Shown here: positions 1-30,935 of the stretch, piece after piece
Layout: each line of letters starts with the position of its first letter
How positions within the stretch are numbered: the first letter of the stretch is position 1
IMG/VR virus record: IMGVR_UViG_3300042886_000400
Coordinates: 1-30,935 of that record
Direction: 5' to 3' (one strand)
Origin: a virus
DNA: 30,935 nt
Program-made: the position numbers and the translations under genes
Notes under the pieces: generated by a model
Told to the model about the DNA's origin: nothing
The model's input: the letters and a program-made list of their open reading frames with translations, nothing else
Databases searched by the model: none

Positions 1-264
1 AGTTAAACTCAATAAACAACTATAAACCTCGCACAATGCGAGTGTTAGAAATCCACACAGGATACTTTGCCATGTAAATCCGCTTGCCAATGATACCACA
101 ATCCCGTACCACCAACCCATACACGTTGGACATCCTATAACTGGTTTTAAATACCATTTTGATTTGTATTTATGTAAAGATTCAAATATCATTCCTTCCT
201 CGGTACTTTGATAAACGGTTATAACAATAGCCGTAGCGAGTATAACACTATCGTAAATACTCAT
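1..264 (-). CDS. Small membrane protein with CPTCMG motif (3' end beyond window)
   Basis: Seen: an open frame of 88 codons begins with ATG at 264 and runs off the left edge without a stop. The N-terminus (MSIYDSVILATAIVITV) is hydrophobic, and a second hydrophobic stretch follows the motif GCPTCMGWWYG. The paired Cys of CPTCMG could bind metal or redox-couple. The start overlaps the end of the upstream 121-residue gene by 17 bases, as usual in this genome. I recall small phage membrane proteins of this build in Bacteroidetes phages, but their function is unknown to me. Downstream of terminase, it may belong to the head/tail block beyond the edge. Membrane location is inferred from hydropathy only. 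Confidence 0.6.
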   Translation of the reverse strand, partial: MSIYDSVILATAIVITVYQSTEEGMIFESLHKYKSKWYLKPVIGCPTCMGWWYGIVVSLASGFTWQSILCGFLTLALCEVYSCLLSLT

Positions 265-613
265 AAGTAGCGGTTGAATTAGAGTTAATAAAAGTTAGGA
301 CAAAGCAATTATAAGCCACACCACCAAAGGTTAATTCAATAGGTGTTTCGTAGTCTGAAGTGTCATAGATTACTAAAGTAAACTCCCCAGCATTGCAGTT
401 AAATAAATTAAGAGGTAATTGAGATAAATCTAAAACGCATTCATTTGAAACAGCCGTATCAATTAATACATCTAAAGAGTTGAATTTATCCCATATCTCA
501 AAAATATAGTTCGTTCCTGTTTCAAGTCCGTTTATTTTAATCTCTTGTAAGCATTGCGACATAGGAACTGCATTATGGCAGTTACATGTGTCCTGTTGTG
601 TTAAGTAACTCAT
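248..613 (-). CDS. Hypothetical protein, probably virion-associated
   Basis: A 121-residue protein (MSYLTQQDTCNCHNAV...) of unrecognised family. It is acidic, Cys-containing near the N-terminus (CNCHN) and looks beta-rich, with no obvious membrane segment. It follows the large terminase gene by 48 bases and is preceded by an intergenic element (618-662) that recurs upstream of two other structural operons, so it probably belongs to the late regulon. The start is ATG at 613. A structural or tail role is an inference from context and beta-rich composition only. Confidence 0.6.
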   Translation of the reverse strand: MSYLTQQDTCNCHNAVPMSQCLQEIKINGLETGTNYIFEIWDKFNSLDVLIDTAVSNECVLDLSQLPLNLFNCNAGEFTLVIYDTSDYETPIELTFGGVAYNCFVLTFINSNSTATYEYLR

Positions 614-617
614 AAGC

Positions 618-662
618 CAAAAATAAGCCTTAATAATTATTACTTACCTACATTGTGCCACT
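618..662 (-). promoter_or_regulatory. Candidate late promoter (copy 1 of 3)
   Basis: On the minus strand AGTGGCACAA (662-653) is followed after 27 bases by TATTTTTG (625-618), which fits the Bacteroidetes -7 box TAnnTTTG. The ATG of the next gene is four bases further on. The same 10-mer occurs at 26302-26311 with the identical 27-base gap to another TATTTTTG, and at 28336-28345. The 10-mer overlaps the stop codon of the terminase gene. No canonical TTTG lies at the usual -33 distance, so the 10-mer may be an activator site replacing it. The promoter role is inferred. Confidence 0.45.
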
Positions 663-1948
663 TAAATATGAAGTGACTTTGTGAAGTTATAATGAAATGT
701 TGAATAGTAGTATCTTTGACAGTCTAAGTTATGCGTTAATTTACTATCTGATTTATCAATACTATTGTCCTCTAATACCTTAACGTTTAGGTTATCTTTA
801 ATCGAATAAACGCATTTAGGATGAATGTAGCATTTAATATGCTTTTCAAAAATGCTATTGTACAACTCCCTGGACTTCTTATGTGAAGGGTTTGCTCTCG
901 GTGTCTTAATTGCCGTAATTGGTAGATTGAATTCACGTCTAATGATAGAGTACATAGAATCCAAAGCGCTTGTACTCTTTTCCCTTGCCCATCCAGAAGC
1001 ATCACCAGTAACGTATATTTGACTTTGATAATAATCTTTAGTTTTAATTAACTCAATGACCGAATATATAGAACTATCTTTTAAACGGATCTCATCAATC
1101 TGATAAATGAAATCGTGAGTATGTTGAAACACCGCACACGTCGCAGGATTAACGTTAAAGTCAAATGATAGGTAAACGGGCAATCCTTCTTGATATACAG
1201 CTTCCTCACTTACATTTTTTGTAGGTTCAAAAGCATAGGCGAATAGGTTTTCATTTTCACGCACCTCCCAATCTCCATTTACCATTCTTTCAAATATTAA
1301 TGATGTTGTGGTTGCTCTTAATTCCTCAATAGCTGTTTCTGGAATATATGGATTATCGGTAATCTTGGAAGGTATATAAGCCCAGTTCGAGGGTAAGGTA
1401 TTGTCCTTCCACCTGTCGTAAAACTTCTCTTTTACCCATCCTGTTGATGGGTTGCAAGTTGCCAATATTATTGGCTTAGGTTGGTTAGGTATTAAATGAG
1501 AATAAGAAAACACCCTACTGTTTACAACATTGAAAGTGTCTTCTTGACATTCGTTTATTTCGTCAAATCCTGCCCCGTTAATCTCTAAACCTCTAAACCT
1601 GTTTAACTCCTTATCGGTGTCGTAACTTTCAGCCATAAAAAGTATTTGGCTACCATTTTTATAATAAACAATATAATCTTGATTATTAAACTTTTCAATG
1701 TAGTGATTTATACCCATGTGGTATAATTTAAAAAATGAGGGTATTAGCGTTTTTTTAAGTGTTGGTAAAGACTTTCTAATCATTACCCACTTACTACCTT
1801 CATGCTTCATTGCTAGGCTGTGCATCATTAGACAAAGCCAAAACGACTTACCACCTCGAATGGCACCTCCGTACAAGATAATATTCTTATCATGCTGGCA
1901 AGCTATCCCCTTAGCTTCTATCTGTTTAGGAGTAGGAGTTATTACCAA
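662..1948 (-). CDS. terL: Terminase large subunit (DNA-packaging ATPase/nuclease)
   Basis: TerL is the motor that pumps DNA into the procapsid and cuts it. Seen in 428 residues: Walker A GGAIRGGKS (27-35), Walker B ending GFDEINE (127-132, D129-E130), coupling motif LATCNPSTG (162-170), and a C-terminal RNase H-like nuclease with candidate metal-binding acids D263 (LSFDFNV), D316 (YVTGDASG) and D409 (THNLDCQRYY). Order and length are normal for a full two-domain TerL. Its start overlaps the end of the small-terminase gene by 7 bases, so the two are probably co-translated. Family identification is firm; the packaging mode (cos or headful) cannot be told from this sequence. Confidence 0.95.
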   Translation of the reverse strand: MVITPTPKQIEAKGIACQHDKNIILYGGAIRGGKSFWLCLMMHSLAMKHEGSKWVMIRKSLPTLKKTLIPSFFKLYHMGINHYIEKFNNQDYIVYYKNGSQILFMAESYDTDKELNRFRGLEINGAGFDEINECQEDTFNVVNSRVFSYSHLIPNQPKPIILATCNPSTGWVKEKFYDRWKDNTLPSNWAYIPSKITDNPYIPETAIEELRATTTSLIFERMVNGDWEVRENENLFAYAFEPTKNVSEEAVYQEGLPVYLSFDFNVNPATCAVFQHTHDFIYQIDEIRLKDSSIYSVIELIKTKDYYQSQIYVTGDASGWAREKSTSALDSMYSIIRREFNLPITAIKTPRANPSHKKSRELYNSIFEKHIKCYIHPKCVYSIKDNLNVKVLEDNSIDKSDSKLTHNLDCQRYYYSTFHYNFTKSLHI

Positions 1949-2295
1949 TTTAGTATAGCACCTTCGTGTTTAGTTTCTTGCTTAATTTCTTGCTTAGACC
2001 CATTTAATTTATGGTTTTCGTCGTCTGTACCACAAAGTTTATAAAGTGCTATTTGAAGGGCAGGGGCTTCAGCTTCTTTCCACTTTTTACGCATAAAAGA
2101 TTTAGCATCAATTTTATTAAAATCAATTAATTCTTTTAATTCGTCAAGTTCGTCCGAGCCTAATTTAAAAAACTCGTAAAAAGTAGTTTTAGAAATAGGC
2201 AAATAAGATACAACTTCTTCAAGAAATATCAATTCCTTTTCTTTTATAAGCTTTTTAGCTTGTTCTAATATTTTAATTGGGTCGTATGACATCAT
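1942..2295 (-). CDS. terS: Terminase small subunit
   Basis: A 117-residue protein that recognises phage DNA and loads it onto TerL. The N-terminal half (VVSYLPISKTTFYEFF, about 27-42) reads as a helix-turn-helix, and the C-terminal part contains the phrase ALYKLCGTDDENHKLNGSKQE, characteristic of Bacteroidetes-type small terminases as I recall them. It lies directly upstream of and overlaps terL. The first two codons are both ATG (2295 and 2292), and either may be used. A -7 box TATATTTG lies 12 bases upstream, so terminase probably has its own promoter. Confidence 0.85.
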   Translation of the reverse strand: MMSYDPIKILEQAKKLIKEKELIFLEEVVSYLPISKTTFYEFFKLGSDELDELKELIDFNKIDAKSFMRKKWKEAEAPALQIALYKLCGTDDENHKLNGSKQEIKQETKHEGAILNW

Positions 2296-2307
2296 ACCTA
2301 TTTTTCA

Positions 2308-2315
2308 CAAATATA
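2308..2315 (-). promoter_or_regulatory. -7 promoter box upstream of terminase genes
   Basis: Minus strand TATATTTG matches TAnnTTTG, the -7 element used by the Bacteroidetes primary sigma factor. It lies directly after the T-tract of the terminator at 2315-2348. No convincing TTTG is seen 19-21 bases upstream, so this is a candidate only. Confidence 0.45.
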
Positions 2316-2348
2316 AAAAAAATAGTCGAATAAATTAATATCCGACTA
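2315..2348 (-). terminator. Rho-independent terminator before terminase
   Basis: On the minus strand TAGTCGGATA and TATTCGACTA pair over 10 bp (one G-U) around the loop TTAATT, followed by eight T. It lies just after the stop of the 102-residue gene (2354-2662) and ends transcription of the small-gene array before the terminase operon. Confidence 0.8.
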
Positions 2349-2353
2349 AAATT

Positions 2354-2662
2354 TTAAATAGTTAAATCTACTTTAATAAATATATTGTCGCTGTCTATTA
2401 CTTCTATTTCGTGATTTCCTTGCTTATACCCTAACTTTATGTTTAAAATTCCTCTGTTTTTGCCGATACTTATTATTTTTACTGTTTTTTTTGTATAACT
2501 TATACTCGCCCTTGTTATTTGAATACCATCATCGTGATATTTAATTATTACTTCTTCATTGTTGTCTAATATTTTTTGATTAAGCAACATTATATTTTGA
2601 GCCTTGGATTTAGCATTTTTATATATTGACGCTGTGTTTTCTTTTAATTTTTCGTATATCAT
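2354..2662 (-). CDS. Hypothetical small protein, beta-rich C-terminus
   Basis: 102 residues, last gene of the small-gene array, followed at once by a terminator. The N-terminal 30 residues (MIYEKLKENTASIYKNAKSKAQ) look helical and basic. The remainder alternates charged and branched residues, as in a beta sandwich. The ATG overlaps the stop of the upstream 76-residue gene. No family recognised and no catalytic motif seen. Confidence 0.6.
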   Translation of the reverse strand: MIYEKLKENTASIYKNAKSKAQNIMLLNQKILDNNEEVIIKYHDDGIQITRASISYTKKTVKIISIGKNRGILNIKLGYKQGNHEIEVIDSDNIFIKVDLTI

Positions 2663-2889
2663 ATAGTTTCCATTTCTATTAATTCTAATTCTTCGCCATT
2701 TTTGCCAGCATTATAAGCAATTTTTATTAAATCTTTAATGAGGAATATATCACTAAAGTTCCTAGACATATTGTTGTCTTCTATTTCGCCATCTTCAAAA
2801 CGTAGGTGCGCTTCTTCTGTTTTTGACAATGCAATAATACTTAATGCGTTATTATCAAATACTTTTAATTTTAAAATTGTTACTTTCAT
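2659..2889 (-). CDS. Hypothetical small acidic protein
   Basis: 76 residues, acidic, with a C-terminal amphipathic helix (LIKDLIKIAYNAGKNGEEL) resembling the ends of other small phage proteins in this block. It overlaps both neighbours by four bases (ATGA), so it is translationally coupled. No recognised family. Confidence 0.6.
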   Translation of the reverse strand: MKVTILKLKVFDNNALSIIALSKTEEAHLRFEDGEIEDNNMSRNFSDIFLIKDLIKIAYNAGKNGEELELIEMETI

Positions 2890-3164
2890 ATCTCAAATGT
2901 TTGGTTAAAATAATTTTCGCTACTTATTGTGTTGTCTTCTTGTTTAGCTTCATAGCCATCGTCAAACATTTGTATCAAATCCTGTTTTTCTCTTGCTAGT
3001 TTTGATTTAAGTATTTTAACAGATTGAATTAATCCAAATTCAACGTCATCGCAATTACTTTCATTAGCACCCCTTGAATTTAATATGTCTTGTATTTCAT
3101 CTATTGCACTTTGTAAAGCTGTTTTTCTTTTTGTCATGTTATCTAAATTTAGATTTGAAAACAT
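2886..3164 (-). CDS. Hypothetical protein ending in the YxNQT motif
   Basis: 92 residues. The N-terminal two thirds are predicted helical (TKRKTALQSAIDEIQDILNSRG; QSVKILKSKLAREKQDL). The C-terminal tail (DDGYEAKQED...YFNQTFEI) resembles the tails of the two tandem paralogs at 3659-4179, which end YINETEI and YINQTEI. The shared helix-plus-tail design suggests one family of three. Function unknown. Its start lies inside the preceding 57-residue gene. Confidence 0.6.
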   Translation of the reverse strand: MFSNLNLDNMTKRKTALQSAIDEIQDILNSRGANESNCDDVEFGLIQSVKILKSKLAREKQDLIQMFDDGYEAKQEDNTISSENYFNQTFEI

Positions 3165-3312
3165 AATTTACTGCTATAAGTCCTGTGTCCATATTTCCTG
3201 TTTCCTCAATAATGTGAAAATCATTACCTAATTTTTTTATCTTTTCTGCAAAAGAATATATCTCTCTTAATTCATTTCTAGTAATATAACCTTCAATTTT
3301 TATCTCTTTCAT
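3139..3312 (-). CDS. Hypothetical 57-residue protein
   Basis: Short frame MKEIKIEGYITRNELREI...KSKFR with ATG at 3312 and TAA at 3139, overlapping the downstream 92-residue gene by 26 bases. It fills an otherwise empty gap in a tightly packed array, and its composition resembles its neighbours. No recognised family. It is supported only by start, stop and packing. Confidence 0.5.
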   Translation of the reverse strand: MKEIKIEGYITRNELREIYSFAEKIKKLGNDFHIIEETGNMDTGLIAVNYVFKSKFR

Positions 3313-3318
3313 GTGATA

Positions 3319-3519
3319 TTATATTTTTATATTACCTAAAATCATTTCTTTTTGTATATTTCTAATATTTAAACAAATTTCAAATAGCATTTCATCTGTT
3401 ATTTTTTCACTTTGCTTCCCTTTATCTTTTCTATATTCAATATTTCTGAGTAATGCACCAATATGTGTATTTACAGAATTAAGCATGTCTGAATCTACAA
3501 ATGTTATTCTTTTTATCAT
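3319..3519 (-). CDS. Hypothetical 66-residue protein
   Basis: MIKRITFVDSDMLNSV...ILGNIKI, helical and basic in the middle (RNIEYRKDKGKQ). The frame extends up to a TTG at 3531, but that would overlap the preceding gene. The ATG at 3519 leaves a 5-base gap and is the better start. No recognised family. Confidence 0.55.
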   Translation of the reverse strand: MIKRITFVDSDMLNSVNTHIGALLRNIEYRKDKGKQSEKITDEMLFEICLNIRNIQKEMILGNIKI

Positions 3520-3524
3520 GTTAG

Positions 3525-3656
3525 TTAACAATTACAATGTTTTATAATACTTTTTTTATAATCTAATAAGTATACTTCATTTACTGATAAATTATATTCC
3601 ATTACTTTCTCCCAATACTCACCATAAGCAAGTTCAATCGCTTTTTGTTTTTCCAT
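3525..3656 (-). CDS. Hypothetical 43-residue protein
   Basis: Short frame MEKQKAIELAYGEYWEKVME...KHCNC, ATG at 3656 and TAA at 3525, fitting between its neighbours with gaps of 2 and 5 bases. It starts with an amphipathic helix and ends in a CNC tail. The tight fit argues it is real. No family recognised. Confidence 0.5.
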   Translation of the reverse strand: MEKQKAIELAYGEYWEKVMEYNLSVNEVYLLDYKKSIIKHCNC

Positions 3657-3658
3657 AA

Positions 3659-3922
3659 CTATATCTCTGTTTCGTTAATGTAATAATCAATATCATTCCA
3701 AGTATCATAATTATAATAACCGTAATCAATTGCATGTTTTACAATCGGTTCTAAAGGTTTGGAGTTTTCAATAATACTTTCAATGGTATCAATTACTTTC
3801 ATTCTTGAAGCTACGGCTTGATGGTCATTGAACTCTTTGAATATCTCACAATTCTTTCTTAAAACATCTACTTGACCTTTTAGTAATTCTATGTCAATTA
3901 CTGCACATTCGTTTATTTTCAT
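3659..3922 (-). CDS. Hypothetical protein, tandem paralog B
   Basis: 87 residues: MKINECAVID, a helical middle with two Cys, and the tail PLEPIVKHAIDYGYYNYDTWND...YINETEI. It shares the MKINE.xVID start and PLEPIV...A..G....W......YINxTEI end with the next gene upstream (3919-4179), so the two arose by tandem duplication followed by divergence of the middle. It overlaps that gene by ATGA. Function unknown. Confidence 0.65.
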   Translation of the reverse strand: MKINECAVIDIELLKGQVDVLRKNCEIFKEFNDHQAVASRMKVIDTIESIIENSKPLEPIVKHAIDYGYYNYDTWNDIDYYINETEI

Positions 3923-4179
3923 ATCTCTGTTTGGTTAATGTATTTTTTACTGCAATATTCCCAATCACCATCAGTACACATCCCATCTAAATAAGCATCC
4001 CTCACAATTGGCTCTAAAGGGTTGAGTTGTGATTTGATATGTTTTAATATACTTAGCTGTCCTTCAGTAAATAAAGCTAAGCTATTAGTAATAAATATAT
4101 TGTCAATCTTGTTTTCGCATTCTGCTATAAGTTCTTCAATAACCTTGTTATCAATTACGATTGCTTCATTTATTTTCAT
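3919..4179 (-). CDS. Hypothetical protein, tandem paralog A
   Basis: 86 residues: MKINEAIVID, helical middle, tail PLEPIVRDAYLDGMCTDGDW...YINQTEI. Paralog of the gene immediately downstream, with nearly identical first and last segments and a diverged core. The conserved 3' end is also conserved in DNA around the overlapping ATGA junction, so duplication probably copied the junction too. Function unknown. Confidence 0.65.
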   Translation of the reverse strand: MKINEAIVIDNKVIEELIAECENKIDNIFITNSLALFTEGQLSILKHIKSQLNPLEPIVRDAYLDGMCTDGDWEYCSKKYINQTEI

Positions 4180-4706
4180 AATATTCTGATTGAGGTTGGT
4201 GTGTGTGCAAATGAATATTCCCCATTTTTTTTATGTGCTACCAATATGCTGTTTTCTTTTATTTCGATTAAATAAGTCAAAAAGTTGCCATTAAACTCAC
4301 AAGGAACATTATCATATTTCTTGATTTCTAATCCCAGGAATGTTTTTGGATGTACTTTAAATCCTAGCTTATTGATTTTGTCAAGGTCTAATAAATCGTG
4401 TCCATTTTTAGATTCGACAATAAGTAATTGTTTATATTTATGAATTATAGTATAATCGTTTAATGCGTCTCCTACTTTAAGGTTTTCATATTCTTGTTGT
4501 GTCATAGTTTCTTCTCTTATTATTTCTGCCCATTTATTTCTTTTTGAATAATAAATACACCACCAACCTTCTTTATTTTTAATGAATACATCATCATCAT
4601 CCATTACGTAATTTCCTGTTGAAGTGTGTTGGTCGTCAGTAAATACACTTCTAAACTTCGTACCTACTGGGTAGTCACGTTTTGCTTTTTCTAGTAGTTC
4701 GTTCAT
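4176..4706 (-). CDS. Hypothetical two-domain protein (YPVGTKF + KVGD modules)
   Basis: 176 residues in two parts. Residues 1-65 begin with LEKAKRDYPVGTKFRS and contain EGWWCIYYSKRNKWAEII, a compact module I associate with small phage proteins. Residues 68-176 begin TMTQQEYENLKVGD, which matches METITKEQFDNLQVGD at the start of the 130-residue protein at 5066-5458. It therefore looks like a fusion of two modules, the second shared with a neighbour. A small beta-barrel fold is a guess. No enzymatic motif seen. Confidence 0.6.
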   Translation of the reverse strand: MNELLEKAKRDYPVGTKFRSVFTDDQHTSTGNYVMDDDDVFIKNKEGWWCIYYSKRNKWAEIIREETMTQQEYENLKVGDALNDYTIIHKYKQLLIVESKNGHDLLDLDKINKLGFKVHPKTFLGLEIKKYDNVPCEFNGNFLTYLIEIKENSILVAHKKNGEYSFAHTPTSIRIL

Positions 4707-5041
4707 TATTCTAAGTTCCCTGTTTCTACGAAGTGTTGAAGTATTGGCAGTAATAATTTTACTTGTTTCCTAGTTAAGTGCATTCTTGTACTTAATAGAA
4801 CTTCTTTAGGTATTTCAAATTTTACCCAACCGTTATCATTTTCATCGTAAGTTCTTTTTCTTAATCCCATGCGGATTGCATCACATGCCATTATTTGTGG
4901 TTTAACATCATCAATCCCTAACCAAATACAATCTTCTGTTGCAAGACTTGATTTTTGAATTGAACATTCATAACCATACCTGTCTATAAATTTACCTGTT
5001 TTAAAACCTCTTTGATTATGGTTTAGTTTAATTTTGGCCAT
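4706..5041 (-). CDS. Conserved hypothetical phage protein
   Basis: 111 residues. The core phrases EDCIWLGIDD, KFEIPKEVLLSTRMHLTRKQ and LLPILQHFVETGNLE resemble a phage protein type I have seen widely in Bacteroidetes and other phages, without known function. The stop overlaps the next ATG. There are no membrane segments or catalytic motif. Confidence 0.65.
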   Translation of the reverse strand: MAKIKLNHNQRGFKTGKFIDRYGYECSIQKSSLATEDCIWLGIDDVKPQIMACDAIRMGLRKRTYDENDNGWVKFEIPKEVLLSTRMHLTRKQVKLLLPILQHFVETGNLE

Positions 5042-5065
5042 TGTTATTCCTATTTAGTTCGTTCA

Positions 5066-5458
5066 TTATTTTACAAGGTCTACATTGTTTGAAGCTAATA
5101 CAGCGAATTTAAAAAGTTCGCCACAATCATCTCTGAACCCTTCTTCGTTAACAGTTATTAATCTGGTATATATTCTTCGGATTTCACAAATCTCAATACT
5201 TGCATTACTAATCTTCACAATCACTTCTCTATCACTATAATCCCCATAAGGAAATCCGCATTTGTGCTGGATTGTTGTGGTAATTGAGTATTCCATGCCT
5301 TGTAATTCTTTTAAAGAATAAATATAAGTATATTCTTCATTCATCAATAATATTACACTATTAGCAAACTTAGCTTCTACTGATAAAGTGTATTTGTGAT
5401 TTTTCAACGTATCACCTACTTGTAAATTGTCAAATTGTTCTTTTGTTATTGTTTCCAT
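5066..5458 (-). CDS. Hypothetical KVGD-module protein
   Basis: 130 residues starting METITKEQFDNLQVGDTLKNH, homologous by eye to the second half of the 176-residue protein at 4176-4706. The middle contains HKCGFPYGDYSDREV. Probably a stand-alone copy of the same domain. Function unknown. Confidence 0.6.
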   Translation of the reverse strand: METITKEQFDNLQVGDTLKNHKYTLSVEAKFANSVILLMNEEYTYIYSLKELQGMEYSITTTIQHKCGFPYGDYSDREVIVKISNASIEICEIRRIYTRLITVNEEGFRDDCGELFKFAVLASNNVDLVK

Positions 5459-5462
5459 AATT

Positions 5463-5609
5463 TCATTTAATTAAGTGGTATATTAACGATGTTGCCCATA
5501 TACAAGCTGAGCATAAGTACCTTATTTCTTTGGTTTTGTAAAACAACCCGAAAGTAAATAGGCTTCCATAAATTGTAATCCCTAAAATAATCTCTCTAAA
5601 TATTTCCAT
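5463..5609 (-). CDS. Small membrane protein
   Basis: 48 residues, ATG at 5609 and TGA at 5463: MEIFREIILGITIYGSLFTFG... then YKTKEIRYL, then a second hydrophobic segment CSACIWATSLIYHLIK. Two short membrane segments with a basic turn are likely. It overlaps the preceding gene by 28 bases and ends 5 bases before the next ATG. Function unknown. Confidence 0.5.
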   Translation of the reverse strand: MEIFREIILGITIYGSLFTFGLFYKTKEIRYLCSACIWATSLIYHLIK

Positions 5610-5884
5610 AGTTTTTTAAATGTGAATAATTTACCGTAAATAACTTTTCCGTTGACTACCATATAGTCATACTCAAAGTAATAGTCTTCACGTTTATACC
5701 CGAATAAAGGATTTGTTTCAGTATTCATGTCAAAATTAAATGAACAGTCTACTATATAAGCCTCATTTTCAGGGTGTCTATATCCTAGATGATACATAAT
5801 TAACCCAAACACTTGCTCTCGACTTGGGGTAGGCAAGTCTTTATTTATCATTTTAAATATTATTTTGTTTAATGTTATTGTCAT
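5582..5884 (-). CDS. Hypothetical 100-residue protein
   Basis: Starts MTITLNKIIFKMINKDLPTPSRE, ends KKLWKYLERLF, rich in aromatic residues (EDYYFEYDYM). Translationally coupled to the zinc-ribbon gene upstream through an ATGA overlap at 5881-5884. No family recognised. Confidence 0.6.
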   Translation of the reverse strand: MTITLNKIIFKMINKDLPTPSREQVFGLIMYHLGYRHPENEAYIVDCSFNFDMNTETNPLFGYKREDYYFEYDYMVVNGKVIYGKLFTFKKLWKYLERLF

Positions 5885-5982
5885 GGTTTTAATAATTTAT
5901 CGCACTGGGGACAATACATCCCTAGGTGCTGGTGAGGCTTAAGGCAATTGCAACATAATTTTGTTGGTTTTAAATCTTTCAT
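5881..5982 (-). CDS. Zinc-ribbon microprotein (33 residues)
   Basis: Short frame MKDLKPTKLCCNCLKPHQH... with CCNC at 10-13 and CPQC at 24-27, the spacing of a complete four-Cys zinc ribbon. ATG at 5982, TGA at 5881 overlapping the next start. It is the first gene after the promoter at 5986-6015, and its ATG lies three bases after the -7 box, so the mRNA would be almost leaderless. The likely role is nucleic-acid or protein binding; the exact function is unknown. Promoter, coupling and motif together make it credible despite its size. Confidence 0.6.
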   Translation of the reverse strand: MKDLKPTKLCCNCLKPHQHLGMYCPQCDKLLKP

Positions 5983-5985
5983 ACG

Positions 5986-6015
5986 CAAATGTAAACAATT
6001 TTGTTTAAATTTCAA
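5986..6015 (-). promoter_or_regulatory. Promoter of the small-gene array
   Basis: Minus strand TTG (6015-6013), 19 bases, then TACATTTG (5993-5986): a full match to the Bacteroidetes -33/-7 promoter. The segment TTTAAACAAAATTG (6009-5996) resembles those at 11509 and 18245 and forms an imperfect palindrome (AAACAA-NN-TTGTTT) that may be an operator. The ATG of the zinc-ribbon gene follows the -7 box by three bases. Confidence 0.65.
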
Positions 6016-6358
6016 CTATTTTAATGCTAAATATTTTTTCTACTATTTTCTTTTTTTTCTTGTATTCTTGAGTTTTGAAGCCTTTAACGTCCTCAACAAC
6101 ATCACATTGCTTTTCAATATCGAAATAAACAAAGTCGGCAATATAAGAGCGTTTAAAGATTATTGTTTTTTCTTCAAAATTTACTCCTATTTGATGCGTT
6201 TCTATCCATGCAAATTTTACTTGACGTTGTAATCCTGTAATGATTCCATTCTTTTGCATGAAGTCTAATTCAACGGATCTTTTTGCTTCCTTTTTCGAAT
6301 CGTACATTATACCATTGTATTCTGTTTTCTTCGCCCTGTACTTTGATGGTTTATGCAT
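6005..6358 (-). CDS. DUF1064 family PD-(D/E)xK-like nuclease
   Basis: 117 residues: MHKPSKYRAKKTEYNGIMYDSKKEAKRS... The phrases DSKKEA, LQRQVKFAW, YIADFVYFD and VVEDVKGFKTQEY define the DUF1064 family. The acidic residues (E of KKEA, D of ADF, E-D-x-K of VEDVKG) fit a PD-(D/E)xK nuclease site. DUF1064 proteins are common in phage replication modules, where a Holliday-junction or flap-cleaving role has been suggested; that is not proven here. The frame extends to a TTG at 6379 inside dnaB, but the ATG at 6358 gives the family's usual N-terminus. Confidence 0.85.
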   Translation of the reverse strand: MHKPSKYRAKKTEYNGIMYDSKKEAKRSVELDFMQKNGIITGLQRQVKFAWIETHQIGVNFEEKTIIFKRSYIADFVYFDIEKQCDVVEDVKGFKTQEYKKKKKIVEKIFSIKIVEI

Positions 6359-6368
6359 ATTATTAAAT

Positions 6369-7760
6369 TTAAAATACAAATTCTGAACTGATTACTTCTT
6401 TTGGAAATGAGTTTACGCTTGGTTGTTTAAAAGTTGTTTTATTATTCAAATCCATGAATTTAGACTTTGACAAATCACAATCTATTGTTGTGAATCTAAC
6501 TTCGCCAAATCTATTTTTTGCAAATATTACCTCTGCTTTATTGGTCAAACTATTTCCATTTGCATCAACCATTTCGTTATAATATTCGGGCCTGTAAACA
6601 AACATCACTACATCTGCATCCTGCTCAATACTGCCTGATTCTCTTAAATCTGATAGCATTGGGCGTTTATTTGTACGTGATTCGCACGATCTACTAAGCT
6701 GACTTAAAGCTATCAAAGGTATTTGCAAATCTTTAGCGATTAGTTTCAAACTTCTTGAAATTTCGCTTACTTCTTGTTCTCTGCTTTTGCCCTTTCTGTT
6801 ATCGTCTTGCATTAATTGCAAATAGTCCACAATAATAAATTTAATATCATGCTTTAGTTTTAGGTTTGTAGCTTTACTTCTTAAAATCATTGGCGTTAAG
6901 CTTGAAAAATCATCCAAGAATACTTTTGTATTCCCTAGCCTTATACTTGCTTCCTGGAGTGGCATAATATCCAAGTCATGTATTTTATTTTGGTCAATGT
7001 TTCTTGAATCAACTCCACTTTCAGAGGCAATAAATTTATCAACTAATTGGTCTTTTGTCATTTCGAGTGAAAACACTACCCCTGATGCGTTATTAAAGCA
7101 AGCCATATTTCTAGCAATATTTAAAGCTAAAGTTGTTTTGCCCATACCTGGGCGACCTGCTAAAATTATTAGGCTACCATTTTTAAAATTACCTCCCATT
7201 GTTTCGTCTATTGAAACAAAGTTTGATGGAATACCTTTTATTTTTTTGTCTTTTTTGTCGTCGAGTAAGTCAATAATCCGTTCGTTTGAAAGTTTACTTA
7301 ATTCATCAATTGGCTTAACAATTAAATTATCAACTGCGGTTGAAAGTTGCAATTGAACTTTTGCCATTAACTGTAAAGGGTCGATACTTAAATTTACAGC
7401 TTCTGCGAGGCTTTTATTTGCAAAGTGTACTAATTCACGTCTAACATATAGTTCTTTCAATGTAGATATGTAAGACTGCAAATTTTGGGTACTTACAATT
7501 AAGTTATAACACTCATTTATAAAAATTATTGTACAACTTAGTCCTAAGGCTCTTGATTCTTTAGAAACTGTTAAAATATCGATACCTATATTTTTTTTAA
7601 TTAGGCTTTCTATGGCTATTATTGCATCCCTTACATTTTCATCAAAAAACATTTCGGGTTTAATTTGTGAAATGTATGTAATTGGTGCTGATGAATCGTT
7701 TAGAAAAGCTCCTAATATTGTCTTTTCAATTGTTTTGTCGTTTGGTAGATTATAGCTCAT
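6369..7760 (-). CDS. dnaB: Replicative DNA helicase DnaB
   Basis: 463 residues, the ring helicase that unwinds the phage replication fork. The N-terminal helical domain (1-105) matches DnaB-N (LPNDKTIEKTILGAFL). A linker leads to the RecA-like domain with Walker A GRPGMGKT (202-209), SLEM (231-234), Walker B IIVDYLQLM (309-317), ALSQLSRSCESR and SDLRESGSIEQDADVVMF. All expected motifs are intact. It overlaps the initiator-like gene upstream by 11 bases, so loader/initiator and helicase are made together. Confidence 0.95.
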   Translation of the reverse strand: MSYNLPNDKTIEKTILGAFLNDSSAPITYISQIKPEMFFDENVRDAIIAIESLIKKNIGIDILTVSKESRALGLSCTIIFINECYNLIVSTQNLQSYISTLKELYVRRELVHFANKSLAEAVNLSIDPLQLMAKVQLQLSTAVDNLIVKPIDELSKLSNERIIDLLDDKKDKKIKGIPSNFVSIDETMGGNFKNGSLIILAGRPGMGKTTLALNIARNMACFNNASGVVFSLEMTKDQLVDKFIASESGVDSRNIDQNKIHDLDIMPLQEASIRLGNTKVFLDDFSSLTPMILRSKATNLKLKHDIKFIIVDYLQLMQDDNRKGKSREQEVSEISRSLKLIAKDLQIPLIALSQLSRSCESRTNKRPMLSDLRESGSIEQDADVVMFVYRPEYYNEMVDANGNSLTNKAEVIFAKNRFGEVRFTTIDCDLSKSKFMDLNNKTTFKQPSVNSFPKEVISSEFVF

Positions 7761-8520
7761 GTCGTTTGTATTGGCTTGGTGGAGATACGTTTTGTAATGG
7801 TTGCGTTGGTAATTGTGAAATTTTATCTTTATTGCACCAGTTCGTAAGTGTCAAATAAACGCTTAAATTTTTCTTAGTTAATTGTGCGCTATTTTCCATT
7901 GCTTTTAGTTTTTGGTCTATCAAAGTATTACCAAATTTATTCAACAACTCAATACATTCTTTATTTGATAATTGAGTTTTTAATTTAGAAACATTAGGAA
8001 AATTTTGAGATACATATAAGCGTAGCGGATTAATTTTTTCTACTTCTACTTCTTTTTCTACTTCTTTTTCTACTTCTACTTCTACTTCTACTTCTACTTC
8101 TACTTTCGGAACCATACCGAAATGGTTAGAAAGGGTTTCAAAGGATTCTAAAGTGTTGTTTTTATCTAACTTAATACTATTGTCTTTTAAGAAGTTAGGT
8201 AGATTTTCATAACAATCAATTGCGGATTTAATCATGTTCGTATTAAAATGCTGATGTTTAAGAAAATTTAATAAAATTAAATAATTCTCTTTATACTTTA
8301 TTTTCCCAATCCTTTCAAATGATTCTAAAGCCTTTGAAACTATATCTTTTGTAAGTCCAGTTTCAAATGAAATTTTCTTTATACTTAATTCATAAATACC
8401 AAGCATGTTAGTTTTCTCATTAGTAATAAAATAAAGATAAAGTAGCTTTTCTGATGGTGTTAAGTCCTCTATAAAAGGATCACTCCAAAACGCAGTAGAT
8501 ACACTTCTAAGCTTGCTCAT
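7750..8520 (-). CDS. Replisome organizer / replication initiator-like protein
   Basis: 256 residues. Residues 1-100 (SVSTAFWSDPFIEDLTPSEK, YLYFITNEKTNMLGIYELS, ISFETGLTKDIVSKAL) form the winged-helix region typical of Bacteroidetes phage replisome organizers. A low-complexity (VE)n linker (about 139-162), encoded by a hexamer repeat, joins it to a C-terminal domain (about 163-256). Position directly upstream of dnaB fits a lambda O/DnaD-like protein that binds the origin and loads helicase. The function is inferred from domain layout and neighbour; DNA contacts are not shown. Confidence 0.75.
   Translation of the reverse strand: MSKLRSVSTAFWSDPFIEDLTPSEKLLYLYFITNEKTNMLGIYELSIKKISFETGLTKDIVSKALESFERIGKIKYKENYLILLNFLKHQHFNTNMIKSAIDCYENLPNFLKDNSIKLDKNNTLESFETLSNHFGMVPKVEVEVEVEVEVEKEVEKEVEVEKINPLRLYVSQNFPNVSKLKTQLSNKECIELLNKFGNTLIDQKLKAMENSAQLTKKNLSVYLTLTNWCNKDKISQLPTQPLQNVSPPSQYKRHEL
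8041..8105 (-). repeat. Hexanucleotide tandem repeat inside the initiator gene (possible origin)
   Basis: The plus strand shows TACTTC repeated, with two TTTTTC variants; the minus strand reads (GTAGAA)n and encodes alternating Val-Glu. About six perfect units lie at 8071-8105. Because the unit is six bases, copy-number change keeps the frame. Lambda-type phages place origin iterons inside the initiator gene in the linker between DNA-binding and helicase-binding domains, the same position as here. The origin role is inference. Confidence 0.5.
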
Positions 8521-8779
8521 TGATATTATTTAATAGGTTAAATTTTTCAATTGCCAAACTTAGTACTGTGTACGTAAATGCCCAAATTCCAAAAGCCTTA
8601 TCACTTGGATATGAAATACAATTATAATGAGTATTTTCTTTTCTTTGAAACACTTCATAATGAATTGAGTTTTCTGTTTTAACTTCATAAATAAAAGCTT
8701 TTTCACTTGCTTTTATTTGATTAAAAGCAAAGCCTTTAACTTGGCCTTTACCTGTAAATTTTAATTCTAATTCTTTCAT
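8507..8779 (-). CDS. Hypothetical 90-residue protein
   Basis: MKELELKFTGKGQVKGFAFNQIKASEKAFIYEVKTE..., with SIHYEVFQRKEN and ISYPSDKAFGIWAFTYT. It looks like a small alpha/beta protein of a type common beside phage initiators; no function known. The frame reaches a TTG at 8812 inside the structured RNA, but the ATG at 8779 follows that element and is preferred. It overlaps the initiator gene by 14 bases. Confidence 0.6.
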   Translation of the reverse strand: MKELELKFTGKGQVKGFAFNQIKASEKAFIYEVKTENSIHYEVFQRKENTHYNCISYPSDKAFGIWAFTYTVLSLAIEKFNLLNNINEQA

Positions 8780-8792
8780 GATTTTATAAAAT

Positions 8793-8884
8793 AAAAAAAC
8801 CGAATACTTCAAGCCCGCCAGCTATCAGTAATTCGGTTTTATAGGTTTAAGATGTTTAAACCCTAATTTCTTTATTGATGGCGG
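8793..8884 (-). ncRNA. Structured RNA / terminator with possible pseudoknot
   Basis: This lies in the 119-base gap between the HTH gene and the next gene. On the minus strand: TGACCGCCA (8884 region), then hairpin GGTTTAA-ACATC-TTAAACC (8862-8844, 7 bp), then AAAACCGAAT pairing with ATTCGGTTTT (8840-8831 with 8805-8796), extended by ACT/AGT, with seven T at the 3' end as in a terminator. The 18-base loop holds TGGCGG (8820-8815), complementary to CCGCCA at 8884-8879, so a 6-bp pseudoknot or competing pairing is possible. It could be a terminator, a cis regulator of the gene at 8507-8779, or a small RNA. Confidence 0.55.
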
Positions 8885-8898
8885 TCAACACTGCAATA

Positions 8899-9096
8899 CT
8901 ACAAAATTAAACTGTACTTTGCAAATCTTTTATCATTTTTTATTATCATTTCGCATTTAATATCATGCCCGAAAATATTGATTAAATCATGTATCCTAGC
9001 ACTTAACCTGAAGCATCCAAATAAATGGAGTGCTTCAAGTGGAGTAATGCTATGGCCTTTTTGGAGGTGCTGTAAAATAGCTTTGTTTTGTGACAT
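8899..9096 (-). CDS. Helix-turn-helix protein (HTH_39-like)
   Basis: 65 residues: MSQNKAILQHLQKGHSITPLEALHLFG CFRLSARIHDL..., the compact winged-helix type annotated in many Bacteroidetes phages and prophages as helix-turn-helix domain protein (HTH_39-like). The C-terminal EMIIKNDKRFAKYSLIL fits the wing. Probably a small DNA-binding regulator of the replication module. The frame extends upstream to TTG 9126, but ATG 9096 starts after the stop of the helicase gene and matches the family start. Confidence 0.8.
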   Translation of the reverse strand: MSQNKAILQHLQKGHSITPLEALHLFGCFRLSARIHDLINIFGHDIKCEMIIKNDKRFAKYSLIL

Positions 9097-9109
9097 TAGA
9101 ATAGTGAGG

Positions 9110-11299
9110 TTAATTATTGAAATCAAGCATTAAAACACTATTTTTTTCTTCAACACAAGACTTGTGGTTTTTTGCATTAATAGTAAAATAGCTTTCTTTT
9201 AATTCAATTGATATAGATTTTCTATTCATTTTTAAAGCAGAAAATCCTTCGCTACCAATACCGCCAAATGGACTAAGTACTGTTTCTCCTTCATTTGAAT
9301 ATAAATGTAATATCCTTTCAATTGTATCTAATTGTAATGGGCAAATATGCTTTTCATCATTACCATCTCTGCCACTCCTATATTGTAATGTTCTTGAATA
9401 GTCAATATCATTCCAAACTGGAGAAGCATATTTTTGCCACAAATCAACGGGTAAGTAATCGCTTTTACTTGGGTCGGTGTCTTGGTGGGTAATTGGTATT
9501 TCATTATCACCTTCATTTCTAAAAAACAAAATATAATCAGGTATGCCTACTCTTGTCATAGAACTATCTTTTTTAATAGTTTTATGAAGCAATCCTAATG
9601 CTTTAGTTCTTTGCATTTCGGTTACTGGATTCTTCCAAATGGTTGCACGTGAATGATAAATAAATCCATTTTCTTGAAACCAATCAATCAACATTCCTGA
9701 AAAATCACGTAATCCAATATATCCTTCTTTGCCTTTTTGAATAGGCAAATCCATGCAATGAACTGCACAAATACGACCACTTTTAAGCGTTCTTTTTAAT
9801 TCAGGTATTAAGAATTTAAAATGATGTTCAAATTGCTTGTAATTGCTTACATTCCCCATATCTTCTTCTTTGTCTGAGTATACATATAATTCAGCAAAAG
9901 GAGGGCTAAAAACTACAATATCAGCACAGTTATCGGGTAGTTTTTTGGTTTCTTGAACGCAATCACCATTGATCAAATGGTAGTTATTAGTTTTAATTTC
10001 TTTATTCACGACTTTAAATTTAGATTTTGCACTTTTATAATTTGATTCACTTGAATATTTAGCCATTTCTTGAATCATTTCAATGTGTCTTTGATGTTTT
10101 TCAATAATAGATTGTCTAACATTCAATTGACTTTTAGGTACTAAAATATGAATAGTTACTTTATTAGTTTGACCGAACCTATAACAACGTCTTACAGCCT
10201 GATAAAATGCCTCAAATTTGAAATCATAAGACATAAATATCATTTGGTCGCATTGTTGGTAATTCATGCCAAAACTTGCAATACTTGTTTTAGTTACAAG
10301 TATTTTAAATTCTTTTCTAGCAAATCCATTTAAGTGTTTTGCTTTATATTCAGGACTATCAGAACCTTGAACATTTACTGCATTGTCAATTAATTTTACA
10401 ATTGTATCAGTTTCATTGTTTTTTAACCCCCAAATAATAAACTGTTTATCGTTTTCACTTACTAATTCAATTGTTTTTTTGACACGTTCTTCAAAGCTAC
10501 GATTCAAATCTTTATGCAAATCAGTTGCTGAAATTGCAACATCGCCAAATAGATTGTCAGTATTGTTTTCAACTTCGATAAAATGCTCAATAAATTCAAT
10601 TTCAGGTAAGTCATAACCAACATGATTAAATCCTAAAGTTTTAGGATTATCACAAGCCATTGACCAGGTACAAACATATTTCCAGAATGAATCTTTAGCG
10701 TGTTTTCTTAGTCGCCATTTACTTGTTTCACCACCATCATGCACAAAGTACATTGATAACATTTCAAGGTATGACATTGCTCCTATAAATTCACTATGCT
10801 GGCCAAGTTCCATGTGGTCGTTGGGTGATGGAGTTGCCGTACACGCTAATTTATAAGGCGTATTTTTAAATAACTCAATTATCATATTTGACAATTTGCC
10901 ATCACGACCTTTTAAAATTGAACTTTCATCAAGGACAATACCAGAATAAATTGAAACATCAATATTTTTCAATTGGTCATAATTAGTGATATCAAAGCAA
11001 TCCAATGAAATACCAAACTTAATAGATTCTAATTTAGTTTGTTCAACTACTGCCAATGGCGCAAGTATTAAAACTTTTTTATTAGTATAGTTATAAACTG
11101 CTTCACTCCATGATAATTGCATTAATGTTTTACCTAAACCACAATCAAAAAATAAAGCAAATTTACCTTTTCTTAATGATGTAATTACTGCATATTTTTG
11201 AAAGTCAAATAAATTAGTATTTAGTTCACTTTCATTAATTTCAAAACCACTTTCTATAAATGATTTTTTCTTAGTTTCTAAAAACTCTTTGTATTCCAT
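9110..11299 (-). CDS. SNF2-like helicase fused to a DNA methyltransferase
   Basis: 729 residues with two enzymes. Residues 25-400 are a superfamily 2 (SNF2-like) motor: Q-type LFDFQKYAV, Walker A CGLGKT (53-58), motif II LDESS (123-127), motif III TATP (154-157), motif VI RRCYRFGQ (370-377). Residues 435-729 are a beta-class N4-cytosine/N6-adenine methyltransferase: NGDC, catalytic SPPF (465-468), a target-recognition region, CPLQLDTIERI (653-663), and the AdoMet motif LSPFGGIGSEG (675-685) at the C-terminus. No nuclease domain is seen. A motor coupled to methylation could modify phage DNA during replication or block host restriction. Its ATG overlaps the RHH gene stop (TAATG). Confidence 0.9.
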   Translation of the reverse strand: MEYKEFLETKKKSFIESGFEINESELNTNLFDFQKYAVITSLRKGKFALFFDCGLGKTLMQLSWSEAVYNYTNKKVLILAPLAVVEQTKLESIKFGISLDCFDITNYDQLKNIDVSIYSGIVLDESSILKGRDGKLSNMIIELFKNTPYKLACTATPSPNDHMELGQHSEFIGAMSYLEMLSMYFVHDGGETSKWRLRKHAKDSFWKYVCTWSMACDNPKTLGFNHVGYDLPEIEFIEHFIEVENNTDNLFGDVAISATDLHKDLNRSFEERVKKTIELVSENDKQFIIWGLKNNETDTIVKLIDNAVNVQGSDSPEYKAKHLNGFARKEFKILVTKTSIASFGMNYQQCDQMIFMSYDFKFEAFYQAVRRCYRFGQTNKVTIHILVPKSQLNVRQSIIEKHQRHIEMIQEMAKYSSESNYKSAKSKFKVVNKEIKTNNYHLINGDCVQETKKLPDNCADIVVFSPPFAELYVYSDKEEDMGNVSNYKQFEHHFKFLIPELKRTLKSGRICAVHCMDLPIQKGKEGYIGLRDFSGMLIDWFQENGFIYHSRATIWKNPVTEMQRTKALGLLHKTIKKDSSMTRVGIPDYILFFRNEGDNEIPITHQDTDPSKSDYLPVDLWQKYASPVWNDIDYSRTLQYRSGRDGNDEKHICPLQLDTIERILHLYSNEGETVLSPFGGIGSEGFSALKMNRKSISIELKESYFTINAKNHKSCVEEKNSVLMLDFNN

Positions 11300-11442
11300 T
11301 ATCTTAAATTTTCAAGTGTGAATTTTAGCGCAAAATCAATGCAATTTTGAACTCCTGATTTTTGCCCTTTTTTAATTAAGTGAATTTTTATCATGTCAAT
11401 TGCTTCAATCGACAATGATACTGTGGCCTTTTTTGTTCCCAT
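11299..11442 (-). CDS. Ribbon-helix-helix-like small regulator
   Basis: 47 residues: MGTKKATVSLSIEAIDMIKIHL...SGVQNCIDFALKFTLEN. A short polar beta strand (KATVSLS) followed by two helices is the Arc/MetJ-type ribbon-helix-helix pattern. First gene of the leftward replication operon, ATG five bases after a TACATTTG promoter box and divergent from the rightward operon, which is the usual position of a phage repressor. The DNA-binding role is inferred. Confidence 0.6.
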   Translation of the reverse strand: MGTKKATVSLSIEAIDMIKIHLIKKGQKSGVQNCIDFALKFTLENLR

Positions 11443-11446
11443 GCCA

Positions 11447-11476
11447 CAAATGTAAACAAATTATTTTACAATACAA
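11447..11476 (-). promoter_or_regulatory. Leftward early promoter
   Basis: Minus strand TTG (11476-11474), 19 bases, then TACATTTG (11454-11447), a full -33/-7 match. The RHH gene ATG (11442) is four bases beyond the -7 box, so the transcript is nearly leaderless. The stretch TTTGTTTACATTTG is shared with the rightward and array promoters. Confidence 0.65.
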
Positions 11477-11508
11477 CACAATAAAAAAATATTTTCAATT
11501 TGCTTTTA

Positions 11509-11534
11509 TTTAAACAAAATTTTGTTTATATTTG
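11509..11534 (+). promoter_or_regulatory. Rightward early promoter with 16-bp palindrome
   Basis: TATATTTG (11527-11534) fits the -7 box. Directly upstream and overlapping it is a perfect palindrome AAACAAAATTTTGTTT (11512-11527), a good candidate operator for the RHH or HTH regulator. No TTTG occurs at the usual 19-21-base distance; the nearest is 24 bases upstream (11499-11502). The ATG at 11538 follows the box by three bases. Confidence 0.55.
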
Positions 11535-11537
11535 TGA

Positions 11538-11744
11538 ATGGAATTACAAGAGATACAAATACTAAGAAAACATTTCACTGATGTATTCGAGGATAACATT
11601 AATGAGGATGTCGATTACCTATGCGTCAAAATATTCGACGTTATACAAGATCTAGGAGGGCTTAACGGGCTAGTAGGAGAGTTGATAAACGACACCGAAT
11701 GGGATTTCAATACGGGCCATTATCTAAAATCTAAATACCTATAA
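11538..11744 (+). CDS. Hypothetical 68-residue acidic protein
   Basis: MELQEIQILRKHFTDVFEDNINEDVDYLCVKIF... First gene of the rightward operon, starting three bases after a -7 box. Acidic and helical; the end (GHYLKSKYL) is basic. No family recognised. The leading position and small size are typical of early host-interaction or regulatory proteins, but nothing in the sequence shows a function. Confidence 0.6.
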   Translation: MELQEIQILRKHFTDVFEDNINEDVDYLCVKIFDVIQDLGGLNGLVGELINDTEWDFNTGHYLKSKYL

Positions 11745-11746
11745 TT

Positions 11747-11917
11747 ATGAATGAAGAACTAATAGAGGAACTAGGGAAGCGAAAGTACAACCTTTCGAAA
11801 ATTGAAAAGGAATTAGGTATACCCAAAAATACTTTATACCAGGCCCTAAAAAAACAAAGGGAAATACCTATGAAGTATCAAACATCAATACATCATTACA
11901 TCCAAAACAACTATTAA
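11747..11917 (+). CDS. Small helix-turn-helix protein
   Basis: 56 residues: MNEELIEELGKRKYNLSKIEKELGIPKNTLYQALKKQREIPMKY... The segment NLSKIEKELGIPKNTLYQALK (about 15-35) is a clear helix-turn-helix, and the preceding and following helices fit a Cro/XRE-like mini-protein. Second gene of the rightward operon, opposite the RHH gene, so the pair could form a genetic switch. The operator might be the palindrome at 11512-11527. Role inferred. Confidence 0.65.
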   Translation: MNEELIEELGKRKYNLSKIEKELGIPKNTLYQALKKQREIPMKYQTSIHHYIQNNY

Positions 11918-11918
11918 C

Positions 11919-12914
11919 ATGGGAAATGAAATAACTATTATTGATTCAAAAGATTTTGGATTAACAGAAGATAAGGCGATACAAATAACACAATCTTTTT
12001 TGCCAAAAATAGCAGAGTTCAATGGATATATTGAAGTGTATAATTTAATTATAACCGAGGATATAACCGAGGAAACTATTTCAAAAGCTAATAGTCTAAG
12101 AAAAAAACTTGTTAAGGTTAGAACAGGGATTGCAGATGTTCACAAAGCTGAAAAAGCATTTTATTTAGCATCAGGAAAATACATAGATGCGCTAAAAAAT
12201 AAACATACATTGCCAGTTTTGCAAATGGAGGAAAAGCTGGAAGAAGTAGAGCAATATTTTATTAATATTGAAAATGAAAGATTAAAAATTTTACAGTTAA
12301 ATAGAATCGAAATTTTAAAGCCTTTTGAAGTTGAAAATGTTGAAAATTTAAGGCTTAATGAAATGGATGATATTGTTTTTGAATCATTTTTGATAGGATG
12401 TAAAACTAAGTTTGAAGCAAAAAAAGAAGATGAAAATGAACGTTTAAGAAATGAAAAAGAAGAAAACGAACGTAAAGAAGCTGAAAGATTAGCGGAAATT
12501 GAAGAACAAAAAAGAATTTTAGCCGAAAATAAAAAGTTAGAAGCGGAAAAACTAGCAATACAAGAACTAGCAAAAGTTGAACGTGAAAAAGCAGAACAAA
12601 TATTAGCTAATGAAAGAAAATTAGCAAACGAAAAAGCTATTTTAGAAGCAAATAAAATGAAAGCTTTACAAGATGAATTAGAATCAAAAGCAAAAGTTGA
12701 ACGTGAAAAAGCAGAACAAATATTGTTAATCGAAAAACAAAAAATTGAAAATGAAATAAAAGCACAAAAAGCGCCTTTAAAAACAAAAATGAAAAATTGG
12801 GTAACTTCATTTTCTATTTCAGAATCACCTATCGAAAATGAAGTTACAAAAGAAATTGAATCTAAATTCACAGCCTTTAAAAATTGGGCATTAACACAAA
12901 TAGACAAACAATAA
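11919..12914 (+). CDS. Long coiled-coil protein of recombination module
   Basis: 331 residues. The N-terminal region (LTEDKAIQITQSFLPKIAEF; SKANSLRKKLVKVRTGIADVHKAEK; YIDALKN) matches a common phage protein type, sometimes labelled DUF1351-like, found upstream of single-strand DNA binding and annealing genes. Residues about 165-285 are a charged coiled coil rich in Glu, Lys and Ala, with the segment AKVEREKAEQIL repeated 40 residues apart (36-bp DNA repeat). The C-terminal tail holds a KMKNWVTSFS segment. It lies just before the OB-fold gene, suggesting a helper in recombination. No catalytic motif. Confidence 0.65.
   Translation: MGNEITIIDSKDFGLTEDKAIQITQSFLPKIAEFNGYIEVYNLIITEDITEETISKANSLRKKLVKVRTGIADVHKAEKAFYLASGKYIDALKNKHTLPVLQMEEKLEEVEQYFINIENERLKILQLNRIEILKPFEVENVENLRLNEMDDIVFESFLIGCKTKFEAKKEDENERLRNEKEENERKEAERLAEIEEQKRILAENKKLEAEKLAIQELAKVEREKAEQILANERKLANEKAILEANKMKALQDELESKAKVEREKAEQILLIEKQKIENEIKAQKAPLKTKMKNWVTSFSISESPIENEVTKEIESKFTAFKNWALTQIDKQ
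12569..12724 (+). repeat. 36-bp direct repeat in coiled-coil gene
   Basis: The same 36 bases occur at 12569-12604 and 12689-12724, exactly 120 bases apart, encoding AKVEREKAEQI twice. The exact DNA identity in a diverged coiled coil points to recent internal duplication or gene conversion. The 120-base period keeps the heptad register only roughly. Confidence 0.8.
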
Positions 12915-12919
12915 TTAAA

Positions 12920-13255
12920 ATGGGACAAATTAAAGGAAAAGTACACGCTATTTTAGCGGAACAAAAAGGAACAAGCGCAAACGGTAAAGACTGGGCAAAG
13001 ATCGACTTTGTAATAGAAGAAACAGAGGGGCAATACCCGAAAAAAGTAAGCTTTACCTGCATGGGAGATAAGATACTTCCAGTCGTAAAGTCGCTTAGTG
13101 TAGGGCAATTGGTTGAGGTACATTACAACATAGACGCTAGAGAATACAACGGTAAATGGTTTACTAATATTAACGCCTGGCGCATTGATAAGAACAGCGA
13201 AGGTATCACTAATAAGGTAGAGGCTGTTCCAGAGATTGAAATTTTGCCTTTCTAA
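12920..13255 (+). CDS. DUF3127 OB-fold ssDNA-binding-like protein
   Basis: 111 residues: MGQIKGKVHAILAEQKGTSANGKDWAKIDFVIEE, then TEGQYPKKVSFTCMGDKI and REYNGKWFTNINAWRI. This is the DUF3127 signature, an OB-fold family of Bacteroidetes and their phages thought to take the place of single-strand DNA-binding protein. It lies between the coiled-coil protein and ERF, fitting a recombination/replication module. The upstream in-frame ATG at 12884 lies within the coiled-coil gene; ATG 12920 is five bases after that stop and starts the family motif. A terminator follows. Confidence 0.85.
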   Translation: MGQIKGKVHAILAEQKGTSANGKDWAKIDFVIEETEGQYPKKVSFTCMGDKILPVVKSLSVGQLVEVHYNIDAREYNGKWFTNINAWRIDKNSEGITNKVEAVPEIEILPF

Positions 13256-13262
13256 AAGCCTT

Positions 13263-13299
13263 AAAAATAAGTGATTAAAAATTTTTTCACTTATTTTTA
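13263..13299 (+). terminator. Bidirectional hairpin terminator
   Basis: AAAAATAAGTGA (13263-13274) pairs with TCACTTATTTTT (13287-13298) over 12 bp with a 12-base AT loop. It ends in T-rich sequence, and its left arm starts with A-rich sequence, so it could work in both directions. It closes the first rightward transcript 7 bases after the DUF3127 stop. Confidence 0.8.
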
Positions 13300-13307
13300 T
13301 ATATTTG

Positions 13308-13339
13308 TTTGTTTATATTAAAACAAAGAACTACATTTG
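13308..13339 (+). promoter_or_regulatory. Second rightward promoter
   Basis: TTTG (13308-13311), 20 bases, TACATTTG (13332-13339): full Bacteroidetes -33/-7 match. It has AAACAAA just upstream of the -7 box like the other early promoters, but a normal 37-base leader before the ATG at 13377. It starts the ERF/thymidylate synthase operon. Confidence 0.65.
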
Positions 13340-13376
13340 TATCAACAAAAACGGTTAATAATTAAACAATACGAAA

Positions 13377-13619
13377 ATGAAAATTACATCACTTATCTCA
13401 AAGCTTAATAAAATGAATGTTGCTCACGAAATAGTAAACAATAACGGTTACAATGCCGACATTCAATTTGTTATTAATGGCAAATCATTTTATGCAGGTA
13501 TTGTTGAAGATAAAGATACAGTTCAAGATTTTTGCAAAGAAATTGGATATGATGATGTAAATCAAGAAACACAAAGAAGATTCTATGACAACTTTAATCA
13601 ATTAGTAAAATCAATCTAA
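13377..13619 (+). CDS. Hypothetical 80-residue protein
   Basis: MKITSLISKLNKMNVAHEIVNNNGYNADIQFVING..., an alpha/beta pattern (helix, two strands, helix) ending QRRFYDNFNQLVKSI. First gene after the promoter at 13308-13339. Such short 'isolated domain' proteins occur in other Bacteroidetes phages; no function known. Confidence 0.65.
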   Translation: MKITSLISKLNKMNVAHEIVNNNGYNADIQFVINGKSFYAGIVEDKDTVQDFCKEIGYDDVNQETQRRFYDNFNQLVKSI

Positions 13620-13621
13620 CC

Positions 13622-13744
13622 ATGAAAACTAAATCAAAATTACACTTAATGATTATGTCAGCACTTAACACTCCTTCGGGAGTGGCTAGACAATTAAAAT
13701 TTGAACGTGCACGTAAATATGCTAAGCTATGCGCTACGAATTAA
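13622..13744 (+). CDS. Hypothetical basic microprotein (40 residues)
   Basis: MKTKSKLHLMIMSALNTPSGVARQLKFERARKYAKLCATN, strongly basic and helical. ATG two bases after the previous stop; its 3' end overlaps the next gene by 16 bases. Composition and packing suggest it is expressed. Function unknown. Confidence 0.45.
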   Translation: MKTKSKLHLMIMSALNTPSGVARQLKFERARKYAKLCATN

Positions 13745-13878
13745 GAGAATTGCAAGATGGGTTTGAGATTCTCCCAGCACTTGCAAAAAGTAACAAGAAA
13801 AAAGAATTAATGGATTTATGGCTAGGCTATCCTAGCGTAGTAGTTGACACCTTCACAGAAAAACGTACAAAGAAATGA
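13729..13878 (+). CDS. Hypothetical microprotein (49 residues)
   Basis: MRYELRELQDGFEILPALAKSNKKKELMDLWLGYPSVVVDTFTEKRTKK. The stop overlaps the ERF start (ATGA), implying translational coupling to the recombinase. A helical core with a basic tail. No recognised family. Confidence 0.5.
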   Translation: MRYELRELQDGFEILPALAKSNKKKELMDLWLGYPSVVVDTFTEKRTKK

Positions 13879-14366
13879 AAAACATCGCAACCGCATTGGT
13901 ACTTGCACAATCAGAAATGAGCAATCCAGTTAAACAGGCTTCTAATCCTTTTTTTAAGTCAAAATATAGCGACTTAAACGCAGTTAGGGAAGCAATACTG
14001 CCAATCCTAAATAAGCATAAAATAAGCGTCTTACAGCCTATTTGTCAAATCGACGGCAAAAACTACGTTAAAACACTTTTACTTCATGAAAGTGGCGAAA
14101 CATTGGAAAGTAATACTGAAATTATCTTCAACAAGCTTAACGATGCACAGTCGCAAGGTAGCGGTATTTCTTACGCTAGGCGTTACGGATTACAAAGCTT
14201 TCTTTGTGTTGGGGCGGATGATGACGATGGTAACAAGGCAAGCGCAGTAAGCACAAAACCAGTCGCCACCGCCGAAAACTTGGCTAAAGCTAAATTGAAA
14301 GGCGCAACAATTGAAGAGGTTGAAAAATATTATACATTAACAGAACAACAAAAAAATGAATACTAA
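13875..14366 (+). CDS. erf: ERF-type single-strand annealing recombinase
   Basis: 163 residues. NIATALVLAQSEMSNPVKQASNPFFKSKYSDLNAV and AQSQGSGISYARRYGLQSFLCVGADDDDGN are the hallmarks of the ERF superfamily (P22 Erf), ring-forming proteins that anneal complementary single strands in phage recombination and genome circularisation. The C-terminal part (TAENLAKAKLKGATIEEVEKYYTLTEQQ) is a typical variable tail. It lies in the same region as a DUF3127 OB-fold protein; the DUF1064 nuclease across the divergent region could process the products. No exonuclease partner was identified. Confidence 0.9.
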   Translation: MKNIATALVLAQSEMSNPVKQASNPFFKSKYSDLNAVREAILPILNKHKISVLQPICQIDGKNYVKTLLLHESGETLESNTEIIFNKLNDAQSQGSGISYARRYGLQSFLCVGADDDDGNKASAVSTKPVATAENLAKAKLKGATIEEVEKYYTLTEQQKNEY

Positions 14367-14799
14367 AATAACCACTATTAACCCTGTCAGCGTTCAGCTT
14401 GACAGGGTAGGAATTGAGGAGGTTTCTGAAAACTTAATTGAATCTTTTAAAAATGGCGAACTTGACGCACTTGAAATGGACTGTAAGCTAAAATTTGCAG
14501 AGGAATCTATAAAGTCGTCACGTGAGAAAATAAAGCCTTATGTGATGAAAAAAGAAATCGGATCTACTCACGAACTTTTCGGGTGTAAAGTTTCAAAGCG
14601 TAACGGGTATGCCATACTAGATTTTGAGCAAGACGCAGAATATGCGATATTGAAAAAGCAACTGGATGAGCGCAAATCGTTACTTTCACAAAGCTTTAAG
14701 ACTGTTCACAGCGTTGTCACAGAGGATGGCGAAGTAGTGCCAAAGTTGCCCGTAAAGTCGTACACCAGTGATTCAATTTCATATACATTTAAGAAATGA
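14356..14799 (+). CDS. Hypothetical protein downstream of ERF
   Basis: 147 residues overlapping the ERF end by 11 bases. Helical N-terminal half (SENLIESFKNGELDALEMDCK, AEESIKSSREKIKPYVMKK), then a small beta part (GCKVSKRNGYAILDF), a helical segment (YAILKKQLDERKSLLSQSF) and a tail (KSYTSDSISYTFKK). The layout recalls Gp157-like proteins of phage recombination modules, but I cannot confirm this. Probably a partner of ERF. Confidence 0.6.
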   Translation: MNTKITTINPVSVQLDRVGIEEVSENLIESFKNGELDALEMDCKLKFAEESIKSSREKIKPYVMKKEIGSTHELFGCKVSKRNGYAILDFEQDAEYAILKKQLDERKSLLSQSFKTVHSVVTEDGEVVPKLPVKSYTSDSISYTFKK

Positions 14800-15002
14800 T
14801 ACACGGAGACGAAATGCAATGGGAAAAATTCTATAAATGTTTAGATTATTTAAAAGAAAAAAAAATGACAACAAATGGTTTTAGAATTTCTAGGGATTGC
14901 AATAATGGAGATATTACTATTCGATATCAAAATATTTTAATTGAAGAAAAAAACATGAATTTAGCTTTTAAGCAATTTAAAAAACAATTAACTAATAAGT
15001 AA
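14796..15002 (+). CDS. Hypothetical 68-residue protein
   Basis: MIHGDEMQWEKFYKCLDYLKEKKMTTNGFRISRD..., with a ITIRYQNI strand and a basic helical end. It begins with MIHG like the next gene (MIHGEPIS), both starting in ATGATACACGG. The shared start may reflect a conserved translation signal or a small duplication. ATGA overlap with the upstream gene. Function unknown. Confidence 0.55.
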   Translation: MIHGDEMQWEKFYKCLDYLKEKKMTTNGFRISRDCNNGDITIRYQNILIEEKNMNLAFKQFKKQLTNK

Positions 15003-15004
15003 AA

Positions 15005-15235
15005 ATGATACACGGTGAACCAATAAGCGCACAGGTGGAACGAAAACGCCTGTGCGACATAGTTAAGAGCAACTATGAAAAAAAAGAAAGCCAATTTATT
15101 ATCATGGTTGGCAAAGTTTACTATAATAAAGATGCGGGGCGTGTGACATTAGCCGAAAATGCTACCAAGCTGAATTCTAAGGAGGTAAACGCAATCGCAA
15201 AATCAATATTTAAATCAAAAGTTATAAAAATATGA
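15005..15235 (+). CDS. Hypothetical 76-residue protein
   Basis: MIHGEPISAQVERKRLCDIVKSNYEKKESQFIIMVG..., ending NAIAKSIFKSKVIKI. Basic alpha/beta protein. Starts two bases after the previous stop and overlaps the following membrane protein by four bases. No family recognised. Confidence 0.6.
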   Translation: MIHGEPISAQVERKRLCDIVKSNYEKKESQFIIMVGKVYYNKDAGRVTLAENATKLNSKEVNAIAKSIFKSKVIKI

Positions 15236-15357
15236 GCACTTTATTAATTATCATGTTAGGCATTGGATTAAGCTTATTAGTTGTTTATTCGGTATTACTT
15301 ATATTTTGGTTTGTACAGGACTACAACGAAGCCGAAAAGGCCAATAAAAAATTTTAG
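15232..15357 (+). CDS. Single-pass membrane microprotein
   Basis: 41 residues: MSTLLIIMLGIGLSLLVVYSVLLIFWF (one long hydrophobic helix) followed by a charged tail QDYNEAEKANKKF. ATGA overlap with the gene upstream. Probably an inner-membrane protein with a cytoplasmic or periplasmic tail; function unknown. Confidence 0.55.
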   Translation: MSTLLIIMLGIGLSLLVVYSVLLIFWFVQDYNEAEKANKKF

Positions 15358-15386
15358 GATGAAAACGATTATTATTTATAACAAAA

Positions 15387-16271
15387 ATGGCAAAGATAGA
15401 TTTAGAATTTAGAAGTATCCTTGAAACAGTATTAACACAAGGTATTGAGTACAAAAACGAAAGACGCAATGTAAAGCGTTTACAGATACCTAGCTATACA
15501 TTCAGACATGAATTTAGCGACGGTTTTCCAGCATTGACGCTTAAAAAATTAGCGTTTAAAAGCGTTATAACAGAGTTGATTTGGTTTCTGAGAGGGGATA
15601 ACAATGTGAAATTTCTTAACGAAAACCACTGTAAAATTTGGAATAAAGATGCTTATAATTGGCACAAAAAGACCGAAGAAGCGCCACTTGACGAAGCTGT
15701 TTTTTATGATCTAGGTCAAGGCTCAGTAGGTCAAAATTATTCGGTACAATGGCGTAATTTTGGGGGTAAAGTGGACCAAATAAGTAATTTAATTCGTGAC
15801 ATGAAAGCGGATATAATGGGCAGTAGGTTAATTGTTAATGCATGGAATCCTCTAGAATTAGACAAAACAGCATTACCCCCATGCCATTCACAGTTCCAAA
15901 TTATAGGCGTTCCTCTTGGTGATGGAAAGTATGGTTTTGAGTTGCATTGGTATCAGCGGAGTGTAGATTTGCTTTTAGGTTTACCATTCAACATTGCATC
16001 ATACGCTAGTTTAGCGTTGATTTTAGAAAAAATAACAGGATATAAGGCATTGGCTATACAAGGGGACTTAAAGTGTGTACACCTATATGAAAATCAAATA
16101 CAACCTGCAATGGATATGTTTACATTAGATTGCTTTAAATATCAAAATTGCGAACTTGAAATAAAAAGTTTTGAAAACTTTGAAAATTTATTGCCTAGTG
16201 ATTTTAAATTAGTAAATTACGATTCTTATCAAGCGGTAAAAGTTGAAATGTTAGCCCCAAAAGAGATATGA
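15387..16271 (+). CDS. thyA: Thymidylate synthase
   Basis: 294 residues, converts dUMP to dTMP with methylene-tetrahydrofolate. Seen: LTLKKLAFKSVITELIWFLRGD (50-71), catalytic Cys166 in ALPPCHSQFQ, the dUMP-binding YQRSVDLLLGLPFNIASYA (189-207) with Asn202, and HLYENQIQPA (232-241). Asn202 (not Asp) argues for dUMP rather than dCMP as substrate, so a methylase, not a dCMP hydroxymethylase. The C-terminus ends MLAPKEI instead of the usual short PMAV-like end. It supplies dTMP for phage DNA synthesis. Confidence 0.95.
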   Translation: MAKIDLEFRSILETVLTQGIEYKNERRNVKRLQIPSYTFRHEFSDGFPALTLKKLAFKSVITELIWFLRGDNNVKFLNENHCKIWNKDAYNWHKKTEEAPLDEAVFYDLGQGSVGQNYSVQWRNFGGKVDQISNLIRDMKADIMGSRLIVNAWNPLELDKTALPPCHSQFQIIGVPLGDGKYGFELHWYQRSVDLLLGLPFNIASYASLALILEKITGYKALAIQGDLKCVHLYENQIQPAMDMFTLDCFKYQNCELEIKSFENFENLLPSDFKLVNYDSYQAVKVEMLAPKEI

Positions 16272-16459
16272 AACATAAACACTGTTGCGACTCGTTTAAG
16301 CATTTTATAAATATTTTTTATTGGATGACTTATTTTAATAAAAAAGATAAAATAAAATACATTATGCCATACACTTATCAAGATGGCATAAAATACAGGG
16401 TAAACCATTGCCCTAGTTGCGGTGCAAATATCAGGGATATAGAATTAAGCAAGATATGA
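16268..16459 (+). CDS. Small zinc-finger-like protein
   Basis: 63 residues with KHCCDSFKHF near the N-terminus and CPSCGANI at 48-55, the latter half of a zinc ribbon common in phage Lar-like proteins. The first pair (CC plus His) is 40 residues away, so a complete site is possible but not certain. Overlaps thyA by four bases (ATGA). Confidence 0.55.
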   Translation: MKHKHCCDSFKHFINIFYWMTYFNKKDKIKYIMPYTYQDGIKYRVNHCPSCGANIRDIELSKI

Positions 16460-16743
16460 AAGATACGATTATAAGAGATTCACGAACGACGACATTATTG
16501 GTAATGTCGTCGTTAATGTTGGAAAACATAGATTGGTTAGAAAATAGCCAAGATAAATTTGTTTTTCCAAAAAAGTTAAAAGGCGCACTTTACACCCTTG
16601 CTGACGAACTTGAAAAACTAGGTAAAGGTGTTTTTTCAAAGACTTCAAAAGAGGATGTAGAACTATTCGAAATGAACCAAAAAACGCTATTGCTTTTATT
16701 AAAAGCGTTCCAAGAAGGTAAAGTGGAGGTACAAAATGACTAA
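16456..16743 (+). CDS. Hypothetical 95-residue helical protein
   Basis: MKDTIIRDSRTTTLLVMSSLMLENIDWLENSQDKF..., predicted all-helical, ending QEGKVEVQND. The open frame begins earlier at ATG 16417, but ATG 16456 overlaps the zinc-finger stop (ATGA) and is the coupled start. Function unknown. Confidence 0.6.
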   Translation: MKDTIIRDSRTTTLLVMSSLMLENIDWLENSQDKFVFPKKLKGALYTLADELEKLGKGVFSKTSKEDVELFEMNQKTLLLLLKAFQEGKVEVQND

Positions 16744-16831
16744 CCAAGATCTACTAAACGAATTTAGCGAAAAGTATAATTTATCATTTACAGCAAAAAA
16801 AAGACTTAGAAATATTAATTTATGCAGTTAA
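16736..16831 (+). CDS. Microprotein (31 residues)
   Basis: MTNQDLLNEFSEKYNLSFTAKKRLRNINLCS, overlapping both neighbours (8 and 10 bases). It may be a real small helical protein or only a coupling frame that delivers ribosomes to the lipoprotein gene. Evidence is limited to packing. Confidence 0.35.
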   Translation: MTNQDLLNEFSEKYNLSFTAKKRLRNINLCS

Positions 16832-16995
16832 GAATAATAACAATGGCGTTTATGTTCCTTGCTTCATGTGTTCCGAAAGAGGAAAAGCAAGTAAAAAGTA
16901 GTATTGAGGTTATCACGTACCAATACAAAAAAAGCGAAAATAAAGATACCAATTATTTAGAAAAAGAAGATAGTTTAAACTTAACAATTAGATGA
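16822..16995 (+). CDS. Small phage lipoprotein
   Basis: 57 residues: MQLRIITMAFMFLASC at the N-terminus is a short signal peptide with lipobox LASC (Cys16). A charged 41-residue mature part follows (VPKEEKQVKSSIEVITYQYKK...). It should be lipid-anchored outside the inner membrane. It overlaps the cytosine methyltransferase gene (ATGA). Small phage lipoproteins made early can block receptors or DNA entry of competing phages (for example Llp of T5); that role is a hypothesis here. Confidence 0.6.
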   Translation: MQLRIITMAFMFLASCVPKEEKQVKSSIEVITYQYKKSENKDTNYLEKEDSLNLTIR

Positions 16996-17636
16996 AAGTA
17001 TTAAATCTCTACGCTTGTCTTGGCGGTAATAGATACAAATGGACTGACTGCGAAGTTACAGCGGTTGAATTAGACCCTGAAGCAGCGCGATTATATCAAG
17101 AAAGGTTTCCTGATGATGTTGTAATAGTTGCAGATGCTCATCAATATTTATTAAACCATTTTAGGGAGTTTGATTTTATTTGGAGTTCTCCACCTTGTCC
17201 AACGCATAGCAGAGTTAGAATAAGTCAAAAAAATAGAGAATGTTTTGACTTTAAATATCCTGATATGAAATTATACGAGGAAATTATATTCCTTGCAAAT
17301 TTTTTTGATGGAAAATATGTAGTTGAAAATGTAATACCATTTTATGAGCCGTTAATACCAGCACAAAAAAGAGGTAGGCATCTATATTGGACTAATTTTA
17401 AATTGCCAAAAGATGTTGGAGAAAGAATTGAGGGTAAAGGACTTATTTCAAGAGGTAAAAATGAAGTTGAACAATTATCTAAATTTCATAATTATGATTT
17501 TAGAAAATATAAAGGAGAGCAAAGCATGGTAAAAATGGCTAGGAATTTAGTAGATTTTGAGGTAGGATTAACTATATTTAATACCGCAAGAAATATTCAA
17601 AATAAATCAAAATCAAATCAAATAAATTTATTTTAA
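16992..17636 (+). CDS. DNA cytosine-C5 methyltransferase (compact)
   Basis: 214 residues, methylates cytosine in phage DNA with AdoMet. Seen: motif I VLNLYACLGGNRYKW (variant of the usual DLFAGIGG), AVELDPEAARLYQERFP (24-40), catalytic motif IV SSPPCPTHSR with Cys69, motif VI ENV (112-114), motif VIII KRGRHLYWTNF (127-137). The protein is about 100 residues shorter than bacterial enzymes and has a reduced target-recognition region and no clear motif IX/X, so it may need a partner or have loose specificity. Adds to the helicase-methyltransferase as a second DNA modification activity. Confidence 0.85.
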   Translation: MKVLNLYACLGGNRYKWTDCEVTAVELDPEAARLYQERFPDDVVIVADAHQYLLNHFREFDFIWSSPPCPTHSRVRISQKNRECFDFKYPDMKLYEEIIFLANFFDGKYVVENVIPFYEPLIPAQKRGRHLYWTNFKLPKDVGERIEGKGLISRGKNEVEQLSKFHNYDFRKYKGEQSMVKMARNLVDFEVGLTIFNTARNIQNKSKSNQINLF

Positions 17637-17812
17637 TGAAACTAGACAAAACAAAATCATGTCCGGAATGCCCCGAAAATTGGATAATGAATGAAAATCA
17701 CAAAAGGGAAAGCTTAATTATCTCGCTTCGTGGGTGGTGGAACAATGAGCGAACGGCTCAAAGGGTAGAAGTTATTGAAGGTATTATAAAAGCATTGAGG
17801 CGTGAAGGTTAG
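17636..17812 (+). CDS. Hypothetical 58-residue protein with CPECP motif
   Basis: MKLDKTKSCPECPENWIMNENHKRESLIISLRGWWNNERTAQ..., one CxxC pair (SCPEC) that might bind metal in a dimer, then a basic helix. It overlaps the methyltransferase stop by one base and the next gene by 11 bases. Confidence 0.5.
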   Translation: MKLDKTKSCPECPENWIMNENHKRESLIISLRGWWNNERTAQRVEVIEGIIKALRREG

Positions 17813-18059
17813 GGGTTTTGACGGCAAAATACGTGAGTTGATACCCGTTGAGGGTGGTAACTGCCAAACGTCACAACATCAAGACTACGGAAGTTTAAGT
17901 AAGTCCGCAAGTATGCTTAATCGTAATCAGGCTTACTGTTATCACTGCCGTGAAAAGCTTGGATATATTGACGTAAAAAGTGACGAAGCAAGAAAACACG
18001 CTTGCAATAAATTGTATAAAAATGAAAATAATAAAAAAAGATATGATAAAGGCAACTAG
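17802..18059 (+). CDS. Hypothetical Cys/His protein, GTG start
   Basis: 85 residues, starting GTG at 17802 inside the previous gene. Contains NCQTSQHQDYG and YCYHCREKLGY, together a possible C-H-C-C zinc site, then a basic tail with KKRYDKGN. No ATG alternative lies near, and the coupling with the upstream stop supports the GTG start. Function unknown. Confidence 0.55.
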   Translation: MKVRGFDGKIRELIPVEGGNCQTSQHQDYGSLSKSASMLNRNQAYCYHCREKLGYIDVKSDEARKHACNKLYKNENNKKRYDKGN

Positions 18060-18249
18060 GTTAGCAATCCACAAAGAGGGTAATAATATCGTTTTTGGTG
18101 ATAATATTGATGTAATATTACAGGATGATGGTGCAGGGTATTACTTTAATATTAATGACGAACATGGCGGTTCCGTTTCAATAGAATTCGAACAAGTCGA
18201 AGAATTGTTTAAAGCAATAAATATTTTAAAAAACAGTATTATTATTTAA
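18022..18249 (+). CDS. Hypothetical 75-residue protein
   Basis: MKIIKKDMIKATRLAIHKEGNNIVFGDNIDVILQDDGAGYYF..., beta-rich core then helix EQVEELFKAINILKNS. Possible starts: GTG 17980, ATG 18022, ATG 18043; the middle one is chosen because it keeps the basic start and overlaps the preceding gene modestly. Last gene before the 18245 promoter. Confidence 0.55.
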   Translation: MKIIKKDMIKATRLAIHKEGNNIVFGDNIDVILQDDGAGYYFNINDEHGGSVSIEFEQVEELFKAINILKNSIII

Positions 18250-18269
18250 ACAAAATTTGCTTACATTTG
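18245..18269 (+). promoter_or_regulatory. Promoter of the leader RNA / last rightward genes
   Basis: TTTAAACAAAAT (18245-18256) plus TACATTTG (18262-18269): same elements as the promoters at 5986 and 11509. No TTTG at the usual -33 distance. The box overlaps the end of the previous gene, and an ATG begins two bases after it. Confidence 0.55.
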
Positions 18270-18270
18270 A

Positions 18271-18363
18271 ATGTCGGAAATCCTTAAAACGTCAGTTTTT
18301 TAGCAAAGGAAGATACTCCGACCTTCCAACCTCAATATCACGTAGATATTGAGGTTTTAATTT
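18271..18363 (+). ncRNA. Structured leader RNA with mutually exclusive pairings
   Basis: A 10-codon frame (MSEILKTSVF, 18271-18303) starts right after the promoter. Around it, GTCGGA (18273-18278) pairs with TCCGAC (18317-18322), TCCTT (18281-18285) with AAGGA (18306-18310), and AAAAC (18286-18290) with GTTTT (18295-18299). GGAAG (18308-18312) can instead pair with CTTCC (18323-18327), which breaks the others. A 12-bp hairpin, AACCTCAATATC (18328-18339) with GATATTGAGGTT (18345-18356) and a T-rich tail, follows as a terminator. It could be an attenuator for the gene at 18370 or a small stand-alone RNA. Confidence 0.5.
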
Positions 18364-18369
18364 AAAAAA

Positions 18370-18546
18370 ATGACTGAAAAACTAGCTGTAAATTTAAAAA
18401 TAGGCACTTATCACAGATTAGCCAAAGTACAGGGGAAAACTTTTGACGATAAAGTAGATTACTTATTGTCGCTTATTGAGGCACGAAAAGGTAAATTTTG
18501 TTGGTATTTAGATGTAAAAGAATATGAAAAAGGAAATACAAATTGA
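18370..18546 (+). CDS. Hypothetical 58-residue protein, possibly DNA-binding
   Basis: MTEKLAVNLKIGTYHRLAKVQGKTFDDKVDYLLSLIEARK... The short strand LAVNLKI followed by two helices (YHRLAKVQG, FDDKVDYLLSLIE) resembles a ribbon-helix-helix module; a Cys-Trp tail follows. It lies behind the structured leader and is coupled to the next gene (23-base overlap). A regulator is plausible, not proven. Confidence 0.5.
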   Translation: MTEKLAVNLKIGTYHRLAKVQGKTFDDKVDYLLSLIEARKGKFCWYLDVKEYEKGNTN

Positions 18547-18781
18547 TGGTAATTCAACAAATGAATTTACGGGTAATGTTGAAATTATAGACTTAGAGGA
18601 TTATCTTGAGGAAATGAAAAAACTAAATTACACTCATGTTAATATTTCTTACGATGCAGGATATGAAGAAGTGTGCTTTTTCCCTTATTATAACAGATTT
18701 GAAACAGATGAAGAATGCACCAGTAGGAAAAATAAAAATAAAAGCATAACCAAATCAATAGTTAATCGTCTTTTGCCTTAA
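18524..18781 (+). CDS. Hypothetical 85-residue acidic protein
   Basis: MKKEIQIDGNSTNEFTGNVEIIDLEDYLEEMKKLNY..., acidic in the middle with aromatic patch CFFPYYNRFET and a basic end. Last gene of the rightward operon; its stop overlaps that of the convergent spanin-like gene by four bases (18778-18781). No family recognised. Confidence 0.6.
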   Translation: MKKEIQIDGNSTNEFTGNVEIIDLEDYLEEMKKLNYTHVNISYDAGYEEVCFFPYYNRFETDEECTSRKNKNKSITKSIVNRLLP

Positions 18782-19242
18782 TACCTTATTATAAACCCAA
18801 ACAACAAAACAAAGTTAGCGATTAAGCTATATTTCAATGCTTTTTTTGGCTTATTAATTTCAGTTGTCAAAGTTTCATTTATTTCGGTAGCTTTTTCGAG
18901 TTGCTCGGCTTGTATATCACTTATTTTTATTAACGCATCTACCTGCATAGAATCAATTGCTATAATAGAATCACGTTTGTTTATTTCGCTTAGTAGCTTA
19001 AAAACAAGTTCGCGCGCTGTGGTATCAATTGTATGAAGTGTATCTACTTCGCGTTTTAGCTTAGTATAAGTCACTAATTTAACCTTTTCTTTTGCTTTCT
19101 GCATAACTACTACTTTTTGAATTAAAGTGTCTGTAATGGTCTTGTTTATGACTAATTTTTCAACCTTATCTGGCTTACATGAGTGCATTAATAACGCCCC
19201 TAAACAGAAAGACAATGTAGCAATAATAGCGTATTTAAGCAT
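18778..19242 (-). CDS. Spanin-like protein, possible unimolecular spanin
   Basis: 154 residues. N-terminal hydrophobic segment MLKYAIIATLSFCLGALLMHSC with Cys22 after a lipobox-like end (weak, MHSC), a long predicted coiled coil (about 30-130), and a C-terminal membrane segment YSLIANFVLLFGFIIRY. A lipid-anchored N-terminus, periplasmic coiled coil and inner-membrane C-terminus is the build of u-spanins, which fuse inner and outer membranes at the end of lysis. If Cys22 is not lipidated it would be an ordinary Rz-like protein. Last gene of the lysis block; convergent with the rightward operon. Confidence 0.55.
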   Translation of the reverse strand: MLKYAIIATLSFCLGALLMHSCKPDKVEKLVINKTITDTLIQKVVVMQKAKEKVKLVTYTKLKREVDTLHTIDTTARELVFKLLSEINKRDSIIAIDSMQVDALIKISDIQAEQLEKATEINETLTTEINKPKKALKYSLIANFVLLFGFIIRY

Positions 19243-19243
19243 C

Positions 19244-19345
19244 TTATTTTTTAATTTTTGGAAGTTTTGTTTTTAAAATCTCTTCCCAAGTTAATCCTGA
19301 GGTTTTTTGGATTATTTGTTTAGTTTTCTCACTCAATTGGAACAT
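19244..19345 (-). CDS. Lysis-block microprotein (33 residues)
   Basis: MFQLSEKTKQIIQKTSGLTWEEILKTKLPKIKK. ATG at 19345 inside the holin-like gene, TAA at 19244 two bases before the spanin-like ATG. A similar short sequence of the type LSxETxxIIxKTTGL occurs in the lysis block of other Bacteroidetes phages as I recall, so it is probably conserved. Function unknown. Confidence 0.5.
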   Translation of the reverse strand: MFQLSEKTKQIIQKTSGLTWEEILKTKLPKIKK

Positions 19346-19571
19346 CTTTCTTAGTAGTTTTAGTGTACGCACCAATCCCGAACATAGAAGCAATAAATGT
19401 AAAGTCAATGGTTAATACCATTTCTAATTGGCTAAAGTCCCCCAACGTAATCCATTTTACGTGAGCCGTAACAATACAAAGCATAATAGAAACTGCACTT
19501 AGTTTCTTACCACTAAAACCTTCATCTTTACTATTCAATGATGCCACTAAGTCGCTAAAGAATTGCTTCAT
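19329..19571 (-). CDS. Holin-like membrane protein
   Basis: 80 residues: amphipathic start MKQFFSDLVASLNSKDEGFSGKK, membrane segment AVSIMLCIVTAHVKWITLG, short turn, second segment MVLTIDFTFIASMFGIGAY, basic tail KTTKKDVPIE. Two membrane helices, small size and location next to lysozyme fit a class II-type holin that triggers lysis. Function inferred. Confidence 0.6.
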   Translation of the reverse strand: MKQFFSDLVASLNSKDEGFSGKKLSAVSIMLCIVTAHVKWITLGDFSQLEMVLTIDFTFIASMFGIGAYTKTTKKDVPIE

Positions 19572-19607
19572 ATTTTTCCTAGTTTTGTTTCATCTGCTTT
19601 GATTCTG

Positions 19608-20057
19608 TTAATTAATTTTTTCATACAATTCGCTTTCTGCTTTACGTCTTAACCTTAATCCTTCAAGTTGTATATGTTTGGCAAAACTCCACTTCATAAA
19701 CTCGTTTTCAATTTCTTCGCTGTTTGGGTTTATGTTTATCTTTTTTAAAAGCGTTGATTTTCCTAAAGCACCTAAACCAACATTGTAAGAAAAACAAACT
19801 AAAGCATCAAACTGGTTTTGCTTTATTGGTACGGTTACTAATCTATGCACTCCAGATTCAAACTTTTCTAAATCGTTTTTTAAAAACATTTCTGCCTGTT
19901 CTTTTGTGCAAGTGCTACCTTTCGGCACTTTGATTCCGTTTGGCAAAATAGTAGTACCGTAGCCTATAGTATCAATACCACCACTACATACATAAGCCTT
20001 TAATCTTAACCCTTCAAAACGTTTAATTAATTCTATTCCTTCACCGCTTGTTTTCAT
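19608..20057 (-). CDS. Endolysin, GH24 lysozyme
   Basis: 149 residues, hydrolyses peptidoglycan glycan strands. Seen: E15 in KRFEGLRLKAY, C24 in CSGG (Cys in place of the usual Asp), and T30 of DTIGYGTT, the E-8aa-(D/C)-5aa-T triad of the family; also NQFDALVCFSYNVGLGALGKSTLL (81-104) and GLRLRRKAESELY. No signal peptide or SAR segment, so it should need a holin for release. The N-terminus begins MKTSGEGIELIKRFEG as usual for this group. Confidence 0.93.
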   Translation of the reverse strand: MKTSGEGIELIKRFEGLRLKAYVCSGGIDTIGYGTTILPNGIKVPKGSTCTKEQAEMFLKNDLEKFESGVHRLVTVPIKQNQFDALVCFSYNVGLGALGKSTLLKKININPNSEEIENEFMKWSFAKHIQLEGLRLRRKAESELYEKIN

Positions 20058-20411
20058 TTATTTTTTTTCGTCTAATAATTGTTTCAAATACATTTCAACG
20101 CCAACTAGCGAAGCTTTCATTTTATGAACGTCTGCATTAATTTGTTCCAAACTTTTCTCTGTCTTTTCAAAATCTCTCATTAAATGCTTTTGGTCGTTGC
20201 TTATTAATTCTAATTTCGTTTCGAGTGAAATGACTTTAAAACTTAGATTCTTAAGCGAATCAATTTCGGATAGCATATACTTTACCTTGTTGTTAAGGTT
20301 CAAAATGCTTTCACGAAAATATAAGTATATAGCCCCAATCTCCACCAAAATAGCGATAAGATTTGGTAGTGACGTGAAGTATTGTACTAGCTGTGTTTGT
20401 AAAATTACCAT
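20058..20411 (-). CDS. Membrane-anchored coiled-coil protein in lysis block
   Basis: 117 residues: one membrane segment (NLIAILVEIGAIYLYF, about 17-32) then a long predicted coiled coil (YMLSEIDSLKNLSFKVIS; KHLMRDFEKTEKSLEQINADV) and a charged tail. It could be a second holin-type or an accessory lysis protein (XhlA-like, inverted). The gap to lysozyme is zero bases. Function not shown. Confidence 0.55.
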   Translation of the reverse strand: MVILQTQLVQYFTSLPNLIAILVEIGAIYLYFRESILNLNNKVKYMLSEIDSLKNLSFKVISLETKLELISNDQKHLMRDFEKTEKSLEQINADVHKMKASLVGVEMYLKQLLDEKK

Positions 20412-20419
20412 GGCGCAAA

Positions 20420-20872
20420 TTAGGATTTTTTAATGAATTTTTCAAAATCTTGAGGTATTAACTTATGCGGATTTGGCAACCCCCTGCAAAGTCCGTTTAG
20501 TTCACTGCAAACCACTTTTTTAGGGTTGTCACGGTTGATTACCCACGAAGCCAACACATAAGAACCAAACCATTTTGCAACCTTCCACGATACGTAATTA
20601 ACAAAACGTCCTAACTCGTATTTTTTGCCTACTAATTTTTTCACGTCAATTTTGCAGTCGTACCAATCAGAAAAGTAATATTCACGGCCTTCATTGTTTG
20701 CCTTCCATTGCTCAAAATCGGTGCAAATAACACGGGGAAATTCCGCTTCGATTACCTCATTGTTTTCGGTATGTACGGATGTATGGCTGAACTCTGATTT
20801 GGTAACCTTAGCAATGCCTTTACTACCAATTCGGCGATTATCGGCCTTTAAAATTATATCTCTTACTCTCAT
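20420..20872 (-). CDS. Permuted NlpC/P60-like papain-fold enzyme
   Basis: 150 residues. His30 in KSEFSHTSVH followed by VIEAEFPRV, and Cys122 in KKVVCSELNGLCRGL near the C-terminus: the order His first, Cys later is that of circularly permuted papain-like enzymes (YiiX/YaeF type). The C-terminus PHKLIPQDFEKF also fits that type. It may be a peptidoglycan or lipid/peptide hydrolase; as a virion or lysis component it would complement the lysozyme. Substrate unknown. Confidence 0.65.
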   Translation of the reverse strand: MRVRDIILKADNRRIGSKGIAKVTKSEFSHTSVHTENNEVIEAEFPRVICTDFEQWKANNEGREYYFSDWYDCKIDVKKLVGKKYELGRFVNYVSWKVAKWFGSYVLASWVINRDNPKKVVCSELNGLCRGLPNPHKLIPQDFEKFIKKS

Positions 20873-21345
20873 CGTGCCATCATGCCAACGCCTATGCCTG
20901 CTTTAATGGCTAAGCCTACCGAAGTATCCCAATAGTCATAAAAGTTAGTATATCCTTCATTATATTCGGTGGTCGAGTAATGTTTAGGTTCAAAGCTACT
21001 ACCTTCTTCGTCTTTAAGTTCTACCATAGCTTCTTCTTTGGTGCAGAATACCCCTGCCGTAGTGCAATAGATAGACCTATCCGTAACGAGTTGATTATTG
21101 GTATAGCGTTGTGGCATAGTAGCGTTAGTGTATAAAATCCAAGGTGAAAGAGAATCTTTTCTCCATGCTATTTTTATATTAGTCAATACTTTGTCGCTGA
21201 AGGGAATTATCATGGCATCAGCAAAGTCCAATTCTTCAAAAGTTGTTCCTTCATCCGTCCTGTGGCATCCTTGATGTGTTCCTGTTTCGCTGATTTCAAT
21301 AAGACTGAAATCTGAATTTGTGTTTACTTTTACTAATGTTTTCAT
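20869..21345 (-). CDS. Hypothetical tail-region protein
   Basis: 158 residues from ATG 21345 (MKTLVKVNTNSDFSLIEI...), the codon nearest the stop of the preceding gene; an upstream ATG at 21405 lies inside that gene and is less likely. The C-terminal EGYTNFYDYWDTSVGLAIKAGIGVGMMAR is hydrophobic at its end. Four-base overlap with the papain-fold gene. Located next to the tail fibre genes; structural role inferred. Confidence 0.55.
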   Translation of the reverse strand: MKTLVKVNTNSDFSLIEISETGTHQGCHRTDEGTTFEELDFADAMIIPFSDKVLTNIKIAWRKDSLSPWILYTNATMPQRYTNNQLVTDRSIYCTTAGVFCTKEEAMVELKDEEGSSFEPKHYSTTEYNEGYTNFYDYWDTSVGLAIKAGIGVGMMAR

Positions 21346-21349
21346 ATTT

Positions 21350-21592
21350 TTAAATAATTTGAATCCAGCCTGTTGATTTGTAAATATATAGCCCCTCTGT
21401 TGCATCTGTGCAGTAGACTATTAATCCCACAGGAGGCGTACCTCCTGCGATAGCTGTACGTTGTGCATTTGTCATCCTAGGAAACAATACACCCTTATCA
21501 GTAGCATTAACCTCTAATATAGCACTTGCGTTATTTTCCGTGATACCCGTAGCGTCTATTTTTACGGGGCTTCTAAATATATCTTGTCCCAT
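21350..21592 (-). CDS. Small tail-fibre-associated protein
   Basis: 80 residues: MGQDIFRSPVKIDATGI... then ASAILEVNATDKGVLFPRMT, AQRTAIAGGTPPVGLIVYCTD and EGLYIYKSTGWIQII, a phrase series often found in Bacteroidetes phage tail fibres and adhesins. A small beta domain, perhaps a fibre cap or chaperone. It starts two bases after the end of the fibre gene. Confidence 0.65.
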   Translation of the reverse strand: MGQDIFRSPVKIDATGITENNASAILEVNATDKGVLFPRMTNAQRTAIAGGTPPVGLIVYCTDATEGLYIYKSTGWIQII

Positions 21593-21594
21593 AC

Positions 21595-24084
21595 CTATAT
21601 TATATAATTACTTATTAAGCTTACTTTGCAATTATTAGTTACTCCTGTAATATTTTTCAGGTAGTTGGTGGCAAAATTACCTTCTATTGTTCCAGTTGCA
21701 CCTGAATCAACTACTATTGGGGTTGTATTTGCGTGAGTATTAGTATCAAGATTTGACGAGAATATAACATTATCTAATCTTAATTTACTTCCCGTTAAGT
21801 ACAACATGATAGGTGGCAATACTGCTACATTGCCAGTTTGCATTCCACTACCATAAAACGTAACATTGCTTATCCTAGAATTACAGTCGGAAGATGCAAG
21901 AAGCAATGGCCCTGCTGAATTGGTAGTGTTGGTATATTCCCATATCCCACGACCAACTCCATTTATTTTAGTCTTAGATTTTAAAGATAAATATCCTAAA
22001 AAAGCGATGCTTTTGAAGTATTCAAAATTAAGAGTGCCGTTAAATATTATCGGGTATATTAAGTACCCATTTTGCTCAACATACCCAAAATTGAATGTTC
22101 CAAACTCCGTTCCAAATATTGTCTGCGTATTTAAAAGTGACAATTTTTTGATATTATAAATATTAGTTGCTGTACTATTCCCAAAAAAAGCGTATATTTT
22201 TGTACCTGCATGAGAAACTACTTCAATATCATCTACATTTGTAACTGCACACGTTAATGTGTCACAAAATGATAAACCAGCTAGGTTCGTATAAGTACTA
22301 ACCGAATAATAGACTTTTTTAATATTAATAGATTTTACTGTTCCGTAAAAAATGGTGAAATAAGTAGACGCAACAGAAGGAGTACCCGAAATGTTGAAAA
22401 TATTTATGTTATATATACAGTTTGGCAACGAAAGAGGCACACTAAACCCTTTTAACGCACTACCATCACCTGTAAGGCTTACAGTCATTGAATTGCATTG
22501 GAAATAACTTTCGTTTGTTGCTCCAAGACTTCTAAACCCGTAATTGTTGTTAAGACTTGCATCAATACCCAATAATATTTGCATATTATCAATAATATAC
22601 CTGTGACCTGACGATGTATTAGTGTATATGAACCCTCCTTGCGTTGTTTGGGTGTAGTTTGGAACAATAAATGTAAGGTTGTTATTTGTTCCTGAGAATG
22701 TGAATAAAGGCCTTGAAGTAGTTGTAGCAGTTACTGCATAAACAATTTTACCTTTGAATAAAAAGGTAACATTGTCCTTGTTTACACTTGTATTAACGGC
22801 ATGAGTCTCAAATGCAAAATCTCCAACAATTTCAATAGTAATTTGTGCTGTTGAACTTGTCGGAATCAAATCCCAAACTGTTTGAATTAATCTATAAGGC
22901 TTATCTTCACGACCTGCTACACCTGTTAAATCATCTCCTAAATTCAAATCTACTCGGTAATAATTAGGTATTGCGTAAGCCACTGACCTCGCATCAATTT
23001 GCGTTTGTATAGCACTTGTTACGCCCTTAACATAGCTTAATTCTGTTAAATTTGGATATGTCGCAGTCAGTAAACTTTCTACATTTTTTGTAGCGTCAAA
23101 ATGTGCAATAGTTAACGCAGTTGCACCACTTACAATAATATCTGTAGTAGTAATATTTTTACCACCTAAATCAACATCATTTAATGCTCCTGTATAAGGA
23201 ATATAATTAGTTGCATCCACTACAGGAGCAGGTAAGTTTGACCTTGAATCAGAACCATCTCCTTGGAATATAGATATACTAGGTGCTGAACCTCCTCCTG
23301 AAACAACTGCATAAATCTTGGTTGCTATCCTTGATGTAACTGAACTTAAAGTCTTTTCAACTGTATTATAACCTATAATGTATTCAGTGCTTCCACTTCC
23401 AACTAAGACAGTTGATGGCCCTAAGTCTGCAAGTTTAACGATGTCAACACCTGCACTTGTAACCTCCCACATTTCTGCCCTTACTTGTAAATCTTTAGTT
23501 CCTCCTGTTTTACCTAAATGTAAGTGGTTAAGATACTGACCATCAGGAATACTTGTACGGTTTGGGTTGTTAGGCTCTGATATAAATGTAGCCAATAACT
23601 GACCATCCGTAACACTTGCAAACGGTAATGAGGTTAATGCTACTTGTGGCGTTGTTGTTTGTTTATAGTAAGTAGCAACGTCTGAAGCGGTATTTGTTAA
23701 GTAATAAGTCAAATCTCCCAAAACGGGTATAGGTTGAAAGCTTGCTACACCATTAGCAGAAGTCCAAACTAAAGGAGTATTGGTAGCGTTTTTAGTTATC
23801 AAATCCTCTTTTGCATCTAATTGGTCTTGAATACTTGATGTAGCATCATTGTAAGTGTCTTGCAAGTCACTTTGATAGCGTTTGTCAGTAGTTTCAGGAA
23901 CAATTGAAGTATCAAGTGTTTCAAGACTTGCCGTGTTTGTATTATCGCCTATGTATATCTGACCTTCAGGCATTTCATCGCTTAATCCCGCGCTGTCTAT
24001 CATTGTAACCAACGTGTCAAAGTTGGCATCCATTTCACTTGTTGTAAGCTTTCTTAATACGTTTCTCCAGAAGGTAATCGCCAT
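21595..24084 (-). CDS. Tail fibre / receptor-binding protein
   Basis: 829 residues. N-terminal part has FWRNVLRKLTTSEMDANFDTL, likely virion attachment. The middle includes YIPYTGALNDVDLGGKNITT and LTELSYVKGVTSAIQTQIDA, phrases typical of trimeric Bacteroidetes phage fibres. Residues about 410-829 are Gly/Asn/Thr/Ser-rich, repetitive and beta-helix-like, with no recognised hydrolase motif. Likely trimeric and binds the host surface, determining host range. Confidence 0.8.
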   Translation of the reverse strand: MAITFWRNVLRKLTTSEMDANFDTLVTMIDSAGLSDEMPEGQIYIGDNTNTASLETLDTSIVPETTDKRYQSDLQDTYNDATSSIQDQLDAKEDLITKNATNTPLVWTSANGVASFQPIPVLGDLTYYLTNTASDVATYYKQTTTPQVALTSLPFASVTDGQLLATFISEPNNPNRTSIPDGQYLNHLHLGKTGGTKDLQVRAEMWEVTSAGVDIVKLADLGPSTVLVGSGSTEYIIGYNTVEKTLSSVTSRIATKIYAVVSGGGSAPSISIFQGDGSDSRSNLPAPVVDATNYIPYTGALNDVDLGGKNITTTDIIVSGATALTIAHFDATKNVESLLTATYPNLTELSYVKGVTSAIQTQIDARSVAYAIPNYYRVDLNLGDDLTGVAGREDKPYRLIQTVWDLIPTSSTAQITIEIVGDFAFETHAVNTSVNKDNVTFLFKGKIVYAVTATTTSRPLFTFSGTNNNLTFIVPNYTQTTQGGFIYTNTSSGHRYIIDNMQILLGIDASLNNNYGFRSLGATNESYFQCNSMTVSLTGDGSALKGFSVPLSLPNCIYNINIFNISGTPSVASTYFTIFYGTVKSINIKKVYYSVSTYTNLAGLSFCDTLTCAVTNVDDIEVVSHAGTKIYAFFGNSTATNIYNIKKLSLLNTQTIFGTEFGTFNFGYVEQNGYLIYPIIFNGTLNFEYFKSIAFLGYLSLKSKTKINGVGRGIWEYTNTTNSAGPLLLASSDCNSRISNVTFYGSGMQTGNVAVLPPIMLYLTGSKLRLDNVIFSSNLDTNTHANTTPIVVDSGATGTIEGNFATNYLKNITGVTNNCKVSLISNYII

Positions 24085-24085
24085 T

Positions 24086-24640
24086 TTAACAGTTTTTTAA
24101 AGTTGGTGTAATGCACTTATTTTGTAAAGCGTAATTAATAGAGTAATCGACTTTAATAAGCACATCATTTGCGTTTATCTTATATCTTAATTCACCAAAT
24201 TCGGCTTTGTATATTGATTGTTTATCACCTTTGATTGACTTGATGTTTACGTCAACATAATTAACGCCTAAAACATTTCTTTGCGATTGTGTTATAATAG
24301 TCATTAATCCTTTATCAATAATCTCGTTTACAAATTCCGTTGAGGTATTTCGGGCGTAAAGAATTATTGAGTTATCAAATTGCTTTTCAATAAGCTTGTC
24401 GGCTCCAAAACCTTTGGAATTGTCGTTATTATTGCTTTCAGAATTATTGTAATGATAAAGTTCGCAAGCGTATGAATCATCAAAAAAAAAATGTTCAATA
24501 TCTCCCATTTCATAAATTACGGGGAATGTTTTACCCTCTTTAATTAACACCTCACTAAGTCCAATTGCACGTATATTTATACAGCTATTAGCTTTAATGT
24601 TGTCGTTAATAATGTTTACTATCTTATTTACAATACTCAT
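24086..24640 (-). CDS. Hypothetical virion protein upstream of tail fibre
   Basis: 184 residues: helical start MSIVNKIVNIINDNIKAN, central beta region, Asn-rich loop SESNNNDNSKGF, then a region (EFVNEIIDKGLMTIITQ; ELRYKINANDVLIKVDYSIN). Located between a probable tail-completion gene and the tail fibre; it may be the tail terminator or adaptor. No homologue recognised. Confidence 0.6.
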   Translation of the reverse strand: MSIVNKIVNIINDNIKANSCINIRAIGLSEVLIKEGKTFPVIYEMGDIEHFFFDDSYACELYHYNNSESNNNDNSKGFGADKLIEKQFDNSIILYARNTSTEFVNEIIDKGLMTIITQSQRNVLGVNYVDVNIKSIKGDKQSIYKAEFGELRYKINANDVLIKVDYSINYALQNKCITPTLKNC

Positions 24641-25122
24641 TTTAGCTGTTTATCTAATTCGTATAAAAAAATTTCGGTAAACTCATCGGCTTCTGAATCT
24701 GTTAATTGGAAAATGTCGCCAAATCTATCCTCCATAAATTCGCTTTTTTGTGCACCATTCGGAATCTTTGATTTTGCCCCATTTGCCTCTGCTTCAAATC
24801 CTAAACAGTAATCGATATTATTAACGCCAAACTTAAATTGAGCTTCCAAGTCGCCTGTAAGCATTAGATTAATATTAGAGTTGCTTCTATTTTCTTTTTT
24901 TGCTCTAATTTCTTTATACTTTGGATTATAAGTTCCGAAAGATTGACCTTTACTGTTTTTACCCCCTGCATCATTAAATACCCTTTCTTTTACTTTTACC
25001 AACATTGATAGCCCTGCGCTACGTTGCGCCTTGTCTATGTAAGTACCCAAGATTGAACTACCTAACATTTCGCCCATTAGCGTGTTATCTAGTTGCTTGT
25101 CTGTCTTGGATGTTACTTTCAT
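24637..25122 (-). CDS. Probable tail-completion/virion morphogenesis protein
   Basis: 161 residues. Layout: N-terminal helix, KVKERVFNDAGG, SFGTYNPKYKEIRAKKENR, LMLTGDLEAQFKFGV, then EFMEDRFGDIFQLTDSEADEF. It resembles small head-completion/tail-completion proteins (gpG/HK97 gp10 type), where the 'L.TG.L...F..G' pattern and a terminal 'fG.iF.L...E' pattern are common. Assignment is by pattern and position only. Confidence 0.5.
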   Translation of the reverse strand: MKVTSKTDKQLDNTLMGEMLGSSILGTYIDKAQRSAGLSMLVKVKERVFNDAGGKNSKGQSFGTYNPKYKEIRAKKENRSNSNINLMLTGDLEAQFKFGVNNIDYCLGFEAEANGAKSKIPNGAQKSEFMEDRFGDIFQLTDSEADEFTEIFLYELDKQLK

Positions 25123-25262
25123 TAAGCTACTTTTTTAAGGCGTTCGTATGATTCTATTTCATCACATACTATTTCTTTAGGCATTGCGATAATTAAACAG
25201 GTTGGTAATCCGATTACTTTACACCCTCTTTTTCTTGCTCCACAACTGTTAGTTATTCTCAT
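25122..25262 (-). CDS. Cys-rich microprotein between structural genes
   Basis: 46 residues: MRITNSCGARKRGCKVIGLPTCLIIAMPKEIVCDEIESY..., with Cys at positions 7, 14, 22 and 33, which might bind a metal. ATG at 25262 overlaps the connector gene end; its TAA overlaps the next ATG (TAATG). Function unknown; the junctions at both ends support a real gene. Confidence 0.5.
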   Translation of the reverse strand: MRITNSCGARKRGCKVIGLPTCLIIAMPKEIVCDEIESYERLKKVA

Positions 25263-26263
25263 GGTCGTGCAAATGTTTGTTGAAATCTTTCATTGTTTGA
25301 AAAGCACCCATTTTTAGGCAATACCATATTTTTAAATGATATATCCATGTACTTGTTGTATTCGTTAATATAGTGGTCGTACATTCCGTTTAGTTCCTCG
25401 TTGGTATATTGACTTGTAAATATATTGAACCTCTCGGATAGCTTTGTTTCTTGGACTATTTCGCTTAGTAACAAGTAAGCCCATGCAAGTTTGAATCTGT
25501 CAATAATTGGCGCAATAAATTCTTCAAGTGAACACTTTTGATTGAAATCTAGTATTATGCCCCAAGTGTTTGCAACGCTTGTTACATTAGCTTTTACGTT
25601 TGGTTGCTTACCTGTATTGATAGCACCAACACAACTAATCGAATAACCATTTACAAATCCTGTGCTTTGCATTGCACAATCATCTTGATAGCTTGCTTGG
25701 GTTTGGTTTAATTGAAAATCATTATTATCATAGCATAAAAAATAATTAGGGTATAAATTGCCGTTGTTTTCAATTTCTAAATCCAAATAAACATCGTTGA
25801 ATCCTTCGGCTAAATCAACGGTAACGGTCTTAATCAATAAACCTTTATTTAAGTCATATATTAAGAACTCGGCATCGGTAACCGTACTATCTGAATAACA
25901 ACTAAATTGAGTTAATTGAACACGCTCATATCTATCTTGTATGCCATAAATTTTAATACCTACATAGTCATTACTTGCGCTATTCATTGTAAGCGTTTGA
26001 GGTTGTAACCCAAATTGTAATTGGTCTTTGACAATAGGCATCAAAGCACGTCTATTCAATCTATCAAGTATGCCCTCGTTTATTAACAAAGTGCATCTTT
26101 CTTGAATGTTGTCCCAGGTCGCTGAAAATGTTTTATCCTCGGAATTGCTTATTTTATCCAAAGATTTTAAGCTAACCCCTGCCATTTGATTAATCCAAAA
26201 GTTGCTTCTTGGAGTTGTTAATGTGCAAGATTTTAACCCTATATAGTCTTTAAAAATTCTCAT
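25259..26263 (-). CDS. Structural protein, possible head-tail connector
   Basis: 334 residues from ATG 26263 (MRIFKDYIGLKSCTLTT); an in-frame TTG upstream (26278) falls in the terminator hairpin and is rejected. Phrases: WINQMAGVSLKSLDKI, NDYVGIKIYGIQDRYERV, a central beta-rich domain and a helical C-terminus (LAWAYLLLSEIVQETKLS; ELNGMYDHYINEYNKYM). It follows the capsid gene across a terminator/promoter element. Adaptor or connector is likely by position, but no family was recognised. Confidence 0.6.
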   Translation of the reverse strand: MRIFKDYIGLKSCTLTTPRSNFWINQMAGVSLKSLDKISNSEDKTFSATWDNIQERCTLLINEGILDRLNRRALMPIVKDQLQFGLQPQTLTMNSASNDYVGIKIYGIQDRYERVQLTQFSCYSDSTVTDAEFLIYDLNKGLLIKTVTVDLAEGFNDVYLDLEIENNGNLYPNYFLCYDNNDFQLNQTQASYQDDCAMQSTGFVNGYSISCVGAINTGKQPNVKANVTSVANTWGIILDFNQKCSLEEFIAPIIDRFKLAWAYLLLSEIVQETKLSERFNIFTSQYTNEELNGMYDHYINEYNKYMDISFKNMVLPKNGCFSNNERFQQTFARP

Positions 26264-26266
26264 AGC

Positions 26267-26311
26267 CAAAAATAACAAAAGCCGTACATTTCTGTACGGC
26301 TTTGTGCCACT
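26267..26311 (-). promoter_or_regulatory. Candidate late promoter (copy 2 of 3) overlapping a terminator
   Basis: Minus strand AGTGGCACAA (26311-26302), 27 bases, TATTTTTG (26274-26267), then the ATG at 26263 after three bases. The gap contains the terminator hairpin (26278-26303). Same elements and spacing as at 618-662; see findings. Confidence 0.45.
26278..26303 (-). terminator. Terminator after the major capsid gene
   Basis: AAAGCCGTACA (26278-26288) and TGTACGGCTTT (26293-26303) pair perfectly around a 4-base loop (GAAA on the minus strand), a strong 11-bp stem; the minus-strand tail is TTTTGTT. It ends or attenuates the scaffold/capsid transcript in the 75-base gap between the capsid gene and the next gene. 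Confidence 0.8.
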
Positions 26312-26338
26312 TTAGACTAATTTGAACTAACAAACAAA

Positions 26339-27421
26339 TTATTCAGCAGTTGCGGTATAACGAAGTAAGCCATTAGAACCAGCTAAATCATCATAAGTAC
26401 CATAAGCGTCAGTAGGAACTACATAAACACCTGCATTGATAGACAATCTTAACAAGAAAGTATCGGTACAAGTATCAAATTCAAACTTAGCGTCATACAT
26501 TAAGTTTGGTATCATTGGGTCAGGGATAGTGAACAATGTTGCAGCGCCAAAAGTGCCTGCATATTTGCCAACATATTTATTCCATGACATAAATTGTGCA
26601 GAACCTTCGCCCATCACAATCAATTCATTAGCGCCAACAATAGTATTAACTGCTTTGTCAACGAAGAACTTGTAATCTTGAGAAACGCTTGAGAAATCAA
26701 CACCGCTATTTTGTAAGCCGTATTTATTCGTACCTAGGTCGAATTTCTCAAAGTTGCCTTTACCAATAATGATAGGAGTTCCGTAAAGTTCATTTTCTGT
26801 GAAGTCAGAAAGTAAAGTTTGGAATCCTTCAAAGATTGGCGCACCTGCAACAATCCCCGTAGCACCTACTGAAATAACAGGGATAGAAGTAGTTGTATTA
26901 ACTCCTGTCGTTGCATTGATACCAAATGAAGTAGATAATTTAGTTACTACTTCGTCATTGATAGACGTACGCATTGCATTCATCGCTGACAAGATGCGTT
27001 TACTAACTTCTTTCAAGTTGTAAGGTACAGGCAAACCAGCTACCGCGGTAGAAGCTTCTTCACAGAACACTCTAATCTCATCCATTCCTAGAGAAATGTC
27101 ATATTGACGATAAATGTCAAGTAAAGTAGTGTCTTCCACATAAGTTTGAGGATCACCAGCTACGCAGTCAGCAGTAGATTTGATAAGGTCTTTTGTTACC
27201 CTTGGTAAATATTTAACGCGTACCTCTTTAATCGTACCCGTTTTGTTTCCACCATAAACTGAAAGTATTTCAGCTGATTGGTTTTCAGGTTGAGAAAGTG
27301 CAAGTGTTGCACCTACTGGAGTTTGCTTAGTTTGTGGGTCATTAAGACCAGCAACCATTTCCAAACCTGTAAGAATTGCAGGGCATACGCCTGCGACATT
27401 GAAATCAATACCTTGTGCCAT
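26339..27421 (-). CDS. Major capsid protein
   Basis: 360 residues, directly downstream of the scaffold gene and followed by a strong terminator, the usual position. Phrases: DFNVAGVCPAILTGLEMVAG at the N-terminus, VTKDLIKSTADCVAGD, LSAMNAMRTSINDEVVTKLST, YGTPIIIGKGNFEKFDLGTN, DPMIPNLMYDAKFEFD. Acidic, beta-rich, hydrophobic C-terminal half, compatible with an HK97-type shell protein. I recognise the layout but not a precise family. Confidence 0.75.
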   Translation of the reverse strand: MAQGIDFNVAGVCPAILTGLEMVAGLNDPQTKQTPVGATLALSQPENQSAEILSVYGGNKTGTIKEVRVKYLPRVTKDLIKSTADCVAGDPQTYVEDTTLLDIYRQYDISLGMDEIRVFCEEASTAVAGLPVPYNLKEVSKRILSAMNAMRTSINDEVVTKLSTSFGINATTGVNTTTSIPVISVGATGIVAGAPIFEGFQTLLSDFTENELYGTPIIIGKGNFEKFDLGTNKYGLQNSGVDFSSVSQDYKFFVDKAVNTIVGANELIVMGEGSAQFMSWNKYVGKYAGTFGAATLFTIPDPMIPNLMYDAKFEFDTCTDTFLLRLSINAGVYVVPTDAYGTYDDLAGSNGLLRYTATAE

Positions 27422-27423
27422 AA

Positions 27424-28272
27424 TTATAAGCCGTTTGATTGTTTAGCTTTTGCTAAGTTTTGAGCAAAAGTGTTATTCACTTTTTGTGTTGGTTGTGCAT
27501 TTGCTTGTTGTGTAACTACAGGAGGTACAACGGTTGCAACGTGCAATAGATTCTTTTCGGCAAGGGCTTTTTGAATACCTGTTTTAATGTCCAAATCAGT
27601 AACGTCTAAACTTTCGTCTGATAGTCTTTTTAGCTTTAATTCACCATTTTGTAAAACAACTTTAGCGTCTTTAGATCTGAAGAAATCTGATACAGCTTGC
27701 TTAGCAAGTGATCCTCGATATTCTGAAGGGATGCTCTCAGTTATTTTATGCTGGTTAATAAAACTTGACATATTCCAATCAATTTCTTTATTAATAGATT
27801 GGTTGACTAGGTCAATGTTTGCAGATTTGAAACTTTCAACTTGATTTGATAATTCTGAAATCTTAGACTTGTATTCTAAATCTAATGCTTTCATTTTTTC
27901 ATCATTGCCACTTGCTTTTGTTTTTGCTTCGATAAGCTTGTTAGCTTCATCCGTTAATTTTGATATTCTTTTAAATGTTTTAGGTTCTGAAGCCCTTAGT
28001 TCGTTAATCTGTTCATCGCTTAGTCCAAGCCCCTTGAAAGCCAAAGTCAGTTCTTTGTCTGTCGCATCTGCAAATTCACTGAAGAATTTTGCTTTGATGT
28101 CGGGATTGTTTTTTGCTTCGTTGGCAGTTAGTAAACCACTTTCAAAAGTTTTTGCTAATTCCTCATCTATCTCAATAGTTGCGGTTAAGCCTATAAGTTG
28201 TTTTAATGATTCATTTGCTGAATCCGTTCCCACTTTCGTAGCTAATGTTGTAATAAGTTCTCCCAATAACAT
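27424..28272 (-). CDS. Capsid scaffolding-like protein
   Basis: 282 residues, highly charged and helical. Coiled coil about 85-155 (EPKTFKRISKLTDEANKLIEAK; ALDLEYKSKISELSNQVESFKS), an intermediate region (IPSEYRGSLAKQAVSDFFRS), and a Gln-rich tail ending in a basic helix (NTFAQNLAKAKQSNGL). Immediately precedes the capsid gene, as phage scaffolds do. It has no visible protease motif. Confidence 0.75.
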   Translation of the reverse strand: MLLGELITTLATKVGTDSANESLKQLIGLTATIEIDEELAKTFESGLLTANEAKNNPDIKAKFFSEFADATDKELTLAFKGLGLSDEQINELRASEPKTFKRISKLTDEANKLIEAKTKASGNDEKMKALDLEYKSKISELSNQVESFKSANIDLVNQSINKEIDWNMSSFINQHKITESIPSEYRGSLAKQAVSDFFRSKDAKVVLQNGELKLKRLSDESLDVTDLDIKTGIQKALAEKNLLHVATVVPPVVTQQANAQPTQKVNNTFAQNLAKAKQSNGL

Positions 28273-28300
28273 AAGGACAGGTTTTAGTTAGTTTTTTTTG

Positions 28301-28345
28301 CAATTTATAGCATAAGTAAAAATAAATTTACTAAATTGTGCCACT
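28301..28345 (-). promoter_or_regulatory. Divergent control region, late promoter copy 3 of 3
   Basis: Minus strand AGTGGCACAA (28345-28336) then 27 bases and ATAAATTG (28308-28301): only the final TTG fits the -7 box well, so this copy is degenerate, but its TTG sits at exactly the distance seen in the two other copies. A palindrome AATTTA-C-TAAATT (28325-28337) overlaps the 10-mer. The region also starts the rightward cassette at 28346. Confidence 0.4.
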
Positions 28346-28573
28346 ATGGAAGAATTCAAACTAAATAGGGTTGTTACTCGAATCCCAACGCCAATATTAA
28401 AATGGCTAGATTTAAGGACAAAAGGGCAGAATTATAAGCGTTCGCGAGTTTTGAAGGCGATTATAAATGAGCACAAGCTATGCGAAGACTTGACAGGTAA
28501 AACAGTTTGGCAAGTAATTAAAGATAATATTGAACTAAGAAAAGAAATATTAAAATTAAAGCGTTATGAGTAA
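28346..28573 (+). CDS. RHH-type regulator of the moron cassette
   Basis: 75 residues: MEEFKLNRVVTRIPTPILKWLDLRTKGQNYKRSRVLKAIINEHKL... A short strand (RVVTRIP) and two helices separated by a basic turn fit a ribbon-helix-helix DNA-binding protein. First gene of the rightward cassette, 73 bases from the divergent scaffold gene. Overlaps the next gene by 8 bases. It may regulate the divergent region with its palindrome at 28325-28337. Function inferred. Confidence 0.55.
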   Translation: MEEFKLNRVVTRIPTPILKWLDLRTKGQNYKRSRVLKAIINEHKLCEDLTGKTVWQVIKDNIELRKEILKLKRYE

Positions 28574-29087
28574 ACACCCTTGGAATAGTGAGGATGCAGT
28601 TAGTAGCCTAATTGCTGAATTGATTAAAATTAAAACGTGTAAAAATGTATTAGAGATTGGAGTTTTCCAAGGACAAACAGGTTTAGCAATGATTAACGCT
28701 TTGCCGAAAAATGGCACTTATACAGCGTTGGATATTACTGAAGAAAACTATACTACTGAATTTAAAACCAAATTAAAGAAACATACTTCATTAGTTGGTA
28801 ATTCATTAGAGTTGTTACATGAAATACCCAATAGAAGCGTAGACTTAATATTTATTGACAGCGTACACGAATATGCGCACCTTAGTAAAGAGTTCAAAAT
28901 ATGCGAGAATATCATTAAGCAAAATGGATTGATTGTACTACATGATTCTATACTCTTTCCTGGAGTTGCTCAATTTGTGAAGGAGTTAAAAGGCAATAAA
29001 GGATTTGAAATCTTGACACTTGAAACTCCAGAGGAGGGCGACCGTACCCCTAGTGGATTAACTATTATTAAATGCTTATATCCGTAA
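28566..29087 (+). CDS. Class I SAM-dependent methyltransferase (Methyltransf_24-like)
   Basis: 173 residues. Motif I VLEIGVFQGQT (28-38), TALDITEEN, SVDLIFIDSVHEYAHLSKEF (91-110) and GLIVLHDS (121-128) fit the Methyltransf_24/cephalosporin hydroxylase-like type that acts on small molecules or sugars. No DNA-methylase motif. With the FkbM enzyme downstream, it might modify cell-surface glycans and so alter receptors. Substrate unknown. Confidence 0.8.
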   Translation: MSKHPWNSEDAVSSLIAELIKIKTCKNVLEIGVFQGQTGLAMINALPKNGTYTALDITEENYTTEFKTKLKKHTSLVGNSLELLHEIPNRSVDLIFIDSVHEYAHLSKEFKICENIIKQNGLIVLHDSILFPGVAQFVKELKGNKGFEILTLETPEEGDRTPSGLTIIKCLYP

Positions 29088-29091
29088 TCTT

Positions 29092-29253
29092 ATGTTTGGA
29101 CTATTATTAATATTCTTGTACTTCGTGCCTTCATTGGTAGCGTACGGCAAACCTCAATTTAATCAAATTGTCGTTTTAAATATTTTTTTAGGATGGACTG
29201 GTATCGGGTGGGTAGCTAGTTTATTGTGGGCATTAAGCAATGTAAAAGAATGA
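29092..29253 (+). CDS. imm: Superinfection immunity protein (T4 Imm family)
   Basis: 53 residues with two membrane segments: MFGLLLIFLYFVPSLVAYGK and VVLNIFLGWTGIGWVASLLWALS. The 'YF.P...A' and 'LN.FLGWTGIGW..SLLWAL' patterns are those of the T4 Imm (superinfection immunity, Imm_superinfect) family, inner-membrane proteins that block DNA injection by related phages. Overlaps the following gene by four bases. Found here in a moron cassette opposed to the structural genes. Confidence 0.85.
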   Translation: MFGLLLIFLYFVPSLVAYGKPQFNQIVVLNIFLGWTGIGWVASLLWALSNVKE

Positions 29254-29453
29254 TTGATTTGACATATGAATTTATTTGCTTAACATTCTCATTTCTTGTA
29301 ACTATTGCAATACTTGTATTTTTTACCGAAAACGTGGTTAATTTTAGCCATTATTTAATGATTGGTATTTTTTGTTTTTCTTATTTAATTTTTAGAAATA
29401 CATTAAGCAAAAAAACATTCAATAGTGACTTGCCTGAACGATATAGAAAATAA
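29250..29453 (+). CDS. Two-pass membrane protein
   Basis: 67 residues from ATG 29250 (ATGA overlap with imm), MIDLTYEFICLTFSFLVTIAILVFF, then HYLMIGIFCFSYLIFR, then a basic tail (NTLSKKTFNSDLPERYRK). A longer frame from ATG 29226 lies inside imm and is less likely. Translational coupling with imm suggests a joint membrane function such as exclusion. Confidence 0.6.
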   Translation: MIDLTYEFICLTFSFLVTIAILVFFTENVVNFSHYLMIGIFCFSYLIFRNTLSKKTFNSDLPERYRK

Positions 29454-29456
29454 AAT

Positions 29457-30092
29457 ATGAGAAAACAAGCTTTAAAAGATGGTACATTTATCTATACACA
29501 CGACAAAGGCGAGTATATAAGTGACGTGATTGAGCAAACAGGGTGGTATTACGAACCTAAGACAATAGACTATATTAAGAACCTTAATTTAAAAGACTGT
29601 AATATTCTTGATATAGGGGCAAATATTGGCAATCATAGTCATGCCATGCAAAAGTTTAGTGATAATTGTCAGGTTGGGTCATTTGAACCATATCAAAAAA
29701 ACTTTGATATACTTAAAAGAAATGCTAGATTTTCTTACAACAATTTTGTAACTAATAAAAATGATGAAAAAAATTATAGTATTGCTCCAGTTTGGGGAGG
29801 TGCCAATTTAGGCTATATTACATCAAGTAAAGATGGCGAAAAAGTTAATAATACATTTATTGATTACTATGAACTTGATAATATAGGACTAATTAAAATT
29901 GACATTGAAGGTCACGAATTAGAAGCTTTAAAAGGGGCGTTTAATACCATTAAAAAAAGTACCCCTTGCATCATTGCTGAACACCATACCAATGAAGAAC
30001 ACATTCAAGTATTGGACTATCTAAAGCAGTTTGGGTATAAGCTTGAAACAATAATTAAAGAAGATAATCTAAACTATGTTTATACGATTTAA
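29457..30092 (+). CDS. FkbM family methyltransferase
   Basis: 211 residues. AdoMet motif ILDIGANIGNHS (50-61), GSFEPYQKNFDILKRN (74-89), and IGLIKIDIEGHELEALKGA (143-161) are FkbM signatures. FkbM enzymes methylate sugars or polyketides, often on surface polysaccharides. In a phage moron cassette beside an Imm-like protein, receptor modification by glycan methylation is plausible but not proven. Confidence 0.85.
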   Translation: MRKQALKDGTFIYTHDKGEYISDVIEQTGWYYEPKTIDYIKNLNLKDCNILDIGANIGNHSHAMQKFSDNCQVGSFEPYQKNFDILKRNARFSYNNFVTNKNDEKNYSIAPVWGGANLGYITSSKDGEKVNNTFIDYYELDNIGLIKIDIEGHELEALKGAFNTIKKSTPCIIAEHHTNEEHIQVLDYLKQFGYKLETIIKEDNLNYVYTI

Positions 30093-30102
30093 CTAAAAAA
30101 GT

Positions 30103-30261
30103 ATGATAGAATTAATGTCACATGAAACCAAAACTGAACTGTATGAATCATTAGTTACTATTTTAAACAATGAAATTGAAGAATTGAAACATTCAAGTGA
30201 AATATTAATCCATGAAAATAAGTTCTTAAAAGATACAATATTAAAACTAATTAAACCTTAA
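30103..30261 (+). CDS. Coiled-coil microprotein, paralog 1
   Basis: 52 residues: MIELMSHETKTELYESLVTILNNEIEELKHSSEILIHENK..., predicted coiled coil. The C-terminal 20 residues are identical to those of the gene at 30491-30721, as part of a 69-bp repeat. Function unknown; possibly binds the upstream or downstream product. Confidence 0.55.
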   Translation: MIELMSHETKTELYESLVTILNNEIEELKHSSEILIHENKFLKDTILKLIKP

Positions 30262-30266
30262 TAAAT
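30198..30266 (+). repeat. 69-bp direct repeat, copy 1
   Basis: Identical base for base to 30658-30726. It covers the last 20 codons and stop of the coiled-coil gene plus AATAAAT. Copy 2 also covers the last codons of the minor head gene on the opposite strand. The 460-base unit between the start of each copy holds the membrane protein gene at 30278, so it looks like a recent duplication with insertion. Confidence 0.9.
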
Positions 30267-30277
30267 AATCCAAAAGT

Positions 30278-30481
30278 ATGATATACCTAAAATTAATATC
30301 TGTTATAATAGTATTTTTACTTGGTGGTTTATTTGGATATAAACAGTCTGAAGGAGGTAATTTAAGTTTAAGGTTGTTTTTTATATTTATATTTTCATGG
30401 ATTGCACAATGTGTATTTATTTCAGTTGCTTGTATTAGCTTCCTATTTTATTATTTATTAATAGAATTTATAATTAAATAA
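30278..30481 (+). CDS. Two-pass membrane protein in repeat-bounded insertion
   Basis: 67 residues: MIYLKLISVIIVFLLGGLFGYKQSEGG, then RLFFIFIFSWIAQCVFISVACISFLFYYLLIEF. Two long hydrophobic segments with a short polar loop. AAAAGTATGAT precedes the ATG as in the gene at 30491 and nearly so at 30103. Function unknown; a phage exclusion role is speculative. Confidence 0.55.
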   Translation: MIYLKLISVIIVFLLGGLFGYKQSEGGNLSLRLFFIFIFSWIAQCVFISVACISFLFYYLLIEFIIK

Positions 30482-30490
30482 TCCAAAAGT

Positions 30491-30721
30491 ATGATTATGT
30501 ACAATATAAAGTTTCAATATCCAAGTTTATTGGATATGATAATTGACGAGCAATTAAATTTTAAACCAAAAAGCATGAGTGATAAAGAAAAAATTGAATC
30601 GTATGAATTATTAGTTACTAAACTAAATAATGAAATTAAAGATTTGCAATCTAAAAATGAAATATTAATCCATGAAAATAAGTTCTTAAAAGATACAATA
30701 TTAAAACTAATTAAACCTTAA
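30491..30721 (+). CDS. Coiled-coil microprotein, paralog 2
   Basis: 76 residues: MIMYNIKFQYPSLLDMIIDEQLNFKPKSMSDKEKIESYELLVTKLNNEIKDLQ... The C-terminal half is the same coiled coil as in the gene at 30103 (YELLVTKLNNEIKDL vs YESLVTILNNEIEEL), and the last 20 residues are identical. Its 3' end overlaps convergently with the minor head protein gene. Confidence 0.6.
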   Translation: MIMYNIKFQYPSLLDMIIDEQLNFKPKSMSDKEKIESYELLVTKLNNEIKDLQSKNEILIHENKFLKDTILKLIKP

Positions 30722-30726
30722 TAAAT
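30658..30726 (+). repeat. 69-bp direct repeat, copy 2
   Basis: Identical to 30198-30266. It spans the end of the coiled-coil gene and, on the other strand, the stop codon (30707-30709) of the head protein gene. Confidence 0.9.
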
Positions 30727-30935
30727 CTGCTTTAGGTACCATCTTTTCACTTACAGGTAGTATTTGGTGATTACATTGCCAACCTCCCCTGTAAGTGAAA
30801 ATATTACTTGAATTTGTTCCTGCAATCATTCCACCGCCTTTGTGCAACTTCGTTTTACAAGTATTCCATAATGAAGGCGTTTCTCCCCAATGTTCCACCT
30901 CTGTAACGTGAAAATATTTATCAACACGATCCAAA
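30707..30935 (-). CDS. Probable minor head (MuF-like) protein, C-terminal end only
   Basis: The frame enters from the right edge and stops at 30707. The last 75 residues (HVTEVEHWGETPSLWNTC, LHKGGGMIAGTNSSN, FTYRGGWQCNHQILPVSE) look like the C-terminus of MuF/minor head proteins, where a 'RGGW.C.H...P' phrase is common. The N-terminus, and probably the portal gene, lie beyond the window. The in-frame TTG at 30934 is at the edge and is not a start. Confidence 0.6.
   Translation of the reverse strand, partial: LDRVDKYFHVTEVEHWGETPSLWNTCKTKLHKGGGMIAGTNSSNIFTYRGGWQCNHQILPVSEKMVPKADLLRFN

Follow-up and report, generated by a model that had tools for sequence, protein, structure and literature searches.

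A two-part element, composed of the motif NGTRGCACAW, a spacer of 27–28 bases and the box TAHHTTTR, was found at five orthologous places in a family of 13 metagenomic phage contigs, in the late transcription direction at all five, and we hold it to be probable that it acts as a late promoter, at which a putative ribbon-helix-helix (RHH) protein of the phage recruits the polymerase to five late units and, at one of the places (site 4), represses its own gene. The promoter would combine a host −7 box, TAHHTTTR, with an activator site, GTRGCACAW, 27–28 bases upstream of it (centre near −45), and would have no −33 element. The RHH protein (75 aa) would bind the site as a dimer or a pair of dimers, and the bound protein would recruit the RNA polymerase of a Bacteroidota host to the tail tape measure unit after terL (site 1), the end of the tail cluster (site 2), the portal unit (site 3), the scaffold-capsid unit (site 4) and the unit after the capsid gene (site 5). 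At site 4 the same binding would cover the start of the RHH gene, so that synthesis of the protein would be repressed and the capsid unit switched on.

The stretch of DNA that was analysed (the window, labelled G000) was a virus record of 30,935 bases. The 10-mer AGTGGCACAA occurred in it in three exact copies against 0.05 expected, all on the late (minus) strand, no further exact copy was present on either strand, and three copies were reached by none of 100 shuffles of the window. An earlier reading made without database searches (the sequence-only reading) had placed three minus-strand copies correctly and had rightly held that they were not a chance occurrence; TTATTTTTGGCT before ATGAG, which it had reported as common to the copies at sites 1 and 5, was also real. 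Its distance of 27 bases to an 8-base box was valid for the copies in the window; once the relatives are counted in, it is either 27 or 28 bases. The box of the third copy (site 4), described as degenerate, is so at a spacing of 27 (ATAAATTG), but at 28 it reads TAAATTGC, and the ortholog in G006 is a perfect TATATTTG. Features are listed in Table 1.

Table 1. Sites of the two-part element and associated features (positions refer to the window)
Feature	Position	Strand	Remarks
Site 1			at terL stop codon; present in window
Motif of site 1 (putative activator site), AGTGGCACAA	653–662	−	overlaps terL stop codon; orthologous in 12/12 relatives covering the place
−7-like box of site 1, TATTTTTG	618–625	−	27 bases downstream of motif
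First late gene after site 1 (121 aa)	248–613	−	predicted leaderless mRNA
Site 2			near 3' end of 746-aa virion protein gene, end of tail cluster; outside window
Site 3			last codons of 244-aa gene, ahead of portal unit; outside window
Site 4			ahead of scaffold-capsid pair; present in window
Motif of site 4 (putative activator site), AGTGGCACAA	28336–28345	−	between divergent genes
Degenerate −7-like box of site 4	28300–28308	−	ATAAATTG (28301–28308) at spacing 27; TAAATTGC at 28
75-aa RHH-like protein, candidate late activator	28346–28573	+	ATG abuts site 4 motif
First gene predicted to be driven by site 4 (282 aa)	27424–28272	−	scaffold/protease position before capsid gene; function from position only
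Major capsid candidate (360 aa), second gene after site 4	26339–27421	−	function inferred from conservation and position
Site 5			directly after capsid gene; present in window
Motif of site 5 (putative activator site), AGTGGCACAA	26302–26311	−	downstream of major capsid candidate gene; orthologs in relatives
Intrinsic terminator hairpin	26278–26303	−	fills putative promoter spacer (27 bases) of site 5
−7-like box of site 5, TATTTTTG	26267–26274	−	doubles as terminator U-run
Late gene downstream of site 5	25259–26263	−	listed from TTG 26278; conserved start is ATG 26263

Relatives from IMG/VR had capsid identities of 82–100% and TerL identities of 87–99% and form with the window the family G000 to G012, the closest relative being G001 (44,815 bases, capsid identity 100%). 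Compared with this near-identical contig, the window (~31 of 44.8 kb) is without about 12 kb between its two ends, and the gap between the left (terL side) and right ends holds the tape measure and portal genes with sites 2 and 3. A search of related phages for motif and spacing, which the sequence-only reading had put forward as a check, found them kept at five orthologous late-strand sites across the 13 contigs. At site 4 of G004/G005 the motif was broken or reversed (TGTGTGCCAA) and in all other relatives it was kept, which is unexplained; in G011 an extra terminator-like hairpin was found directly upstream of the site 1 motif (L112, about 1775–1806). Among more distant TerL relatives (34–41%), no common motif with fixed spacing was found. 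A profile search with the 360-aa major capsid candidate gave no match, and bacterial genomes, to which the search for capsid relatives was extended, yielded none. The exact two-part pattern was also searched over 2.9 million viral contigs and matched once each in 41 unrelated contigs; such matches outside the family were rejected as chance, the contigs checked having no second match and no protein related to the RHH-like one, and extra matches inside genes, e.g. at 31247 in G001 (TGTAGCACAA), were not conserved and were treated in the same way.

Several other features of these phages were recorded. Within its portal region, the portal-like protein (L091:6783–8540, minus strand) weakly matched the CXXCXGXG zinc domain of DnaJ. 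On the minus strand of the window, positions 7750–8520 encode a DnaD-like replication protein with a Val-Glu/Lys repeat run (VEVEVEVEVEKEVEKEVEVEK) and positions 9110–11299 a 729-aa fusion of an SNF2-type helicase and a DNA methyltransferase. On the plus strand, opposite to the late genes, lie a methyltransferase (28566–29087), which is found beside the RHH-like gene in most relatives, and an FkbM-like methyltransferase (29457–30092); two small tandem plus-strand genes (30103–30261 and 30491–30721) have near-identical C-termini and are apparently a duplication.

Information per base at site 1 was 1.73 bits in the motif and 1.75 bits in the box, and 0.86 bits in the spacer and 0.58 bits in the upstream flank; judged from these aligned sequences, motif and box are conserved and the spacer is not. 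Among 38 distinct copies, TAHHTTTR stood at offset 27 in 12 and at offset 28 in 8, and the remaining offsets between 0 and 59 together gave only four, at a background rate of 0.0018 per position; offset 27 was first suggested by the window's own copies, and the relatives had no part in its selection. When the whole genome of G001 was scanned, four places had a two-part score of at least 14, vs 0.05 in Markov controls. The boxes of sites 1 and 5 match TAHHTTTG exactly or with A for the last G, the boxes at site 2 and part of site 4 have one or two mismatches to TAHHTTTG, and weak boxes are found at sites 3 and 4. TTTG was absent at the −33 position (17–22 bases upstream of the box) in 49/49 copies, which bears out the remark in the sequence-only reading that no good −33 TTTG was present. 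Host promoters themselves have only a weak −33 element (PMC6847099), and its absence here is therefore only mild evidence for dependence on an activator. The canonical pattern TTTG/TAnnTTTG was not enriched in the window (2 vs 1.76 expected), and for this reason no early-promoter map is claimed; one of its copies (13308–13339, plus strand) precedes a gene and recurs in relatives.

The element shares with the sigma-ABfr promoters of Bacteroidota (TTTG/TAnnTTTG; PMC6847099) the −7 box TAHHTTTG and, by prediction, a start 4–5 bases downstream of it, and differs from them by the lack of a −33 TTTG, the conserved GTRGCACAW at about −45, the A allowed for the last G of the box and the distance of 3–4 bases from box to ATG. 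The host is inferred from the host-type boxes, an SprB repeat and a DUF3127 protein, and is probably a flavobacterium or a relative.

The RHH-like protein is likely to be the late activator; its binding, activation and dimerisation are inferred and no binding data are available. The gene was present in 8/8 relatives whose contigs cover the region (identity 45–100%), with a variable N-terminal half and a conserved C-terminal half of the protein. No match was found in Pfam and PHROGs. Alignment of its profile with hhalign against CopG/Arc/NikR/Rv0298 gave E 6.7e-4 and spanned the strand, the first helix, the R-S turn and the second helix, and the score was reached by 0/60 column-shuffled profiles; of the comparison sequences, CopG and Arc were verified against the PDB. 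The profile match is weak; Arg8-Val10-Arg12 of the phage protein can be placed in register with the strand residues of AmrZ and Arc. The AlphaFold monomer was weak (mean pLDDT 68), with helices at 15–24 and 30–50 and the strand unmodelled; in RHH proteins the strand forms only in the dimer. A Foldseek search with the monomer model gave no match and was uninformative. On the RHH strand at site 4, the motif abuts the ATG in the window and in G001–G003 and overlaps a perfect TAnnTTTG in G006 (TACATTTG), G007 and G008 (TATGTTTG), so that protein bound there would block the promoter of the RHH-like gene; in the window the box of this promoter is poor (CTAAATTG), and autorepression is therefore an inference.

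Site and protein were observed to co-vary. The third base of GTRGCACAA was G throughout the aligned sites of G000–G003 and A throughout those of G006, G007, G008 and G010; G004/G005 were mixed, with three A sites and one G site. Within genomes the base agreed in 36/37 cells (permutation p about 5e-6). At position 12 of the RHH-like protein, every GTG phage has Arg and every GTA phage has Tyr; no other alignment column shows a single residue in each group, and among ten possible 3:3 lineage splits only the GTG/GTA split had such a column. The contigs of G010–G012 are without the gene, and the model predicts Tyr12 for these phages. Residue 12 aligns with Arc Arg13 and AmrZ Arg22, both of which are base contacts. 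Site 5 of G004/G005 is an exception and stays GTG despite Tyr12. The GTG phages are not one clade (3,700-column protein tree; AU p 1.5e-4), and the tree requires three changes for the site base and three for residue 12. The phages are mosaic and allow only 1–3 independent switches to be counted, so that the covariation, although strong as a pattern, rests on few events. A reading of GTGGCAC as a symmetric palindrome was rejected, the symmetry being broken by the GTA allele; symmetry is not required, because the half sites recognised by RHH dimers are themselves asymmetric (Arc TAGA, AmrZ GGC).

The motif falls within coding sequence at sites 2 and 3, as codon GGC or AGC followed by ACA, with GGC (Gly) in GTG phages and AGC (Ser) in GTA phages, in step with the intergenic sites. 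Of the late-strand codons for Gly, 15% are GGC, and of those for Ser, 14% are AGC; from these shares it appears that the DNA word rather than the amino acid is under selection at these two sites. With moderate confidence we propose an RHH-class activator that would serve five dispersed late promoters (two in genes, two predicted to be leaderless), repress itself and have the specificity of residue 12 and of the sites changing jointly among close relatives. The suggestion in the sequence-only reading of a phage activator site that replaces the −33 element is thus supported by the conservation and by the co-varying activator candidate; 'promoter' and 'activator' are strong inferences, and no transcription starts have been measured.

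The activator could instead be another phage protein, e.g. the 56-aa helix-turn-helix protein at 11747–11917 (plus strand), with a different role for the RHH-like protein. We regard this as unlikely: the 56-aa protein has weak helix-turn-helix and transcriptional-regulator matches and is also kept in G005 (83%) and G008 (41%), but it is not near any site, it sits in the divergent early region, where a repressor is expected, and it is comparable in three genomes only, whereas the RHH-like protein is encoded next to site 4 and varies in step with the motif. Alternatively, the RHH-like protein might repress the late promoters early, late expression resulting from its loss or removal. At all late sites, however, the motif lies near −45, upstream of the polymerase core contacts, and a repressor needs neither fixed helical phasing (the distance to the box is nearly fixed) nor a defective promoter (the −33 element is missing); we therefore have serious doubts about repression of the late promoters, even though Arc and Mnt, the RHH regulators of phages that are best known, act as repressors and the site overlaps the expected start of the RHH-like gene itself.

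For the proposed RHH-activated promoter, the distance from box to ATG at sites 1 and 5 was 3–4 bases in all phages (in the window, 4 bases at site 1 and 3 bases before ATG 26263 at site 5). Transcription in Flavobacterium johnsoniae starts 4–5 bases after the −7 box (PMC6847099), and most mRNAs of this species have leaders. From the two distances taken together, leaderless mRNA is predicted at sites 1 and 5, beginning at or within 1–2 bases of the AUG; there are no transcript data. The site 5 spacer was observed to meet the criteria of an intrinsic terminator, a GC-rich hairpin followed by a T run, and this T run is the −7-like box; the stem differs in sequence among relatives, with pairing kept. 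The motif thus joins a terminator hairpin at site 5, and late genes have GTRGCACAA on their sense strand in every case, as would also be seen if it acted in RNA as a processing, antitermination or translation signal. Such a role is very improbable given that no hairpin is evident at the other sites, that the distance from motif to host −7 box is fixed and that the change of the motif base tracks the predicted DNA-recognition residue. A chance repeat or recent duplication without function has a negligible likelihood and is already refuted by conservation: isolated two-part matches do arise, as in the 41 unrelated contigs, but the window has its three copies far above expectation and the five sites are kept across phages with diverged flanks and spacers.

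The proposed RHH-activated late promoter was compared with known systems. Arc and Mnt of P22 are likewise small phage-encoded RHH regulators, and are known as repressors rather than as late activators. Arc makes its base contacts from strand positions 9, 11 and 13 (PMC12645479). AmrZ of Pseudomonas aeruginosa, also an RHH protein, has Lys18-Val20-Arg22 corresponding to Arg8-Val10-Arg12 of the phage protein and a GGC-containing site, and is activator and repressor in one protein (PMC3325190), as is predicted for the phage protein. It differs in being a bacterial regulator with two GGC half sites, the phage having one 9-base site and a different C-terminal half, and the kinship rests only on the weak profile match of the phage protein to RHH proteins in general. 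In P2/186/P4, a small phage protein (Ogr/B/Delta) binds upstream and activates the late operons jointly; these are zinc-finger proteins on a dyad near −55 and differ from the present system in protein fold and site. The MotA box of T4 is centred at −30. As in the T4 MotA/AsiA middle promoters (PMC2988021, PMC6755090), a phage activator site would replace the upstream element with the host downstream element kept; the T4 system needs AsiA, and it differs in the position of its box, the site here being centred near −45.

In the open-access literature no paper was found on an RHH late activator or on late promoters of Bacteroidota phages; the parts are of known kinds, and their combination, undescribed as far as this literature shows, appears to be new. 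If the proposal is true, these phages would have a compact, testable late switch and would offer a natural series of matched regulator/operator alleles for a specificity change at many sites at once, with predicted leaderless late mRNA in a phylum that lacks Shine-Dalgarno signals, and covariation would allow late promoters to be located in phages that have not been cultured.

What the first reader, a model, noticed from the sequence alone, without database searches (positions are those of the whole stretch)
28346..30721. Moron cassette with Imm-type exclusion protein and two methyltransferases
Eight plus-strand genes stand between the scaffold and the minor head protein, both minus strand, which is where capsid genes should run without interruption. 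The cassette has its own RHH gene, a T4 Imm family protein, membrane proteins, a Methyltransf_24-like enzyme and an FkbM enzyme. This looks like an acquired anti-superinfection and surface-modification unit.
Basis: partly seen in the sequence, partly recalled or inferred. Interest (0 to 1): 0.62.

Follow-up and report, generated by a model that had tools for sequence, protein, structure and literature searches.

The report
Exchangeable sugar-methylation and exclusion gene cassette
In an uncultured group of bacterial viruses, a small backwards-running gene set sits inside the head-building genes; it carries two enzymes that look like sugar methylators and a relative of a protein that blocks rival viruses, it is swapped between viruses, and a putative sugar-attaching enzyme beside the portal gene suggests that it decorates either the virus particle or the host surface.

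Summary
Eight plus-strand ORFs (28346-30721) lie antisense between two minus-strand head-module genes. Pfam confirms g2 (Methyltransf_24/Methyltransf_3), g3 (Imm_superinfect, PF14373) and g5 (FkbM, PF05050). The 'RHH' label for g1 was not confirmed.

All 9 close relatives that cover the site carry a cassette there, with varying content (OMT 9/9, g1-like 8/9, Imm 8/9, FkbM 6/9). A more distant relative (L103) has an empty site (69 bp), and 0 of 96 sister-clade contigs carry this cassette there. L016's OMT is 89-93% identical to that of L008/L009 although the flanking head genes are only 38-43% identical: horizontal exchange. So it is an acquired, exchangeable cassette.

The cassette is best read as the accessory methylating part of a phage-encoded glycan system plus Imm exclusion. 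New variant of a known kind.

The parts
28273..28345 (+). Divergent intergenic region; putative cassette promoter (TAAATTG near the Bacteroidota -7 consensus TAnnTTTG, which is recalled) and AGTAAA-N6-TTTACT palindrome read by eye
   Evidence: L007, L008 and L009 have exact TAnnTTTG in the aligned place; palindrome shared only with L002; no test of function
28346..28573 (+). g1, 75 aa, putative small DNA-binding regulator (RHH-like by eye, unconfirmed)
   Evidence: homologue in 8 of 9 covered relatives; no family match
28566..29087 (+). g2, 173 aa, class I O-methyltransferase (Methyltransf_24/Methyltransf_3)
   Evidence: profile matches many solved O-methyltransferases; in 9 of 9 covered relatives
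29092..29253 (+). g3, 53 aa, Imm_superinfect family (PF14373), two hydrophobic segments
29250..29453 (+). g4, small membrane protein, ATGA overlap with g3 (also listed with GTG start 29226)
   Evidence: relatives in L002 and L006
29457..30092 (+). g5, 211 aa, FkbM-family methyltransferase (PF05050)
30103..30261 (+). g6, 52 aa, coiled-coil-like; 3' part duplicated in g8
30278..30481 (+). g7, 67 aa, two hydrophobic segments
   Evidence: 37% relative in L003
30491..30721 (+). g8, 76 aa, coiled-coil-like
   Evidence: 83% relative in L003
27424..28272 (-). Left flank: head-module gene (scaffold by position)
   Evidence: no convincing family match
30707..30934 (-). Right flank: C-terminal part of head gene, truncated by contig end

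Best explanation
The stretch is an exchangeable accessory (moron) cassette at an antisense insertion hotspot inside the head module of an uncultured, probably Bacteroidota-infecting phage group. It is the methylating part of a phage-encoded glycan system plus a superinfection-exclusion gene. A GT8-like glycosyltransferase next to the portal gene (outside this truncated window, seen in all its relatives) puts a sugar on a substrate made with the capsid, most likely a virion protein. The cassette's O-methyltransferase (g2) and, where present, the FkbM methyltransferase (g5) O-methylate that sugar. Imm (g3), perhaps helped by the small membrane proteins, blocks DNA entry of competing phages. Swapping cassettes changes the methyl caps and the exclusion gene without touching the capsid genes. 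Shown: gene families of g2, g3 and g5, position, exchange, empty sites, linkage of the OMT lineage to the glycosyltransferase and portal. Inferred: that glycosyltransferase and OMT act on one glycan, that the glycan is on the virion, that Imm is active, own promoter and regulator.
For: Families. GT8-like protein: invariant D-x-D, PDB profile match to GT8 enzymes (4.6e-5 best), AF2 pLDDT 86, best folds glycogenin and LgtC. Glycosyltransferase precedes the portal in 113 of 113 covered contigs; OMT between them in 97 of 99 sister-clade contigs, 71 of 73 in the portal-fetched set. Other sugar enzymes at the same hotspot or beside the portal: c33 glycosyltransferase, GT2-like gene. L103, with the empty site, carries GT11, GT47, GT2, Methyltransf_24 and FkbM genes elsewhere. 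Exchange. Imm: 11 of 12 clade-A records.
Against: No biochemical or virion data. In the window clade the OMT is antisense to the head genes, so it need not be expressed late. c2 scores below Pfam cut-off on its own, as do some other sugar-enzyme hits. Imm sits with the methyltransferases, which suits a host-side role. FkbM is missing from 3 of 9 covered cassettes. 15 of 96 sister-clade contigs have antisense genes of no known sugar role at the hotspot.
Confidence: 0.42

Rival explanations
1. Host-surface conversion: the methyltransferases O-methylate a surface polysaccharide or LPS of the infected or carrier cell so that competing phages cannot adsorb, and Imm stops DNA entry of those that do; one two-layer anti-superinfection unit.
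For: Imm and the methyltransferases share one compact unit antisense to the head genes. Surface glycosylation plus entry block is known from P22 (gtr and sieA; passages of PMC11436027). FkbM and Methyltransf_24 enzymes often act on polysaccharides (recalled).
Against: The OMT's sister-clade relatives lie in the head gene cluster beside the portal, in sense, with the GT8-like gene. No flippase-like set was seen in the cassette. No integrase (0 of 9) or resolvase (0 of 20), so a lysogen needing protection is not shown (records are mostly fragments).
Confidence: 0.35
2. A loose collection: the junction tolerates antisense insertions, and the genes have unrelated small roles, or little function, without forming one system.
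For: Other antisense genes without a known sugar role occur at the site in the sister clade (4 TM/coiled-coil and 11 other of 96 covered); cassette tails differ even between near-identical phages.
Against: OMT in 9 of 9 and Imm in 8 of 9 covered clade-A cassettes despite turnover; sugar-enzyme themes recur at the site and beside the portal.
Confidence: 0.16
3. DNA hypermodification: glycosyltransferase and methyltransferases modify bases of the phage genome against restriction.
For: Some PHROG and PADLOC DNA-methyltransferase models score the OMT; 44 of 73 portal-fetched OMTs have an AT-hook-like N-terminal motif, which the window's OMT lacks.
Against: The profile matches O-methyltransferases; the GT8-like fold is nearest glycogenin/LgtC; the thymidylate synthase keeps the canonical LPFN motif, so no sign of a hydroxymethylase (residue rule recalled).
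Confidence: 0.07

Closest known systems
Phage T4 Imm / Imm_superinfect family (PF14373)
   Same: g3 matches the family over its full 42 positions, above cut-off, with two hydrophobic segments
   Different: 53 aa, inside a methyltransferase cassette in the head module; activity untested
Virion glycosylation of mycobacteriophages Che8, Corndog and Myrna (passages of PMC11256854 and PMC12363180)
   Same: Phage-encoded glycosyltransferases that decorate head or tail proteins
   Different: Here a GT8-like gene is a fixed neighbour of the portal and is paired with a methyltransferase; no virion glycan shown
Chlorovirus PBCV-1 A064R, capsid glycan enzyme (passages of PMC5408694)
   Same: Viral glycosyltransferase plus a predicted methyltransferase thought to cap a capsid glycan
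   Different: Fused in one protein, eukaryotic virus; here separate genes, one in an exchangeable cassette
P22 gtrABC / sieA superinfection exclusion (passages of PMC11436027)
   Same: Same logic as the host-surface rival: surface sugar change plus block of DNA entry
   Different: Glucosylation by a flippase/glycosyltransferase set from a prophage; here methyltransferases, and no sign of lysogeny

Membership tests
Imm_superinfect (PF14373) | Match to the family profile above curated cut-off | tested here: met
   51.5 bits against 27.9; 11 of 12 clade-A records
Imm_superinfect (PF14373) | Blocks DNA entry of superinfecting phage | not testable with these tools
   No phenotype available
FkbM methyltransferases (PF05050/TIGR01444) | Profile match above cut-off | tested here: met
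   Pfam 64.3 against 22.7 bits; TIGR01444 67 against 37.7
Methyltransf_24 / O-methyltransferase (PF13578, PF01596) | Profile match above cut-off | tested here: met
   57 against 26.3 and 54.9 against 22 bits
Ribbon-helix-helix regulator (g1) | Match to an RHH family or fold | tested here: inconclusive
   No family, PDB sequence or fold match; low-confidence model
Moron / accessory cassette | Absent from, or replaced at, the same site in relatives | tested here: met
   L103 empty; 68 of 96 sister-clade contigs under 250 bp, none with the OMT/Imm cassette
Moron / accessory cassette | Own promoter and terminator | tested here: inconclusive
   Promoter-like site only by eye; no terminator found
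GT8 glycosyltransferase (c2, outside the window) | GT-A fold nearest GT8 enzymes, conserved D-x-D | tested here: met
   Pfam alone below cut-off
Virion glycosylation system | Glycan covalently bound to a virion protein | not testable with these tools
   Needs virion mass spectrometry

The most novel reading that the evidence does not exclude
A whole uncultured phage group builds a glycosylated, O-methylated virion: the glycosyltransferase is a fixed neighbour of the portal gene, and in this clade the methylating step moved into an antisense, swappable cassette that also carries superinfection exclusion, giving a virion-glycan variation locus coupled to competitor exclusion.
Probability: 0.3. 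Interest if true: 0.75.

Novelty: new variant of a known kind. Interest (0 to 1): 0.5.

Why it matters
If true, a glycosyltransferase-methyltransferase pair is a fixed part of the head gene cluster of a phage group whose portal and MCP have no relative detectable by tblastn among 50,697 phage records, and phages can swap the glycan cap together with an exclusion gene as one unit. That would make 'why do phages glycosylate virions, and who is the audience?' testable by comparing natural cassette variants.

Tried and rejected
DNA-level search of the cassette in named phages found nothing. The sister-clade portal alignment found no encoded relative in genome contigs, so no host or prophage was identified. 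Integrase PF00589: 0 of 9 records; resolvase PF00239: 0 of 20; the records are mostly fragments, so temperateness is unresolved. PADLOC: g2 hits mad2 (4.3e-9) and weak MTase_II models, taken as shared methyltransferase fold, not a defence system. DNA hypermodification was considered and given a low weight (see rivals). Closing the window into a circle across its ends was considered and dropped: no terminal repeat, and in the relatives the head gene is preceded by the portal, not by the window's left-end gene. RNA families and tRNAs: none. Terminators around the cassette: none. Testing g1 as RHH by PDB sequence and fold search led nowhere, nor did the unrelated 46-aa ORF at the head of L016's cassette. 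Literature searches for this phage group or for the glycosyltransferase/portal pairing gave no matching paper in the listings (open-access PMC library only).

A caution on counts: a first grouping of loci merged different contigs; the counts used come, where 181 loci with a portal gave 119 distinct contigs (13 clade A, L103, 105 sister clade). Sister-clade contigs were fetched through the OMT or through a portal alignment that itself came from OMT-bearing loci; the portal-fetched count is 71 of 73 covered, 7 of 80 not covered. In the cellular comparison 25 of 66 rows were put in the tree.

Full report
What is there. The window is a 30,935-base viral record, without terminal repeats. Eight plus-strand ORFs occupy 28346-30721 between minus-strand genes of the head module. 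g1-g2 overlap by 8 bp, g3-g4 share ATGA, and g5 follows three bases after g4, so they look like one transcription unit. Pfam supports g2 as an O-methyltransferase, g3 as Imm_superinfect and g5 as FkbM, all above curated cut-offs. g3, g4 and g7 each have two hydrophobic segments. g6 and g8 share a 137-nt repeat, 88% identical, on either side of g7. g1 could not be assigned: its sequence looks RHH-like to the eye, but no library, PDB search or fold comparison supports it. The names of the flanking genes are mostly positional.

Is it acquired? Eight relatives were found by MCP, and L016 through the OMT scan. All nine have antisense genes at the same junction: OMT 9/9, g1-like 8/9 (not L016), Imm 8/9 (not L005), FkbM 6/9 (not L004, L008, L016). 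Four further clade members found by portal (L098, L099, L100, L102) do not cover the whole site; L098 shows FkbM and Imm before its end. One step out, L103 (portal 37% identical) has the same gene order with 69 bp between head and scaffold genes. Of 105 sister-clade contigs, 9 do not cover the junction and 96 do; of these 96, 68 have gaps under 250 bp, 7 an antisense glycosyltransferase-like gene, 4 an antisense TM/coiled-coil gene, 11 other antisense ORFs of 60 aa or more, 6 larger gaps without such ORFs, and none carries the OMT/Imm cassette there. So the junction is an antisense insertion hotspot.

Is it exchanged? L016 is only 38-43% identical to L008/L009 in C4, GT, portal, head, scaffold and MCP, yet its OMT is 89-93% identical to theirs (86-88% at DNA level), and the tree places these three together. 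Conversely the window-type phages (rows L002, L003, L007) and L008/L009 share 80-83% of MCP but only 42-43% of OMT. Against L002, its closest relative (97.4% over 26001-30113), the window matches to about 29950, then loses similarity until the flank resumes at 30708; L006 shares stretches of 78 and 70 bp at 100% with the two repeat copies. These are marks of recombination within the cassette.

What the OMT belongs to. Scanning with the OMT alignment found 157 relatives, of which the best 80 were kept. In the sister clade the gene lies in sense between a gene of about 306-336 aa (c2) and the portal: 97 of 99 contigs with the stretch covered; the other two (L123, L126) have a weakly GT2-like gene there. 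Among loci fetched by portal, 71 of 73 covered have it. In 93 of 97 the OMT frame overlaps the end of c2, but starts were taken as the first possible codon, so this is an upper estimate. c2 precedes the portal in 113 of 113 covered contigs, including all 13 clade-A contigs and L103. c2 is a GT8-like glycosyltransferase: invariant D-x-D, PDB profile matches to a GT8-type galactosyltransferase and glycogenin (best 4.6e-5), AF2 model pLDDT 86.3 whose best Foldseek matches are glycogenin, WbbM and LgtC. Pfam alone is weak (7.6e-4 in L019, below cut-off). In the OMT tree 24 of 25 cellular rows fall outside the phage OMTs with 100/100 support; L208, on a very long branch, falls inside, and the program warns of long branches. 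No cellular hit exceeded 34% identity over most of the protein (one short stretch at 40%).

A sugar theme around the head genes. The antisense gene c33 at the hotspot matches Glyco_transf_7C just over cut-off and GT2 weakly. A gene of about 223 aa beside the OMT is GT2-like but below cut-off. L103, with the empty site, has GT11, Methyltransf_24, GT47 and GT2 genes close together and an FkbM gene near them elsewhere in its record. Imm is confined to clade A in what was tested: 11 of 12 clade-A records, not L103, not 7 sister-clade records.

How it most likely works. The glycosyltransferase attaches a sugar, most likely to a virion protein because it is a fixed neighbour of the portal; g2 and g5 methylate it; Imm excludes competitors. 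Precedents for phage glycosyltransferases decorating capsid or tail proteins stand in passages of PMC11256854 and PMC12363180, and for a viral glycosyltransferase with a predicted methyltransferase on a capsid glycan in passages of PMC5408694. Sequence cannot separate the two; I put them at 0.42 and 0.35. DNA modification is unlikely: the thymidylate synthase is canonical at the LPFN motif and the OMT profile matches O-methyltransferases.

Limits. Host and lifestyle are unknown: TAnnTTTG promoter-like sites before several genes suggest Bacteroidota (the consensus is recalled), and no integrase or resolvase was found in mostly fragmentary records. Sister-clade sampling leans on OMT-bearing phages. 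No phenotype exists for any gene here.

Noticed in passing
L254 (G009 4033-7224) and G009:7476-7919: The empty-site relative L103 carries GT11, Methyltransf_24, GT47 and GT2 genes and an FkbM gene elsewhere in its record.
   Followed up: partly
window 30130-30266 and 30590-30726: 137-nt direct repeat (88%) shared by g6 and g8; L006 has 78- and 70-bp stretches 100% identical to the two copies.
   Followed up: partly
sister-clade OMT N-termini, e.g. L034:7902-8504: AT-hook-like GRPKK motif in 44 of 73 portal-fetched sister-clade OMTs; absent from the window's OMT.
   Followed up: no
L038:11393-12148, L054, L055, L118: Antisense genes with an N-terminal hydrophobic stretch and a long coiled-coil-like part at the same head/scaffold junction in 4 sister-clade contigs.
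   Followed up: no
window 653, 26302, 28336 (+): The 9-mer TTGTGCCAC occurs exactly three times, all between genes, one just before g1; not significant with one mismatch allowed.
   Followed up: no
window 9110-11299 (-): Helicase domains joined to an N6/N4 DNA methylase domain in one 729-aa protein.
   Followed up: no
L060 and L072 (contig IMGVR_UViG_3300037493_001386, 62,297 b): One contig with two OMT-portal loci about 35 kb apart, the usual genome length of its relatives; possibly a concatemeric or chimeric assembly.
   Followed up: no
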